This document shows, piece after piece, positions 1 through 64,000 of a DNA stretch of 64,000 bases. The translations under genes were made by a program, and so were the position numbers. Every line of letters starts with the position of its first letter. Position 1 is the first letter of the stretch. This DNA comes from an uncultured Pelagibacteraceae bacterium (lineage in GTDB: Bacteria > Pseudomonadota > Alphaproteobacteria > Pelagibacterales > Pelagibacteraceae). The stretch lies in contig CACIRC010000002.1 in assembly GCA_902588895.1 (NCBI GenBank), positions 1 to 64,000 on the forward strand. The letters are read 5' to 3'. The notes under the pieces were generated by a model, which was given only the letters and a program-made list of their open reading frames with translations, searched no databases and had not been told where the DNA came from.

Positions 1-405
1 ATGAACAATAAAAATAATTTTATAATTTTAGATTTTGGTACAGCAACAACTTTCGATGTTCTAATTAAAAATACTTATTATGGAGGAATAATTGCTCCAG
101 GTGTGAGATTATCTCTTAATACCTTGTCTGATAAAGCAACTTTGATTCCAAAAATAGATTTAAAAAAGATTAATAAAGTCATTGGTAACAATACAATCTC
201 AGCTGTTAGATCAGGTTTTTTTTGGGGTTATTCGGGTTTAATTGACAATATTATTAATTTAATTAAGAAAGAGACCGGAAAATCTTTTAAAGTAATTATT
301 ACTGGTGGATTTTCAAATTTATTTAAAAACTCAATAAAAACGAAAGCAAGTCAAAACCAAGATATTACAATTAAAGGCTTAATAAAAATTTCAAAATTGA
401 TTTAA
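1..405 (+). CDS. coaX: Type III pantothenate kinase, C-terminal part (cut by window edge)
   Basis: Phosphorylates pantothenate in the first step of coenzyme A synthesis, in the cytoplasm. The visible 134 residues match the second half of the CoaX family (about 250 residues): DFGTATTFD near residue 11, GGIIAPG near 28 and a late GGFS, all part of the ASKHA-fold nucleotide and substrate sites. The frame is open at base 1, so the ATG there is probably internal and the N-terminal phosphate loop lies outside the window. It ends 4 bases before the RNase J gene; coaX next to rnj is a common alphaproteobacterial arrangement. The family call is fairly safe; completeness cannot be judged. Confidence 0.85.
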   Translation: MNNKNNFIILDFGTATTFDVLIKNTYYGGIIAPGVRLSLNTLSDKATLIPKIDLKKINKVIGNNTISAVRSGFFWGYSGLIDNIINLIKKETGKSFKVIITGGFSNLFKNSIKTKASQNQDITIKGLIKISKLI

Positions 406-409
406 TAAT

Positions 410-2068
410 ATGAAAGATGAATTATTATTTTGTCCCTTAGGCGGATCAGGTGAAATAGGCATGAACATGAATTTGTTCGGCTATGGACAGCCTAGTGATC
501 ATAAATGGATTATGGTCGACATAGGAGTAACTTTTGCAGATGATACTATTCCTGGTGTTGATTTAATTTACCCTGATCCAGGGTTTATAGTTGAAAGAAA
601 AGATAATTTATTAGGAATAGTTTTAACACATGCTCACGAGGATCACATAGGTGCTATTGCTCATCTATGGCCAAAATTAAAATGTAAAATTTTTGCAACC
701 CCTTTCACAGCTGTATTAATTCGAGAAAAGTTTAGAGAAAAACAAATCGATATAACCAATGATTTACAGATTGTTGAGTTAAATGGAAAGGTTTCTTTGG
801 ATCCATTTGAAATTGAATACATTACTTTAACTCATTCTATATTAGAACCAAACGGACTTAGCATAAAAACTCCTGCAGGAGTTATTTTGCATACTGGAGA
901 TTGGAAGGTAGATCCAAATCCTTTGATTGGAGATAATATAAACGAAAAAAGATTAAAGGAAATTGGTGAGCAAGGTGTGCTAGCAATGATTTGTGACTCA
1001 ACAAATGTTTTTAGCGCAGGTAGATCAGGTTCAGAATTAGATGTAAGAAAAAATATGTTAAACGTTATGTCTCGATTAAAAAAAAGAATTATCATAACGT
1101 CTTTTGCTTCAAACGTAGCTAGAATGGAGACAGCTTTTTATTGTGCAGAACAAACAGGAAGACAAATCTCTTTAGTTGGAAGGTCAATGCATCGTATTTA
1201 TAAAGCTGCACGTCAATGCGGATATTTAAAAAATACAATTGAACCAGTTGATCCAAGAGAAGCTAAAAATCTCTCAAGAGAAAAAATTGTATATTTATGT
1301 ACAGGAAGTCAAGGTGAACCAATGGGTGCAATGATGAGAATTTCTAGCTATGTTCATCCAGATGTTTTTATTGAAACAGGTGATGCTGTAATTTTTTCTT
1401 CAAAAATTATACCTGGTAATGAAAAAAAACTTTATAAACTTCACAATCAACTTGTTAAGGATGGAATAGAAGTAATCTCTGAAGAAACTGAATTTGTTCA
1501 TGTTTCTGGACATCCAAATAGAGAAGACCTTAAAGAGATGTATCAATGGGTAAAACCTAAATGTGTAATACCTGTACACGGTGAACATAGGCACATGATA
1601 GAACACATTAATTTTGCAAAAGAAATGCAAGTACCACATCCAGTTCAAGTAGAAAATGGTGATATTGTTAAGTTATATCCAGGTGAAAAACCTCAAGTAT
1701 ATGACAAGGCCCCGAGTGGCAGACTTTATTTAGATGGTAACGTAAGTGTAGATCCAGACGCACAATCGATAAAAGATAGGAAAAATTTAAGTGCTAATGG
1801 ATATCTTGAGGTAACAATAATGATTACGCCCAAAGGAAATATACACAATAACCCTGTACTTTCATTTCGCGGTTTACCTGTGGATGATCGAGATGATTTT
1901 GTTTACGGATTAGAAGAGGAAATAGAGAAAACCTCTAGAACTTTTAAAATTGAAAGTAAACAACAAGAGCATAATCTTATTGATGCATTAAAAATTGCTT
2001 GCAGAAAATTTTCTAAAGAAAGAACCGGAAAAAAACCTTTTACCAATATCAATTTAGTAAGAATTTAA
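410..2068 (+). CDS. rnj: Ribonuclease J
   Basis: Metallo-beta-lactamase-fold ribonuclease with 5'-3' exonuclease and endonuclease activity, taking part in cytoplasmic rRNA and mRNA maturation and decay. The zinc motif HAHEDH is at residues 74-79. GGSGEIG near residue 11 and a later SGHPNREDL in the beta-CASP part are typical. At 552 residues it is full length for the family. It follows coaX by 4 bases, and its stop shares a base with the start of the next gene (TAATG), so it is in one transcription unit with DUF1467 and proS. Nothing unusual is seen. Confidence 0.93.
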   Translation: MKDELLFCPLGGSGEIGMNMNLFGYGQPSDHKWIMVDIGVTFADDTIPGVDLIYPDPGFIVERKDNLLGIVLTHAHEDHIGAIAHLWPKLKCKIFATPFTAVLIREKFREKQIDITNDLQIVELNGKVSLDPFEIEYITLTHSILEPNGLSIKTPAGVILHTGDWKVDPNPLIGDNINEKRLKEIGEQGVLAMICDSTNVFSAGRSGSELDVRKNMLNVMSRLKKRIIITSFASNVARMETAFYCAEQTGRQISLVGRSMHRIYKAARQCGYLKNTIEPVDPREAKNLSREKIVYLCTGSQGEPMGAMMRISSYVHPDVFIETGDAVIFSSKIIPGNEKKLYKLHNQLVKDGIEVISEETEFVHVSGHPNREDLKEMYQWVKPKCVIPVHGEHRHMIEHINFAKEMQVPHPVQVENGDIVKLYPGEKPQVYDKAPSGRLYLDGNVSVDPDAQSIKDRKNLSANGYLEVTIMITPKGNIHNNPVLSFRGLPVDDRDDFVYGLEEEIEKTSRTFKIESKQQEHNLIDALKIACRKFSKERTGKKPFTNINLVRI

Positions 2069-2313
2069 TGAGCGCAACAGGCCTAGCTATTATCTACATA
2101 ATTATATGGTGGATAGTTTTTTTTGCTATTTTACCTATTGATGTAAATCGAACAAAGACAGTAAAAATTGATGGTGAGGATCCTGGATCGCCTGAAAATC
2201 CAAAAATGCTGAAAAAATTCCTTTATTGCACTGGAATTACTACTGTCATTTTCATTATAATTTACTTATTAATTAAATTTGAATATTTAAATTTAAGAAA
2301 TATTATTAATTAA
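2068..2313 (+). CDS. DUF1467 family small membrane protein
   Basis: An 81-residue protein of unknown function. It has a first membrane segment at about residues 5-23 containing an IIWWIVFFAILP core, a polar loop with a GEDPGSPENP-type motif and a second membrane segment at about 52-70. This pattern is that of the DUF1467 family, found almost only in alphaproteobacteria and usually between rnj and proS, as here. The start overlaps the RNase J stop by one base and the stop is one base before proS, so it is co-transcribed with both. The position is conserved but its role is not known; I infer none. Confidence 0.85.
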   Translation: MSATGLAIIYIIIWWIVFFAILPIDVNRTKTVKIDGEDPGSPENPKMLKKFLYCTGITTVIFIIIYLLIKFEYLNLRNIIN

Positions 2314-2314
2314 G

Positions 2315-3649
2315 ATGCTTTTATCAAATTCATTTATACCAGTATTAAAAAATAATCCTTCAGAAGCAAAAATTAAATCTCATCAATTAATGCTGAGAGT
2401 AGGCATGATTAAGCAAGCCTCTGCAGGAATTTATTCATGGTTACCTTTAGGTTTTAAAGTAATGAAAAAAATAGAAGACATTGTCAGACAAGAGCAAAAC
2501 AAAATTGGAGCTCAAGAAATATTAATGCCAACAATCCAATCCAGTGAAATTTGGAAAGAAAGTGGTCGTTATGACGATTATGGTGAAGAGATGTTAAGAA
2601 TAACCGACCGTCAAAACAGAGAAATGTTATATGGACCAACCAATGAAGAACAAGTTACTGAAATTTTTAGATCTTCAATAAAATCTTATAAATCACTCCC
2701 ACAACTTATGTATCATATTCAATGGAAGTTCAGAGATGAAATTAGACCTAGATTTGGAATTATGCGTGGTAGAGAGTTTTATATGAAAGATGCCTATTCA
2801 TTTGATGTATCTGATGAAGAAGCTTTTTATTCTTACAATAAATTCTTCCTTTCTTATTTAAGAACATTTAAAAGACTATCTTTGACAGCAATACCCATGG
2901 CTGCTGATACAGGACCTATAGGTGGAAATTTATCTCATGAATTTATTATTCTTGCTGATACTGGAGAAAGTAAAATTTTTACAGATAAAAGAATATTCGA
3001 TCTTGATAGTGATAATACTGAACTAGAAAAAACATCATTAGAGAGTATGAGAAAAAAATATGAACAGTTCTATGCTGTAACTGATGAAAAGTTTAGTAAA
3101 GAAGAATTTGAAAAAATTGTTTCCAAAGAAAATCAATTGATTACAAAAGGTATCGAGGTAGGTCATATATTTTATTTTGGTGACAAGTATTCAAAACCAA
3201 TGGGTGCATCAGTTGATTTACCAGGGGGAAAGAAAGATTTTGTTAAAATGGGATCTTATGGAATTGGAGTATCAAGGTTAGTAGGTGCTATAATTGAAGC
3301 AAAATATGATGACAAAAATGAAATCATGAAATGGCCATTCTCTGTTGCTCCTTATGAAATTGCTATAATACCTATGATAAATAAAAATGACACATCAGCT
3401 TTAGATAAAGCAAATAATATTAATAAAGAATTACTCAAAAATAATATTGATGCAATCATTGATGATACAGATGAAAATTTTTCATCTAAAATTAAAAAAA
3501 TGAATTTAATTGGAGCCCCGTATCAAATTATTATTGGTAAGAAAAGCGAAGGTGATTTATTAGAGTTTAAGGAAACTGGTGAAGAAACTCAAAATTTACC
3601 ACTAAGTAAAATTATAGAAATTATAACTAAACAAAGAAATTCAATTTGA
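2315..3649 (+). CDS. proS: Prolyl-tRNA synthetase (short alphaproteobacterial form)
   Basis: Charges tRNA-Pro with proline in the cytoplasm. The class II core is visible: motif 2 region FRDEIRPRFG with GIMRGREFYMKDAYSF after it, and the motif 3 region GSYGIGVSRLVGA. An anticodon-binding domain (about residues 340-440) follows. At 444 residues it lacks the roughly 180-residue editing insertion of the E. coli enzyme. This is normal for alphaproteobacterial ProS and not a truncation; proofreading is then usually done by a separate protein. It lies between DUF1467 and lolC and overlaps the lolC TTG start by four bases. Confidence 0.95.
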   Translation: MLLSNSFIPVLKNNPSEAKIKSHQLMLRVGMIKQASAGIYSWLPLGFKVMKKIEDIVRQEQNKIGAQEILMPTIQSSEIWKESGRYDDYGEEMLRITDRQNREMLYGPTNEEQVTEIFRSSIKSYKSLPQLMYHIQWKFRDEIRPRFGIMRGREFYMKDAYSFDVSDEEAFYSYNKFFLSYLRTFKRLSLTAIPMAADTGPIGGNLSHEFIILADTGESKIFTDKRIFDLDSDNTELEKTSLESMRKKYEQFYAVTDEKFSKEEFEKIVSKENQLITKGIEVGHIFYFGDKYSKPMGASVDLPGGKKDFVKMGSYGIGVSRLVGAIIEAKYDDKNEIMKWPFSVAPYEIAIIPMINKNDTSALDKANNINKELLKNNIDAIIDDTDENFSSKIKKMNLIGAPYQIIIGKKSEGDLLEFKETGEETQNLPLSKIIEIITKQRNSI

Positions 3650-4857
3650 TTTCTACTTTAGAAAAAGAAATTACTTTTAGATTTTTAAAAGCCAGAAAAA
3701 AAGATGGTTTTTTGAATGTTATATCAATTTTTTCTTTTATTGGCATCAGCCTTGGTGTTGCAGTTCTTATTATCGTAATGTCTGTCATGAATGGATTTAG
3801 AACTGAATTAATTGACAAGATAGTTGGCTTTAATGCTCATGCAGTTGTTAAACCTTACAATAAACCGTTAGCTTCTTTGTTAGATAAAGATTTTGCTAAA
3901 GACGTTTTATCAAATGACGGAGAAGCAGTTATTTTTCACAAGAATGGTACCAAAGGAGTTTTATTAAAAGGTTATTTAGAAAAAGATTTTAAAGATCTGG
4001 AAATTTCATCTAATGATAGTTTTTTTGGCTCTAAAAATTTAAACGAAAATACAATTTCTATTGGTCGAGATTTAAGTAATATCTTAGGATTAGATATTGG
4101 AGATGAGGTTTCAATTACTTCACCTTCAGGAGTTCAAACGTTAGTTGGGTCATTACCAAAACAAAAATTATTTCTTATAACCTCAATATTTGAAAGTGGA
4201 TTATCAGAATATGATGAAAATATTGCTTATATAAATTTAAACACCTTAGAGGATTTTTTTGACAAAAATAGAGATGATAGATTTACCGAGTATTATTTTA
4301 AAGACCCAAAAAATATAGAAAATCATAAAGAAAAACTGATCAAACTATATCCTGATGCATTTGTATATACATGGGCTGATATGAATAGTTCATTATTTTC
4401 AGCACTTAAAGTTGAGAGAAATGTAATGTTCATTATTTTATCTTTAATTATTATTGTGGCTGCTTTTAATATAATTTCAGGTTTAACAATTTTAGTTAAA
4501 AATAAAACTCGAGATATTGCAATTTTAAAATCTATCGGAGTTTTGAATAAATCAATAATTAAAATTTTTTTTCTTGTTGGTGTTTCAATTGGAACTTCAG
4601 CAACAATTTTTGGAATATTTTTAGGTGTAACTTTCTCAATTTATGTAGAAAACATTAGAAAATTTTTAAGCTCTACTTTTAATATTAGTTTATTTCCAGA
4701 AGAAATATATTTTTTAAGCAAGATGCCCTCAGAAATAAATGTTAATTCTATAGTAATTATAACAATTTGTTCAATATTAATAACAATAGTAGTTTCTATA
4801 TTTCCAGCGCTTAAAGCTGCAAATATGGATCCTATAAAATCACTGAAGTATGAATAA
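3646..4857 (+). CDS. lolC: Lipoprotein-releasing ABC transporter permease LolC/LolE
   Basis: Inner-membrane subunit of the exporter that releases lipoproteins from the inner membrane toward the outer membrane. The 403 residues show an N-terminal membrane segment (about 24-46) followed by the signature VMSVMNGFR, a long periplasmic MacB-like domain, then three membrane helices of an FtsX domain from about residue 262 on, ending ALKAANMDPIKSLKYE. A TTG start is chosen because no ATG precedes the conserved N-terminal segment; it overlaps the proS stop. Only one permease gene is present, so a homodimer with LolD is likely, whereas E. coli uses a LolC/LolE pair. The gene name could equally be lolE. 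Confidence 0.9.
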   Translation: MISTLEKEITFRFLKARKKDGFLNVISIFSFIGISLGVAVLIIVMSVMNGFRTELIDKIVGFNAHAVVKPYNKPLASLLDKDFAKDVLSNDGEAVIFHKNGTKGVLLKGYLEKDFKDLEISSNDSFFGSKNLNENTISIGRDLSNILGLDIGDEVSITSPSGVQTLVGSLPKQKLFLITSIFESGLSEYDENIAYINLNTLEDFFDKNRDDRFTEYYFKDPKNIENHKEKLIKLYPDAFVYTWADMNSSLFSALKVERNVMFIILSLIIIVAAFNIISGLTILVKNKTRDIAILKSIGVLNKSIIKIFFLVGVSIGTSATIFGIFLGVTFSIYVENIRKFLSSTFNISLFPEEIYFLSKMPSEINVNSIVIITICSILITIVVSIFPALKAANMDPIKSLKYE

Positions 4858-5527
4858 TTTTTTAGAATTAATTAATATACGAAAAAGTTTTGCTACGGAA
4901 AAAAAAATTAATGTATTAAGAGGTCTATCTAGAAAATTTAGGTTAGGCAAAACTTACGCAATAATGGGACCCTCTGGCTCAGGAAAATCAACTTTACTTA
5001 ATTTAATTTCATTAATTGATAAACCAACATCTGGTACAATTAAGTTTGACAATCTTGAGATTAATTTCAATCAAAACAAAAAAAATGATTTAATTAGAGC
5101 TAAAAAAATAGGCATCGTTTACCAAGAGAATAATCTTCTTACTGATTTTACAGCACTTGAAAATGTTTATTTTGCTTCTTTATCTCTATATAATGACAAA
5201 GAATTATCATTATCTAAAGCTGAAAAATTATTAAAAAAAATTGGACTTTCAAACAGATTAAATCATTTTCCATCACAACTTTCTGGAGGTGAGGCTCAAA
5301 GAGTTGCAATTGCAAGAGCAATTATTAATGATCCTCAAATTATTTTAGCCGATGAACCAACTGGCAGTTTAGACATGAATACGGCTAAAGACATTTTTAA
5401 ACTTTTAAACAATCAAAAAAGATCAGACAGAATAATTATATTTGCAACTCATAATAGATTTTTTGCAAAAAAAGCAGATTATCTATTGGAGATGAGAGAT
5501 GGTAGTATAAAATCATCTAATGTCTGA
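4850..5527 (+). CDS. lolD: Lipoprotein-releasing ABC transporter ATP-binding protein
   Basis: ATPase subunit that powers lipoprotein extraction by the permease encoded just upstream. The Walker [10 protein letters not shown] is near residue 40, the ABC signature LSGGEAQRVAIARA near 145 and the Walker B region IILADEPTGSLD near 165, followed by the H-loop THN. Its length of 225 residues is normal. It overlaps the lolC end by 8 bases and the dnaE start by 8 bases, which indicates translational coupling in the proS-lolC-lolD-dnaE unit. Confidence 0.93.
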   Translation: MNNFLELINIRKSFATEKKINVLRGLSRKFRLGKTYAIMGPSGSGKSTLLNLISLIDKPTSGTIKFDNLEINFNQNKKNDLIRAKKIGIVYQENNLLTDFTALENVYFASLSLYNDKELSLSKAEKLLKKIGLSNRLNHFPSQLSGGEAQRVAIARAIINDPQIILADEPTGSLDMNTAKDIFKLLNNQKRSDRIIIFATHNRFFAKKADYLLEMRDGSIKSSNV

Positions 5528-8500
5528 GTCTGTCTCACAAAATTTTAATCATTTAAAAATTCATACTCAATATTCAATTTGCGAAGGAGCTGTAAAAATT
5601 GATGATTTGCAAGAATATTCTAAGAAAAACAAAATAAAATCCTTAGGTTTATGTGATACCTCAAATTTATGTGGTGCACTAGAATTCGCTGAAAAGATCT
5701 CAAAGTCAGGTACTCAACCAATAATTGGAACTCAAATTAACTTTAAAATAGAAGAAACGATAGGTTTACTCCCTTTGTTTGCTTTAAATGAAGCTGGATA
5801 TAAAAATATAATAAAACTTTCATCTTTTTCATATTTAAATAACGATGAATTGTCTGATCCACATGTAGATTTTGAATTATTACTAAATAACTCTGATGGT
5901 GTAGCTGTATTTTCAGGAACTGTTTTTGGTTTGTTTGGTAAATTTTTTGATAAAGGTAAGTTTACTGAAATTGATGAGATTTATAGTAAAATTAAAAAAA
6001 GCTTTGGAGATAGATTTTATATTGAGATTCAAAGACATAATGATCAAAATGAAATTGGATTTGAAAAATTTAATTTAAAAAAATCTTTAGATCTAGAATT
6101 ACCTATTATTGCAACTAATGAAGTTTTTTATTTAGATAAAGAAATGCATGAGGCCCACGATGCTTTAATTTGTATAGGTAACAAGACGTATGTGAATGAA
6201 AAAAACAGGTTAAGATTAACTAATCAGCATTATCTAAAAACTAACTCAGAGATGTTAGAATTATTTGCTGACTTACCTGAAGCTTTAGAAAATAATTATA
6301 ATTTTCCATTAAGATGTAGTTATAGACCATTATTTTCTAACCCAATACTGCCTAATATTAGCAGTGATAAAGATGGAAATGCAGATGAAATTTTAAAAAA
6401 AGATTCAATAAAAGGATTAAAAATCAAATTTAATAAGATCTTTAATTTAAGTGATGAAGATTTAGAAAATAACAATTCCTATAGAGAATATAACGAAAGG
6501 CTTAATCATGAACTTTCTATTATTATAGAAATGAAATATTCTAGTTATTTTCTTATAGTTGCTGACTATATTAAGTGGGCTAAAAATAATGATATCCCTG
6601 TAGGTCCTGGGAGAGGTTCAGGTGCTGGTTCGTTAGTAGCTTGGTGTTTATCAATTACAGACGTTGATCCAATAAAATTTAATCTCATTTTTGAAAGATT
6701 TTTAAATCCAGATAGAATTTCAATGCCTGATTTTGATATAGACTTTTGTGAGGATAAAAGAGATCAAGTTTTTGAGTATCTGACAACAAGATATAAAGAT
6801 AGCGTGGCTCACATTATAACATTTGGTAAACTAAAAGCCCGAATGGTAATTAGAGACGTTGGACGAGTTTTGGGTTTAGCTTATGGATTTGTTGATAGCA
6901 TATCCAAAATGATACCTTTCGATCCGTCTAGACCACAAAATTTAACTCAGTGCATTGCAGGAGAGCCACGATTACAAAAACTTATTAAGGATGATCCAAG
7001 AGTAAAGAAACTTACTGATCTATCTTTAAAATTAGAAGGTCTTAACAGAAACGTTGCTACACATGCTGCTGGAGTAGTAATAGCTGACAAAAAACTTACT
7101 GAAGTTGTTCCTTTGTACAAAGATGTTTCTTCAGATCTATTATTACCATCTACACAATTTGATATGTATTCTGCAGAAAATGCAGGTTTAGTAAAATTTG
7201 ATTTTTTGGGTTTAAAAACACTTACCGTAATTAATAATACCCAAAAACTTGTAAGAAAAAAAATTAAAGATTTTCATATAGAAAAAATTAATTACGAGGA
7301 TCAAAAAGTTTTTGATCTAATGTCTACAGGTAAAACAGTTGGTTTATTTCAAATTGAAAGTGCTGGTATGAGAGAAGCCCTAATTCAAATGAAGCCAAAT
7401 CATATTGAAGATATTATCGCATTAGTTGCCCTCTATAGACCAGGACCAATGAGTAATATTCCAACATATAATGATTGCAAACATGGAAAGCAAAAACCAG
7501 ATTATTTACATCCACTTCTAGAAAATATTTTAAAACCAACTTATGGCGTAATTATTTATCAAGAACAGGTAATGCAGATTGCACAAAAATTATCAGGATT
7601 TACAGCAGGACAAGCTGATCTTTTGAGAAGAGCAATGGGTAAAAAGAAAAGAGCTGAACTTGAAAAACAGAAACAAGGGTTTATTGCTGGAGCAATTAAA
7701 AATGGAATTGCCAAAGATGTTGCTGCTGGAATCTTTTTAAAAATAGAACCATTTGCAGAATATGGGTTTAACAAAAGTCACGCAGCTGCATATGCAATTA
7801 TTTCATATCAAACAGCATTTTTAAAAACGTATTATCCAAAAGAATTCGTCGCTGCCTCAATGACAATGGATATTTCTAACCAAAATAAGTTAGGTGAGTT
7901 TTACGAAGAATTAAAAAGATTAAAAGTTGAAATTCTTCGTCCAGATATAAATGAATGTTTTGCTGATTTTAGAACAATAGGTGATAAATTTTATTATGCT
8001 TTAGGGGCGATTAAAGCTGTGGGTTATGAAGCAATATCAAATATAGTTAAAGAAAGAAATTTAAATGGAAAATTTTTGTCAATTCATGATTTTATAAATA
8101 GAGTAAATCCAAAAGATATAAACAAACTTCAATTAGAAGGTTTAGTTAAAGCAGGTGCATTTGATAAATTAAATACAAATAGACGAGCTTTGTATGAGTC
8201 TATTCCAAGTATGATTTCTATCAATAAAAATATATTTGAGAATAAATCTGCTAATCAAATCAATTTATTCTCAGAGGATGAAAACGCTCAGGAAGATATT
8301 TTTATTAGAACTGAAGATTGGAAATTTGAAGAAAGATTATCAAAAGAATTTGAAGCTGTTGGTTTCTTTATCTCAGATCATCCTTTAAATCAATTTACAG
8401 AGATATTTGATGATTATAAAATTAAAGATTATTCAAGTTTTAATTCTAATGAAAATATAAAAGATTCTAACATTGCTGCAACATTGTTAAAAGTTCAAGA

Positions 8501-8936
8501 AAGAAAAACTGCAAAAGGAAATTCTTATGCCGTTTTAAAATTAACTGACTTATCAAGTGTATTTGAACTCTTTATTTTTTCAGATGTATTAGAATTAAAT
8601 AGAGAAATTTTGAAAGAGGGCAGCTCTCTTATTTTGACATTATTTAAAAATATTTCTAATGATGAAAATAGACTCACTAGAATTAATGTACAAAAAATAG
8701 CTTCACTTAAAGATTTATTTAACAGTCCGTTAAATGAGGTTTCATTTAAACTTAAATCAGTGCAACAAATTGAAAATATATCTAAAATTTTAAAAGATGA
8801 TGGTAAAACCATTATAAATATTAACCTTTTAATTGAAGATAATATTATTAAATTTAGATTAAAAAATGCACGTAAATTAGACAGAAAATCTCTAAATCTT
8901 TTAAGAAATCAGGAAATACAAGCAATTATTAACTAA
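5520..8936 (+). CDS. dnaE: DNA polymerase III subunit alpha
   Basis: Catalytic subunit of the replicative polymerase. The 1138 residues show an N-terminal PHP domain (HLKIHTQYS near residue 11), the polymerase core with GPGRGSGAGSLVAW and the MPDFDIDFC acidic motif near residues 361-407, a helix-hairpin-helix region, and an OB-fold domain near residues 980-1060. The length fits DnaE1. It is the last gene of the rnj-to-dnaE run; 129 bases follow before rpsB. No frameshift is seen. Confidence 0.96.
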   Translation: MSESVSQNFNHLKIHTQYSICEGAVKIDDLQEYSKKNKIKSLGLCDTSNLCGALEFAEKISKSGTQPIIGTQINFKIEETIGLLPLFALNEAGYKNIIKLSSFSYLNNDELSDPHVDFELLLNNSDGVAVFSGTVFGLFGKFFDKGKFTEIDEIYSKIKKSFGDRFYIEIQRHNDQNEIGFEKFNLKKSLDLELPIIATNEVFYLDKEMHEAHDALICIGNKTYVNEKNRLRLTNQHYLKTNSEMLELFADLPEALENNYNFPLRCSYRPLFSNPILPNISSDKDGNADEILKKDSIKGLKIKFNKIFNLSDEDLENNNSYREYNERLNHELSIIIEMKYSSYFLIVADYIKWAKNNDIPVGPGRGSGAGSLVAWCLSITDVDPIKFNLIFERFLNPDRISMPDFDIDFCEDKRDQVFEYLTTRYKDSVAHIITFGKLKARMVIRDVGRVLGLAYGFVDSISKMIPFDPSRPQNLTQCIAGEPRLQKLIKDDPRVKKLTDLSLKLEGLNRNVATHAAGVVIADKKLTEVVPLYKDVSSDLLLPSTQFDMYSAENAGLVKFDFLGLKTLTVINNTQKLVRKKIKDFHIEKINYEDQKVFDLMSTGKTVGLFQIESAGMREALIQMKPNHIEDIIALVALYRPGPMSNIPTYNDCKHGKQKPDYLHPLLENILKPTYGVIIYQEQVMQIAQKLSGFTAGQADLLRRAMGKKKRAELEKQKQGFIAGAIKNGIAKDVAAGIFLKIEPFAEYGFNKSHAAAYAIISYQTAFLKTYYPKEFVAASMTMDISNQNKLGEFYEELKRLKVEILRPDINECFADFRTIGDKFYYALGAIKAVGYEAISNIVKERNLNGKFLSIHDFINRVNPKDINKLQLEGLVKAGAFDKLNTNRRALYESIPSMISINKNIFENKSANQINLFSEDENAQEDIFIRTEDWKFEERLSKEFEAVGFFISDHPLNQFTEIFDDYKIKDYSSFNSNENIKDSNIAATLLKVQERKTAKGNSYAVLKLTDLSSVFELFIFSDVLELNREILKEGSSLILTLFKNISNDENRLTRINVQKIASLKDLFNSPLNEVSFKLKSVQQIENISKILKDDGKTIININLLIEDNIIKFRLKNARKLDRKSLNLLRNQEIQAIIN

Positions 8937-8944
8937 ATAATCAC

Positions 8945-8973
8945 TTGTTAAATATAGTAAATATTTGTAAATA
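8945..8973 (+). promoter_or_regulatory. Possible sigma-70 promoter for the rpsB operon (weak)
   Basis: TTGTTA at 8945-8950 and TAAATA at 8968-8973 are separated by 17 bases, with a TG just before the second box. Both boxes match the consensus only partly, and the region is so AT-rich that such pairs arise by chance. The placement suits a transcript carrying the structured leader downstream. Confidence 0.25.
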
Positions 8974-8992
8974 CTCCATAAATTAATTAACA

Positions 8993-9059
8993 CGCACACA
9001 GTTTTTGGTTTTATACCTCCGGTCCTTAATTGGAAATTACTGTGGTGGCTTAACCGGGA
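8993..9059 (+). promoter_or_regulatory. rpsB (S2) 5' leader RNA with pseudoknot
   Basis: This is a GC-enriched island in an otherwise very AT-rich gap just before the S2 start. A helix can form between CACAGT (8997-9002) and ACTGTG (9039-9044), extended by CGC 8993-8995 with GTG 9045-9047 around one bulged A. Inside its loop, CCGGT (9019-9023) can pair with ACCGG (9053-9057) outside it, which makes a pseudoknot. The second strand overlaps the purine-rich stretch at 9056-9059 that should bind the ribosome before the ATG at 9066. A structured leader before the S2 gene has been reported in Pelagibacter and is presumed to bind S2 for feedback control; the pairings are my own reading. Confidence 0.75.
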
Positions 9060-9065
9060 ATAAAT

Positions 9066-9884
9066 ATGAAGATACCTAACTTAACAATACAACAATTATT
9101 AGAAGCAGGCGTTCATCTTGGTCATAAGACACTTAGATGGAATCCAAAAATGAAAAAATATATTTTTGGAAAAAGAGACTCAATTCACATTATAGATTTA
9201 ACCCAAACTCTAGAGTTAACTAAAGTAGCTTTGGAAAAAGTACATAATACTATCTCAAACAACGGAAAAATATTGTTTGTATCAACAAAAAAACAAGCAT
9301 CAGAAGCCATAGCTGAAGTTGCAAAAGAAACTGATCAATATTTCGTTAATTATAGATGGCTTGGAGGAATGCTAACTAATTGGGGTACAATTTCAAACTC
9401 TATTAAAAAGTTAAAAAAATTAGAAATTGATTTGTCATCAGAAAATAGAGGTTTTACAAAAAAAGAACTTTTAAAAATGAGTGTTAAAAAAGACAAATTA
9501 GAAAGATCTTTGGGTGGCATAGCTGAAATGAAAAAAATTCCAGACTTAGTTTTTGTAATAGACACAAATTATGAGTCTTTAGCTATTGCTGAGTCAGCTA
9601 AATTAGGTATTCCTATCATAGCTATATTAGATAGTAATTCTAATCCTGATAATATTGATTATCCAATTCCTGGAAATGATGATGCAAGAAGAGCTATTGA
9701 TCTTTATTGCAATTTAATAAAAGAAACAATTAATAGTGCCAAAAATTCTATACCAGCATCTGGGACAAAAAATGACAAAACCAAAGGTTTTAAAGATGAA
9801 GATAAAACAAAAACTATTCAAGAATTAGATAGAGAAAAATTAGATAAAAAATTTTCTAAAGATGACAAGGAGAAATTAAACTAA
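9066..9884 (+). CDS. rpsB: 30S ribosomal protein S2
   Basis: Small-subunit ribosomal protein S2. The start region ([19 protein letters not shown]) and the later [14 protein letters not shown] and [10 protein letters not shown](S)NP blocks are standard. At 272 residues it is slightly longer than E. coli S2 (241) because of a lysine/aspartate-rich tail after about residue 230. It is the first gene after the structured leader and overlaps tsf by one base (TAATG), the classic rpsB-tsf pair. It is likely autoregulated through the leader. Confidence 0.97.
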
Positions 9885-10735
9885 TGAGCGATATAGAAAA
9901 AGTTAAAAAGCTTAGAGAAGTTACTGGTGCTGGTTTTAAAGACTGTAATTTAGCAATTAAAGAGTCAAATGGAGATTTAGATAAGGCAGTTGAAATTTTA
10001 AGAGTTAAAGGTATTTCAAAAGCTTCAAAAAAAATGTCTAGAGATGCTAAAGAGGGGGTTGTTGTAGTTAGTGGAGATGATTCAAAAACCTCAGTTATTG
10101 AAGTAAATTGTGAAACAGATTTTGTTGCTAAAAATGATGATTTTATTTCTTTTGTAAAAGAATTAAGTGAACTAAATAATAAATCTAATTCAAACATCGA
10201 AAAATTAAAACTAACAAAAATGAAAAATGGTCAGACGGTTGATGATAATCTAGTTGCATTGATAGCAAAAATTGGTGAAAAAATTACAATAGGTAAAGCT
10301 AAAACGATTCAAAATTCTGATGGAATAAATAATCATTATCTTCATACAGTTGTAAAAGATAATGTAGCAAAATTAGCTGTTATGGTTTCATTAGGTACCA
10401 AAGATAACTCAGATACTGTTAAAAATTTTAGTAAACAACTATCTATGCATATTGCAGCATCAAATCCTTTAGCTTTAGAGTCTAGTTTGATAGATCAAGA
10501 AATAATTAAAAAAGAGCAAGAGCTTGTGGCTGAAGAACTTAAAAATTCAGGAAAATCAGAAGATATTGCAAAAAAAATTAGCTTAGGTAAAATGAACAAA
10601 TTCATGGAGGAAAATGCCCTTTTAACTCAAGCATGGGTTATGGAACCAAAAAAAAAAGTTCAAGATGTATTAAAGGAACTTTCTATTGCTGATTTAAAAA
10701 TAAAAGAGTTCTATAGAATTAAGATTGGAGAATAA
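9884..10735 (+). CDS. tsf: Elongation factor Ts
   Basis: Nucleotide-exchange factor for EF-Tu. The N-terminal UBA-like part with [12 protein letters not shown] (residues about 15-26) and the central [12 protein letters not shown] motif are clear. The length of 283 residues matches the family. Its TAA is directly followed by the frr ATG. In most alphaproteobacteria the UMP kinase gene pyrH sits between tsf and frr; it is absent here. Confidence 0.96.
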
Positions 10736-11287
10736 ATGTTTGATGAAAAATCATACAGCCTTAAAATGGATAAAGCCATTGAGGTATTCTCTAAAGAATT
10801 GTCTTCTCTTAGGACTGGAAGAGCAAATGCATCAATGTTGGATTTGATTAAAGTTGATGTATATGGACAACAGATGCCAATAAATCAAGTTGGAAGCATT
10901 ACCACACCGGAACCAAGAATGATAAATATTCAGGTTTGGGACGTAAATAATGTTTCTTTGGTAGATGCAGCAATTCAAAAATCAGATCTAGGTTTAAATC
11001 CACAAATAGATGGACAATTAATAAGATTGCCAGTTCCAGAATTAAACGAAGAGAGAAGAAATGAACTTAAAAAGCTTATAAAATCAATAGGTGAAAAATG
11101 TAAAGTTTCAATCAGAAATATAAGAAGAGAGGCAAATGAAGATCTTAAGAAACTTTTAAAGACTAAAGAATTAGGTGAAGATGATGAAAAAATTTTAGAA
11201 AAGAAAGTTCAAACCATAACAGACAATCATATAAACTCAGTTGAAGATAAAGTATCCTCAAAAGAAAAAGAAATAATGACAATATGA
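10736..11287 (+). CDS. frr: Ribosome recycling factor
   Basis: Splits post-termination ribosomes together with EF-G. The 183 residues include the hallmark LRTGRANASMLD (about 25-36), a VYGQQMPINQVGSI block and the C-terminal helical bundle segment with VSIRNIRREAN. The length is typical (about 185). It abuts tsf without any gap and overlaps uppS by four bases (ATGA), so translation machinery and cell-envelope genes share a transcript. Confidence 0.96.
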   Translation: MFDEKSYSLKMDKAIEVFSKELSSLRTGRANASMLDLIKVDVYGQQMPINQVGSITTPEPRMINIQVWDVNNVSLVDAAIQKSDLGLNPQIDGQLIRLPVPELNEERRNELKKLIKSIGEKCKVSIRNIRREANEDLKKLLKTKELGEDDEKILEKKVQTITDNHINSVEDKVSSKEKEIMTI

Positions 11288-11958
11288 ACCCTCTTAAACA
11301 TGTAGCCATTATCATGGATGGTAATGGAAGATGGGGTTTAAAATTTAAGAATTCTAGAAATGCTGGTCATAAAGCGGGATTAAAAACAGTAGAAAAAATT
11401 ATAAAGGCAACGATTAAAAATAATATTAAATTTTTAACTTTATACGCATTTTCTACAGAAAATTGGAAAAGACCAAAAAAAGAAATAAATTATTTATTTC
11501 ATTTACTCGAAAATTTTTTAATTAATAGAATTGAAGAGCTTCATAAAAAAAACATTAAACTAAAAATCATTGGTAATAAAAATTTTTCAAAAAAATTAAA
11601 CAAATTATTAATTTATTCTGAGAGAAAAACAAAAAATAATAAAAAACTTCAGATCAATTTAGCTTTAAACTATGGTTCAAAACTTGAATTAATTAGTGCA
11701 TTTAAATCAATAATCAAAAATAAAGAAGCAATAAATATCAAAAATTTTTCTAATCATTTACAAACAAAAAATATACCTGATCCTGATATATTGATTAGAA
11801 CTGGTGATACAAATAGGTTAAGTAATTTTCTTTTGTGGCAACTAGCTTACACAGAGATTTTTTTTGAAAAAAAATTGTGGCCTTCATTTAATGATAAAGA
11901 TTACAATAAAATAATCAAAAAATATAAAAGAATAAAAAGAAATTTTGGTGGTATTTAA
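11284..11958 (+). CDS. uppS: Undecaprenyl diphosphate synthase
   Basis: Cis-prenyltransferase that condenses isopentenyl diphosphate with farnesyl diphosphate to give the C55 carrier lipid for peptidoglycan and other envelope polymers. IIMDGNGRW contains the catalytic Asp12. The substrate-binding FSTENWKRP and the late IRTGDTNRLSNFLLWQLAYTE are present. At 224 residues it is near the usual size. It overlaps frr and cdsA, consistent with the conserved frr-uppS-cdsA-dxr block. Confidence 0.95.
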   Translation: MNPLKHVAIIMDGNGRWGLKFKNSRNAGHKAGLKTVEKIIKATIKNNIKFLTLYAFSTENWKRPKKEINYLFHLLENFLINRIEELHKKNIKLKIIGNKNFSKKLNKLLIYSERKTKNNKKLQINLALNYGSKLELISAFKSIIKNKEAINIKNFSNHLQTKNIPDPDILIRTGDTNRLSNFLLWQLAYTEIFFEKKLWPSFNDKDYNKIIKKYKRIKRNFGGI

Positions 11959-12623
11959 TGAATGTAAATTTATTAAAAAGAATAATAACATCATTAATTC
12001 TATTATTTATTTTATTTGTTAGTTTATTTTTAAATAAAATTTTATGGATTTACCTTTTAATTGCTGTATCAATAATATCATTTTATGAGTTTAATAATTT
12101 AATAAAAAAAACGTACAAAAGAAAAAAAAATAAAATTTATTTATTTAATTTAATTTCATTTCTGTATTTATCTTTTTTTATTTTTACTGCTTATGATATT
12201 CATAGTAACTCTGTTATTAGTTTATTATTTATTATATTAATATGTGTGTTTTCAGATACAGGTGGTTACGTAGTGGGTAAATTAATAGGAGGAAAAAAAT
12301 TAACGAAAATTAGTCCTAACAAAACAGTCTCAGGATGTATCGGTTCATTTTTATTTTCATTATTTCCAGTTTTAATATTTGAAATGCAAAAAAATATTAA
12401 TTTTCAATTAATTGATCATAATATTATATCTCTAATTTTAATTTGCTTATTTTTGTCTCTAATATGTCAGTTAGGAGATTTATTTATTTCCTTTTTTAAA
12501 AGAAAAGCTAAAACAAAAGATACCGGCACTATCCTTCCTGGTCACGGTGGTTTGTTAGACAGAATAGATGGTTTTATTTTTGTTTTACCAACATCTTTTG
12601 TGTTAATAGAATTATTTTATTAG
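11958..12623 (+). CDS. cdsA: Phosphatidate cytidylyltransferase
   Basis: Makes CDP-diacylglycerol from CTP and phosphatidic acid, the branch point for phospholipids, in the inner membrane. Several hydrophobic helices are visible. The C-terminal signature spans SDTGGYVVGKLIGGKK (about residue 99) and then QLGDLFISFFKRKAKTKDTG, followed by LPGHGGLLDRIDGF. At 221 residues it is shorter than E. coli CdsA (285), mainly at the N terminus, but the catalytic half is intact. It starts on the last base of uppS. Confidence 0.93.
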   Translation: MNVNLLKRIITSLILLFILFVSLFLNKILWIYLLIAVSIISFYEFNNLIKKTYKRKKNKIYLFNLISFLYLSFFIFTAYDIHSNSVISLLFIILICVFSDTGGYVVGKLIGGKKLTKISPNKTVSGCIGSFLFSLFPVLIFEMQKNINFQLIDHNIISLILICLFLSLICQLGDLFISFFKRKAKTKDTGTILPGHGGLLDRIDGFIFVLPTSFVLIELFY

Positions 12624-12625
12624 AA

Positions 12626-13789
12626 ATGAAAAAAAAAATTGCAATATTAGGTTCGACAGGATCAATAGGAAAAACTTTATTAAATATAATTGAAAAGGAT
12701 AAAAGTAATTTTGAAGTAGTGCTTTTGTCTGCGAACAAAAATTACACAACATTAATCAAACAGGCAAAAAGGTACAATGTAAAGAATTTAATTTTAACAG
12801 ATTCAAAAACTTACAAAAAAATAAGTAATCATAGCGCGAATTCTAAGTATAAAATTTATAATAATTTTGATTGTTTCAAAAAAATTTTTAAGAAAAAGAT
12901 ACATTACTCGATGTCTTCAATAACAGGCTTAGACGGATTAAAACCTACAATTGATATTATTAAATTTACAAAAAAAATTGCAATTGCAAATAAGGAGTCA
13001 ATAATTTGTGGTTGGAATTTAATTAGAAGAGAATTAAAAAAAAATAATACAAAATTTATTCCAGTTGACTCTGAACACTTTTCAATTTGGTATGGTTTGA
13101 AAAATAATAAGGATTTGATTGAAAAGATTTTTATAACGGCCTCTGGAGGACCATTTCTTAACCTACCTTACTCAAAATTTAAAAATATTAAAATCAAAGA
13201 AGCTTTAAAACATCCTAATTGGAAAATGGGAAAAAAAATTACAATAGATTCTGCCACAATGATGAATAAAGTTTTTGAAATTATAGAAGCCAAAAAGTTA
13301 TTTAATTTAAATTATAAAGATCTTTCAATTTTAACGCATCCTGACTCATATATTCATGCAATAATTAAATACAAAAATGGGCTGATAAAGCTTATTGCAC
13401 ATGAAACCAATATGACAATACCAATTAAAAATACATTATATGAAAATGATTATAAAATTAAATCACAGACCGCAAAGTTGGAAATTTCTAAATTAAACAA
13501 TTTAAATTTGAAAACTATTAATATTAATAAATTTCCTTTAGCTAAAATTATAAATTCACTTCCAGATAAAAATAGTCTTTACGAAACAGTTTTGGTTTCA
13601 GCTAATGATGAATTAGTAAATTTATTTTTAAATAAAAAGATAACTTTTATAGAAATAAACACTAAGATTAAAAAAATATTGAAACAAAAGGAATTATTGA
13701 AATATAAAAAAAAATTACCTAAAAATATTGATGAAATTTTAAAATTAGCAAAATATGTTCGTTCCAATATTATTTTAAAGAGTATATAA
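12626..13789 (+). CDS. dxr: 1-deoxy-D-xylulose 5-phosphate reductoisomerase
   Basis: Second step of the MEP isoprenoid pathway: NADPH-dependent conversion of DXP to MEP. The Rossmann motif ILGSTGSIGKT is at residues 7-17, followed by IANKESIICG, the metal-binding PVDSEHFSIW and the flexible active-site region with ASGGPF and the later HPNWKMGKKITIDSATMMNK. The length of 387 residues is normal. It works with IspDF encoded at 35571-36671. The next gene is bamA, without the rseP protease gene that usually sits between them. Confidence 0.95.
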   Translation: MKKKIAILGSTGSIGKTLLNIIEKDKSNFEVVLLSANKNYTTLIKQAKRYNVKNLILTDSKTYKKISNHSANSKYKIYNNFDCFKKIFKKKIHYSMSSITGLDGLKPTIDIIKFTKKIAIANKESIICGWNLIRRELKKNNTKFIPVDSEHFSIWYGLKNNKDLIEKIFITASGGPFLNLPYSKFKNIKIKEALKHPNWKMGKKITIDSATMMNKVFEIIEAKKLFNLNYKDLSILTHPDSYIHAIIKYKNGLIKLIAHETNMTIPIKNTLYENDYKIKSQTAKLEISKLNNLNLKTININKFPLAKIINSLPDKNSLYETVLVSANDELVNLFLNKKITFIEINTKIKKILKQKELLKYKKKLPKNIDEILKLAKYVRSNIILKSI

Positions 13790-13801
13790 GAGTATTTTTT
13801 T

Positions 13802-16036
13802 ATGAATAAAATTTTAATATTTTTATTTTTTGCTCTATTTAATTTTAAATTTGCTTTTGCTGAAATAATAAAAGAAGTTAAAATTTTCGGTAATGAAAGA
13901 ATACCAAAAGAAACTATTTTAATGTTTGCAGACATTAAAAAAAATGACTCAATTGATGATATAAAAGCCAATAAAATTTTAAAAGATTTATATGAATCAA
14001 ATTTTTTTGAGGATGTATCAGTTAAATACGAAAATAAAATTTTAATAATCTCTGTAAAAGAATTCCCTATTATAGAAAAAATTATAATTGAAGGTATTAA
14101 GGCTAAAAAATTTGAAGAACAAATACGACAAGCTTTTCAATTTAAACCCAGAGCTTCTTTTAATGAGTATATTTTAAATGAAGAGGAAAATTTAATTAAA
14201 TCTATATTAAAGAGTAATGGGTATTATTTTTCGAAAGTTGAAACATATATTGAAAATTTAGATAATAATATGGTTAATATTAAATATAAAGTTGACCTAG
14301 GAAATAAAGCGAAAATAAGGAAAATTACATTTTTAGGAGATAAAAAATTTAAAAACAAACGATTAAAAAGCATAATAGTTAGTGAGGAGTATAAGTTTTG
14401 GAAATTTATTTCTAGTAAAAAATTTTTGAATGAAGATTTAATCCAAATTGATAAACGATTGTTAAAAAACTTTTATTTGAATAAAGGTTATTACAATGTA
14501 GAAATTAATTCTAGTTTTGCAAAATTAATTAATAAAGACGAATTTGAACTAATTTACAATATAAATCCTAAACAAAAAATCTATTTTGAAAATTTAGAAA
14601 TTATACTTCCTAATGATATTGACTCTTCTAATTATAAAAGTTTAATAGATTTTTTTGTTGATATAAAAGGCAAACCTTATTCTATTAACACGGTTGAAGA
14701 TATACTAGACGAGATTGATTTAATTACGACAAACATGGAGTATAAATCCATCAAAGCTTCTATAAATGAAGAAGTTATTTCAAATAAATTAAACATAGAT
14801 TTTATAATTGAGGAAACAGAGAAATTCTTTGTAGAAAAAATAAACATATTTGGGAACAATGTTACAATGGAGCATGTAATTAGAAATCAACTAGTGATAG
14901 ATGAGGGTGATCCGTATAACGAAATTCTTGCAAAAAAATCTGAAAATAATATTAAAAGTTTAAATTTTTTTAGATCTGTTAAAACAGATATAATTGACGG
15001 TAAAAATGAAAATTCCAAAATAATTAACATTAATATTGAAGAAAAACCAACAGGTGAAATTTCTGCTGGTGCTGGTGTAGGAACTTCTGGAAGTACAGTA
15101 ATGTTTGGTGTAAAAGAAAATAATTATCTTGGTAAAGGTTTGTCTGTTGACGGTAACGCAACAATATCAGAAGAAACTTTTAAAGGTCTTTTAAGAGTAA
15201 CTAATCCTAACTATAATAATTCAGATAAATCTATTTTTGCCTCTATACAGGCTATCGAAACAGATCGACTAACCAATTATGGTTATAAAACCAATAAAAC
15301 AGGCTTTGAAATAGGAACATCTTTTGAATATCTTAGAGATTTTAATTTTGGTTTATCATCTAGTACTTATTATGAAACAATAGATACCGATTCAACAGCC
15401 TCTACCAGACAAAAAGCACAAGAAGGAAATTATTGGGATACTTTTGTAAATTTTGATTTTTATTTTGATAGAAGAAATCAGAAATATAGAACTACCGATG
15501 GTTTTGTATCTAATTATAACTTAGATGTTCCTTTAATAAGTGATACAAATACTTTAACAAATAGCTATACTTATAAATTATATAGTGAGTTATATGAGAA
15601 TAATATTTCCTCATTTTCAATTTTTCTAAAAAGTGCAAATTCATTGACAGGTGAAGATGTCAAGCTTTCAGAACGAATAACTATCCCTTCAAGAAGACTT
15701 AGAGGTTTTGAAAGAGGAAAAGTTGGGCCTAAAGATGGAAATGATTTTATAGGTGGAAATTATGTAACAGCATTAAATTTTAATACTACTTTGCCTCAAG
15801 TTTTTCCAAATTCTCAAAATATAGATGTTTCATTGTTTTTTGATGCAGCAAATATTTGGGGTGTAGACTATGATTCTTCATTAAGTGATAGTAGTAAAAT
15901 TAGGAGTTCAGTAGGCATCGGAATAGACTGGTTTACTGTAGTTGGTCCTTTAACTTTTTCTTTAACAGAAGTAATTACTAAAGATGATACTGATATTGAA
16001 GAGACTTTTAGATTTAATTTAGGCACTACTTTTTAA
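13802..16036 (+). CDS. bamA: Outer membrane protein assembly factor BamA
   Basis: Central beta-barrel of the outer-membrane protein insertion machine. A signal peptide covers residues 1-20 (FKFAFA then EI). POTRA repeats span about residues 22-420, and the C-terminal beta-barrel contains the loop-6 motif region RLRGFERG and ends in the aromatic residue typical of outer-membrane barrels. The length of 744 residues is normal. It overlaps the ompH start by one base, the usual BamA-Skp pairing. Strand-rich and hydroxyl-rich composition in the last 330 residues supports the barrel. Confidence 0.95.
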   Translation: MNKILIFLFFALFNFKFAFAEIIKEVKIFGNERIPKETILMFADIKKNDSIDDIKANKILKDLYESNFFEDVSVKYENKILIISVKEFPIIEKIIIEGIKAKKFEEQIRQAFQFKPRASFNEYILNEEENLIKSILKSNGYYFSKVETYIENLDNNMVNIKYKVDLGNKAKIRKITFLGDKKFKNKRLKSIIVSEEYKFWKFISSKKFLNEDLIQIDKRLLKNFYLNKGYYNVEINSSFAKLINKDEFELIYNINPKQKIYFENLEIILPNDIDSSNYKSLIDFFVDIKGKPYSINTVEDILDEIDLITTNMEYKSIKASINEEVISNKLNIDFIIEETEKFFVEKINIFGNNVTMEHVIRNQLVIDEGDPYNEILAKKSENNIKSLNFFRSVKTDIIDGKNENSKIININIEEKPTGEISAGAGVGTSGSTVMFGVKENNYLGKGLSVDGNATISEETFKGLLRVTNPNYNNSDKSIFASIQAIETDRLTNYGYKTNKTGFEIGTSFEYLRDFNFGLSSSTYYETIDTDSTASTRQKAQEGNYWDTFVNFDFYFDRRNQKYRTTDGFVSNYNLDVPLISDTNTLTNSYTYKLYSELYENNISSFSIFLKSANSLTGEDVKLSERITIPSRRLRGFERGKVGPKDGNDFIGGNYVTALNFNTTLPQVFPNSQNIDVSLFFDAANIWGVDYDSSLSDSSKIRSSVGIGIDWFTVVGPLTFSLTEVITKDDTDIEETFRFNLGTTF

Positions 16037-16548
16037 TGAAAAATTTTAATAAATTTTTATTAATACTTTTATTATTTTTTCTGAATTTTAAATTTGCAAA
16101 TGCAAATAGTCAGATAGCATTTATCGATATCGATTATATAATAAAAAATTCAAATATTGGGAAAACTACTCTGGAAAAAATAAGTACTCTTGATCAGGAA
16201 AATGTTAAAAAATTAAAAGCTCAAAATACAGAACTAAAGGAACAAGAAATAGCATTAAAAAATAAAGAAAATATAATTTCAAAAGAGGCTTTTGAAGAAG
16301 AGGTAGAAAAATTAAGAAAAAAAATTAACATGTATTCGAAAGAAAAAAACATAATGGTTAAAAATTTAAGTCAATTTAAAAAAACAGAATTAGATAAAGT
16401 TTTTAAAAAAATAGGACCTATAGTAAGCAAATATATGGAAGAAAATTCAATTACCATGGTATTTGATACAAAAAATATGTTTATGGGAAATTCTAAATCA
16501 GATATTACAGAGGAAATTCTTAAAGAAATTAACAATTTGTTTAATTAG
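16036..16548 (+). CDS. skp: OmpH/Skp family periplasmic chaperone
   Basis: Periplasmic holdase that keeps unfolded outer-membrane proteins soluble before delivery to BamA. An N-terminal signal peptide (about residues 1-23, ending FANA) is followed by IAFIDIDYII and a long lysine/glutamate-rich coiled coil (about 45-125), as in the Skp tentacles. The length of 170 residues matches the family. Sequence identity within this family is low, so the call rests on architecture and on its place directly after bamA. Confidence 0.88.
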   Translation: MKNFNKFLLILLLFFLNFKFANANSQIAFIDIDYIIKNSNIGKTTLEKISTLDQENVKKLKAQNTELKEQEIALKNKENIISKEAFEEEVEKLRKKINMYSKEKNIMVKNLSQFKKTELDKVFKKIGPIVSKYMEENSITMVFDTKNMFMGNSKSDITEEILKEINNLFN

Positions 16549-16550
16549 TT

Positions 16551-16997
16551 ATGAATAAATTAAATAAAAATCAAATAATCGATTTATTGCCTCATAGAGA
16601 ACCAATGCTTTTAATTGATGAACTTTATGACATAAAAAAACTTTCATCTGCTACGGCAGTAGTTAATGTAAAAAAAGACAGCTTTTTTGTACAAGGTCAT
16701 TTTCCTAATCAGCCAGTGATGCCAGGTGTTTTGATAGTCGAGTCATTTGGACAAGCTGCCGCCGCTTTAACAGCCCAAGGTCTTGATAAGTCTACTTATG
16801 AAAATAAATTAGTTTTTTTAATGGGAGTTGAAAAAGCTCGTTTTAGAAATCCTGTGGTACCTGACTGCAAACTGATTTTGAAAATTGAAGCTATTAGATC
16901 CCATGGCCGTGTGTGGAAATACAAAGGTGAAGCTTTTGTCAATGAAGTAAAAATGGCAGATGCTATTTGGTCAGCTACTATTGTTGATAGGAAATAA
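16551..16997 (+). CDS. fabZ: 3-hydroxyacyl-[ACP] dehydratase FabZ
   Basis: Dehydrates 3-hydroxyacyl-ACP in fatty-acid elongation and competes with lipid A synthesis for the same substrate pool. The hotdog-fold catalytic pair is visible: His50 in GHFPNQPVMPGV and Glu64 in VESFGQAA. LPHREPMLLID near the N terminus is typical. The length of 148 residues is normal. In many proteobacteria the order is lpxD-fabZ-lpxA; here fabZ precedes lpxD. Confidence 0.95.
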   Translation: MNKLNKNQIIDLLPHREPMLLIDELYDIKKLSSATAVVNVKKDSFFVQGHFPNQPVMPGVLIVESFGQAAAALTAQGLDKSTYENKLVFLMGVEKARFRNPVVPDCKLILKIEAIRSHGRVWKYKGEAFVNEVKMADAIWSATIVDRK

Positions 16998-17049
16998 ATA
17001 GCAATAATTGTTGATAACTTTTTATTAATTGCTTTGATAAAAAGAAATC

Positions 17050-18030
17050 ATGGTCAATCCTTTCTTTAAAAATAACGGTCCTTTTAAAATTTTAGAAATT
17101 ATAAATTTTCTTAATATTAAAGATAATGACCTAAATAAAAATATTGAAATTCAAGATATTAAAGATTTAATAACTTCAACTGATAAAGATATTACTTTTT
17201 TTCATTCAAAAAAATACGTGGATATAGCTCAAAAAACCAAAGCCTCTTTTTGTATAACTGCTGAAGGACTTAAAAATTCATTGCCCAATAGTTGTACCCC
17301 TATAATTGTTGATAATGTCTTAGTCTCTGTTTCTAAGATTACATCTTTATTTTATCCAGATTCTATAAGTGATGATTTTGATGAAAATGTAACAATTATA
17401 AATGATACTAAATTTAAAAATAAAGTAAGTTATGGTAAAAATGTTTTAATTGGTAAAAACGTTTCAATTGGTGAAAATTGTAAGATTGGACATAACACAA
17501 TTATAGAAAAAAACGTTACTATTGGTGACAATTGTTCTCTAGGTTCAAATAATATTATTAGAAACACTTTAATAAATAATAAGGTAAAAATATTAGACAA
17601 TTGTGTAATTGGTAAGCATGGATTTGGTTTTTTTCCAATTAAAAATCAAAATTTAAGATACCCTCACATTGGAATAGTCTTAATTGAGGATAACTGCGAA
17701 ATTGGATGTGGTGCCACTATAGATAGAGGCTCTATGTCTAATACAGTAATTGGAAAAAATACTTTTTTAGATAATCAAATTCATATAGCTCATAACGTTA
17801 AAATTGGCGAAAATTCTATTATAGCTGGACAAGTAGGTATAGCTGGAAGTTCTATAATTGGAAGTAATGTTAAAATTGGTGGTCAGGCCGGTATTTCTGG
17901 TCATCTTAAAATTGGGAATAATGTAGAAATTGGAGGTGGCTCTGGTGTAATTAAGGATATTCCTGACAACACCAAAGTAATGGGGTATCCAGCAAAAAAT
18001 ATTAAAGAATTTTTAAAAGGTAATAGATGA
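17050..18030 (+). CDS. lpxD: UDP-3-O-acylglucosamine N-acyltransferase
   Basis: Third step of lipid A synthesis: adds the 3-hydroxyacyl chain to the 2-amino group of UDP-3-O-acyl-glucosamine. An N-terminal uridine-binding domain (about 1-105) is followed by many hexapeptide repeats (I-G-x-N type) forming a left-handed beta-helix, with the catalytic region IHIAHNVKIGENS. The length of 326 residues is normal. It follows fabZ after a 52-base gap with no clear terminator and overlaps lpxA by four bases. Confidence 0.94.
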   Translation: MVNPFFKNNGPFKILEIINFLNIKDNDLNKNIEIQDIKDLITSTDKDITFFHSKKYVDIAQKTKASFCITAEGLKNSLPNSCTPIIVDNVLVSVSKITSLFYPDSISDDFDENVTIINDTKFKNKVSYGKNVLIGKNVSIGENCKIGHNTIIEKNVTIGDNCSLGSNNIIRNTLINNKVKILDNCVIGKHGFGFFPIKNQNLRYPHIGIVLIEDNCEIGCGATIDRGSMSNTVIGKNTFLDNQIHIAHNVKIGENSIIAGQVGIAGSSIIGSNVKIGGQAGISGHLKIGNNVEIGGGSGVIKDIPDNTKVMGYPAKNIKEFLKGNR

Positions 18031-18809
18031 TACATAAAACCGCTATAATTAACTCAAAAGCTAAGATTTCTAAAAATGTAAAAATCGGTCCTTACACTGT
18101 TATCGGTCCAAATGTTGAAATAGGTGATGAAACTGAAATTCAATCTCATGTAAATATTTCAGGGAACACTAAAATTGGAAAAAATAATAAAATTTATCCT
18201 TTTGCTTCAATAGGAAATGATCCACAAGATCTAAAATTTCAAGGTGAAGAAACAAAATTAGAGATTGGTCATAATAATAAAATTAGAGAATACGTTACAA
18301 TTAATCCAGGAACAAAAGGTGGTGGAGGATTAACAAAAATTGGAAATAATTGTTTATTTATGGTCTCAGCTCATATAGCCCATGATTGTCTTGTTGGAAA
18401 CAATGTAATTCTAGCCAACAATGTACCCCTAGGAGGTCATGCACACATAGATGATAATGCTATTATTGGAGGTAATTCAGCTGTTCAACAATTTACTAGA
18501 GTAGGTAAGTCAGCAATGATAGGTGGGATGTGTGGTGTTGTAAGAGATATAATCCCGTACGGTATAGCACACGGTAACAGGAGTGTTTTACAAGGATTAA
18601 ATTTAATAGGTTTAAGAAGAAAAAATATTCCAAATAAAGAAATAATGACTTTAAGCGACGCTTACAAAGAGATTTTTATAAACGAAAATTTAACAGAGAA
18701 TTTAAGCAATTTATCAAAACATTTTAAGAATAATGAATTGGTTGCAGAAGTTATTAAATTTATAGAAAAGGATAAGAAAAGACCAATTTGTACTCCATTT
18801 TCAAAATAA
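18027..18809 (+). CDS. lpxA: UDP-N-acetylglucosamine O-acyltransferase
   Basis: First step of lipid A synthesis: transfers 3-hydroxyacyl from ACP to UDP-GlcNAc. The N-terminal left-handed beta-helix of hexapeptide repeats is visible (IGPYTVIGPNVEIGDETEI). The catalytic region SAHIAHDC (about residue 113) and GGHAHIDDNAIIGGNSAVQQF follow, then a helical C-terminal domain. The length of 260 residues is normal. It overlaps lpxD (ATGA) and is one base from lpxI. Confidence 0.95.
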   Translation: MIHKTAIINSKAKISKNVKIGPYTVIGPNVEIGDETEIQSHVNISGNTKIGKNNKIYPFASIGNDPQDLKFQGEETKLEIGHNNKIREYVTINPGTKGGGGLTKIGNNCLFMVSAHIAHDCLVGNNVILANNVPLGGHAHIDDNAIIGGNSAVQQFTRVGKSAMIGGMCGVVRDIIPYGIAHGNRSVLQGLNLIGLRRKNIPNKEIMTLSDAYKEIFINENLTENLSNLSKHFKNNELVAEVIKFIEKDKKRPICTPFSK

Positions 18810-18810
18810 A

Positions 18811-19596
18811 ATGATAGGTTTGTTTTTAGGTGATACTGATTTTTCTGATATAGTTTTAAAAAAAATTAAAAAACAAAAAATCAAATACTTTATTATAGAT
18901 TTTTCAAAAAAAAATAAATTCAAGAGAGACAAACATTCTTTTAGAATAAGTATTGGAAAATTTGGATCAATAATTAATTTAATAAAACAAAAAAAATCTA
19001 AAAGAGTCTTGTTTGCTGGTAAAATTGCAAAACCAAATTTTTCTTCTTTAAGATTAGATTTTAAAGGAATCTATTATATGCCCAGTGTAATAAGAGCAGC
19101 TAAAATAGGTGATGCTGCAATAATTAAATCAATTATAAAAATTTTAAATAATGAAGGAATTAAAGTAATTAGTTCTGTATCATTTAATCCAGAACTGTCA
19201 TTAAAGAGAGGAAATTACACTAAATTAAAACCTAATAAACAAGACTTAATATCAATTAATAAAGGGAAAGTTTTTTTTAAAAAAACAAAAAGTTTAGATC
19301 ATATTCAGGCACTAGTAGTTAAAGGAAGTAATATTTTAGCTAAAGAAGGAAAAGAGGGTACAAAAAAAATGTTATCTAAATTAAAAAAACAAACGGATGG
19401 AATTTTAATAAAACTACCAAAAAGGAAACAAGATTTAAGAATGGACTTACCAACAATTGGTTTACAAACGTTTGTAGATATTAAAAAATATGGATTACGT
19501 GGTGTAGTTTTACAATCTAAAAAAAATATTTTTTTAGATAAAGCAGAATGTATAAAATTTGCTAATAAAAATAAAATTTTTATTAATATTATATGA
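18811..19596 (+). CDS. lpxI: UDP-2,3-diacylglucosamine diphosphatase LpxI (DUF1009)
   Basis: Hydrolyses UDP-2,3-diacylglucosamine to lipid X, the fourth lipid A step. LpxI is the non-homologous replacement for LpxH found in alphaproteobacteria. The C-terminal signature RKQDLRMDLPTIGLQT carries the conserved DLPTIG that holds the catalytic aspartate of the family. The AKEGKEGTKKML block (about 177-188) matches the substrate-binding part, and the N-terminal domain is the DUF1009 small domain. The length of 261 residues is close to the usual 270-280. Its place between lpxA and lpxB is canonical for the class. Confidence 0.9.
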   Translation: MIGLFLGDTDFSDIVLKKIKKQKIKYFIIDFSKKNKFKRDKHSFRISIGKFGSIINLIKQKKSKRVLFAGKIAKPNFSSLRLDFKGIYYMPSVIRAAKIGDAAIIKSIIKILNNEGIKVISSVSFNPELSLKRGNYTKLKPNKQDLISINKGKVFFKKTKSLDHIQALVVKGSNILAKEGKEGTKKMLSKLKKQTDGILIKLPKRKQDLRMDLPTIGLQTFVDIKKYGLRGVVLQSKKNIFLDKAECIKFANKNKIFINII

Positions 19597-20729
19597 AAAA
19601 AATATTCATACTTACAGGTGAACCTTCAGGAGATAAATTAGCTTCAACAGTTATTTCAAAGCTAAAATCTCAAACTCCTGATATTGAATATTTATCTGTT
19701 GGTGGAAATCATTTAAAAAAATTAGGAATAAATTCTATTTATAATTTAAATGAAATAACCTATCTAGGTTTTACGAGTATTTTGTTAAATATATTTAAAA
19801 TAAGAAATAAAATTAACCAAACAGTTAATGAGATCATAAAATTTAATCCTGATATATTATTTTCTGTTGATAGCCCTGATTTTACAATGAGAGTTGCTGA
19901 AAAAGTAAAAAAAATTAACAAAAAAATCAAAACAATTCATTATGTTGCGCCTCAAGTCTGGATCTGGAGAAAAAATCGAGTTAAAAAAATTAAAAAATTC
20001 ATTGATCATATTCTTTTATTATTTGACTTTGAAAAGAAATATTTTGATAAAGAAAATATAAATAATACCTTTGTTGGACATCCATTAATTCAAAATTATG
20101 AAAATAATAATAAAAAAATTATTGAAAATATAATCCCTAAAGATAAAAAAATTATATCTATTTTTCCTGGAAGCAGAAAATCTGAAACAGATGTTTTACT
20201 AAAAATTTTGATTGATTTTATTCAAATTGTTAACAAAAGACATAACGATTTTTATTTTTACTTTCATGCAACGGATGAAAATAAAAATTTAATTTTGTCA
20301 GAAATTAAAAAATTTAATATTGAAAATTTTGATGTAATTTCAGATGAAAGTATCAAATCAAAAATTTTATCTAATTCTGTTTTTGCTGTATCTAAATCTG
20401 GTACTGTTTCATTACAAATCTCGAGCTTAAACATACCGTCTATAATTATTTACAAACTTAGTTTTATAAATTTTATAATATTTAAAATGTTAGTTAATGT
20501 TAAATTTGCAAACATCATTAACATAATAAATAATCGCGAAGTTATACCTGAATTGTTACAAAACGAATGTAATGCTGATGAAATTTATAAAACTGTAATT
20601 TATCTTTTAAAAAATCCAGATCTTATAAAAAAACAATTGTCTGATTGTTCAAAAACATTAGAGGGAATTAGATCTAAAACTTCTTCTTCTGACGAGGCTT
20701 GTTTAGTTTTAAGAAATTATCTTAGTTAG
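19593..20729 (+). CDS. lpxB: Lipid-A-disaccharide synthase
   Basis: Family GT19 glycosyltransferase that joins lipid X to UDP-2,3-diacylglucosamine. GEPSGDKLAS is at residues 8-17, followed by VDSPDFTMRVA, HYVAPQVWIWR and FPGSRKSE, all family signatures. The length of 378 residues is normal. It overlaps lpxI by four bases, and its last 21 bases are shared with the end of the convergent gltX gene. No room for a conventional terminator exists between the two. Confidence 0.94.
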   Translation: MKKIFILTGEPSGDKLASTVISKLKSQTPDIEYLSVGGNHLKKLGINSIYNLNEITYLGFTSILLNIFKIRNKINQTVNEIIKFNPDILFSVDSPDFTMRVAEKVKKINKKIKTIHYVAPQVWIWRKNRVKKIKKFIDHILLLFDFEKKYFDKENINNTFVGHPLIQNYENNNKKIIENIIPKDKKIISIFPGSRKSETDVLLKILIDFIQIVNKRHNDFYFYFHATDENKNLILSEIKKFNIENFDVISDESIKSKILSNSVFAVSKSGTVSLQISSLNIPSIIIYKLSFINFIIFKMLVNVKFANIINIINNREVIPELLQNECNADEIYKTVIYLLKNPDLIKKQLSDCSKTLEGIRSKTSSSDEACLVLRNYLS

Positions 20730-22106
20730 CCTTTTTAAAACCTCTTCTTTGCCTAGCGCTATAACTATATCATATAAACCAGGTCCAAATTTTGATCCTG
20801 TTAAAGCAATACGTACAGGCTGACCAACTCCTTTAAAATTTGTTTCTTTTGTTTTTATCAAATTATTAACTATAGGCTCTAAATTCTCTTTATTTATTTT
20901 TTCTATTGATGAAAGTTCTTTACTAAATTCTGAAATAATTTTTTTCGCTTTATCATCAATCAATTTAAGATCTTCTTCATTAAAATGAACTTTATCATTG
21001 GTTATAAATTTTGCATTATTATAAATGTCTTCTAAGGTTTTGGCCTTATTTTTTAAAAATGATAATGAGGATTTAACTTTTGTTTCTTTATCATCTTGAA
21101 TTTTTTCTTTATACATTTCACAATATTCAACTAGATTTTGATAAAGATCGTTTTCATCGATTGATTTTATATAGTGCTCATTCATTGATAATATTCTGCT
21201 CATATCTAGTTTTGATGGAGATTTACCAATACCTTCTAAATTAAAATATTCAATGCTCTCTTCTAAAGTAAATATTTCTTTATCTTGATATGACCATCCC
21301 AGTCTAAGTAAATAATTTCTTAATGAGTCAGGCATTATTCCTATTTTTGAATAGTCATCTAAAGTTGAGGCATTATCTCTTTTTGACAGTTTTTTACCTT
21401 CAATAGTATGAATTAATGGAATATGTGCAAATTCTGGAACATCCCAACCCATTGCTAGGTAGATTTGTATTTGTTTAAATGTATTTATCTTGTGATCATC
21501 TCCTCTAATTATGTGAGTTATTCCCATTTGATAATCATCAACAGTTGCCGACAAGTTGTAAGTTGGTGTTCCATCATTTCTTAAAATTATAAAGTCTTCT
21601 ATAGTATTATTTTCAATTTCAACATCACCTTGAACTAAATCTTTAAGTTTAGAATTTCCTTCTATTTTACTTTTAAATCTTATTGCAGGTAAAATATTCT
21701 TAGGAGCATCTTTTTCATCAGCATCTCTCCATTTTCTATCATAAATATATGGCAGCTTTTTTTGTCTTGCTCTTTTCTTTTGTTCTTCTATTTCCTCAGC
21801 AGAGCAGTAACATTTATATGCATTACCTTTTTTTAATAATTCATTAGCAATTTTAATGTGATCTTCTTTTTTTTGTGATTGAATATACTCTTCACCATCA
21901 TGTTCTATCCCTATCCATTTCAATGATTTAATAATTTGTATTTTGTGTTCCTCTTTAGATCTTTCTTTATCAGTATCTTCAATTCTTAGGTGAAAAGTTC
22001 CTTTTTGATTTTTAGAGAACAACCAATTAAATAAGGCAGTCCTAACACCTCCAATATGAAGAGCTCCAGTAGGAGAGGGCGCAAAACGTGTTGCTATTTT
22101 TGACAT
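20709..22106 (-). CDS. gltX: Glutamyl-tRNA synthetase
   Basis: Charges tRNA-Glu. The class I HIGH-type motif lies in RFAPSPTGALHIGGVRTALF near the N terminus, and the KMSKS-type motif is KLSKRDNAS. The ATG at 22106 is preferred; a TTG immediately upstream would add one residue. About 465 residues is the usual size. Alphaproteobacteria often have two GltX paralogues, so this one could be partly specialised for tRNA-Gln misacylation; the sequence alone does not decide. It lies 22 bases downstream of lexA and is probably co-transcribed with it. Confidence 0.95.
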   Translation of the reverse strand: MSKIATRFAPSPTGALHIGGVRTALFNWLFSKNQKGTFHLRIEDTDKERSKEEHKIQIIKSLKWIGIEHDGEEYIQSQKKEDHIKIANELLKKGNAYKCYCSAEEIEEQKKRARQKKLPYIYDRKWRDADEKDAPKNILPAIRFKSKIEGNSKLKDLVQGDVEIENNTIEDFIILRNDGTPTYNLSATVDDYQMGITHIIRGDDHKINTFKQIQIYLAMGWDVPEFAHIPLIHTIEGKKLSKRDNASTLDDYSKIGIMPDSLRNYLLRLGWSYQDKEIFTLEESIEYFNLEGIGKSPSKLDMSRILSMNEHYIKSIDENDLYQNLVEYCEMYKEKIQDDKETKVKSSLSFLKNKAKTLEDIYNNAKFITNDKVHFNEEDLKLIDDKAKKIISEFSKELSSIEKINKENLEPIVNNLIKTKETNFKGVGQPVRIALTGSKFGPGLYDIVIALGKEEVLKRLTKIIS

Positions 22107-22128
22107 CAATGTTGTTTAGACTATTTTT

Positions 22129-22806
22129 TTAGAAGTTTCTATATAAAGATACTAAAACTCCTTGAACTTTTACTCTATCAGGTCCAAAAATCTTAGTTTC
22201 ATAGTTTCTATTAGCACTTTCAAGGGCAACGACTTTACCTTTTTTTCGAATTCTTTTTAACATTGCCTCATGCTCATCAATTAAAGCAACAACAATTTTA
22301 CCATTATCGGCAATGTCGGTTCTTTTTATAATAACCGTATCACCTTCATGAATACCCGCATCTATCATAGAGTCTCCTTGAACTTTCAATCCGAAATAAT
22401 CTCCATTTTTTTCTAAATTATTAGGAAGTGGAATTCTAGAAACTTCGTTTTGTATTGCTTCAACAGGCGTACCTGCAGCAATTTTTCCAAGAACTGGTAC
22501 TTCAATTTCATCAGAACTAGTTTGTTCTTCATCTAATCCACCTTTAATTACACTTGGTGAAAAATTATTATAAATATCATTTGCCGAAGCTGTTTCTGGC
22601 AATTTAATTACTTCTAAAGCTCTTGCTTTATGAGCTAATCTTTTAATAAAACCTCTTTCTTCTAAAGCACTAATTAATCTGTGAATTCCTGATTTAGATT
22701 TTAAATTAAGCGATTGTTTCATCTCTTCATAAGAAGGAGATACACCAGAATTTCTCAACTTCTTATTGATAAATAAAAGCAAGTTTTTTTGTTTTTTTGT
22801 TAGCAT
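22129..22806 (-). CDS. lexA: LexA SOS repressor
   Basis: DNA-damage repressor that cleaves itself when stimulated by RecA filaments. The winged helix DNA-binding domain covers residues 1-68 (SPSYEEMKQSLNLKSKSGIHR). The Ala111-Gly112 cleavage site is in GKIAAGTP, the catalytic serine is Ser146 in GDSMIDAG and the lysine is Lys184 in AMLKRI. The length of 225 residues is typical for alphaproteobacteria. An exact GTTC-N7-GTTC box lies 25 bases upstream, so autoregulation is expected. Confidence 0.96.
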   Translation of the reverse strand: MLTKKQKNLLLFINKKLRNSGVSPSYEEMKQSLNLKSKSGIHRLISALEERGFIKRLAHKARALEVIKLPETASANDIYNNFSPSVIKGGLDEEQTSSDEIEVPVLGKIAAGTPVEAIQNEVSRIPLPNNLEKNGDYFGLKVQGDSMIDAGIHEGDTVIIKRTDIADNGKIVVALIDEHEAMLKRIRKKGKVVALESANRNYETKIFGPDRVKVQGVLVSLYRNF

Positions 22807-22830
22807 AAGAACAAATATCGTACAAATAAT

Positions 22831-22845
22831 GTTCTATAAAAGTTC
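22831..22845. promoter_or_regulatory. SOS box (LexA operator) upstream of lexA
   Basis: GTTC at 22831-22834 and GTTC at 22842-22845 are spaced by seven bases, an exact match to the alphaproteobacterial LexA site GTTC-N7-GTTC. It lies 25 bases before the lexA ATG, where it would overlap the promoter. A second, imperfect copy (GAAC-N7-GTAC, 22809-22823) lies between it and the gene. Confidence 0.8.
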
Positions 22846-22895
22846 TTTTAATTTAACAATACTAAAAAAAACTAGCAAAATAGGGCTTTATTTGA

Positions 22896-23687
22896 CTATA
22901 AAACTGAAAAAATAGAATTTTTATTTAAGTTTTTCAAAAGTGATTCACCAATTAAAAAAGTGTTAATTGATGTTTTGTTATTTAGCTCTAATAGCTCATC
23001 TTTATTCTTAATTCCACTTTCAGATATTAAAGGACCTTTGTGACTTTTTACAACATCATAAATATCATAAGTTGTATTTATATCAGTTTTAAGTGTTTTT
23101 AAATTTCTATTGTTTATTCCAATTAATGCATCTTTAAAATTTAATGCTTTTTTAGCTTCTTCTACTGTATGAACTTCAACTATAACCGACATATTGTATT
23201 GCATAGCTTCATCATATAATTCAGAAGCAAGATCATCTGAAACCCCAGCCAAAATGATTAAAATAGCATCTGCACCATAACTTTTTGCTAAAGGTATTTG
23301 AAATTTATCGATAAAAAAATCTTTACACAATATAGGTAAATTTATTTTATCTTTTATTTTACTGATGTGAATTAAATTACCTAAAAAGTAATCCTCTTCA
23401 GTTAAAACTGAAAGACAAGTTGCCTTATTATTTAAATAAATTTGAGCAATATCTACAGGATTATAATCATCAATTATTATACCCGCTGAAGGACTTGCTT
23501 TTTTAATTTCAGCAATAATTGAAGTTTTATTATTTTTTATATTATTTTCTATTTTCTCTTTAAAATTAATATAGCTGTTGTTTTTATTAATCAACTCATC
23601 CAAAGTTTTAAGATCTAAGGATTTTTTTAATTTATCAACTTTTTCAATTTTTTTTTGAATGATATTTTGAAGTATATTTTCAGACAT
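22896..23687 (-). CDS. trpC: Indole-3-glycerol phosphate synthase
   Basis: Closes the indole ring in tryptophan synthesis, converting CdRP to indole-3-glycerol phosphate. The TIM-barrel signatures are present: AEIKKASPSAGII near residue 60, LCKDFFIDKFQI, GINNRNLKTLKTD and SESGI. The length of 263 residues is standard. It is a monofunctional enzyme, not fused to TrpF. It overlaps trpD by 8 bases and is the last trp gene here; trpF, trpB and trpA are not in this window. Confidence 0.95.
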   Translation of the reverse strand: MSENILQNIIQKKIEKVDKLKKSLDLKTLDELINKNNSYINFKEKIENNIKNNKTSIIAEIKKASPSAGIIIDDYNPVDIAQIYLNNKATCLSVLTEEDYFLGNLIHISKIKDKINLPILCKDFFIDKFQIPLAKSYGADAILIILAGVSDDLASELYDEAMQYNMSVIVEVHTVEEAKKALNFKDALIGINNRNLKTLKTDINTTYDIYDVVKSHKGPLISESGIKNKDELLELNNKTSINTFLIGESLLKNLNKNSIFSVL

Positions 23688-24672
23688 TTTGAATTTTTTC
23701 TAGATGTAAAAAGCTTTTTCCAGAAAGGATATATTCTCTTGTGAAATTATATGCTTCAGAAAAGTCTAAAAATTTTTCTCCAACAATTAACCCCGCTGCA
23801 GCATTTAAACAAACTGCTTTTGAAAAATCATTATCTTCACCTTTAAATATTTCAATCATCTTGTCAGCATTAAATTTTGCATCATCACCCACTAAATTTT
23901 TAAAATTATCTGCATTAACCCCCAAAGCATTTGGATCTATTTTTATTTCAGATATTTGACCATCTTTTAATTGAATAACATTAGTGATTGCATATGGAGA
24001 TATTTCATCTAATCCATCCTCGCTATTTACTATCCAAGCAAATTTTAAATTTAAATTTTTAAGTCCTTCTGCAAAAATTTTTGATAATTTTTTATCAAAA
24101 ACACCTACAACCTGTCTCTCTACAAGAGCTGGATTACTTAATGGACCAATCATATTAAAAATGGTTCTTTTTCCAATTTTCTTTCTTACAGGTCCTACAA
24201 ATCTCATTGCACTATGATAATTTGGTGCAAACATAAATCCAAAATTATTGGTATTAATTTCTTTTTCTATATCCTCAGGTTCTAAATCAATTTTAATTTT
24301 AAGAGCTTCCAAAACATCACCGGACCCACATTTTGAGGAAACAGCTTTATTCCCATGTTTAGCAACTTTTGTACCCATACTAGCTAAAAGTAGGGCAGAA
24401 GCTGTTGAAATATTAAGAGTATTCATTCCATCACCGCCAGTACCACAAGTATCAATACAATCACTTACATTTACTCTTTTAGACTTTTCTCTAAGAACAA
24501 AAACTCCACCTGCTATTTCAACTGAAACTTCTCCCTTTTCAGATAATAGTGTTAAAAAACTAAAAATTTCGTCATTACTAGCTTTTCCAGTCATTAATAT
24601 TTCAAAAGCGGTTTTACTTTCTTCAAAAGTTAAATCTTTTTTATTTTTAAGTTTTTCTAAAATTTGATCCAT
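23680..24672 (-). CDS. trpD: Anthranilate phosphoribosyltransferase
   Basis: Transfers phosphoribose from PRPP to anthranilate. The family signatures DTCGTGGDGMNTLNIST (about 78-94), KHGNKAVSSKCGSGDVLE and GPLSNPA are clear, together with the aspartate/glutamate-rich metal site near VNSEDGLDEISP. The length of 330 residues is normal. It lies four bases after trpG and overlaps trpC, inside the trpEGDC transcript. Confidence 0.95.
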   Translation of the reverse strand: MDQILEKLKNKKDLTFEESKTAFEILMTGKASNDEIFSFLTLLSEKGEVSVEIAGGVFVLREKSKRVNVSDCIDTCGTGGDGMNTLNISTASALLLASMGTKVAKHGNKAVSSKCGSGDVLEALKIKIDLEPEDIEKEINTNNFGFMFAPNYHSAMRFVGPVRKKIGKRTIFNMIGPLSNPALVERQVVGVFDKKLSKIFAEGLKNLNLKFAWIVNSEDGLDEISPYAITNVIQLKDGQISEIKIDPNALGVNADNFKNLVGDDAKFNADKMIEIFKGEDNDFSKAVCLNAAAGLIVGEKFLDFSEAYNFTREYILSGKSFLHLEKIQNV

Positions 24673-24676
24673 AAAT

Positions 24677-25243
24677 TTAATTATTAATAAAGTTTTTAAG
24701 AATTTTCATTCCAAACTTAGTTTTAATACTTTCAGGATGGAATTGTACACCATGAATATTAAATTTTTTATGTTGTACACCCATTATTACTCCATCTTCT
24801 GTCTCTGCTGTAATCTCTAGATCTTTTGATAACGTTTTTTTATCAATTACCAAACTATGGTATCTGGTAGCTTCAAATGTAATTGGGAGGTTTTTTAAAA
24901 TACCAATTTTTTTAGATTTGATTTTGCTTGTTTTACCGTGCATTAACTTTCTTGCTTGAACAATTTTTGATCCAAAAACTTGTCCGATTATCTGATGACC
25001 TAAACATACTCCTAAAAAAGGTAATTCTTTGTATAATGAGTTCAATATTTTAATACAATTGCCAGATTGATTTGGGTTGCCAGGTCCTGGTGAAATAACA
25101 ATTTTATCATATTTCTTTTTAATGATTTCTTTAGAATTAATTTTATCATTTCTAACTACATCAACCTTAATATTTAATGAGGAGATATAGTGATACAAAT
25201 TAAAAGTAAAACTATCGTAATTATCTATTAATAATATTTTCAT
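24677..25243 (-). CDS. trpG: Anthranilate synthase glutamine amidotransferase component
   Basis: Supplies ammonia from glutamine to TrpE. It is a class I glutamine amidotransferase with SPGPGNP near residue 51, the nucleophile Cys80 in LGVCLGHQ, and the triad partners His169 and Glu171 in VQFHPES. The length of 188 residues is typical. It overlaps trpE by one base. The protein may also serve as PabA in folate synthesis, as in several bacteria; no second copy is visible here. Confidence 0.95.
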   Translation of the reverse strand: MKILLIDNYDSFTFNLYHYISSLNIKVDVVRNDKINSKEIIKKKYDKIVISPGPGNPNQSGNCIKILNSLYKELPFLGVCLGHQIIGQVFGSKIVQARKLMHGKTSKIKSKKIGILKNLPITFEATRYHSLVIDKKTLSKDLEITAETEDGVIMGVQHKKFNIHGVQFHPESIKTKFGMKILKNFINN

Positions 25244-26703
25244 TATCTTAAAGCATTAATTAAAGCTTTCGCTTTATTAACTGTTTCCTCGTACTCATTT
25301 TTAGGCTTACTGTCTGCAACTATACCTGCACCTGCTTGCACATAAAATTTTTTATTTTTAACAACTGCAGTTCTTAAAGCTATACAAGTATCAAATTCAC
25401 CATTTGCAGAAAAATATCCAATTCCACCTGCGTAAACTTTTCTTTTTGATGTTTCTAATTCATCTATAATTTCCATAGCTCTAATTTTTGGAGCCCCAGA
25501 AACAGTACCAGCTGGAAAACCAGCTAAGAGCGATTTAAATTTTGAAAATTTTTTATTATATTCCCCAACTACATTTGAAACTATATGCATAACATGAGAA
25601 TATCTTTCAATAATGAAGCTTTCTGTAACTTTTACCGAATTTATCTTTGAGACTTTACCAGTATCATTTCTACCCAAATCAAGTAACATCAAATGCTCTG
25701 AAAGTTCTTTTTTATCTCTAAGCAGGTCTCTTTCATAAAAAAGATCTTCCTTTTTAGTTTTACCCCTTGGTCTAGTTCCTGCGATTGGTCTTACAGTAAT
25801 TTTATTATCCCTGAGTCTCACAAGTATTTCAGGACTTGCGCCAATTATTTGAAAATCCGCAAAATTAAAGAAAAACATAAAAGGAGAAGGGTTTGTTACT
25901 CTTAGTTTTTTATAAATATCTAATGGTTTCTTTGTTAATTTAGCCTCAAATCTTTGGCTTAAAACAACCTGAAAAATATCTCCTAATTTAATATATTTTT
26001 TTGCCTTATTAACCATTGATATAAATTTATTTTTTGAAGTGTTAGATTTCACTTTTATATTTTTTGGTTTTTGAATTATTTTTTTATCAATATTTTTAAT
26101 TGATGACTGAATGAGTAATTTAAACAAATCAGATTTAATTTCTTCATATTTATTTTTATAGTTTTTAATTTTTTCATCTTTAAAAATATTAGATATGTAA
26201 AAAATTTCTTTTTTTAAATCATCATGAATGATTAAAGTTCTTGGACGAAGAAGCCTTACATCTGGCAAATTAAGATCGTTTTTACAATTATTTGGAATTT
26301 TTTCTATGTATCTAATTGAGTCATAAGAAAAATACCCAGAGATTAATGAGCAAATATTAGGTAAATTTTTGGGAGTTTCAAACTTGAAATCTTCAATTAT
26401 TTTTTCAATTAATTTATCTGGTTTATCATTTAATTTTCTTTTTTTATTTCTTTGAATTAGATAAGAATTATTATTATTAAATTCCCAAATTTTATCAGGA
26501 TTTTTACCAAATATTGTATATCTACCTTTGATTTTACCTTTTTCTACAGACTCAAATATAAAACTATTTTTTTCTTCTAGAAAATTATCAATTAAATTTA
26601 ATACTTCCTCATCATTTTTTACTTTCTTTTTAGTAAAGATGATTTGATTTTTTTTGCTTCTATGTCGAAACTTAAAATCTTTGAAGCTTCGATTAATAAT
26701 CAT
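25243..26703 (-). CDS. trpE: Anthranilate synthase component I
   Basis: Makes anthranilate from chorismate with TrpG. Chorismate-binding signatures include FNFADFQIIGASPEILVR, PIAGTRPRGKTK, HLMLLDLGRND and GAPKIRAME. The N-terminal FIFESVEKG resembles the LLES-type tryptophan feedback site, so allosteric inhibition is plausible. The length of 486 residues is normal. Its start overlaps the ppiD-like gene by four bases, so no room exists for a classical leader-peptide attenuator directly before trpE. Confidence 0.95.
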   Translation of the reverse strand: MIINRSFKDFKFRHRSKKNQIIFTKKKVKNDEEVLNLIDNFLEEKNSFIFESVEKGKIKGRYTIFGKNPDKIWEFNNNNSYLIQRNKKRKLNDKPDKLIEKIIEDFKFETPKNLPNICSLISGYFSYDSIRYIEKIPNNCKNDLNLPDVRLLRPRTLIIHDDLKKEIFYISNIFKDEKIKNYKNKYEEIKSDLFKLLIQSSIKNIDKKIIQKPKNIKVKSNTSKNKFISMVNKAKKYIKLGDIFQVVLSQRFEAKLTKKPLDIYKKLRVTNPSPFMFFFNFADFQIIGASPEILVRLRDNKITVRPIAGTRPRGKTKKEDLFYERDLLRDKKELSEHLMLLDLGRNDTGKVSKINSVKVTESFIIERYSHVMHIVSNVVGEYNKKFSKFKSLLAGFPAGTVSGAPKIRAMEIIDELETSKRKVYAGGIGYFSANGEFDTCIALRTAVVKNKKFYVQAGAGIVADSKPKNEYEETVNKAKALINALR

Positions 26704-28118
26704 TTGAAATAATTTTTAACTCTATCAATAGTTTTTTGATTTAATTGAACTTGATATTTATCATTAAGTAATTGATCATACGATTGTAAGATACTTTTTC
26801 TATTATTTGTATTTTGGCTATTTACAAATTTAAGATATTTTTCATCAGTTTTGTTAAATGAATTTTTATTTGTTCCACTAATTTTTACTAAATAAATTTT
26901 ATCTTCTTTATTTACTAGAGCAAAAGAGTTAACAGGTAACGCATAAAGCATTTTTACTGAATTAATATCAATGAGCTTATCATCTTCTATAGAATTAATA
27001 GAAGAATATTTCTTATTTGATCCTGCTAGTTCTTCAAATCTTGAATTATCAAATTTCTTTTTTTGAATTTCTTCTATAATTTCTTTGTTGTAATCAAACT
27101 TACCTTTTTGATAAATAAACTCAACTATTTCTTCTTTAATGATTTCATCACTTAAATCTGGAGCTCGATCATATTGATTATTAATATTATAAAGTAAAAA
27201 GTTGTCACCACTTTCTATCAAGTCTATTTTAGATGCTTTCTTAGAATAAATTAGATCTTCATTAATTTGTTTACTAGAGCTAGGTGCAAACTCATTTACT
27301 TCAATAATTTCAACATTTATATCTTCTAATATAGTTTCAAATGTAATCCCTTGAGAAATTTTGTTCTCAATGGAATCAATTTCATCAAAAAATTCTTGAT
27401 TGAATTCTTCAATTCCAATTAGATTTTTTGGATTTAAAATCACATACTTAAAATCTATATATTCTCTTTTTAATTGATCTTTATTTTCATCAATAAATGC
27501 TTCAATTTCATTTGCTGTGTAATCATCTTTTGTTTTATATAGATTTTCCATATCAAAATACTCAATATCCAAAGATTTATTATTTTCTTCAAACTTTTTT
27601 TCTATTAAAAAATTTGGTGTTATTGTTCCAGCACCAATAAAATCAAATAAATGTTTCTGTAATTCTCTATTTTTTAATTGCAATTCAAACATTGGAGCTG
27701 ACAAGTTGTTGGAGAGTAAAAATTTTTCATATTTAATTCTTTGAAAAGTACCGTTTTCATCATGGAAATTTTTATTTTCTTTAATGTTTTTAAGTATGGT
27801 TCTTTCGTTGATTGAAAGATCAAAGTCTTTAATTTCTAAATCAATCAATGTAGTTGAAATTAATCCTGATAATAATTCTTCAATAATATTGTTGTCTAAA
27901 TTATCTCGAATAGCTACTTGTGAAATTCCACTTTGATTCACATATTCAATAAAATCTTGGGTTGTTACATTTGTTTTATTTATTTTTGCAATATTGTTTT
28001 GATTGTTTGTACTAAACCCACCGCCAAAACCACCAAAACCAAAAGCGATGATGATTATGACAATTAACACCAATCCACCAAGTTGTTTCCAGCCTAAGTT
28101 TTTTAATTTTTCAATCAT
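26700..28118 (-). CDS. ppiD: PpiD/SurA-N-like periplasmic folding protein
   Basis: Inner-membrane-anchored protein with one membrane segment (about 14-33, then a glycine/asparagine-rich linker) and a large periplasmic part. The N-terminal half (about 35-190) has the helical SurA/PpiD chaperone pattern. Alphaproteobacterial PpiD homologues usually reach about 620 residues and contain a parvulin domain; this one has 472 residues and I cannot see a convincing parvulin signature. It is probably a chaperone without isomerase activity, which is an inference. Its place before trpE and divergent from tpiA is typical for the class. Confidence 0.75.
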   Translation of the reverse strand: MIEKLKNLGWKQLGGLVLIVIIIIAFGFGGFGGGFSTNNQNNIAKINKTNVTTQDFIEYVNQSGISQVAIRDNLDNNIIEELLSGLISTTLIDLEIKDFDLSINERTILKNIKENKNFHDENGTFQRIKYEKFLLSNNLSAPMFELQLKNRELQKHLFDFIGAGTITPNFLIEKKFEENNKSLDIEYFDMENLYKTKDDYTANEIEAFIDENKDQLKREYIDFKYVILNPKNLIGIEEFNQEFFDEIDSIENKISQGITFETILEDINVEIIEVNEFAPSSSKQINEDLIYSKKASKIDLIESGDNFLLYNINNQYDRAPDLSDEIIKEEIVEFIYQKGKFDYNKEIIEEIQKKKFDNSRFEELAGSNKKYSSINSIEDDKLIDINSVKMLYALPVNSFALVNKEDKIYLVKISGTNKNSFNKTDEKYLKFVNSQNTNNRKSILQSYDQLLNDKYQVQLNQKTIDRVKNYFK

Positions 28119-28174
28119 AGCGTTATAAATTTATTGATCTGTAAAAAACAAATCTATAGATTAAAAAGTCAATT

Positions 28175-28915
28175 ATGACAAATAAATATATGTATTTTGT
28201 AGCTAATTGGAAAATGTTTGGTGATTTAAGAACTCTAAATTCGCTTGATAAAGTAATAAAGTTTTCAAAAAATATTAAAAAAAATAAGTTAAAAATAGTT
28301 TATTGCCCACCAAATACATTAATTCGTCCATTGTCGAGAAGACTTAAAAAAACAAAAATAGAGGTTGGTGCCCAAAACTGTCATCACAGCTATGACTACG
28401 GTGCGCACACTGGCCAAGTAAATTCTACCATGCTTAAAAATGTTGGAGCAAAGTTTATTATTTTGGGACACTCAGAAAATAGGCAGTTAGGAGAAACAGA
28501 CAATCTAATTAATTTAAAAATTAAAAGTGCAATTAAATCAGGCTTGAAAATTATATTTTGTATTGGTGAAACTTTGAAAGAAAGAAGACAAAAAAAAACT
28601 AATCAAATTTTAAAAAAACAAATTGAAAAAGGGTTAAAATCAATAAAGAATAAATCTAAAATTATTATAGCCTATGAACCTGTGTGGTCTATCGGAACAG
28701 GTGTAATTCCAAAAGAAGCTGATTTAAATAAAACTATTTCATTTATTAAAAGTAAATTTATAAAAAAATATCCTAAAATTCTTTATGGTGGATCTGTAAA
28801 TGCTAATAACGTAAGTATATTAAAAAAAATTCGCAACATTGACGGTTTTTTGATTGGAGGCGCATCGCAAAACCCAAAAAAATTTATTGATATAATCAAA
28901 AAAACCATTAATTAG
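28175..28915 (+). CDS. tpiA: Triosephosphate isomerase
   Basis: Interconverts dihydroxyacetone phosphate and glyceraldehyde 3-phosphate. The active-site residues are all visible: Lys13 in ANWKMFG, His99 in LGHSENR and Glu168 in AYEPVWSIGTG, then the phosphate-binding YGGSV. The length of 246 residues is normal. It is divergent from the ppiD-trp operon across only 56 bases, and secG follows 6 bases later. Confidence 0.95.
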   Translation: MTNKYMYFVANWKMFGDLRTLNSLDKVIKFSKNIKKNKLKIVYCPPNTLIRPLSRRLKKTKIEVGAQNCHHSYDYGAHTGQVNSTMLKNVGAKFIILGHSENRQLGETDNLINLKIKSAIKSGLKIIFCIGETLKERRQKKTNQILKKQIEKGLKSIKNKSKIIIAYEPVWSIGTGVIPKEADLNKTISFIKSKFIKKYPKILYGGSVNANNVSILKKIRNIDGFLIGGASQNPKKFIDIIKKTIN

Positions 28916-28921
28916 ACCCAC

Positions 28922-29221
28922 ATGGAAACTTTATTATTAGTAATCAACATCATACTAGCAGTTATTTTAGTTCTTTTGGTTTTATTGCAAAAATCGGAAG
29001 GAGGTGCTCTTGGTATTGGAGTTTCCCAAGAAAATTTTATGCTCTCTAGATCAGCAGGCAGCTTTATGACAAAAGCCACTGCAATCGTAGCAACACTTTT
29101 TATTATTTGCAGTCTAGCTCTAACAATAATTTCTAGAGCAGAACTTACTCCTACGGGGTCGGTATTGGACACAGTTGAGGAAAAAACTGAAGACACGCCA
29201 TCAATTCCAGAAAATAATTAA
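28922..29221 (+). CDS. secG: Preprotein translocase subunit SecG
   Basis: Small inner-membrane subunit of the SecYEG channel. Two hydrophobic helices (about residues 3-20 and 50-70) flank the signature LLQKSEGGALGIG. The acidic C-terminal tail ends near residue 99. Its place between tpiA and pyrG matches many alphaproteobacteria. Confidence 0.92.
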   Translation: METLLLVINIILAVILVLLVLLQKSEGGALGIGVSQENFMLSRSAGSFMTKATAIVATLFIICSLALTIISRAELTPTGSVLDTVEEKTEDTPSIPENN

Positions 29222-29265
29222 TTAATCCTTTTCAATTCATTTTTTATTCGCTATAAGATACTTCC

Positions 29266-30882
29266 ATGGCGCGATATATATTTGTCACTGGCGGCGTGGT
29301 TTCTTCTCTTGGTAAAGGTCTCTCTTCTGCATCCCTTGCTTATTTATTACAATCAAGAGGTTATAGAGTTAGATTAAGAAAATTAGACCCTTATCTTAAT
29401 GTTGATCCAGGAACAATGAGTCCGTTTCAACATGGAGAAGTTTTTGTAACCGATGATGGTGCTGAAACAGATTTAGATTTAGGTCACTATGAAAGATTTT
29501 CAGGCGTAACTGCAAAGAAAACCGATAACATAACAACTGGAAAAATTTATAGCGATGTTCTTAAAAAAGAAAGAAAAGGTCAGTATTTAGGTAAAACCGT
29601 TCAAGTAATTCCTCATATCACAGATAGAATTAAAGAATTTATAAAACACGATACATCTAAAGAAGATTTTGTAATTTGTGAAATAGGAGGAATAGTAGGT
29701 GATATTGAAAGTTTACCATTTATAGAAGCGATAAGACAATTTTCCAATGATATCGGTAAAAAAAATGCATTATTTATTCATTTAACTTTAGTTCCTTATT
29801 TAAAAGCATCTGATGAAATAAAAACAAAACCAACCCAACACTCAGTAAAAGAATTAAGAAGCATAGGTATTCAACCTGATATTATTATTTGTAGATCAGA
29901 AAGACCTATTCCTTTAGACCATAGAAAAAAAATATCTTTGTTTTGTAATGTTGATATTAAAAATGTAATTGAAACTGTTGATGTTAAAACTATTTATGAA
30001 GCACCAATTAGTTTTTTTAATCAAAAATTAGATATTCAAGTTTTAAATTATTTTAAATTAAAATCAAAAAAACCTGCAAATTTGAAACCTTGGAAAAAAA
30101 TAACTAAAATTACTCTTAATACTAAAAGACATGTTAACATTGCAATTATTGGAAAATACGTTGAATTAAAGGATGCTTATAAATCTTTAGATGAAGCACT
30201 TACACATGGAGGAATTTCCAATAATCTCAAAGTTAATTTGGTTAGAATAGATTCTGAAAAATTAAAAGTTTCAGAAATAAAAAATAAACTTAAAAATGTT
30301 TCGGGAATTTTAATTCCAGGTGGATTTGGTAAGAGAGGAACCGAAGGTAAAATTGAAGCGATAAGATATGCGAGAATAAATAAAATTCCATTCCTTGGAA
30401 TTTGCTATGGTATGCAAATGGCAATAATTGAATTTGCTAGAAATCAATTAAAGATTAAAAAAGCAACTTCTTCTGAGTTTGATAAAGGTGGTGTTCATAT
30501 TATTGGTTTGATGCATGAATGGGAGAAAAGTGGCAGAAAAGTTAAAGGAACAGATAAAGACTTAGGAGGCACCATGAGACTTGGTTCTTATGATGCAATC
30601 TTAAAAGATAAATCTAAAATTAGAGATGTTTATAAATCTAGATTAATCAAAGAGAGACATAGACATAGATATGAAGTGGATATTTCATATAAAGAAAAAT
30701 TTGAGAAGAAAGGATTAATATTTTCAGGTTTATCTCCAGATCATAAGCTACCAGAGATAATTGAACTAAAAAATCATCCATGGTTTATAGGAGTTCAGTT
30801 TCATCCTGAATTTAAATCTAGACCTTTGAACCCACATCCTTTATTCTCTTCTTTTATCAAAGCAGCAAAAAATCATAGATGA
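29266..30882 (+). CDS. pyrG: CTP synthase
   Basis: Aminates UTP to CTP using glutamine. The N-terminal synthetase domain has [19 protein letters not shown] at the P-loop. The C-terminal glutamine amidotransferase has the nucleophile in LGICYGMQM and the triad HPE in VQFHPEF. The length of 538 residues is normal. The first 60 bases of the gene are clearly richer in G+C than the rest. It overlaps kdsA by four bases. Confidence 0.96.
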
Positions 30883-31703
30883 ATGCTATTAAAGTAAATT
30901 GTGAAAATATAGAAATTTCAAACAACAATAAGATTTGTATTATTGCAGGTCCATGTCAGTTAGAGACAGAGCAACATGCACTCGATATGGCTGGAAAAAT
31001 TAAGGAAATTACTTCAAAATTTGGCCTTGGATTTATTTACAAAACCTCATTTGATAAAGCAAACAGAACTAGTTTAAAAGGTAAAAGGGGAGCAGGGTTA
31101 GATGCATCACTTCCTGTATTTGATAAAATTAAAAAGGAGCTGAACGTTCCTATTTTAACAGACATACACAATGCTGAACAATGTGAAATTGTTTCAAAAC
31201 ATGTTGATGTTTTACAAATCCCAGCTTTTCTATGTCGACAAACAGACTTATTAGTTGCTGCAGCTAAAACAAATAAAATTATTAATGTAAAAAAAGGTCA
31301 GTTCCTAGCACCTTGGGATATGGTGAATGTAACTAAAAAAATTTCAGACTCAGGAAATAAAAACATCCTAGTCACAGAAAGAGGTGCAAGTTTTGGATAC
31401 AACACTTTAGTCTCTGACATGAGATCATTACCTATAATGGCAAAGAATGGTTATCCAGTAATTTTCGATGCAACTCATTCTGTTCAACAACCAGGTGGCC
31501 AAGGTGAGTCCTCTGGTGGTCAAAGAGAATTTGTTGAATATTTAGCAAGAGCTGCAGTTGCGGTTGGAGTTGCAGGTGTATTTATTGAAACACATCAAGA
31601 TCCTGATAATGCTCCATCAGATGGACCAAACATGGTACCATTGAATAAATTAGAGAATCTATTAAAACAATTACACGATATAGATAATCTAATAAAAAAA
31701 TAG
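30879..31703 (+). CDS. kdsA: 3-deoxy-8-phosphooctulonate synthase
   Basis: Condenses arabinose 5-phosphate with phosphoenolpyruvate to make KDO-8-phosphate for the lipopolysaccharide inner core. IIAGPCQLE (residues about 22-30), [19 protein letters not shown] and [12 protein letters not shown] are family signatures. The length of 274 residues is normal. Along with lpxA-lpxB it shows that this organism builds KDO-lipid A. It ends on the same base where eno starts. Confidence 0.95.
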
Positions 31704-32959
31704 TGAGTAAAATTTTAAAAGTAAAAGCACGTCAAGTTTTTGACAGTAGAGGAAATCCAACAGTAGAGGCAGAGGTTTATATTAAAAATAATAGCGCATC
31801 CGCTATTTGTCCCTCAGGTGCTTCCACAGGAACTTTTGAAGCTTTTGAAAAAAGAGATAAGAATAATAAAAAGTATTTGGGCAAAAGCGTTTTTAATGCT
31901 GTTAATCTAGTTAATACAAAAATTTCAAAAAAATTAAAAGGACAAAGTATTCATAACCAAGAAAGAATTGATGCATCGTTAATTAATCTAGATGGCACAA
32001 GACAAAAGACTAATTTAGGAGCTAACGCGATGTTAGCTGTTTCGATGGCAGTTAAAAAACTTTCTGCAAAAGCTAAAAAATTACCTCTGTATAAAACTTT
32101 TTCTCAAAAAAATAATTATCAATTACCTTATCCATTAATGAACATTATAAATGGTGGAGCTCACGCCAATAATGGTCTTAGAATTCAAGAATTTATGATC
32201 AGACCAGATAGAGCAAAAAGCTTTTCTGAGGCTATGAGAATTTGTTTTGTAGTCATTAAAAACTTGAGTAAATTAATTAAAGATAAAGGTCTATCAACCT
32301 CTGTAGGGGATGAAGGTGGGTTTGCACCCATGATCAGTAGTAATAATCAAGCACTAGATTTGATTGTAAGTGCAATAAGAAAATCAGGATTTATTAACGG
32401 TAAAGATGTTTCTATTTGTCTAGATGTGGCAGCTAACGAATTATATAAAAAGAAAAAATATTCTATTCATTCAAAAAGTTATATTTCAGTAGATAAATCC
32501 ATTAAAGAATATCAAAAAATTATAAAAAAATATAAAATTAAGTCTATTGAAGATCCATTTGCTGAAAATGATTGGTTAGCATGGAATAAATTAATGAAAT
32601 CAATAAAAAAAGTTCAGATTGTTGGAGATGATTTGTATGTAACAAATCTTGAAAGGTTAAAGAAAGGTTTCTTAAATATTTCCTCTAATTCAATATTAAT
32701 AAAGCTAAATCAAATTGGCACTGTTTCAGAAACGTTAGATGTAATTAAATTTGCTCAAACAATTGGATATAAAACAATTATATCTCATCGATCAGGTGAT
32801 AGTGAGGATACGTTTATTGCTGATTTAGCAGTAGGCACTAACTCAAATCAAATTAAAACTGGATCCTTAGCTAGATCTGAAAGGGTTGCAAAATATAATC
32901 AATTAATCCGTATTGAAGAAGAACTTGGAAAAAAAGCGAGGATGAATAAGATTAATTAA
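31703..32959 (+). CDS. eno: Enolase
   Basis: Interconverts 2-phosphoglycerate and phosphoenolpyruvate. The N-terminal RQVFDSRGNPTVEAEV, the PSGASTGTFEA loop, NGGAHANNGL, SVGDEGGFAP and the metal/active-site LIKLNQIGTVSET followed by ISHRSGDSEDT are all present. A GTG start overlapping the kdsA stop is required to keep the conserved N terminus. The length of 418 residues is normal. The next gene, ftsB, begins on its last base. Confidence 0.96.
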   Translation: MSKILKVKARQVFDSRGNPTVEAEVYIKNNSASAICPSGASTGTFEAFEKRDKNNKKYLGKSVFNAVNLVNTKISKKLKGQSIHNQERIDASLINLDGTRQKTNLGANAMLAVSMAVKKLSAKAKKLPLYKTFSQKNNYQLPYPLMNIINGGAHANNGLRIQEFMIRPDRAKSFSEAMRICFVVIKNLSKLIKDKGLSTSVGDEGGFAPMISSNNQALDLIVSAIRKSGFINGKDVSICLDVAANELYKKKKYSIHSKSYISVDKSIKEYQKIIKKYKIKSIEDPFAENDWLAWNKLMKSIKKVQIVGDDLYVTNLERLKKGFLNISSNSILIKLNQIGTVSETLDVIKFAQTIGYKTIISHRSGDSEDTFIADLAVGTNSNQIKTGSLARSERVAKYNQLIRIEEELGKKARMNKIN

Positions 32960-33261
32960 TGCTTCGATTAATAAAAAGAAATTATTTTTTATTAATATCT
33001 GTTTTTCTTATTTTTTATTTTGGTTTCAACTTAGTATCTGGAGAAAGAGGCCTTTTTTCGTATATAGAAAAGAAGGAACTTTTGTCTAACTTGAAAAAAG
33101 AAGAATTAACCCTAACTAATAAAATAGAAGATATGAATCATAAAAATTCACTTCTAAGTACTAATTTGGATCTTGATTATATTGAGACTTTAATTAGAGA
33201 ACGATTTTTATTTGGTAAAAAAAATGAGACAATTTATATAATTAAAAAAGATGAAAAGTAG
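32959..33261 (+). CDS. ftsB: FtsB/DivIC-like septum formation initiator
   Basis: Small bitopic division protein. A short cytoplasmic start precedes one membrane helix (about residues 9-27), and a coiled coil in the periplasm (about 38-70) is followed by a short conserved region with [17 protein letters not shown]. The length of 100 residues fits the family. Its position straight after eno is the usual alphaproteobacterial location. It overlaps lipA by 11 bases. Confidence 0.85.
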
Positions 33262-34171
33262 ACATCCAGAAAAAGAAAATAAACCGGTTAATCCAATTAA
33301 AAAAAAACCAGAATGGATTAGATCAAAACTTACAAATAGTAAGGAATTTTTTTTAACTAAAACAATAGTAAATAACAATAATCTTGTAACTGTTTGTCAG
33401 GAAGCAAACTGTCCTAATATAACTGAATGTTGGAGTAAGCGACATGCAACTTTTATGATTATGGGAGACACTTGTACAAGAGCTTGTGCTTTTTGTGATG
33501 TTAAAACTGGCGTTCCAGGAAAATTAGATCAACTTGAACCAGTTAAGATTGCAGAAGCAGTAAAAAAATTAAATTTAAAACATGTTGTAATTACCTCAGT
33601 GGACAGAGATGATTTAGATGATGGTGGGTCAGAACATTTTTTTGAAGTAATTAATCAAACTAGAAAATCAAATCCAAATACTACTATTGAAGTTCTTACA
33701 CCTGATTTTTTAAGAAAAGGAGATGCTTATAAAAAAGTTTTAGATGCTAAACCAGATGTTTTTAATCATAATATTGAAACTGTCCCTAGTCTTTATTTAA
33801 AAGTTCGACCTGGATCTAGATATTTTGCATCTTTAGAACTTTTAAAAAATGCAAGAAAAGTTAATAAAAATATTTTTACTAAATCAGGAATAATGGTTGG
33901 CTTAGGTGAGACAAGAGATGAAATTTTGCAAGTCATGGATGATTTAAGAGCTGCAGATGTTGATTTCATAACGATCGGTCAATATTTGCAACCTTCAACA
34001 AAACATTATCCATTAGATCGATATTACACACCAAAAGAATTTGAAGATTTAGGAACAATTGCAAAAGCTAAAGGATTTTTGTTAGTGTCTTCATCCCCTT
34101 TAACCAGATCTTCATATCATGCTGATGAAGATTTTGCGAAACTTCAACAAAATAGAATAAAAAATAATTAA
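33251..34171 (+). CDS. lipA: Lipoyl synthase
   Basis: Radical SAM enzyme inserting two sulfurs into octanoyl groups on E2 and H proteins. Both iron-sulfur sites are visible: the auxiliary cluster in [12 protein letters not shown] and the SAM cluster in [24 protein letters not shown] and the C-terminal [11 protein letters not shown] are typical. The length of 306 residues is normal. Pyruvate dehydrogenase genes, which often separate ftsB from lipA in alphaproteobacteria, are absent here. Confidence 0.95.
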
Positions 34172-34626
34172 TGCCAAAAGCATCAGTTAAGCGATTAATT
34201 GATAACAGAAAAGATAAACTAATCGAGTTTGTTTTAGATATCGAAAAATACCCAGAATTTATTCCTTTCTGTGATAATTCAAAAGTTTATGAGAGAAGTG
34301 ATAACGGAGATACCATAAATATAATTGCAGATCTTACAATAGGTAAGGGGCCGTTTAAGGATACATTTAAAAGTGACGTTAAATTAAATAAAAAAAATAA
34401 TCATATTCATGTTGTTAATTTAGGTGGACCATTAAATCATTTGGAAAATAATTGGAAATTTATTGAAGTAGGAAATGATGCTGATGGTTACAAAACAGAA
34501 GTTTTATTTGATATTGATTTTGAAATTGAAAATAAGTTTTTAAATATTTTAATGACCAAATCTTTTCAATTTGGTTTAGAAAAGATAGCAGATGCATTTC
34601 AAAAAAGAGCTGAAAGTATTAAATAA
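34171..34626 (+). CDS. COQ10/RatA-like START domain protein
   Basis: A 151-residue SRPBCC/START-fold protein of the polyketide cyclase/COQ10 type. It follows lipA directly (shared base), as the COQ10-like gene does in many alphaproteobacteria, where it is thought to bind ubiquinone and aid its delivery to the respiratory chain. VLDIEKYPEFIPFC near the N terminus is the family signature. The alternative reading, the RatA toxin, is unlikely because no RatB partner is next to it. Its last 8 bases overlap the convergent cinA gene. Confidence 0.82.
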   Translation: MPKASVKRLIDNRKDKLIEFVLDIEKYPEFIPFCDNSKVYERSDNGDTINIIADLTIGKGPFKDTFKSDVKLNKKNNHIHVVNLGGPLNHLENNWKFIEVGNDADGYKTEVLFDIDFEIENKFLNILMTKSFQFGLEKIADAFQKRAESIK

Positions 34627-35083
34627 TTTTACTGATTATCTTAATTACAGTACGAACTGTTGATTTTTGAATTGAATTACGATTTTTTGATTTAAATTTA
34701 TTTTCTTTGATAAGCAAAGCTCTATCTTTTTTGACCCCAATATAAACAAGGCCAACGGGCTTTTCTTTTGATCCCCCTCCTGGTCCAGCAATTCCTGTTA
34801 TGGAGATGTTGATTTTACTCTTTGAAATTTTAGATAAATTTTGAACCATTGCCTTACAACACTCATGGCTTACCGCGCCATATTTTCTAATAATATTTTT
34901 ATTAACCTTTAATATCTTTATTTTAGCTTGATTAGAGTAAGTGGTTAGACCCATTTGAAAGTATTTTGATGAATTAGCTAATTTAGTCAAATTATGAGCC
35001 AATAACCCACCCGTACAAGACTCCGCTACAGATATAGTTAATTTTTTTTTAATTAATTTTTTATGAAGTAATTGAATACTCAT
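34619..35083 (-). CDS. pncC: CinA C-terminal domain protein (NMN amidase type)
   Basis: Matches the C-terminal CinA domain, which in E. coli PncC deamidates nicotinamide mononucleotide in pyridine nucleotide salvage. SVAESCTGGLLAHNLT (about 17-32), YGAVSHECCKAMV and ITGIAGPGGGSKEKPVGLVYIG are the family signatures. At 154 residues it is a stand-alone domain, not a truncated full CinA. It abuts pgpA, an arrangement common in the class. Confidence 0.9.
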   Translation of the reverse strand: MSIQLLHKKLIKKKLTISVAESCTGGLLAHNLTKLANSSKYFQMGLTTYSNQAKIKILKVNKNIIRKYGAVSHECCKAMVQNLSKISKSKINISITGIAGPGGGSKEKPVGLVYIGVKKDRALLIKENKFKSKNRNSIQKSTVRTVIKIISKII

Positions 35084-35574
35084 TAGAATTTTAAACTTAT
35101 TAAATATATCAATATCATTGAATATAACCCTGCCATTATATCATCCATAATTATTCCAAAATAGTTCTTATGATTTTTGTCAAAATAACTTACTGGAAAA
35201 GGTTTTAGGATGTCAAAAAATCTAAAAAAGACAAAAGATAAAATATAATAAATTTCAATTGATATATTTATTTGATTAGTTTGATTTAAATACAATAGTA
35301 AAATTAAAGGCATGGATTGACCTAAAACTTCATCTATTACTATTTGTCTTGGATCTTTATTTTTAAATTCAGATTCAGAGTCTTTTACGGCATAAAATGA
35401 ATAAAAGAATAAAAGAATAAAAAAAATAATTGAAAACTTAAGATCTGTGTACCCTAGAATTTCGTAAGCAATATAAATAAAAATAGTTGTTACAGCAGAT
35501 GTTACAGTGCCAGGAATTTTGGTTATATATCCATAACCAAAAAAAGTAGACAACAAAACATTTATTTTTTTCAT
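35083..35574 (-). CDS. pgpA: Phosphatidylglycerophosphatase A
   Basis: Dephosphorylates phosphatidylglycerol phosphate in the inner membrane. The N-terminal GYGYITKIPGTVTSAV (about 13-28), the IVIDEVLGQSMPL motif with acidic residues and the DIMAGLYSMI end region match the family. Several hydrophobic helices fit a membrane enzyme. The length of 163 residues is normal. It shares four bases with ispDF and one with cinA, forming a tight three-gene minus-strand operon. Confidence 0.9.
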   Translation of the reverse strand: MKKINVLLSTFFGYGYITKIPGTVTSAVTTIFIYIAYEILGYTDLKFSIIFFILLFFYSFYAVKDSESEFKNKDPRQIVIDEVLGQSMPLILLLYLNQTNQINISIEIYYILSFVFFRFFDILKPFPVSYFDKNHKNYFGIIMDDIMAGLYSMILIYLISLKF

Positions 35575-36671
35575 TTTGTTATTGAGCAGATAACTTCACA
35601 TGCTATCGCTTTTTCCTTTCCAATTAATCCAAGTTTTTCTACAGTTTTGCCTTTGAGGTTAATTAATTCTTTATCAACATTTAACAATTTAGATAATGAT
35701 TTTATTATTTTATCCCGATGTTTTGAAATTTTTGGTTGTTCACATATTAAATTTATATCTAAATTATTTATATAAAAGTCATTATTCTTCAATATCTCAA
35801 CAATAGGTTTAAGCATTTTAGGAGATCTAATATTTTTATATTTCTTTTGATTATCTGGAAAAAAAGTACCAATATCTTTTTTTCTCATGGCTCCAAGAAG
35901 CGAATCAATTATTGAATGAACAATCACATCCCCGTCTGAATGTCCTTTAAGTCCTGAGTGATAAGGAATTTTTGTACCACCTAAAAAAAGTTTTTTTCCT
36001 CTTATTAATCTATGAACATCAAAACCTATACCAAAATAAGTTTTATTAGTCTCAATATCTTCTTTAAATGTAATTTTATTATTTAAATTTTCTCCTTTAA
36101 TAAATTTAACTTTTAAATTATTTTCAATAAATAACGTTGCTTCATCAGTAATTTTATTTTTTTGTTTATTTGAAAGAATATATAAATCTTCAAATTTAAA
36201 AGCCTGAGGGGTTTGGGTTAAAATTGAATTATTTCGGTTGAGGTTAAAAAGCTGTTTTTTTACTTTATATTTAATGGAGTCTCTTGAATTTATAGTTGGT
36301 ATTACTGCTTTATTATTTTTAAGCGATTTAATTAAATTTTTTAAAAGCTTTATTGTGAAATTTGGTCGAGCCGCATCATGGATTAAAACATTTGTAGGTT
36401 TAAATTTTTTTATATATTTTAGAGCAATCAAAGAAGAATCGGATCTTTCTTTGCCACCTTTTATAATAAAAATATTTTTTGGAAATTTTTCTTTAATACT
36501 TTTTTTATTATTTACGACCAATACAATTTTTTTAAACAGTCTTGATTTTATTGCTTTTTCTAAAGAATGTTTAAAAAGAGCCTTATTTTTATAAATATTA
36601 AATTGTTTTGGTTTATTTGAATTAAATCTTTTGCTTTGTCCTGATGCTAGTATTATAAAATAATTATTCAT
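35571..36671 (-). CDS. ispDF: Bifunctional MEP cytidylyltransferase / MEcPP synthase
   Basis: Fused third and fifth enzymes of the MEP pathway. The IspD half (about 1-205) starts with FIILASGQSKRF and KPKQF. The IspF half (about 210-366) begins GIGFDVHRL and continues with GHSDGDVIVHSIIDSLLGA, which holds the zinc-binding Asp-x-His and later His. A fusion is usual in alphaproteobacteria. IspE, the step between, is not in the window. Its ATG is only 24 bases from the divergent ntrY ATG. Confidence 0.94.
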   Translation of the reverse strand: MNNYFIILASGQSKRFNSNKPKQFNIYKNKALFKHSLEKAIKSRLFKKIVLVVNNKKSIKEKFPKNIFIIKGGKERSDSSLIALKYIKKFKPTNVLIHDAARPNFTIKLLKNLIKSLKNNKAVIPTINSRDSIKYKVKKQLFNLNRNNSILTQTPQAFKFEDLYILSNKQKNKITDEATLFIENNLKVKFIKGENLNNKITFKEDIETNKTYFGIGFDVHRLIRGKKLFLGGTKIPYHSGLKGHSDGDVIVHSIIDSLLGAMRKKDIGTFFPDNQKKYKNIRSPKMLKPIVEILKNNDFYINNLDINLICEQPKISKHRDKIIKSLSKLLNVDKELINLKGKTVEKLGLIGKEKAIACEVICSITK

Positions 36672-36695
36672 TTATATGGTAGTTTTTATATTCAA

Positions 36696-38483
36696 ATGTA
36701 CGAATTTATTAAAAAAAATATATATCTAATAATATTATTTATTATCACATTATCGATAGGTTTTTTAACCTTTTTAACTTTTATAGATAAAGGTTTTATT
36801 GAATTATCAGATCAAAATTTACAGATTTTATTAGTTCTAAATATTGTACTTTTATTTGCACTTTTTATTTTTATTTTTATTGAGATTAAGAGTGCAATTA
36901 AAAACGATATTGATAAAGACGGTTTAAAATCAAATAAAAAATATATTACATACTTTGGTTTATTTACTTTAATTCCGTCAGTATTAATTTCAATATTTTC
37001 ACTATTTTTATTTTCTTTTGCATTAGAAAAATATTTTGACAAAAAAGTTACCACAGTTGTTAATAATTCTTATGAATTAGCAAGAAATTATGTTGAAGAA
37101 ATTAGAAACAAAATTCAATCTGATATTGTTTTGATAGCTTTTGATACCAATAAAAGTAAAAAATTTTTAAATGATAATCAGAATGAATATAAGAGATTTT
37201 TAGATACACAAAAATTAATTAGAAATGTTGATGAAGTACACATTATTGATATTAATAAAAAATTACTATTTACTACTTTGAAAGACGATCAACCATATAT
37301 ACCACCGGTTGATAGAGCTTTAAATTTAGTTTTAGATGATGATCGTCCTTTAAAAATTATTAACGCACCAGAAAATATCTCAGCAGCAATAATGAGACTA
37401 CAAAATTTTGAAGATAGATTTTTGTATGTAGTTAAGTATCTTGACAAAGAAATTTCCAAATATTTAACAGAGTCTGAAGAAGCAATTAATTTTTATTATA
37501 CAGTTGAAGAAAAAAGTACTGGAATTAAAATCTCATTTGCTATCATTTATATTATAGTTGTTAGTGTTTTATTATTTGTATCTATATCTATAGCTATAAG
37601 ATTTTCATCTAGGTTTTTTAGATCTATCAATAACCTAATTCTTGCTTCAACATCCATTGGACAAGGAAATTTCAATGCGAAAGTTCCTGAAGTTAAGACA
37701 GATAAAGATTTAGAAACCTTAAATAAAAATTTTAACTTGATGATTGATAGGTTAAAAAATCAGCAAGAAAAACTAATTATTAATGAAAGACATGAGGCAT
37801 GGGGTAGCTTAGCTAGAAAACTCGCTCATGAAATCAAAAATCCACTTACGCCAATTCAATTAACTATAGATAAGTTAAAAAATAAATATTCTAAACAATT
37901 ACAGGAAAGCGAAATTGAAAATTTTAAAGACAACTTAAAAATTATAAATAACCAAATAAAACAAATTGAAAAATTGGTTAATGAATTTTCTGACTTTGCA
38001 AGAATGCCTAAACCAATTTTTAGAGAGAATAATTTAGTAGATATAATTCATGAAAATATAAATTTACTAAAAGAATTAGACGGTTCTATTGATATTACTT
38101 TTAAAAAAGATTTTGATAAAATTATTTTAGAGAGTGATAAAGAACAAATAAGTAGAGTTTTTTTAAATTTAATTAAAAATTCTATTGAAAGTATTAATCA
38201 AAAAGCTCAAAACAATAACAATTTCAGCAAAAAAATTACTATTGAACTTACCCAAGACGATAGCCACATTAAATCAACTATTGAGGATAATGGTGTTGGT
38301 TTTAATGAATTAAAAGATAACATTAAAAATATACTTAATCCTTATTTTACAACAAAAAAAAATGGAACCGGTTTGGGATTATCAATAGTTAATAAAATAA
38401 TTAATGATCACAATGGAAAAATAGATTTTATACCAATTAAAAATGGTGCAAAAATTAATATAATATTTTTAAAACAAAAATGA
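36696..38483 (+). CDS. ntrY: NtrY-type sensor histidine kinase
   Basis: Membrane sensor kinase of the NtrY/NtrX system. Membrane segments lie at about residues 9-30, 42-62, 84-106 and 278-300, with a periplasmic region between the last two, then a HAMP linker. The HisKA box ARKLAHEIKNPLTP carries the phospho-acceptor histidine, followed by the N box FLNLIKNSIES, DNGVGF and the NGTGLGLSIV ATP-lid glycines. The length of 595 residues is somewhat shorter than usual (about 700-750); no PAS domain is obvious. It overlaps ntrX by four bases. ntrB and ntrC, often upstream, are absent here. Confidence 0.9.
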   Translation: MYEFIKKNIYLIILFIITLSIGFLTFLTFIDKGFIELSDQNLQILLVLNIVLLFALFIFIFIEIKSAIKNDIDKDGLKSNKKYITYFGLFTLIPSVLISIFSLFLFSFALEKYFDKKVTTVVNNSYELARNYVEEIRNKIQSDIVLIAFDTNKSKKFLNDNQNEYKRFLDTQKLIRNVDEVHIIDINKKLLFTTLKDDQPYIPPVDRALNLVLDDDRPLKIINAPENISAAIMRLQNFEDRFLYVVKYLDKEISKYLTESEEAINFYYTVEEKSTGIKISFAIIYIIVVSVLLFVSISIAIRFSSRFFRSINNLILASTSIGQGNFNAKVPEVKTDKDLETLNKNFNLMIDRLKNQQEKLIINERHEAWGSLARKLAHEIKNPLTPIQLTIDKLKNKYSKQLQESEIENFKDNLKIINNQIKQIEKLVNEFSDFARMPKPIFRENNLVDIIHENINLLKELDGSIDITFKKDFDKIILESDKEQISRVFLNLIKNSIESINQKAQNNNNFSKKITIELTQDDSHIKSTIEDNGVGFNELKDNIKNILNPYFTTKKNGTGLGLSIVNKIINDHNGKIDFIPIKNGAKINIIFLKQK

Positions 38484-39835
38484 GTGAAGAAATTTTAATT
38501 GTAGATGATAATGCTGATATCAGAAATATAATTAATGAATTAATTATAGATGCCGGTTATAAGACTAGATTAGCTGCAAATTATAACCAAGCACTAGCTG
38601 AAATAGATAAAAAATTACCTGATGTTGCAATTCTTGATGTTAAATTGGATAAGGGAGATAATGACGGTATTGAGCTTCTTTCACACATTAAATCTAAAAA
38701 TAAAGATACACCAGTTATAATTATTTCAGGACATGCCAACATTGAAATGGCTGTTAAGTCATTACAACACGGTGCTTTTGAATTTATAGAAAAACCATTT
38801 GATCAAGAAAGGTTACTTAATTTTGTTAAAAGAGCGGTTGAAAATTTTAATTTAAAAAAACAAAATAGAGAATATGAAAGTAAATTGTTTTCATCTTATG
38901 AATTAATTGGAAACAGCAAAAATATACTAAATATAATTGATCAAATTAAAAAAATATCAATAACTGAAAGCAGAGTATTTATAAGTGGACCCTCAGGTTC
39001 AGGAAAGGAATTAATAGCGAGAAAAATTCACAAAGCTTCTAATAGAAGTAAAAATCCATTTATTGTTTTAAATGGTGCCTTATTAGATATTAATAAATAT
39101 GAATTAGAATTATTTGGTGAAGAAAAAGAAAATGGATCTATTTCATATGGTGCTCTAGAGAAAGCGAACAAAGGCACACTTTTAATTGATCAAGTCTCGG
39201 AAATACCGTTAGATATACAATCTAAGATATTAAGAGTTCTAACTGATCAAAAATTTAAAAGAGTTAATGGAAGTAATGATGTAAGTGTGGATGTAAGATT
39301 AATTTGCTCATCAAGCAAAGATTTAAAAAAAGAAATTGAAATTGGAAACTTTAGAGAAGATTTATTTCATAGAATAAATGTTTTTGAGATAAACATTGAA
39401 CCTTTAAGCCAAAGAATTTCAGATATACCTTTGTTAATTAAATATTTTTCAAAAAAAATATCTGAAAATTATAAAATTAAAGAATTGGATATAGATGAAA
39501 ATAATAATTATATACTTAATCATAATTGGCATGGTAATGTTAGAGAGTTAAGAAATTTAATCGAGAGGATTGCAATATTGCAACCAGATTCAAAAGATAA
39601 AATTTCTAATATTATTAAGGAATCTTTAAAAAATACAAATTTTGACGATCAATTAGCTGAAAATAGCCTTTCTGTGCCATTAAAAGAAGCTAGAGAAAAG
39701 TTTGAAAAGGAGTATTTAACTATTCAATTGAAAAAATTTAATGGAAATATTTCTAAAACAGCTAATTTTGTTGGTATGGAAAGAAGTGCATTACATAGAA
39801 AATTAAAAGGTTTGGGCATCAAAGAATTTAACTAG
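38480..39835 (+). CDS. ntrX: NtrX-type response regulator with degenerate sigma-54 interaction motif
   Basis: Receiver domain (about 1-120) with Asp53 as phosphate acceptor and Lys105, a central AAA+ domain (about 140-370), and a C-terminal Fis-type helix-turn-helix (GNISKTANFVGMERSALHRKLK). Walker A is GPSGSGKE at 170-177 and FREDLFHR at 291-298 carries the arginine region. Two features differ from active NtrC-type activators: the GAFTGA loop is missing (ELFGEEKENGSISYGALEKA) and the Walker B pair is Asp237-Gln238 instead of Asp-Glu. It likely acts as a DNA-binding repressor/activator with the housekeeping sigma factor; this is inference. Confidence 0.9.
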   Translation: MSEEILIVDDNADIRNIINELIIDAGYKTRLAANYNQALAEIDKKLPDVAILDVKLDKGDNDGIELLSHIKSKNKDTPVIIISGHANIEMAVKSLQHGAFEFIEKPFDQERLLNFVKRAVENFNLKKQNREYESKLFSSYELIGNSKNILNIIDQIKKISITESRVFISGPSGSGKELIARKIHKASNRSKNPFIVLNGALLDINKYELELFGEEKENGSISYGALEKANKGTLLIDQVSEIPLDIQSKILRVLTDQKFKRVNGSNDVSVDVRLICSSSKDLKKEIEIGNFREDLFHRINVFEINIEPLSQRISDIPLLIKYFSKKISENYKIKELDIDENNNYILNHNWHGNVRELRNLIERIAILQPDSKDKISNIIKESLKNTNFDDQLAENSLSVPLKEAREKFEKEYLTIQLKKFNGNISKTANFVGMERSALHRKLKGLGIKEFN

Positions 39836-41227
39836 ATGAATATAATCATTTGTGGAGCTGGTAGAGTAGGGTTTACTATAGCTAAACAGCTAAGTGAACA
39901 AGGTCATTCTATAACTGTTATAGATCCTTCTAGTGAAGATATTCAAAAAATTGATGACGCTTTAGATGTTAAGGCTATTGTTGGAAAAGGCACATATCCA
40001 TCAATTTTAGAAAAAGCTAACGCAACAGAGACAGATATGATTATTGCAGTTACTAGAAACGATGAAATTAATATGCTTATTTGCCAAATAGCATTTTCAA
40101 TTTTTAAAATTCCAAAAAAAATAGCAAGAATAAGATCTCAAGATTATCTAAACCCAAAATTTACAATAGTTTATAATAAAGAAAATTTACCAATAGATGT
40201 CATCATTTCTCCTGAAATTGAAATTGCAAAATCAATTCAAAGAAAACTGGAGGCACCTGGAGCGCTGGATAGTGTTCCATTTGCTGATAATAAAATCAGA
40301 TTACTAGAGATTTTAATTAATGAAAATTGTAAATTAATTAACATCAATCTTAATGATTTAACGAAAAAACATCCTAATTTAGATGCTAATATCATAGGAA
40401 TTATAAGAGAGGATAAATTTATAATTCCAAAAAAAAATGATGATGTAAGAAAAAACGATAAAATTTATGTGATAATCAATTCATCACAAATGTCTGACAC
40501 TTTGGAAGCTTTTGGACATGATGAAAAAGTATCTAAAAATATTTTAATCGTAGGTGGTGGTAACATAGGTTTTAATTTAGCTAAAAACATCGAAGAAACT
40601 TTGGATGCAGCAAGAGTAAAAATTATTGAAAAAAATAAAGAAAGAGCTGAATTTCTTGCTAGTGAATTAAATAATACAATTGTTATTAATGGAGATGCAT
40701 TAGATGAAGAAGTTCTAGTTGAAGCTAATTTACAAGAAGCTGAAACAGTTCTTGCATTAACAAATGATGATGAAGATAATTTGATGGTAAGTGTTCTTGT
40801 TGAAAAATTTGCAAAAGATGAAAAAGATGTAAATGATAAAAGGACAATGGCTTTAATTAATAAGCCAAATTATTCTTTGTTACAAAATTCTTTAAAAATT
40901 GATGACCTTATAGATCCTCGAATGAATACTGTATCAAGTATTTTAAAACATATTCATAAAGGTACAATTGAAACAGCTTATACAATTATGAATGGTGAAT
41001 ATGAAGTAATTGAAGCTGAAATTATAGAAACGTCAGAACTCATTAATAAAGAATTAAAAAATTCAAATTTACCCGAAGAAATAAGAATAGGTGCTGTATT
41101 AAGAGAAAATAAAGTTATTATACCAAGATCAAATTTTGTTTTTCAAAAAGAGGACAAAGTTGTTTTTTTAGCCAAAAAAGACTCAATTTCAGTAGTAGAG
41201 AATATATTTAGAATTAGTTCTATTTAA
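39836..41227 (+). CDS. trkA: Trk potassium uptake system, TrkA subunit
   Basis: Cytoplasmic regulatory subunit that binds NAD(H) and gates the TrkH channel. Two RCK-N Rossmann domains are visible, IICGAGRVGFTIA at the N terminus and ILIVGGGNIGFNLA near residue 237, each followed by an RCK-C domain. The length of 463 residues is standard. It directly follows ntrX, the usual position in alphaproteobacteria, and is followed by trkH instead of the more common hfq. Confidence 0.93.
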   Translation: MNIIICGAGRVGFTIAKQLSEQGHSITVIDPSSEDIQKIDDALDVKAIVGKGTYPSILEKANATETDMIIAVTRNDEINMLICQIAFSIFKIPKKIARIRSQDYLNPKFTIVYNKENLPIDVIISPEIEIAKSIQRKLEAPGALDSVPFADNKIRLLEILINENCKLININLNDLTKKHPNLDANIIGIIREDKFIIPKKNDDVRKNDKIYVIINSSQMSDTLEAFGHDEKVSKNILIVGGGNIGFNLAKNIEETLDAARVKIIEKNKERAEFLASELNNTIVINGDALDEEVLVEANLQEAETVLALTNDDEDNLMVSVLVEKFAKDEKDVNDKRTMALINKPNYSLLQNSLKIDDLIDPRMNTVSSILKHIHKGTIETAYTIMNGEYEVIEAEIIETSELINKELKNSNLPEEIRIGAVLRENKVIIPRSNFVFQKEDKVVFLAKKDSISVVENIFRISSI

Positions 41228-41231
41228 CTAA

Positions 41232-42632
41232 ATGCAATTATTTAGAGTAAAATATTTAAGTTTTTTTTTTATATTAATTTCCTTCTTTTCGTTTTTAAAT
41301 ATAATTTATTCGTATTATTTTAACTTATATCTTAATCTTAATACTTATTATTTTAGTTTTATAGTATCTGCTTTAATCGGAATATTTTTTTATAAAATAA
41401 AAACCAGTGAAAAAAAATCAACAATATTCGAAAAAATATTGACTATTTTATTAGGATATGTGCTCATGCCTTTAGTTCTGTCGATACCTTTTTATCTGAG
41501 TATTTATAATTTGACTTTTTTAAATGCATTTTTTGAGGCTGTATCTGGATTTACATCAACAGGATTTAGTATATTTGAAAATATAAAACATATTGATCAA
41601 GGTTTAATTTTGTGGAGATCTTCAATCCAATGGATTGGAGGTTTATATTTTTTATATTCTATTATTTATTTAATAGATATTTATGATGAAAGTTTAAAAA
41701 AATCTTTAACTAATTTTATATCATTTAATTCGTCCGAGATAATTAAACAATCAATAAAAATTCTATTATTATACTCAGGACTAACTTTATCAATTTTTAT
41801 AATTTTGAGTATTATTGGTATTAGATCATTTAATTCACTAAATTTAGCAATGACTATAATTTCATCAGGTGGATTTTTACCTGTAAATCAACTTTCTTCA
41901 ATTTTAATAAATGATTTTCAAATAATTATATTTTCTTTTTTAATGTTGATTTCTTTTTTTAGTATTTTTTTTACATACAATTTAATTTTTTTAAGAAATA
42001 AAAATTTTTTTTATGAAGACATTCATTTATTTTTATATTTTATTGTTGTTGTAAGTATTTTTTTTGTTTTCTTTAGTTATGATGTAAATTTTACATTAAA
42101 TTTTTTATCTATAGTAAGTAGTATTTCAAATATAGGCATTTCACTAAATGTTAATCAAAGTAATTTAAACCTTATATATATCTTGCTTGTAATTATTGGT
42201 GGATCTTTTTTTTCTACAAGTTCAGGTCTGAGATTTTTGAAAATTTATTCTTTAACAAAGTATTCGTTTAATCAAATACTTTCATTTAGTAGACCAAAGA
42301 ATGTATTTATGAACAAACTCATATTTTCAAAAATTAACTTTGACAGCAAAGATATTAATAAATATTTTTTAACAATATTAATTTTTGTAATTTCTCTTTT
42401 TTCTTTAACTATTTTTTTATCTTTATCTAATATTCAATTTGAACATTCATTTAAATTAGCTGTATTAACCTTGATGAACACAGTAAATTCTTCTGCTTAT
42501 GGTTTATCCGACTTTGATTTTCAAAATTTACACTTTTTAACCAAATATTTTCTTATATTTTTTATGATAATCGGAAGAGTTGAACTTTTATCTTTGTTAT
42601 TAATAGCTAAAAAATTTCTTTTTAAAAATTAA
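41232..42632 (+). CDS. trkH: Trk potassium uptake system, TrkH channel subunit
   Basis: Inner-membrane potassium channel with the repeated helix-P-loop-helix pattern. Filter-like loops are seen at SGFTSTGFS, SSGGFLP, SNIGIS and NSSAYGLS, each keeping a glycine, and LWRSSIQWIGGLYFLYS is typical of TrkH. The length of 466 residues is normal, about a dozen hydrophobic segments. It starts 4 bases after trkA, making a complete TrkAH pair. Confidence 0.92.
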   Translation: MQLFRVKYLSFFFILISFFSFLNIIYSYYFNLYLNLNTYYFSFIVSALIGIFFYKIKTSEKKSTIFEKILTILLGYVLMPLVLSIPFYLSIYNLTFLNAFFEAVSGFTSTGFSIFENIKHIDQGLILWRSSIQWIGGLYFLYSIIYLIDIYDESLKKSLTNFISFNSSEIIKQSIKILLLYSGLTLSIFIILSIIGIRSFNSLNLAMTIISSGGFLPVNQLSSILINDFQIIIFSFLMLISFFSIFFTYNLIFLRNKNFFYEDIHLFLYFIVVVSIFFVFFSYDVNFTLNFLSIVSSISNIGISLNVNQSNLNLIYILLVIIGGSFFSTSSGLRFLKIYSLTKYSFNQILSFSRPKNVFMNKLIFSKINFDSKDINKYFLTILIFVISLFSLTIFLSLSNIQFEHSFKLAVLTLMNTVNSSAYGLSDFDFQNLHFLTKYFLIFFMIIGRVELLSLLLIAKKFLFKN

Positions 42633-42660
42633 TTAAGTATTATATATATCTTAAAATTTT

Positions 42661-42737
42661 GCGCCCTTAGCTCAGCTGGATAGAGCATCGGTTTTCTAAA
42701 CCGAGGGTCGGAGGTTCGAATCCTCCAGGGCGCGCCA
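42661..42737 (+). tRNA. tRNA-Arg (anticodon TCT)
   Basis: A complete 77-base cloverleaf. The acceptor stem pairs GCGCCCT (42661-42667) with AGGGCGC (42727-42733), followed by discriminator G and an encoded CCA (42735-42737). The anticodon stem TCGGT/ACCGA encloses the loop TTTCTAA with anticodon TCT at 42695-42697, reading AGA, the dominant arginine codon in this AT-rich genome. The T arm with GGTTCGAATCC is normal. Confidence 0.97.
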
Positions 42738-42875
42738 TTTCATCATTTTCTATTGATATTATTTAGATATTTGTCCTTGACTAGAATTCATCTAAATTAA
42801 GTTTTGCTAATTAATTTTTCTTGAAGAGTATTTTCTTACATGCTTAAATTAAGAATATTCAAAAGTAATTTTGAA

Positions 42876-42893
42876 TTATTTGTTAACAAATAA
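42876..42893. promoter_or_regulatory. Perfect 18-base palindrome upstream of aapJ
   Basis: TTATTTGTT at 42876-42884 is followed at once by its exact reverse complement AACAAATAA at 42885-42893. The site lies 21 bases before the aapJ ATG, just upstream of a good ribosome-binding sequence (AAGGAAG, 42904-42910). It could be a dimeric-repressor operator; perfect dyads of this length also arise by chance in AT-rich DNA. A weak promoter-like pair, TTGAAG (42821-42826) and TAAATT (42845-42850), lies upstream. Confidence 0.4.
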
Positions 42894-42914
42894 AAATAAC
42901 TAAAAGGAAGAATA

Positions 42915-43955
42915 ATGTTTAAATACTTAAAACAATTAACTTCTTTAGTTGCTATGGTGGCTGTGTTGTTTACTTTTACAACAGAGACTATGGCTGCTAA
43001 AAAATCTAAGACACTTAAAAACACTCAAAAGAAGGGTTTTGTAAGATGTGGAGTATCTCAAGGTCTTCCAGGGTTTTCTAATGCTGACGCTGCAGGAAAT
43101 TGGACTGGTGTTGACGTTGACGTATGTAGAGCTGTTGCTGCTGCAGTACTAGGTGATGCAAACAAAGTTAAGTTTACACCACTAAGTGCTAAAGAAAGAT
43201 TTACAGCTTTAACTTCTAATGAGATTGATATCTTATCTAGAAACACAACTTGGACTCTTTCTAGGGATGCTGACATCGGACTTACTTTCGTAGGAGTAAA
43301 CTTCTATGATGGTCAAGGTTTTATGGTTAGAAAAAATTCTGGATATTCATCTGTGAATGATTTCAAAAACGGTATTTCTGCATGTACAAACTTAGGAACA
43401 ACAACTGAGCTTAATATGAGAGACTTCTTTAATTCAAAAGGAATTTCTTATGAGCCAGTAACTTTTGAAAAAGCTGACGAAGTTGTTGCTGCGTATGATG
43501 CTGGAAGATGTGATACATACACAACTGACAAATCTGGTTTAGCTGCTCAAAGGATTAAATTGAGTTCTCCAGACGACCACATAGTTTTACCTGAAACTAT
43601 TTCAAAAGAGCCTTTAGGCCCTGTTGTTAGACAAGGTGATTCTGTATGGGAAGATATCGTAAGATGGTCTCTAAACGTGATGATCGAAGCAGAAGAGTAT
43701 GGTGTTAATTCTGCAAACGCAGACTCTATGAAAACTTCAGATAATCCTGCTGTAAAAAGATTAGTAGGTGCTGAAGGTGAATTAGGAGCTGCTTTAGGTC
43801 TAGATAATGATTGGAGTTTAAGAATTATCAAGCAAGTTGGTAACTACGGTGAAAGCTACAAAAGAAATATTGCTGACACTGGAATTCTACCGGACAGAGG
43901 TCCAAATGAATTATGGACTAAAGGTGGAATACTTTATGTACCACCAGCAAGATAA
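42915..43955 (+). CDS. aapJ: General L-amino-acid ABC transporter, substrate-binding protein
   Basis: Periplasmic receptor of the AapJQMP/Bzt polar amino-acid importer. A signal peptide covers about residues 1-27 (TETMA then AKKSK). The mature protein starts the type 3 solute-binding fold with GFVRCGVSQGLPGFSNADAAGNWTG, and an RNTTWTLSRD block matches the Aap subfamily, whose ligand range is broad. The length of 346 residues is normal. Upstream is a strong ribosome-binding site and downstream a strong terminator, both fitting much higher expression than the membrane subunits. Confidence 0.94.
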   Translation: MFKYLKQLTSLVAMVAVLFTFTTETMAAKKSKTLKNTQKKGFVRCGVSQGLPGFSNADAAGNWTGVDVDVCRAVAAAVLGDANKVKFTPLSAKERFTALTSNEIDILSRNTTWTLSRDADIGLTFVGVNFYDGQGFMVRKNSGYSSVNDFKNGISACTNLGTTTELNMRDFFNSKGISYEPVTFEKADEVVAAYDAGRCDTYTTDKSGLAAQRIKLSSPDDHIVLPETISKEPLGPVVRQGDSVWEDIVRWSLNVMIEAEEYGVNSANADSMKTSDNPAVKRLVGAEGELGAALGLDNDWSLRIIKQVGNYGESYKRNIADTGILPDRGPNELWTKGGILYVPPAR

Positions 43956-43980
43956 TTTAAATCTTTAAATAATAATTAAA

Positions 43981-44010
43981 AAGGGCTAGATTTTTCTAGC
44001 CCTTTTTTTT
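43981..44010 (+). terminator. Rho-independent terminator between aapJ and aapQ
   Basis: A perfect 10-base-pair stem pairs AAGGGCTAGA (43981-43990) with TCTAGCCCTT (43995-44004) around a TTTT loop, followed by a T run to 44010. It lies 25 bases after the aapJ stop and 18 bases before the aapQ start, so it probably ends most aapJ transcripts while letting some polymerase through into aapQMP. Confidence 0.9.
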
Positions 44011-44027
44011 ATAAGTCTTGAATTATT

Positions 44028-45173
44028 GTGAATATTAAAAAAATATTACCCCAATTACTTACACTTCTAGTTGTAATTTTAATATTTGGATTTTTTTCAT
44101 ATAACGCTCAAGTTAATATGGAAAACAGGGGAATTACTTTTGGGTATGGTTTTTTATCTCAAGAGTCATCATTTGATGTTCAATTTTCTTTAATTGAATA
44201 TGATGGTTCTCACTCTTATTTTAGAGCTTATTTAGTAGGATTATTAAATACTATTTTAGTTTCCGTTATTGGAATTATATTTGCAACTATTATTGGAGTA
44301 GTTGTTGGAATTGCAAGATTATCAAACAACTATCTTATTAAAAGAACTGCTGCAGTTTATGTAGAATTTTTTAGAAACATACCATTATTATTACAAATAT
44401 TTTTTTGGTATTTTGCTGCTTTAAGAGCACTACCATTACCTCAAGATACAGAACCAATGTTTGGAGTTTTTTTTCTTACTATAAAAGGTTTTTTTGTTCC
44501 TGCTTTTGTTTGGAATAATTTAGATATTTTTATTTACTCAATAATTGCTGCAATAATTTCAATTATTTTTGTTCGAATTTATGCGAGAAAAAAACAACAA
44601 AATGAGGGTATTCAAACACCAGTTTTATCAATTTCAATAGGACTGATATTAATTTTACCAATTTTAAGTTTTTTATTTGGTGGTGTTGATGCTTCAGTTG
44701 AAATACCTGTTATTAAGCAATTATCTCAAACTGGTTTCACTTACGAAGGGGGAATTAAATTACCGCCTGAATTAATATCGTTAGCATTAGCCTTATCGTT
44801 ATATACAGCAACTTTTATTGCTGAATGTGTTAGAGCAGGTGTTCAGGGTGTAAGTAAAGGTCAAAAAGAAGCTGCAGCTTCTATAGGGTTAACCCCAAAT
44901 CAAGTATTAAAATTAGTGATAATGCCACAAGCGTTAAGAATAATAATTCCACCAACTACCAACCAGTATTTAAATTTGACAAAAAATTCATCTCTTGCAG
45001 CTGCAATTGCTTACCCAGATTTAGTTCTTGTGTTCGCTGGGACTGCATTAATGCAAACAGGAAGAGCGATAGAAATTGTTTCTATAACAATGCTAACATA
45101 TCTATCTTTGAGTATATCAATTTCAATATTTATGAATTGGTATAATAAAAAAATAGCTATTAAAGAAAAATAA
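44028..45173 (+). CDS. aapQ: General L-amino-acid ABC transporter permease AapQ
   Basis: First inner-membrane permease subunit. The HAAA-family signatures are YVEFFRNIPLLLQIFFWY and, near the C terminus, ECVRAGVQGVSKGQKEAAASIGL, the EAA loop that contacts the ATPase. Hydrophobic helices occur at about residues 8-26, 66-95 and throughout. A GTG start at 44028 is used; no ATG fits the conserved N terminus. The length of 381 residues is near that of rhizobial AapQ. It overlaps aapM by one base. Confidence 0.92.
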   Translation: MNIKKILPQLLTLLVVILIFGFFSYNAQVNMENRGITFGYGFLSQESSFDVQFSLIEYDGSHSYFRAYLVGLLNTILVSVIGIIFATIIGVVVGIARLSNNYLIKRTAAVYVEFFRNIPLLLQIFFWYFAALRALPLPQDTEPMFGVFFLTIKGFFVPAFVWNNLDIFIYSIIAAIISIIFVRIYARKKQQNEGIQTPVLSISIGLILILPILSFLFGGVDASVEIPVIKQLSQTGFTYEGGIKLPPELISLALALSLYTATFIAECVRAGVQGVSKGQKEAAASIGLTPNQVLKLVIMPQALRIIIPPTTNQYLNLTKNSSLAAAIAYPDLVLVFAGTALMQTGRAIEIVSITMLTYLSLSISISIFMNWYNKKIAIKEK

Positions 45174-46615
45174 TGAAAATATTAAATTTTTTACAACCAG
45201 ATAAAAATAATTTTAATACCTATCTATATTCAGGGGTAATTTTAATTTCACTCAGTATATTTATAGTTTTTTTAAATTCTTTTTTTAATAGAGATTTAGT
45301 TTCTTTTTTACCTGGAAGTATTAGTTTCTTTTTACCGTTAATTTTAGGTTTTATAGGTCTTCATTTAATTAGAATTGAATATTCAGGTTTAAGGTTTTTA
45401 GATTTAATTAATAAAAATATTAATACCAACAATTTTAATGCTTTTTTATCATTAATAATTGTATTTGTGGTTATTAAATCACTCCCACCATTATTAAGTT
45501 GGTTTATTTTAGATGCAAACATTGCTGGAGACTCAAAAGACGTATGTACAGGTAGTGGAGCTTGTTGGACTTACATTAAAATTTGGTTTAATAGATTTAT
45601 GTATGGAATGTATCCTAATGCAGAACAGTGGCGTATTAACCTATCATTTATTGCTTTGGCTTTTCTTGGTACTATTGGTTTCTTTGCTACTGAAAAATTT
45701 AAAAAATATTTAACCCTTTATTATGTAGTTGTTTATCCTGTAATTGCTTTTTTCTTTATTTTCTTTTTCATATCTGGTGGTCCTATATTTTTTGATTTCT
45801 CGTATGGAATTATTGCAGCTGTAATTTCAATTATTTTAGGATTTTTTATTCCATCTAAATTTAAAATGTATTATTTTATAATAGTTCCGATCACACTCTA
45901 CATATTATTAAAATATGTATTTTTTTATGAAGAGCTTATTGAACTTGGTAAATTAGAAGCATTAGAGTGGGTAGAGACAGGCGCTTGGGGAGGTTTGTCT
46001 TTAACTTTTATAGTATCATTTTTTTGTTTGATTTTCTGTTTTCCTATAGGTTTATTTTTGTCTTTGGGTAGAAGGTCTGATTTTCCAATAATTAAATATT
46101 TTTCAATAGGAATGATTGAATTTTGGAGAGGTGTTCCATTGATTACAGTATTATTTATGTCCTCAGTAATGTTTCCAATGTTTTTACCAGAAGATATGTT
46201 TATTGATAAATTAGTAAGGGTAATTATTGCAATCTCATTATTTGAAGCTGCTTATGTCGCTGAGGTTATTAGAGGTGGTTTGCAAGCATTACCAAGAGGC
46301 CAATATGATGCTGCTAAATCTTTAGGAATGGGTTATTGGAAAATGCATATTTTAGTGATTTTACCTCAGGCACTTAAACTTGTAATACCTGGTATTGCTA
46401 ATACCTTTTTAGCGCTTGTAAAAGATACTCCTTTAATATTTGTTGTTGGACTTTTAGAAATTGTTGGAATGCTAAATCTTGCCAAAACAAACCCAGAGTG
46501 GCTAGGTTTTGCGATGGAAGGTTATGTGTTTGCATCAGTACTATTTTTTATTATTTGCTATGCAATGAGTAAATATAGTTATAATTTAGAACAAAAATAT
46601 AAAACGGAAAGATAA
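45173..46615 (+). CDS. aapM: General L-amino-acid ABC transporter permease AapM
   Basis: Second permease subunit. [15 protein letters not shown] and the EAA loop [28 protein letters not shown] are typical of this family. At 480 residues it is longer than rhizobial AapM (about 380), because of added hydrophobic segments in the N-terminal half that look like additional membrane helices. It shares one base with both aapQ and aapP. Confidence 0.92.
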
Positions 46616-47349
46616 TGTCAGATAAAATAATTCAGATTACAGAAATGAATAAATGGTTTGGTGATTTCCAAGTATTAAAAAATATTAATTTAGAGGTCGA
46701 GAAGAATAAAAAAATAGTTGTCTGTGGACCTTCAGGATCAGGTAAATCAACATTAATTAGATGCATAAACAGACTTGAAGAACATCAACAAGGTTCAATT
46801 ATAGTAGATGGGAATGAATTAACAGAAGATACTAAAGACATAGAAAAAATTAGAGCTGAAGTTGGGATGGTGTTTCAACAATTTAATTTATTTCCTCATC
46901 TTTCTATTTTAGATAATTGTACATTAGCTCCAATTTGGGTAAAAAAAATGCCAAAAAAAGAAGCAGAAGATTTAGCTCTTCAGCACTTAGAAAAAGTACA
47001 AATTGCAGACCAAGCTAACAAATACCCGGGACAACTTTCAGGCGGTCAACAACAAAGATGTGCAATTGCTAGAGCATTATGTATGGAGCCAAAGATAATG
47101 TTATTTGATGAACCAACATCAGCTCTAGACCCAGAAATGATTAAAGAAGTGTTAGATGCAATGGTTAATTTAGCAAAAGCAGGAATGACAATGATCGTAG
47201 TAACGCATGAGATGGGATTTGCAAAAGAGGTTGCAGATGAAGTAATTTTTATGGATGAGGGTATGATAGTTGAAAGAGCTGAAACTAAAGAGTTTTTTGC
47301 AAACCCAAAGAGCGATAGAACCAAGCTATTTTTAAGTCAAATCCTTTAA
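46615..47349 (+). CDS. aapP: General L-amino-acid ABC transporter ATP-binding protein AapP
   Basis: ATPase of the amino-acid importer. Walker [10 protein letters not shown] is near residue 40, the Q-loop in [11 protein letters not shown], the ABC signature [15 protein letters not shown] and Walker [14 protein letters not shown], with the H-loop THEMGFA. The length of 244 residues is standard for polar amino-acid transporters. It begins on the last base of aapM and completes the aapJQMP operon. Confidence 0.95.
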
Positions 47350-47539
47350 AAAATATAACAACTATAAGGCATAATTTAAGATTTAAACAATCTAAATATG
47401 TTCATTTTTCATTCAACTAATGCTTGACAGTATTTTGATTATTTCAAATTTCTCTCAAAAAAAAATAAATTTTTCTATTGCAGTAACTTTAATAAATAGG
47501 TTGAATGGACTTTATAAAATTTAATTAAGAGGGGTCTTA

Positions 47540-47911
47540 ATGGAAGATAATTTCAATAAACACTTAGGCAATAAGCTTAAGCTAAGAAGATTGGCTTTAG
47601 GTTTAACACAAACTAAAGTAGCTAAAGCTATTAATGTTACATTTCAGCAAATTCAAAAATATGAAAAAGGTACTAATGGAGTAAGTTCGATTAGATTACT
47701 TCAACTTTCAAATTATTTAAAAGTACCAATTAATTATTTCTTTGAAGATTTTTCGGAATATTTAGTAAATTTAGAAAAATCACAAGAAGGTCACATGAAT
47801 GTTAATTATAATTTTTTAGTTAAATTATATTCAGAACTTAATGCTGATCAAAAACTGAAATTTAATAAATCTTTACAAATATCAGGATCAGGAATTTCAA
47901 AAGCAGTTTAA
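47540..47911 (+). CDS. XRE-family helix-turn-helix regulator
   Basis: A 123-residue protein with an N-terminal Cro/C1-type helix-turn-helix (about residues 8-66; RLALGLTQTKVAKAINVTFQQIQKYEKG is the recognition unit, followed by a NYLKVPINYFFED segment) and a short unassigned C-terminal region. This type is common in alphaproteobacteria and targets are not predictable from sequence. A GAGGGG ribosome-binding site precedes the ATG. It stands alone: a 190-base gap separates it from aapP, so it probably has its own promoter. It may control aap genes, but nothing here shows it. Confidence 0.88.
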   Translation: MEDNFNKHLGNKLKLRRLALGLTQTKVAKAINVTFQQIQKYEKGTNGVSSIRLLQLSNYLKVPINYFFEDFSEYLVNLEKSQEGHMNVNYNFLVKLYSELNADQKLKFNKSLQISGSGISKAV

Positions 47912-47965
47912 AATTAATTTATATCTGACCCCAAATTAATATTTAGATTTGTAATAATAAATTTT

Positions 47966-48041
47966 TGGCTCCTCGGGCAGGACTCGAACCTGCGACCAAT
48001 TGATTAACAGTCAACTGCTCTACCAACTGAGCTACCGAGGA
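47966..48041 (-). tRNA. tRNA-Asn (anticodon GTT)
   Basis: A complete 76-base cloverleaf on the minus strand. Acceptor stem TCCTCGG pairs with CCGAGGA, then discriminator G and encoded CCA (TGG at 47966-47968 on the plus strand). The anticodon loop CTGTTAA has anticodon GTT at 48006-48008. D and T arms are normal. It lies 50 bases downstream of tRNA-Cys and is probably co-transcribed with it. Confidence 0.97.
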
Positions 48042-48091
48042 ATGTAAAAAAGCAAACTTACTTTTTTTTATCACTAAAACAAGATTTTTTT

Positions 48092-48165
48092 TGGAGGCAA
48101 CGCCCGGAATCGAACCGGGATACAAGGATTTGCAATCCTCTGCGTAACCATTCCGCCACGTTGCC
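48092..48165 (-). tRNA. tRNA-Cys (anticodon GCA)
   Basis: A complete 74-base cloverleaf on the minus strand. Acceptor stem GGCAACG (48159-48165) pairs with CGTTGCC (48096-48102), then discriminator U, the standard identity base for cysteine, and encoded CCA (48092-48094). The anticodon GCA is at 48131-48133 in a TTGCAAA loop. A 124-base gap to the valS start probably holds the promoters for both the tRNA pair and valS. Confidence 0.97.
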
Positions 48166-48289
48166 ATCTTATTTTTAGCTAATAGCTACAGATGCCTTTT
48201 TATATTAAATTTTTTCTATTAGTCTATTAAATAACGATCCAAATTGATTATTGTTAATTTAGATTATTAAATTATAAACTTTAACATCA

Positions 48290-50917
48290 ATGAGTAGCGA
48301 TAAATATATACATTCTGATGTAGAAAATAGAGTTTATTCCTATTGGGAAAAAAATGGTCTTTTTAAACCTAAAGAAAATTCAAAAAAATTCTCAATTGTA
48401 ATTCCTCCACCAAATGTAACTGGTAGTTTGCATATGGGACATGCACTGAATAATTCAATTCAAGATTTATTAGTTCGTTATCATAGGATGAATAATTTTG
48501 AGACTTTATGGCAACCAGGTACAGATCATGCTGGTATAGCCACACAGGCTTTAGTAGAGAAAAAGTTATCTTCAGAAAAAATAGATAAAAATGAAATTGG
48601 TAGAGAAAAATTTATTGAAAAAGTATGGGAGTGGAAAGAACAGTATGGAGATATAATAATAAACCAATTAAAAAAACTTGGTTGTTCATGTGACTGGTCG
48701 AGAAATGCTTTCACAATGGATGAGAATTTGTCAAAATCAGTTATTAAGGTATTTGTTGATCTTTATAACAAAGGTTTAATTTATAAAGATAAGAAATTAG
48801 TTAACTGGGATACAGTTTTAAAAACAGCTATTTCTGATCTTGAAGTAGATCAAAGAGAGGTAAATTCTAAAATTTATTACATCAGATATCCAATAGATGG
48901 GACTGAAGAGTTTATTACAATTGCAACCACAAGACCTGAAACAATGCTTGGTGACACTGCTATAGCAGTAAACCCAAAAGATGAAAGATTTAAATCCTTT
49001 GTTGGAAAAGTAGTGACTATTCCAATTGTTGGAAGAAAAATAAAAATCATTGAAGATGATTATGCTGATCCTGAGCAAGGAACAGGAGCATTAAAAATAA
49101 CTCCTGCACATGATTTTAATGACTATGATGTTGGTCAAAGGAACAATCTTGAAATAATTAATATTTTTACTGAAGCTGGTAAAATAAATGAAAATGCACC
49201 TAAGCATTTTATAGGCCTTGATAGGTTTGAAGCTAGAAAAAGAATTCTAAAAGAACTTAATGAAAAAGAATTTTTTGTAAAAGAAGAAAATATAAAAAAC
49301 AAAGTTCCTTATGGAGATAGATCTAATTCAATAATTGAACCTTTTTTAACGGAACAATGGTTTGCTGATGCAGGAAAATTATCCGTTAAAGCCAAAGAAG
49401 TTGTTAATTCTAAAAAGACAAATTTCTTTCCTGAGAATTGGTCTAAAACTTATTTTCAATGGATGAATAATATTGAGCCATGGTGTATTTCAAGACAACT
49501 ATGGTGGGGACATCAAATACCCGCCTGGTATGGACCAGATGAAAAAATTTTTGTTGCAGAAAATGAAGATGATGCAAAACAACAAGCTAAAAAACATTAT
49601 GGTAATGATGTTGAATTAAATCGTGATCCAGATGTTTTAGACACTTGGTTCTCATCTGGCTTATGGCCTTTCGCAACACTTGGTTGGCCGGATGATAATA
49701 AATATGTAGATAAATTTTATCCAACATCAGTATTAGTTACGGGTTTTGATATTATATTTTTCTGGGTTGCTAGAATGATTATGTTTGGTACTGAATTTTT
49801 AAACAAAGAACCATTTAAAGATATTTATGTCCATGCGTTAGTTAGAGATGAGAAGGGACAAAAGATGTCTAAGTCAAAAGGTAATGTAATTGATCCCTTA
49901 GATTTAATTGAAAAATATAGTGCAGATGCACTTAGATTTACATTACTTTCAATGGCATCACCAGGTACCGATGTTAAGCTTTCAGAAGACAGAGTTAAAG
50001 GATATAGAAATTTTTTAAATAAACTATGGAATGCAAATAATTTTTTAATTACTAATGAATGTGATTTTAAAGATATAGATAAAGTTCCAAGTCTTAAGGT
50101 AAATATTAACAAATGGATTTATTCAGAACTTATTGAAACAAAAAATAAGATAGAAAAAAACCTCGAAGATTATAGATTTGATGAAGCTGCTAAAAATGCC
50201 TATCAATTTGCTTGGCATTCTTATTGTGATTGGTATTTAGAACTATCTAAAACCATTCTTTTTTCAGAGGATGAAAAAGCTAAAGCAGAGGTTAAAAAAG
50301 TATCATCTTTTGTGTTTAAACAAATTTTGATTTTACTACATCCTTTTATTCCTTTTGTTACTGAAGAAATTTGGCTTAAAAACAAATTTGATAAAAACGG
50401 TAGTGATTATTTGATGCTTAAAAATTGGTTATCAGGTGAAATTAACAGGGATAGTAGCACTGAACAGGTAGAGAGCATCATCAACATTATTTCTGAGATT
50501 AGATCATTTAAAAATGAGCTAAATGTAAGCCCAGGCTCATTTATTGATGTATCAATAAGCAATATTAATAAAAATCAAAAAGACTTTATTAATACGAATG
50601 AAATTATTCTAAAAAAACTAGGAAGAATAAACAGCATATTAGATAAGGATTTAGATAAACCAGCTGCGACAATGGTTGTTTCTGGTGATTTGTTTAAGAT
50701 TTATTTTGATAAAGATGTTGATTTAAAATTAATAAAAGAAAATTTAACTAATAAACAAAGTAGATTAGAGCAAGAGATGAATAAAATATCTCAAAGATTA
50801 GAGAATAAAAGTTTTGTAGATCGAGCTCCAAAAGAGATTGTTGAACAAGAAAAAAATAATTATAATAATTTAAAGAATGATATTGAGAAAATATCAGTAA
50901 CAATAAAGGGTATATAA
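48290..50917 (+). CDS. valS: Valyl-tRNA synthetase
   Basis: Charges tRNA-Val. The class I HIGH motif lies in [18 protein letters not shown] near residue 40 and the KMSKS motif in [14 protein letters not shown]. The editing domain carries [14 protein letters not shown]-terminal coiled coil (about residues 810-875) is typical of bacterial ValS. The length of 875 residues is normal. It overlaps ilvD by one base. Confidence 0.96.
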
Positions 50918-52635
50918 TGGCTAAATTTAATAAAAAGAAACTTCCGAGTAGACATACATCATTAGGAGCAGACAGAGCTCCACACAGATCGTTTTATTAT
51001 GCTATGGGAGAAACTGAGAAAGATGTAGCAAAACCCTTTGTTGGTGTCGTTTCTACATGGAATGAGGCAGCTCCTTGTAATATAGCACTAATGCGACAGG
51101 CTCAATCGGTTAAAAAGGGAGTTAGAGCTAATGGTGGAACTCCAAGAGAATTTTGCACAATTACTGTTACTGACGGTATTGCGATGGGTCATGAAGGAAT
51201 GAAATCTTCATTGATATCTAGAGAAGTAATTGCAGATTCAGCTGAACTTACTGTTAGAGGTCACTGTTATGATGCTTTAGTTGGTATTGCTGGATGTGAT
51301 AAATCTTTACCAGGATTAATGATGTCAATGGTTAGATTAAATGTACCAAGTGTATTTATATACGGTGGATCAATTCTTCCAGGCAGATACAAAGGTAAAG
51401 ATGTAACAGTAGTAGATGTATTTGAAGCAGTTGGAAAACATTCATCTGGTCAAATGTCTGCTGCAGAACTTAGAAAATTAGAATTAGTTGCGTGTCCAAG
51501 CGCAGGTGCCTGTGGAGGTCAATTTACTGCAAATACAATGGCATGTGTATCTGAAGCTATTGGATTAGCACTTCCTTATTCAGCTGGAACACCGGCTCCA
51601 TATGAAGAAAGAGATAAATACGCAAAAGCTAGTGGTAAAATGGTTATGAACCTTTTGAAAAAAGGAATTAAACCAAGAGACATTGTTACAAGAAAAGCTT
51701 TAGAAAATGCTGCAACTATAGTTGCTGCAACAGGTGGATCTACAAATGCAGGTTTACATTTACCTGCTATTGCAAATGAAGCAGGAATTAAATTTGATTT
51801 AATGGATGTTGCTAAAATTTTTAAAAGAACACCTTATCTTGCAGATTTAAAACCAGGTGGAAAATATGTTGCAAAAGATATGTGGTTAGCAGGCGGTGTT
51901 CCAATGTTATTAAAAACTTTATATGAAGGTGGATATATTCATGGTGATTGCATGACTGTTACTGGAAAAACTATGAAGGAAAATTTAAAAAGTATAAAAT
52001 TTAATCCAAAACAAAAAGTAATGAGATCTTATAAAAATCCATTATCACCAACTGGAGGTGTTGTTGGATTAAAAGGAAACTTAGCTCCAGAAGGTGCAAT
52101 TGTTAAAGTTGCTGGACTTAAAAAATTACAATTCACAGGTAAAGCAAGATGCTTTGATAATGAGGAAAGTGCAATGAAAGCAGTTCAAAGCAGAAAGTAT
52201 AATGATGGTGATGTAATTATAATTAGATACGAAGGACCCGTTGGAGGTCCAGGTATGAGAGAAATGTTATCGACAACAGGTGCAATCTACGGACAGGGAA
52301 AAGGCGAGAAAGTAGCACTTATTACAGACGGTAGGTTCTCTGGGGCTACAAGAGGCTTTTGTGTCGGTCACGTGGGCCCTGAGGCCGCTCTAGGGGGTCC
52401 TATAGGCCTTTTACGAACTGGAGATATCATCGATATCGATGCCAAAAAAGGAACTATTAATGTGAGGCTTTCTAAAAAAGAAATGGCTTCAAGAAAAAGA
52501 AAATGGAAAGCTAGAAAATCAGATTTTGGATCAGGAACTTTATGGAAATATGCACAAACAGTTGGTCCTGCATATTTAGGAGCACCAACGCACCCAGGTA
52601 AGAAAAAAGAAGTTAAGGATTATTCAGAGATTTAA
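50917..52635 (+). CDS. ilvD: Dihydroxy-acid dehydratase
   Basis: Iron-sulfur enzyme making the 2-oxo acid precursors of valine and isoleucine. Cluster ligands lie in AGCDKSLPG and [22 protein letters not shown]. The C-terminal active-site region [21 protein letters not shown] is intact. The length of 572 residues fits the family. Bases 52321-52440 within it are about 52% G+C (63 of 120 counted) while flanking coding DNA is near 30-40%, and codon choice changes there. It follows valS directly, a fitting neighbour for valine synthesis. Confidence 0.95.
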
Positions 52636-53840
52636 TGAAAATTCGTCCAGTTATTTTATGTGGAGGAGCTGGAACTCGACTTTGGCCAAATTCTAAAAAT
52701 TATCAAGCAAAACAGTTTATTGATTTTGGTAATTGGACTTTGCTTGGAAAGACACTTGAGAGAACAAAAGCCTCAATTTACGATGCTCCAATTATAAGTA
52801 CAAATAAGAAATATTTAAAACAAGTTAAACAGCATTTAAGAAAAAACAAAATAAAAAAATATAAAATTGTTGTAGAACCCGCAAAAAGAAACACTGCACC
52901 AGCTATATTAAGCACTGCCTTAATTAATGATATACCTGACAATCAACCTTTAATGTTTTTTACCGCCGATCATTTGATCGAAAAAATGAGTGTTTTTAAT
53001 AAGGCGATAAATAAAAATAAATCAAACCTAAATGAAGAAAACATATTTGTATTTGGCATTAAACCTAAATCTCCAACGAGTGATTATGGATATTTTTTAA
53101 CCAAAAAAATTAAAGGAAATATCAATAAAGTAACTAGATTTATTGAAAAACCTAAAGAAGCTAAAGCAAAACAAATTATAAAGAATAAAGGCTATTGGAA
53201 TTCTGGAATGTTTTATCTTCGAAAAGACTCGATTATTAATAACTTTAAAAAGTATCAGCCTAAAAGTTATAGAAATTGCTTAAATGCAGTAAAAAAAGCA
53301 AAATACAAGTCTAATACTTATTTTTTGAATAAAGCTTCATTTATAAAAGCTACAGCAAAATCTTTTGATTATGCAATTTTAGAAAAAACCAAACAAATTA
53401 ATGCAATTAAACTAGATATTCCTTGGTCAGATCTTGGTAGTTGGAAAGAAATTCTGAAGATGTATGACAAAAATAAAAACAAATATATTAAGAAAAAAAA
53501 TATTTATTATCGACCATGGGGTAAATATACAAACTTATTTGAGGGTAAAGAGTTTCTAATCAAAGAATTGTATGTAAAACCAAAGGGGATATTAAGTTTA
53601 CAAAAACATCATCATAGAGTTGAACATTGGTTAGTCACACAAGGAAATGCAAAAATAACGCTAAATAAAGATATAATTACTAAAAAGCCTGGAGAACATA
53701 TATTTATACCATTAGAAGCCATACATAGAGTTCAAAATCCTGGAAAAAAACCAGTTAAGATTGTTGAAGCTCAAGTAGGTTCAATTTTAAAAGAAACTGA
53801 CATTGTAAGATACCAAGACGTTTACGGTAGAGTAAAATAA
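52635..53840 (+). CDS. manC: Mannose-1-phosphate guanylyltransferase (type II, with isomerase-like cupin domain)
   Basis: Makes GDP-mannose for surface polysaccharide. The nucleotidyltransferase motif VILCGGAGTRLWPNS is at residues 5-19 and FIEKPKEAKA near 165. The C-terminal cupin domain (about 290-395) has RPWGKYTNLFEG and LQKHHHRVEHWLVTQG, the metal-binding signature of the phosphomannose-isomerase half. At 401 residues it is shorter than AlgA/ManC (about 480), mostly in linkers. No other polysaccharide gene is adjacent, so its polymer is unknown. It overlaps ilvD by one base. Confidence 0.9.
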   Translation: MKIRPVILCGGAGTRLWPNSKNYQAKQFIDFGNWTLLGKTLERTKASIYDAPIISTNKKYLKQVKQHLRKNKIKKYKIVVEPAKRNTAPAILSTALINDIPDNQPLMFFTADHLIEKMSVFNKAINKNKSNLNEENIFVFGIKPKSPTSDYGYFLTKKIKGNINKVTRFIEKPKEAKAKQIIKNKGYWNSGMFYLRKDSIINNFKKYQPKSYRNCLNAVKKAKYKSNTYFLNKASFIKATAKSFDYAILEKTKQINAIKLDIPWSDLGSWKEILKMYDKNKNKYIKKKNIYYRPWGKYTNLFEGKEFLIKELYVKPKGILSLQKHHHRVEHWLVTQGNAKITLNKDIITKKPGEHIFIPLEAIHRVQNPGKKPVKIVEAQVGSILKETDIVRYQDVYGRVK

Positions 53841-53847
53841 ATTAATA

Positions 53848-54690
53848 ATGGACACCACAGTTTTTTTTGTAATTTTATTAGCAACTATTATGCATGCCAT
53901 TTGGAATGCGATGGTTAAACATCATCCAGATAAGGCTATAGCGGTTCTAGCTATTGTTTTAGGTCACATACCTTTAGCTTTAATTTGTATCTTTTATTTT
54001 CCTCTTCCCGGAAAAGAGTCACTTCCTTATATAATTGCCAGCGTATTAGCTCACCAAGGTTATCAATGGTATATGTTGAATTCTTATAAGGTAGGGGATT
54101 ATACAAACGTTTACCCAATATTCAGAGGCTTTGGTCCTTTATTGGCTACATTGATCTCCATAATTTTTCTTGGTGTTGTATTTAAAATAGCAACTCTAGT
54201 TTCAATATTGTTAATTTGTGCTGGAATAATGTTTCTTGGATTATTTGGTTTAAAAAACCAAAATCAAATTGAGATAATTAAATACTCACTGCTCACTGGA
54301 TCATTTATAGGTCTTTATTCATTGATTGATGGGTATGGGGCAAGAGTAAGTACATCAGCAATATCCTATATTAGTTTTTCCTTTTTATTTAGTGCTTTAG
54401 TTTTTCCTATTATTTTAAAACTCAATAAACATGAGAATATTTTTTCTAAGGTTTTTAAAGATGCAAAAATGATATTTTGGGTAGGGGGATCTATATCTTT
54501 TATCATCTATGTAATTGTTGTTTGGGGTTTCACAAAGGCTCCAATTCCTCTAGTTGCAGCTCTAAGAGAAACGAGTATTTTTTTTTCAATATTTATTGGA
54601 TATTTCTTCTTAAAAGAAACTATCAATCTTAAAAAAATTATATCGATTGTACTAATAGTTATTGGGGTGATTGGGATAAAGCTATTTTAA
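53848..54690 (+). CDS. EamA/DMT-family transporter
   Basis: A 280-residue inner-membrane protein with about ten hydrophobic helices in two similar halves, the EamA (drug/metabolite transporter) pattern. The N-terminal IMHAIWNAMVKHHPDK resembles a DMT subgroup of unknown substrate, and the C-terminal half has AALRETSIFFSIFIGYFFLKET, a typical EamA end motif. It starts 7 bases after manC. Substrate cannot be inferred; family members export amino acids, metabolites or nucleotide sugars. Confidence 0.85.
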   Translation: MDTTVFFVILLATIMHAIWNAMVKHHPDKAIAVLAIVLGHIPLALICIFYFPLPGKESLPYIIASVLAHQGYQWYMLNSYKVGDYTNVYPIFRGFGPLLATLISIIFLGVVFKIATLVSILLICAGIMFLGLFGLKNQNQIEIIKYSLLTGSFIGLYSLIDGYGARVSTSAISYISFSFLFSALVFPIILKLNKHENIFSKVFKDAKMIFWVGGSISFIIYVIVVWGFTKAPIPLVAALRETSIFFSIFIGYFFLKETINLKKIISIVLIVIGVIGIKLF

Positions 54691-54872
54691 ATATAATTGA
54701 ATAATTTTAGAATAATTATTGTATTCAAAAGTAATAGCATTATAGGGACAACAGTTCTTATTAGTTCCATTATATGATTAACTCTATCTAGTTTTCTCTC
54801 CAATTTTCTAATTGGACTCATATTGTTCCATTCTTTTTCTGTGAAGCCGTGCCTTTTTTGATTTTTTTTCAT
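54687..54872 (-). CDS. Small membrane protein of unknown function
   Basis: A short gene convergent with and overlapping the transporter by four bases. The ATG at 54872 gives 61 residues; an ATG at 54914 would add 14 and is less likely. The N-terminal half is charged (GFTEKEWNNMSPIRKLERKLDRVNH, amphipathic or coiled) and residues about 38-58 form one hydrophobic membrane helix. I recognise no family. The structured polar/hydrophobic split suggests a real gene rather than a shadow, but this is not certain. Confidence 0.55.
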   Translation of the reverse strand: MKKNQKRHGFTEKEWNNMSPIRKLERKLDRVNHIMELIRTVVPIMLLLLNTIIILKLFNYI

Positions 54873-54961
54873 AATAAAAAAAAATACTTTTAATGATTTT
54901 ATGGAAAAATTCAAATTTTTTGATTATTTACTAATGATATAATCATACTACTATATAAAAA

Positions 54962-56119
54962 ATGGAACTTTTACTCATAATTTTAATAATTATCGTTGCG
55001 TTTTTAACTTATTTATTACTAAAAAAAGAAAGAGTATTAGGAATTAATGTTGAAGATAAAAAAGAACAAGTACAAACCAAAATTATTGAAAACAAAAATT
55101 ATAGAAACAATATTTATAATTTATTAAATTATTTTCCTGAAGCCGTAATAGTAATCGATAAAGCCAAAAAAATTATATTTAGTAACAATTCTGCTACAGA
55201 TTGGTTTCAAATAAAATTAAACGAAAACATTAGTGCGTTTTTAAGAAATCCTGATTTATTAAATTCAATAGATAAAGCTTTTGAGGGAAACAATATAACA
55301 GGACTTGAAATTGAAATTAGAAATCAAGCAATTTTAAGATTAAATGTTACAGTTTATTTAGATAAAAATGAATTATTCTTTGATGAAACAACATGTATTT
55401 TATTTATTAGAGACTTAACTGAGTTTCATAAATTTCAACAACTGAAATCAGATTTTGTTGCAAATGTATCTCATGAATTAAGAACTCCTCTTCAATCAAT
55501 TAAAATGGGACTAGAGACATTTGAAAATATTTCAGATTTAAAAAAGAATTCAGAGGTAAATAATTTGTTACCTGTAATGACTTCTCAATCTGAGAGAATG
55601 GAAAATTTAATCAGAGATTTATTGTCATTATCTAAAATAGAATTACAGGAACATATACGACCAACCCATGAAATTGATCTGATTGAATTGATTGATTATG
55701 TTATTAAAACTTATGAAAAAATAATTAGTAAAAACAATATTAGTATTAAATTTAATAAAACTGAAAATTTTAAAATCGTTGGTGATAGAGATAAATTAAT
55801 AGAAATTTTTACTAATCTTATCGATAATTCAATCAAATACAGTGATAAAAATAAAGAAATTATAATCACTGCTAAGAAAGATGGTGGTTTAAACGTTGTA
55901 TCAGTAGCAGATCAAGGAATAGGTATTCCAAAAGAATCGATACACAGAATCACTGAGAGATTTTTTACTGTTGATCCAAGTAAAAGCCGAAGTGTTGGAG
56001 GTACTGGACTAGGTTTAGCCATTGTAAAACATTTGGTGTCACAACATAGAGCAGAAATGGATATTAATAGTGTAGAAAATGAAGGAACCACAATAGATAT
56101 CAAATTCAATCCACTATAA
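54962..56119 (+). CDS. phoR: Phosphate regulon sensor histidine kinase
   Basis: Sensor kinase that responds to phosphate through PstSCAB-PhoU and phosphorylates PhoB. One membrane segment at residues 1-20, a PAS-like domain (about 50-155), then HisKA with His171 in NVSHELRTPLQS and a catalytic domain with the N box IFTNLIDNSIKYS, DQGIGIP and GGTGLGLAIVKH. At 385 residues it is compact; E. coli PhoR has 431. It heads the phoR-pst-phoU-phoB block. An 85-base gap with a candidate PHO box follows. Confidence 0.93.
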   Translation: MELLLIILIIIVAFLTYLLLKKERVLGINVEDKKEQVQTKIIENKNYRNNIYNLLNYFPEAVIVIDKAKKIIFSNNSATDWFQIKLNENISAFLRNPDLLNSIDKAFEGNNITGLEIEIRNQAILRLNVTVYLDKNELFFDETTCILFIRDLTEFHKFQQLKSDFVANVSHELRTPLQSIKMGLETFENISDLKKNSEVNNLLPVMTSQSERMENLIRDLLSLSKIELQEHIRPTHEIDLIELIDYVIKTYEKIISKNNISIKFNKTENFKIVGDRDKLIEIFTNLIDNSIKYSDKNKEIIITAKKDGGLNVVSVADQGIGIPKESIHRITERFFTVDPSKSRSVGGTGLGLAIVKHLVSQHRAEMDINSVENEGTTIDIKFNPL

Positions 56120-56139
56120 TTCAACTAAAAAGTTAGTCT

Positions 56140-56173
56140 TTGTAACAAAAGTTTAACCTTCTTTTAATAAAAT
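56140..56173 (+). promoter_or_regulatory. Candidate PHO box and promoter of pstS
   Basis: Two seven-base units TTGTAAC (56140-56146) and GTTTAAC (56151-56157) are separated by AAAA, the 7-4-7 direct-repeat layout of PhoB sites. Ten bases further is a -10-like TAAAAT (56168-56173), the spacing usual when PhoB replaces the -35 contact. The same geometry recurs before pstC. Confidence 0.6.
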
Positions 56174-56225
56174 ATTTAAGAATCAATTTTATTTAGATCG
56201 AATTATGAATCTAAAAAGGAGAATT

Positions 56226-57254
56226 ATGAATAAAATAATAAGCGTAATATTTGGATTTCTTTTAGTACTAAGTTTTACAACAAATAGTTACTCAAGAGAC
56301 CAAATCAAAATTGTAGGGTCGTCAACTGTTTACCCTTATGCGACAGTGGTTGCTGAAAAATTCGGTAAAAGTGGAAAATTCAAAACTCCAGTTATTGAAA
56401 GTACAGGTACTGGTGGTGGAATGAAATTATTCTGTGCTGGTGTTGGTGTAAATCATCCAGATGTAACAAATGCTTCTAGAGCAATTAAACCAAAAGAAAA
56501 AGCATTATGTGAAAAAAATGGTGTGGCTGAAATTATTGAAATTGTAGTAGGTAATGATGGAATTTCATTTGCACATGCTGTGAGTGCTCCAGATGCAGAT
56601 TTTACAAAAGAGCAATTATGGAGAGCTTTAGCTGCTAAAGTAGATGTTGACGGTAAACTTGTTGAAAACCCATACAAAAAATGGAGTGATATAGATGCAA
56701 GTCTTCCAAACAAAAAAATTGAAATTTTAATAGCACCCCCAACATCAGGAACTAGAGATGCCTGGAATTCTTTAGTAATGGGTAAAGGATGCACTAAAAC
56801 TGCAAAATCACTTTATGATGCTGCAGGTAAAAAAGCAAAAAAAGAATGTGCTAAAATGAGAGAAGATGGTTATGCAGTTGAAGCTGGTGAAAACGACACT
56901 TTAATTGTTCAAAAACTAACATCAAACCCTGATGCTTATGGTTTCTTTGGTTATAGTTATCTGGTATCTAATAAAGATAAGGTAAAAGCTGCCTCAATCG
57001 AAGGTGTGCAACCATCTTTAGAAGGTATTCAAGATTACTCTTACCCAATTGCTAGACCATTATTCTTTTATGTTAAAAAAGCTCACATTGGTGTAGTTCC
57101 AGGTATTGAGGAATATTTAAAAGAATTTACTTCTAAAAAATCTATGGGTAACAGAGGTTATTTATCGAAAATTGGATTAGTTCCTTTAGCGACTGATAAG
57201 TACAAGGTTACTAGAACTGCTGCTTTGGATTTAAATACAATTAATATTAAATAA
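56226..57254 (+). CDS. pstS: Phosphate ABC transporter, substrate-binding protein
   Basis: High-affinity periplasmic phosphate receptor. The ATG at 56226 is preferred because AAGGAG (56216-56221) lies at a good distance before it; an ATG at 56205 would add seven residues. A signal peptide (about 1-22, ending NSYS) is followed by IKIVGSSTVYPYATVVAEKF and STGTGGGMKLFC, then PTSGTRDAW, all phosphate-site signatures. About 342 residues is normal. A terminator follows, so pstS is made in excess over the membrane subunits. Confidence 0.93.
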   Translation: MNKIISVIFGFLLVLSFTTNSYSRDQIKIVGSSTVYPYATVVAEKFGKSGKFKTPVIESTGTGGGMKLFCAGVGVNHPDVTNASRAIKPKEKALCEKNGVAEIIEIVVGNDGISFAHAVSAPDADFTKEQLWRALAAKVDVDGKLVENPYKKWSDIDASLPNKKIEILIAPPTSGTRDAWNSLVMGKGCTKTAKSLYDAAGKKAKKECAKMREDGYAVEAGENDTLIVQKLTSNPDAYGFFGYSYLVSNKDKVKAASIEGVQPSLEGIQDYSYPIARPLFFYVKKAHIGVVPGIEEYLKEFTSKKSMGNRGYLSKIGLVPLATDKYKVTRTAALDLNTINIK

Positions 57255-57270
57255 ATTTAAACTTATCCAC

Positions 57271-57304
57271 AAAAAAAGGCCGGTATTTACTGGCCTTTTT
57301 TTTT
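57271..57304 (+). terminator. Rho-independent terminator between pstS and pstC
   Basis: GGCCGGT (57278-57284) pairs with ACTGGCC (57289-57295), with one G-U pair, around a four-base loop. It is preceded by an A run and followed by a T run to 57304. It starts 17 bases after the pstS stop. The flanking A and T runs could also let it work for transcripts in the reverse direction. Confidence 0.88.
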
Positions 57305-57324
57305 ATTTCAATCAAGGCTTTAAT

Positions 57325-57358
57325 TTGTAACAAAATTGTAACATTTGAAAGATATCAA
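57325..57358 (+). promoter_or_regulatory. Candidate PHO box and promoter of pstC
   Basis: An exact direct repeat TTGTAAC (57325-57331) and TTGTAAC (57336-57342) separated by AAAA forms a 7-4-7 PHO-box layout. Ten bases later is TATCAA (57353-57358), a -10-like box. Transcription would begin only a few bases before the pstC ATG at 57368, so the message would be leaderless or nearly so. Confidence 0.65.
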
Positions 57359-57367
57359 TCTGAGCGA

Positions 57368-58771
57368 ATGAATTTCGTATTAATCTTTTTAATAACAATA
57401 TTTTCATTATCATTATTTTTCTACGGTAGATCAAAAACTAAAAGTATTTCAGTTGAGAAAAATATAAAATTAAATGCTCTCCCAAAATTTTATGGGTATT
57501 ATCTAGTTCTATGGTGTTCGATACCTTCATTGGTATTTCTTTTAATTTGGACATTATTTGAACCAGTAATTATTAAATCAATTATTATTGAAACTGCTGC
57601 TAATCAAGGAGCAATTTTTAATGATAAAAATGAAGCTAACTTAATTTATGAAAAAATTAAAGCTATATATGCAGGAACTTATTTTGGTGATATAGATACT
57701 ATTTTAAAAGAAAGTGCGCTTTCCTACGCAAAATTTATAAATCTTTTTACTAATTCCAAAATAGTATTAATTTTTGGTATAGTAATTGCATCGGTAATTT
57801 ATTCGTTAAAAAAAATAAAAAATAATAATAAAGCAAGAGATGATGTCGAAGTTATTTTAAAAGGATTATTATTTGCATCATCATTAATTGCAATTCTTAC
57901 TACTTTAGGAATAATATTTTCACTTTTATTTGAAAGTATAAAGTTCTTTTCAGTAATAAATATATTTGACTATTTATTCGGTACCAATTGGAGTCCTCAA
58001 AGAGCATTCGTAAGAGATGCATCTGCAATTACAGCAGAGGAGTATGAGGAATTAAAAGATGCATTTGGCTTTATTCCATTAATAGCTGGCACTTCTTTTA
58101 TTGCTTTCATCGCAATGCTTGTTGCTGTTCCTGTTGGACTTTTTTCTGGAATTTATATGGCTGAATATGCGTCATTAAAAGTTAGAAGAATTTCAAAACC
58201 AATTATTGAAATCTTAGCTGGTATACCAACAGTAGTTTATGGTTTTTTTGCTGCTTTAACTGTTGGACCTTTCTTTAGACAAATTGGTGAAAATTTAGGT
58301 TTAACAGTTTCATCTGAGAGCGCTTTAGCTGCTGGATTAATTATGGGTATAATGATTATCCCATATGTCTCTTCATTATCAGATGATGTAATAAATTCTG
58401 TTCCACAATCACTAAGAGATGGATCTTATGCTGTAGGAGCTACTAAATCAGAAACGATAAAAAAAGTAGTTATACCTGCTGCTTTACCAGGAATTATTGG
58501 ATCTGTATTGTTAGCAGTCTCGAGAGCTATAGGAGAAACCATGATAGTAGTGATGGCAGCTGGTCTTGCAGCAAACTTAACAATTAATCCTTTAGAGTCC
58601 ACAACAACTATAACCACACAAATAGTAATGATCTTAGTTGGTGACCAAGAGTTTGATAGTCCAAAAACTCAATCTGCTTTTGCTTTAGGTTTAACATTAT
58701 TTATCGCTACCCTTGTTCTTAATTATATAGCTCAAAGGGCAGTTAAAAAATATCGTGAGAAATATGACTAA
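57368..58771 (+). CDS. pstC: Phosphate ABC transporter permease PstC
   Basis: Inner-membrane permease of the phosphate importer. Hydrophobic helices are at about residues 1-18, 40-62, 130-150, 170-195 and through the C-terminal permease domain, which has FSGIYMAEYAS, EILAGIPTVVYGFFA and the EAA loop LRDGSYAVGATKSETIKKVV. At 467 residues it carries an N-terminal extension over E. coli PstC (319), as in other alphaproteobacteria. It has its own PHO-box promoter after the pstS terminator. Confidence 0.93.
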   Translation: MNFVLIFLITIFSLSLFFYGRSKTKSISVEKNIKLNALPKFYGYYLVLWCSIPSLVFLLIWTLFEPVIIKSIIIETAANQGAIFNDKNEANLIYEKIKAIYAGTYFGDIDTILKESALSYAKFINLFTNSKIVLIFGIVIASVIYSLKKIKNNNKARDDVEVILKGLLFASSLIAILTTLGIIFSLLFESIKFFSVINIFDYLFGTNWSPQRAFVRDASAITAEEYEELKDAFGFIPLIAGTSFIAFIAMLVAVPVGLFSGIYMAEYASLKVRRISKPIIEILAGIPTVVYGFFAALTVGPFFRQIGENLGLTVSSESALAAGLIMGIMIIPYVSSLSDDVINSVPQSLRDGSYAVGATKSETIKKVVIPAALPGIIGSVLLAVSRAIGETMIVVMAAGLAANLTINPLESTTTITTQIVMILVGDQEFDSPKTQSAFALGLTLFIATLVLNYIAQRAVKKYREKYD

Positions 58772-60026
58772 GGAAGAAAGATTAAAAAAAAGACATAGTG
58801 CTGAAAAAAGATTTAGATTTTACGGTCTTGCATCAATTTTTTTAGCTTTATTATTTGTATTAATCTTAGTTCATAATATTTTTTCAAAAGGTAGCTCAGC
58901 ATTTATGAAAACAGCAATAAATGTTGAAGTTTTCTTCGATCAGGAATTATTAGAAATTAAAAATGGTGCCTCTGATGATGAAATTTTAGAAGCCGATTTT
59001 TTTGATATCACCATAGAAAGTTTAATAAAAGTGTATCCAGCAAAAAATGTTGAAGAGGAAGATGCTCTTATTGAACTTTTTACAACAGATGCAGAAATTG
59101 AAATTAAGAGAGCATTTTTAGAAAATAATAATTTAATAGGAAAAAAAATTAATTTAGAAATCACAGCTTCTGATGATATTGATCAATTACATAAGGGAAA
59201 TTATCCAAGAGATATACCTGAAGATAGAAGAAGAATTTCTGACTTCCAATTAGTAATTTACGATAACTTAGTTGAAAATCAAAAAATTGTAAAAAATTTT
59301 AATAATTATTTTTTCAAAAATGGAGACTCTCGGGATCCTGAGCTTGCTGGTATAGGTGGTGCTCTAATCGGATCATTCTATAGTATAATTATTTGTTTAT
59401 TATTAGCATTTCCAGTTGCAGTATTAGCATCGATTTACTTAGAAGAGTTTGCACCAAAAAATAAAATTACTGATTTTATAGAAATAAATATAAATAACTT
59501 AGCTGCTGTACCTTCAATTGTTTATGGTTTATTGGCTCTCCAAATACTTCTTGCTACAATTCAATTACCAAGATCAACACCGTTAGTAGCAGGTATTACT
59601 TTGGCGCTTATGACCCTGCCCAGAATAATTATTCCTTGTAGAGCTTCTTTGAAGGCAGTACCACCATCAATAAGAGAAGGTGCTTTAGCAGTAGGTGCTT
59701 CTAAATTTCAATCTGTTTTTCATCATGTAGTTCCATTAGCATTACCTGGCACTTTGTCAGGTACTATTATTGGATTAGCACAGGCTTTAGGAGAAACGGC
59801 CCCATTAATTTTAATAGGAATGGTAGCTTTTGTTGTTGATATTCCATCAACGCCAATTGACCCTTCTTCTTCTTTACCTGTACAAGTATATTTATGGTCA
59901 GAGTCTGCTGAAAGAGGATTTGTTGAAAAAACTTCAGCAACAATAATGATGTTGTTAAGTTTTTTAATTGTAATGAATTTCTTAGCAGTATACTTAAGAC
60001 AAAAGTTTGAAAAGAGATGGAATTAA
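58764..60026 (+). CDS. pstA: Phosphate ABC transporter permease PstA
   Basis: Second permease. An N-terminal DUF3333-like region (about residues 15-185) with one membrane helix and an acidic, probably periplasmic domain precedes the permease helices. [29 protein letters not shown] and the EAA loop [21 protein letters not shown] identify the family. The ATG at 58764 is used; a GTG nine bases earlier is possible. About 420 residues is usual for alphaproteobacteria. It overlaps the pstC end by eight bases. Confidence 0.92.
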
Positions 60027-60787
60027 TGAACGAAATTAAAATAAAATCAAAAAATTTAAATGTCTACTATGGTGAAAAACAAGCTTTGTTTGATGTAAAT
60101 TTAGATTTAAACGAAAAAGAAGTTACTGCTTTAATAGGTCCATCAGGATGTGGAAAATCTACCTTTATTAGATGTATAAACAGAATGAACGATGTAATTG
60201 ATATTTGTAAAGTATCTGGAAACATTGAAATAGACGGTGTTGAAATCAATGATAAAAATTTAGATGTAGTATCTTTAAGAGAAAGAGTAGGTATGGTTTT
60301 TCAAAAACCAAATCCATTTCCAAAAAGCATATATGATAATATTTCTTATGGTCCAAAAATTCATGGAAAAGGTGAAACTAAAAGTGAATTAGATGAAATT
60401 GTAGAAAATAGTCTTAAGAAAGCTGCTTTATGGGAGGAAGTTAAAGATAGACTCGATGAACCAGGAACTGGCCTTTCTGGTGGTCAACAACAACGTCTTT
60501 GTATTGCAAGAGCAATTTCTGTTAACCCTGAAGTTATATTAATGGACGAACCTTGTTCTGCCTTAGATCCTATTGCTACGGCAAAAATTGAAGAATTAAT
60601 TGATGAACTAAAAAAAACTTACACTATTGTAATTGTGACGCATTCAATGGCACAAGCAGTTAGAGTTTCGCAGAAAACAGGGTTTTTTCATCTTGGTAAA
60701 CTAATTGAAGTAGGCAAAACAGAGAAAATTTTTAAAAATCCTGACAATAAAATGACACAAGACTATATTACAGGTAGATTTGGATAA
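60026..60787 (+). CDS. pstB: Phosphate ABC transporter ATP-binding protein PstB
   Basis: ATPase of the phosphate importer. Walker [10 protein letters not shown], the Q-loop [16 protein letters not shown] specific to PstB, the signature [14 protein letters not shown] and Walker [13 protein letters not shown] are present. The ATG at 60026 (overlapping the pstA stop as TAATG) is preferred; an ATG at 60017 would add three residues. The length of about 253 residues is normal. It ends 3 bases before phoU. Confidence 0.94.
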
Positions 60788-60790
60788 ATT

Positions 60791-61483
60791 ATGAGCAACG
60801 AGCATACAGTAAAATCTTATGAAGAAGAATTAAGATATTTAATAGACTCTGTAATAAAAATGGGAAGTCTAACTGAGTCTCAATTAGTTGACTCTATGGA
60901 TGCAATTATCAAAGTAGATAAAGACTCGATTGATAAAATTATTAAGAGCGATGATGAAATTAATAAGTTTAGATCTAAGATTGATACTCAAATAATGACT
61001 TTGTTAGTAAAGCGAGCACCAATGGCAATAGATTTAAGAGAAACAATCAGTTCATTGAAAATTTCCCAAGATTTAGAAAGGATTGGTGATTTATCTAAAA
61101 GTAACGCAAAAAAAGTTAAGCCTCTTCCATTAGATTTACCAGAGGAACTTTTAGGAAATTTAAAAAGACTAGGAGAATTAGTAATTAAACAATTAAATGA
61201 CGTACTAGATAGTTACGTTAACAAAAACTATGATAAAGCAAAAGAAGTATGGGAAAAAGACGAACAAGTAGACGATCTTACTTATATAGCCATGGAAAGT
61301 GTAATTGATTTTCTTTCAAAAGATAAAAAAAATTTAGATTTTTCTACTCATTTAATTTTTGCTACAAAAAATCTAGAAAGAGCTGGTGATCATATAACTA
61401 ATATTGCTGAGTCAATATGTTTTTTAATTAAAGGCGAGTATCTAAAAGGAAGTAGACCTAAAGGAAAAGTTATTGAAAAATAA
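60791..61483 (+). CDS. phoU: Phosphate signalling protein PhoU
   Basis: Negative regulator linking PstSCAB with PhoR. Two repeats of a three-helix bundle are visible, each with the metal-binding pattern: RETISSLKISQDLERIGDLSKS (about 78-99) and ATKNLERAGDHITNIAE (about 194-210). The length of 230 residues is normal. It sits between pstB and phoB, two bases from the latter, the order typical for alphaproteobacteria. Confidence 0.94.
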   Translation: MSNEHTVKSYEEELRYLIDSVIKMGSLTESQLVDSMDAIIKVDKDSIDKIIKSDDEINKFRSKIDTQIMTLLVKRAPMAIDLRETISSLKISQDLERIGDLSKSNAKKVKPLPLDLPEELLGNLKRLGELVIKQLNDVLDSYVNKNYDKAKEVWEKDEQVDDLTYIAMESVIDFLSKDKKNLDFSTHLIFATKNLERAGDHITNIAESICFLIKGEYLKGSRPKGKVIEK

Positions 61484-61485
61484 AA

Positions 61486-62166
61486 ATGAATGGTAAAATA
61501 TTTATTATTGAGGACGAACCTTCAATAATTCAATTAGTTCAACATAATCTTGAAAAAAACGGTTTTATAGTTTCATCATCAGTAAATGGAAATGATGGTT
61601 TAAAAGAATTAAAAAAGTTTCAACCAGATTTGCTTTTATTAGATTGGATGCTGCCCGATCTTTCAGGAGTTGAAATTTGCAAAAATATTAGAAAAGACAC
61701 TAGTTACAATAATTTACCTGTAATTATGTTAACTGCTAAAGGTGAAGAAGAGGATAAAATAAAAGGGTTAGATAGTGGGGTAGACGATTATTTAACCAAA
61801 CCTTTCAGTTTCAATGAACTAATGGCGAGAATTAAAGCTGTTTTAAGAAGATCTAATCCAAATACTGTATCTGATAATTTAAAGTTTGATGACTTAATGT
61901 TAGATAGAATTGAAAAAAGAGTTTTTAGAGACGATCAAGAAATTAAACTTGGGCCAACTGAGTTTAGGTTATTAGAGTTTTTTTTAACAAATCCTAAAAG
62001 AGTTTATTCTCGAGATCAAATACTAGAGAGTGTTTGGCCAAATAATGTAAATGTTGAGAGCAGAACTATAGATGTTCACATTAGAAGATTGAGACAATCA
62101 GTTAACTTAAAAAATAAAAAAGAATTAATTAGAACAGTTAGATCTTCTGGTTATTCACTTATTTAA
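61486..62166 (+). CDS. phoB: Phosphate regulon response regulator PhoB
   Basis: OmpR-family activator of phosphate-starvation genes. The receiver domain has acidic residues at 10-11, phospho-acceptor Asp53 in LLLDWMLPDLSG and Lys in DYLTKPFS. The C-terminal winged helix (about 130-226) ends VESRTIDVHIRRLRQ and IRTVRSSGYSLI. The length of 226 residues is normal. Its expected targets include the two PHO-box promoters upstream. The last 12 bases overlap the convergent channel gene. Confidence 0.95.
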   Translation: MNGKIFIIEDEPSIIQLVQHNLEKNGFIVSSSVNGNDGLKELKKFQPDLLLLDWMLPDLSGVEICKNIRKDTSYNNLPVIMLTAKGEEEDKIKGLDSGVDDYLTKPFSFNELMARIKAVLRRSNPNTVSDNLKFDDLMLDRIEKRVFRDDQEIKLGPTEFRLLEFFLTNPKRVYSRDQILESVWPNNVNVESRTIDVHIRRLRQSVNLKNKKELIRTVRSSGYSLI

Positions 62167-62811
62167 GAAAATCTTTTTCACCAAATACACAGCAATCAAC
62201 ATACCAATTAATTCAGCAACTATATAAAAAGGAGTGTTTAAATAACTTATTCCAGTAAAAGACTCTGTGAATGTTCTTGCTATTGCTACAGCAGGATTTG
62301 CAAAAGATGTTGATGAAGTAAACCAATAACCAGCTGTAATATATAACCCAACAGATGCAGCTACAGTAATTTTACCTGACTTCATAGATCCAAAAATAAT
62401 GATTATTAGTCCTAATGTTGCAATAATTTCTGATACAAAAATATAGATCCCATCTCTTGATTTTGTTGATAATTCAAAAATCTGATGTTCAAAAAAGAAA
62501 TTTGCTAAAGCTACACCTAGTAAACATCCAAGGATCTGAGCACAAATATAAAAGGGTAGAAGGTGTTTTTTTAACTTTCCAGTAATTGTCATAGCAATAC
62601 TTACAAATGGATTGAAATGAGCCCCAGACACATCAGCAAATACTGTTATTAAAACAAACAATCCAGCTCCAGTTGCTATAGTATTTGCAATTAGCATTAC
62701 CGCTGTATCATTGGTAAGATTTTCTGCCATTAAACCTGACCCAACTATGATCATTACTAGAAAGCAACTTCCAATAAATTCTGAAAGAAAATATTTATTT
62801 TTATTTTTCAT
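62155..62811 (-). CDS. MIP-family channel (aquaglyceroporin-like)
   Basis: A six-helix major intrinsic protein channel of 218 residues. The two half-loops are visible: the first is AHFNPFVSIAM, in which the usual Asn-Pro-Ala is Asn-Pro-Phe, and the second is FANPAVAIARTFT, with a standard Asn-Pro-Ala followed by the filter arginine. The start lies inside the end of the arsenate reductase gene. In rhizobia a channel of this kind (AqpS) beside arsC carries arsenite out of the cell, and the same role is the best guess here, though water or other small solutes are possible. Confidence 0.88.
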   Translation of the reverse strand: MKNKNKYFLSEFIGSCFLVMIIVGSGLMAENLTNDTAVMLIANTIATGAGLFVLITVFADVSGAHFNPFVSIAMTITGKLKKHLLPFYICAQILGCLLGVALANFFFEHQIFELSTKSRDGIYIFVSEIIATLGLIIIIFGSMKSGKITVAASVGLYITAGYWFTSSTSFANPAVAIARTFTESFTGISYLNTPFYIVAELIGMLIAVYLVKKIFLNK

Positions 62812-63232
62812 CTAGCCAATCTTTAATTTTATTGCTTATAATATTGAAAGTGTTTCTAATGATTATTTGCTTTTCTTCGTCATTAGCATTTTGAAGTTTA
62901 GTTACTGGATCGTCTATATCCCAGTGTATAATTTGATTTTTATCAGGCCAAATAGGACATACCTCATTATTTGCGTTATTGCATACCGTTATTATATGAT
63001 CCATCTTTATTTCATTATTGATAAACTCTTCAAAGTTTTTAGAACTATAATTAGTTAGATCATAATTTTTATTTTTCTCTAAAAAACTTCTAACATCAAT
63101 ATTGATTTCTCCAGATGGGTTACTACCAGCACTAAAAGCTTTTAATTTATTTGAGTATTCGTTATTAATAATACTCTCAGCAATAATGCTTCTTGCTGAA
63201 TTTCCTGTGCATACAAATAAAATATTTTTCAT
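62801..63232 (-). CDS. arsC: Arsenate reductase, low-molecular-weight phosphatase type
   Basis: Reduces arsenate to arsenite using a cysteine relay. The P-loop C-X5-R covers Cys8 to Arg14 (CTGNSAR), the second and third cysteines are Cys84 and Cys92 in VCNNANNEVCPIWPD, and HWDIDDP supplies the aspartate. This three-cysteine set indicates the thioredoxin-coupled class, not a tyrosine phosphatase. The length of 143 residues is typical. It overlaps the channel gene by 11 bases, and the next gene starts on its last base, so the three form one operon facing the phoB end. Confidence 0.92.
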   Translation of the reverse strand: MKNILFVCTGNSARSIIAESIINNEYSNKLKAFSAGSNPSGEINIDVRSFLEKNKNYDLTNYSSKNFEEFINNEIKMDHIITVCNNANNEVCPIWPDKNQIIHWDIDDPVTKLQNANDEEKQIIIRNTFNIISNKIKDWLDEK

Positions 63233-63456
63233 TAAAAAATAATTTTATAAATACCAATTACAAATAATGGAATTTGTAATCCAAAATTTGTTAAAATAGC
63301 CTTATCCTTTAATAAGAAACCCGAAATTGTCCATCCAACAACTCCAAGTCCATGAAAATAAATATTCAGTGGGTAAATATTAAGATTTGTAAGTAAAATA
63401 CCAGTTAACACTAAGAGTGTACTGATCCACTTTAGATATTTTTTTAAAAATGACAT
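63232..63456 (-). CDS. Small membrane protein of unknown function, upstream in the arsC operon
   Basis: A 74-residue protein with two to three hydrophobic segments (about 9-27, 32-48 and 55-74) and few charges except at the very start and a KDKA turn. I cannot assign a family. It shares a base with arsC and is probably the first gene of the arsC-channel operon, so it is translated with it. The composition and tight packing suggest a real gene. Confidence 0.6.
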   Translation of the reverse strand: MSFLKKYLKWISTLLVLTGILLTNLNIYPLNIYFHGLGVVGWTISGFLLKDKAILTNFGLQIPLFVIGIYKIIF

Positions 63457-63512
63457 TCAAAATTTATATGAATGTTTTGTTAAAGATTTATTACAATAAA
63501 CTTTAATGTGAT

Positions 63513-64000
63513 TTAATTTTTTTGAAGCTCATAGATAGAAACATAATGTTTCTTCTTAGGCAGTGGGATTATGGTAGGAACTTTAGTCAATCTTGGTTTT
63601 ATTGATTTATTTCCTACAATTATATTTTTGTCATAATTTTCCAAATCAACCTCAGGATGAGGGTTTCCGTCATTGATTAATGGCCACGCATCACAAGCTC
63701 TATATCCAAATAAAATTAAGGGTCTTGAGTTATTCATTTGATTGTGTCCAGATCCATGAACTGATCTACAATGAAAAAATACTACTGTTCCTGCTGTCCC
63801 AGTTATAGAAACACTATCTTTAGTTCCTATTTTATTTTTCTTAGTGTCTATTTTTCCAACAAAATAATTTTCTTTGCTGTGGTGGCTGTACAATTTCTTT
63901 TTGTGTGAATTTTTTATTATTTTAAGTGGCCCATTTTTTTCATAGCAATCATCTAAATATATACCAACTGTAATTAAATCATCGTTTGTATGAGGGTAAA
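63513..64000 (-). CDS. Phytanoyl-CoA dioxygenase-family protein (cut by window edge)
   Basis: C-terminal part of an iron(II)/2-oxoglutarate-dependent oxygenase. Reading past 63893 to the window edge in the same frame gives YPHTNDDLITVGIYLDD and GPLKIIKNSHKKK, the typical PhyH core. Further on, CRSVHGSGHNQ supplies the distal iron histidine and NSRPLILFGYRA the 2-oxoglutarate arginine region. The N terminus, with the first metal ligands, lies outside. Substrate is unknown; SAR11-type genomes carry several such genes. A 56-base gap separates it from the downstream small membrane-protein gene. Confidence 0.85.
   Translation of the reverse strand, partial: YPHTNDDLITVGIYLDDCYEKNGPLKIIKNSHKKKLYSHHSKENYFVGKIDTKKNKIGTKDSVSITGTAGTVVFFHCRSVHGSGHNQMNNSRPLILFGYRACDAWPLINDGNPHPEVDLENYDKNIIVGNKSIKPRLTKVPTIIPLPKKKHYVSIYELQKN

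Follow-up and report, generated by a model that had tools for sequence, protein, structure and literature searches.

This study concerns a 64,000-nucleotide stretch of DNA (the window) from an uncultured member of the Pelagibacteraceae, in which an AT-rich direct repeat and a -10-like hexamer stand ahead of pstS. The question raised by this locus is whether the repeat constitutes a site for the phosphate regulator PhoB and, if so, whether its spelling betrays a regulator with altered DNA-binding preference. Many SAR11 bacteria live in phosphate-scarce waters. They are also, according to the available text of PMC12421899, the ocean's most abundant heterotrophic bacteria. With a probability that we place at about 0.93, the analysis identifies positions 56140–56173 as a PhoB-activated promoter of pstS; we infer the binding of PhoB, the activation of pstS and its phosphate dependence from sequence comparison. 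The original prediction of a PHO box before pstS is thereby backed by conservation, a genome scan, the identity of PhoB and promoter geometry, and its second proposal, a drift in binding preference with base composition deduced from the AT-shifted repeat unit, finds no support.

Data and methods

The host genome totals 1.15 Mb in 36 contigs and is 79.6% complete. The PstS protein encoded in the window is 97–100% identical to the PstS of seven Pelagibacteraceae single-cell records, which places the host in SAR11. The SAR11 comparison set was assembled from the top 30 pstS loci of a search that matched 35 of 61 genomes, the top 80 among at least 581 confirmed loci, and a group of arsC loci. Genomes occurring twice in this set were removed by de-duplication, the thresholds for which vary between analyses and lead to pstS totals of 32, 33, 43, and 31 or 33. 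The SAR11 matrix was derived after leaving out 28 of 101 candidate sites that scored below 38 (22 pstC and 6 arsC sites, mostly from lineages without those boxes); its sites had originally been chosen with a -10 term, which leaves some -10 information in the matrix.

Two profiles were used for genome scans. Profile R1, built from sequence only, comprises 42 sites and includes the three sites of the window in its training set, whereas profile R2 was trained on 17 distant pstS sites only. The class-wide set contained mostly one genome per family, with 88 usable pstS upstreams from 90 loci that form part of a longer match list, and half-site pairs in this set were scored neutrally between A and C at position 5. 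PhoB was compared over 61 distinct sequences drawn from 83 loci.

Gene neighborhood and promoter geometry

A gene for a phoR-like sensor kinase (54962–56119, plus strand; TIGR02966 289.3 bits, below the cut-off of 334.2) precedes pstS, which encodes the phosphate-binding protein (56226–57254, plus strand; TIGR02136 148.5 bits, below the cut-off of 206.6). The best start of pstS, 56226, has AGGAG ahead of it, and an alternative, longer reading begins at 56205. On the same strand follow pstC (57368–58771; TIGR02138), pstA (58755–60026; TIGR00974), pstB (60017–60787; TIGR00972) and phoU (60791–61483; TIGR02135), all above their respective cut-offs, and phoB (61486–62166), whose product is the presumed reader of the boxes and exceeds the cut-off of the PhoB equivalog model TIGR02154 (312.9 against 296.2 bits). 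Convergent with phoB, the minus strand encodes a MIP-family aquaporin (62155–62811; PF00230 above and TIGR00861 below cut-off), an LMWP-family arsenate reductase, arsC (62801–63232; PF01451 above cut-off, TIGR02691 at 67.3 bits below its cut-off of 174.3), and a small membrane-protein-like ORF of 74 amino acids (DUF6552; 63232–63456).

The sequence upstream of pstS reads exactly as originally described, with TTGTAAC-AAAA-GTTTAAC at 56140–56157 followed, after ten bases, by TAAAAT. Half-site 1 (TTGTAAC, 56140–56146, plus strand) and half-site 2 (GTTTAAC, 56151–56157, plus strand), both identified from sequence, relatives and profiles, form a pair of direct 7-base repeats set 4 bases apart, with the 11-bp period of a PHO box. 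They equal the canonical CTGTCAT at only four and three of seven positions, respectively, and lie inside the spread of known boxes, sharing the core T-G/T-T-A/C-A in the manner of the phoE type. The ten bases at 56158–56167, CTTCTTTTAA, separate half-site 2 from the -10 hexamer (56168–56173, plus strand), which therefore begins exactly 10 bp past the box, as in known PHO promoters. The position ahead of phosphate-starvation genes is kept in relatives.

In SAR11 pstS promoters the spacer is filled by a third half-site-like unit, here TTTTAAT (56162–56168, plus strand), whose final T is common to the unit and the -10 hexamer; it was recognized from pairs at distance 22 in relatives and from a degenerate unit across the class. 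Counting only significant sites, chosen on their half-sites alone, a TA dinucleotide was found ten bases past half-site 2 in 20 of 30 pstS, 14 of 16 pstC and 8 of 11 arsC-operon sites. A generic sigma-70 promoter scan revealed nothing unusual (44 sites against 48.4 expected).

Scans of the host genome

Within the window, a loose pattern allowing up to two mismatches returned 6 matches against 7.2 expected, and a related pattern applied to the whole genome returned 101 against 116 for the reversed control. Loose patterns, yielding sites no better than chance, were dropped in favor of profiles. In the genome scan for TKGTAAC-N4-KTKTAAC that had been put forward as a check, the exact form matched only the pstS and pstC sites, and a single mismatch added 4 places against 15 in the reversed control. 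An exact degenerate 18-mer occurred once in the genome.

Profile R1, with which 150 of 3430 first-look candidates were scored, assigned 26.3 bits to the pstC box, 26.2 to the pstS box and 23.6 to the site before the arsC operon, with the next match at 13.1 bits, a result that is partly circular because R1 was trained on the three sites of the window. Profile R2 ranked the pstS box of the window first (25.6 bits) and the pstC box, which is of a kind outside its training, second (20.5 bits), with the next match at 13.2 bits; the arsC-operon site obtained 12.8 bits, placing it at background level (rank 4 of 41).

Conservation in SAR11 and across the class

Pairs of TKTAAY 11 bp apart are present in 25 of 33 de-duplicated SAR11 pstS upstreams of 150 bp (87 of 112 when duplicates are kept); shuffled sequences yield 0.09 on average and never more than 2. 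The pattern was picked after viewing the sequences, and the spacing profile serves as its own control: a distance of 10 bp was seen in 3 of the 33 upstreams, distances of 12 to 19 bp in none, and a distance of 22 bp in 23. When scored with the SAR11 matrix, which was trained on these sites, 30 of 31 de-duplicated pstS upstreams reached p ≤ 0.01. Upstream of pstC, the 11-bp TKTAAY pair was detected in 16 of 29 de-duplicated sequences (46 of 112 in all), and 15 of 31 de-duplicated pstC upstreams contained no pair at p ≤ 0.01, one of them (L014) being borderline at p 0.02.

Across the class, in genomes with GC contents from 0.26 to 0.72, a significant 11-bp pair was found in 56 of 88 pstS upstreams (p ≤ 0.02, with about 2 expected by chance), the other 32 having no significant pair. 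A degenerate third half-site overlapping the -10 was also observed in many pstS promoters of the class (L298–L387). Our reading of the repeat as a PHO box is based on three features that recur among SAR11 relatives and in many further Alphaproteobacteria: the 11-bp spacing, the location before pstS and the 10 bp that separate the box from the -10.

Additional sites in the phosphate island

A second PHO box, the perfect repeat TTGTAAC AAAA TTGTAAC (57325–57342, plus strand), lies before pstC and is followed after 10 bp by a -10-like TATCAA (57353–57358, plus strand). Between pstS and pstC there is an intrinsic terminator (57271–57302, plus strand) of 14 pairs, with a folding energy of -18 kcal/mol and a z-score of -6.67. 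With this strong terminator and a PHO box of its own behind it, pstCAB-phoUB seems to have a Pho promoter separate from that of pstS.

A third PHO box, TTGTAAT AAAT CTTTAAC (63479–63496, minus strand), precedes the small-ORF/arsC/aquaporin operon, with a -10-like TATAAA (63463–63468, minus strand) 10 bp after it. This predicted site makes a weaker case than the pstS and pstC boxes and, because R2 scores it at background, it rests on its own conservation. Using a matrix trained on such sites, 11 of 17 de-duplicated arsC upstreams passed p ≤ 0.01 and one more obtained p 0.015; in the remaining five (L073, L074, L075, L077, L112), arsC was seen by eye to stand directly after the end of phoB. The same arrangement, again judged by eye, is found at L080, and in all six loci it would provide another route to Pho control. 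Independent support for the arsC-operon site comes from the 2.3-fold rise of arsC in the phosphate-starved SAR11 strain HTCC7211 (PMC6426599). The available text of that paper also reports that arsC is paired with the aquaporin gene and that the pair is linked to low phosphate, and the words PhoB and promoter are absent from its main text as available; the box before the arsC operon is new here. In the relative G012, in which arsC was not found, the box is kept before the small DUF6552 ORF, so that the small protein is part of the island with or without arsC.

Four nucleotides upstream of half-site 1 of the pstS box there is a conserved palindrome-like element, CAACTAAAAAGTTA (56122–56135, plus strand). 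Of the 33 de-duplicated pstS upstreams, 23 contain either this sequence or a center variant that shares its arms, at a constant phase relative to the PHO array. Those without it are L011, L012, L015, L016, L023 and L125, which belong to the other family or resemble it, and L112, L116, L118 and L119. The exact sequence has one copy per genome, always at pstS, in the six same-family genomes searched (6/6), and is absent from the one other-family genome searched. Allowing one mismatch, counts in the genomes searched were no higher than in the reversed control, and allowing two mismatches within the window there was no enrichment (5 against 4.1 expected). We also considered the element as a further PHO half-site and rejected this, as by eye it does not fit the half-site consensus; it may instead represent an RNA hairpin or an UP element. 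As a candidate regulatory element, the single-copy sequence beside the pstS box is new here.

Extent of the predicted regulon

Matches to R1 drew attention to plcP, a gene outside the training set that protein search located in 28 of 101 genomes of the genus; the host genome has no plcP in its sequenced part. We read the metallophosphoesterase concerned as PlcP because it belongs to family PF00149 and because the next ORF at L230 is, by eye, glycosyltransferase-like; an LpxH-type NCBIfam model remained below cut-off on this protein. The gene order at L230 is thus that of the plcP-agt arrangement of HTCC7211 described in the available text of PMC4796936. The best pair upstream of plcP scores 12.2–19.5 in all 27 loci with at least 100 bp of upstream sequence, one locus with 69 nt having been left out, and each of the 11 de-duplicated plcP loci attains a shuffle p ≤ 0.002 with a pair situated 80–91 nt before the start.

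In relatives, we inspected 21 sites in 20 regions, chosen by hand among the matches listed. Five of these lie before a metallophosphoesterase gene, three are of the arsC-operon type (one of them, at a contig end, assigned by sequence only), two precede an ABC ATPase gene, one precedes phoR and two precede other small ORFs; two have no nearby ORF, one falls in a reverse frame and five fall inside a frame of 397–398 amino acids. Some of these profile matches, namely the five inside the frame and the one in reverse, are probably due to chance. The in-frame match is a strong PHO-like one, occurs in five genomes (L232, L233, L238, L247, L248) and, in L232 and L233, lies some 1.7 kb ahead of the pstS box; it may reflect chance or a promoter for the downstream gene. 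The ABC ATPase genes preceded by a PHO-like pair are those of L235 and L236 (genomes G009 and G017), and the L235 product belongs to the UgpC subfamily, scoring above cut-off.

The three strong R1 matches of the host genome span 7.4 kb. In the single-contig relatives G012 and G106, scanned with stricter filters that lose weak matches, all three profile matches at E ≤ 0.03 (3/3) fall within 6.3 and 7.3 kb, respectively, at the pst island. What speaks against strict confinement is that the sites before the ABC ATPase genes in G009 and G017, as well as some plcP sites, are on contigs other than those of the listed pst matches. In the genomes where their distribution is visible, strong sites appear almost restricted to the pst island, a feature reported here for the first time and one to be read with the proviso that weak sites may be missed.

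Alternative explanations

If SAR11 PhoB had evolved a new, AT-shifted DNA preference, its mark would be sought at position 5 of the half-site, which is A in 90% of 146 SAR11 units against 30–36% in the strong class-wide sites (the higher-scoring 47 of the 56), where C accounts for 60–70%. Genome composition goes some way in the same direction: in the class set, A at position 5 amounts to 1.14 of 2 (about 57%) at GC below 0.4 (n = 7) and to 0.53 of 2 (27%) at GC above 0.55 (n = 38), a weak trend (Spearman rho -0.27, p 0.045, uncorrected for five measures) that SAR11 exceeds. Positions 1, 3 and 7 exhibited no significant trend with GC in the same set.

Against an evolved preference, the recognition-helix residues are almost unchanged. 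The helix of the window's PhoB, RTIDVHIRRLR, differs from the RTVDVHIRRLR of E. coli only by V195I, and all 61 distinct SAR11 PhoB sequences share R193, T194, D196, H198, R201, R203, T217, G222 and Y223 (E. coli numbering), several of which we take to be DNA contacts; R200 is found in 57 and R219 in 60 of the 61. The E. coli phoE box, moreover, belongs to the same type, and the SAR11 matrix gives it 17.8 against a SAR11 median of 17.1. Units of the TGTAAC type are present in GC-rich genomes of the class, C occupies position 7 in 68% of SAR11 units, a shift away from AT, and some SAR11 sites (L010, L063, L116) still contain CTGTCAT or TTGTCAT units. We accordingly regard an evolved, AT-shifted preference as improbable. 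On sequence comparison, composition accounts for a small part of the spelling, SAR11 with its 90% A exceeds the trend, and the helix presents no accompanying change; the shift at position 5 looks like a matter of site usage within an unchanged preference, weakly linked to composition. Because SAR11 lies beyond the GC trend, a small change of preference may nonetheless have taken place. The available text of a review notes that species differ in their PHO box consensus and mentions GC content (PMC4415409).

The repeats might also be read by another OmpR-family regulator, for instance the OmpR of EnvZ/OmpR, instead of PhoB. Tandem half-sites are general for regulators of the OmpR/PhoB family, as stated in the available text of PMC4117788, and EnvZ/OmpR is among the four two-component systems listed for SAR11 in that of PMC13198564, but the strongest sites lie at phosphate-linked loci (pst, the arsC operon and plcP), and the layout is the same as in E. 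coli PhoB promoters, making such a reader very improbable. That the repeats are chance AT-rich sequence, as an AT-rich genome and loose patterns matching no more often than controls might suggest, is already contradicted by conservation specific to the 11-bp period, both in SAR11 relatives and across the class, and by rarity in the genome, and merits next to no credence.

Proposed mechanism and implications

We therefore retain the interpretation of 56140–56173 as a PhoB-activated pstS promoter, in which the repeat is very probably a genuine and ordinary PhoB docking site, one of three in a small phosphate island. Under phosphate starvation, PhoR would phosphorylate PhoB, and a PhoB dimer would bind head to tail on TTGTAAC and GTTTAAC with a period of 11 bp. 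Bound PhoB would then stand in for a -35 element and recruit RNA polymerase to TAAAAT, the -10 that lies ten bases further downstream. A like element would drive pstCAB-phoU-phoB behind the terminator, and another on the opposite strand would probably drive the small-ORF/arsC/aquaporin operon.

A broader and decidedly tentative proposal, which we deem possible and rather doubtful, is that PhoB, once a global regulator, has become an almost local one in streamlined SAR11 genomes. The bulk of its regulon (pstS, pstCAB-phoUB and the DUF6552 protein with or without arsC-aquaporin, together with plcP in some genomes) would then form a portable, self-regulated phosphate/arsenate island, and the pstS promoter would carry a second element, the clade-specific, single-copy CAACTAAAAAGTTA, held in constant phase with the PHO array and read by a further factor.

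With a SAR11 PHO promoter model checked in silico on an untrained gene, the Pho regulon should become readable from single-cell genomes, and the link between arsC and low phosphate gains a candidate promoter. The results also speak against reading an AT-rich box as the mark of a changed PhoB.

Comparison with known Pho promoters

Pho boxes have been predicted bioinformatically in plcP clusters of marine bacteria, according to the available text of PMC4796936, and SAR11 strain HTCC7211 is among those whose clusters it describes. No SAR11 PHO box sequence was found in the SAR11 and Pelagibacter Pho literature surveyed, as far as its text was available, and one may be printed in a figure or supplement of PMC4796936. 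The pstS promoters of the class resemble those of SAR11 in having a degenerate third unit (GT in place in 21 of the 47 strong sites) and TA at the place of the -10 (26 of 47), and differ from them in that position 5 is mostly C.

The six E. coli promoters examined provide the closest frame of reference for this geometry. The boxes of E. coli pstS, phoA and phoB consist, like the SAR11 box, of 7-4-7 direct repeats with a 10-bp gap to the -10, and differ from it by a C at position 5, being of the CTGTCAT type. With phoE, they make up the four of six promoters in which the -10 begins 10 bp past half-site 2; the upstreams of ugpB and phnC, the other two, contained no clear box with a -10 at that distance. 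The E. coli phoE gene, which we take to be a PhoB target, differs from the SAR11 case in coding for a porin rather than for PstS and in having a spacer, AATCTCAGGT, without an evident third unit. Its box in E. coli K-12 MG1655, CTGTAAT-atat-CTTTAAC followed after ten bases by TAAAAA, has the half-site type, the 11-bp period and the -10 gap of the SAR11 pstS box.
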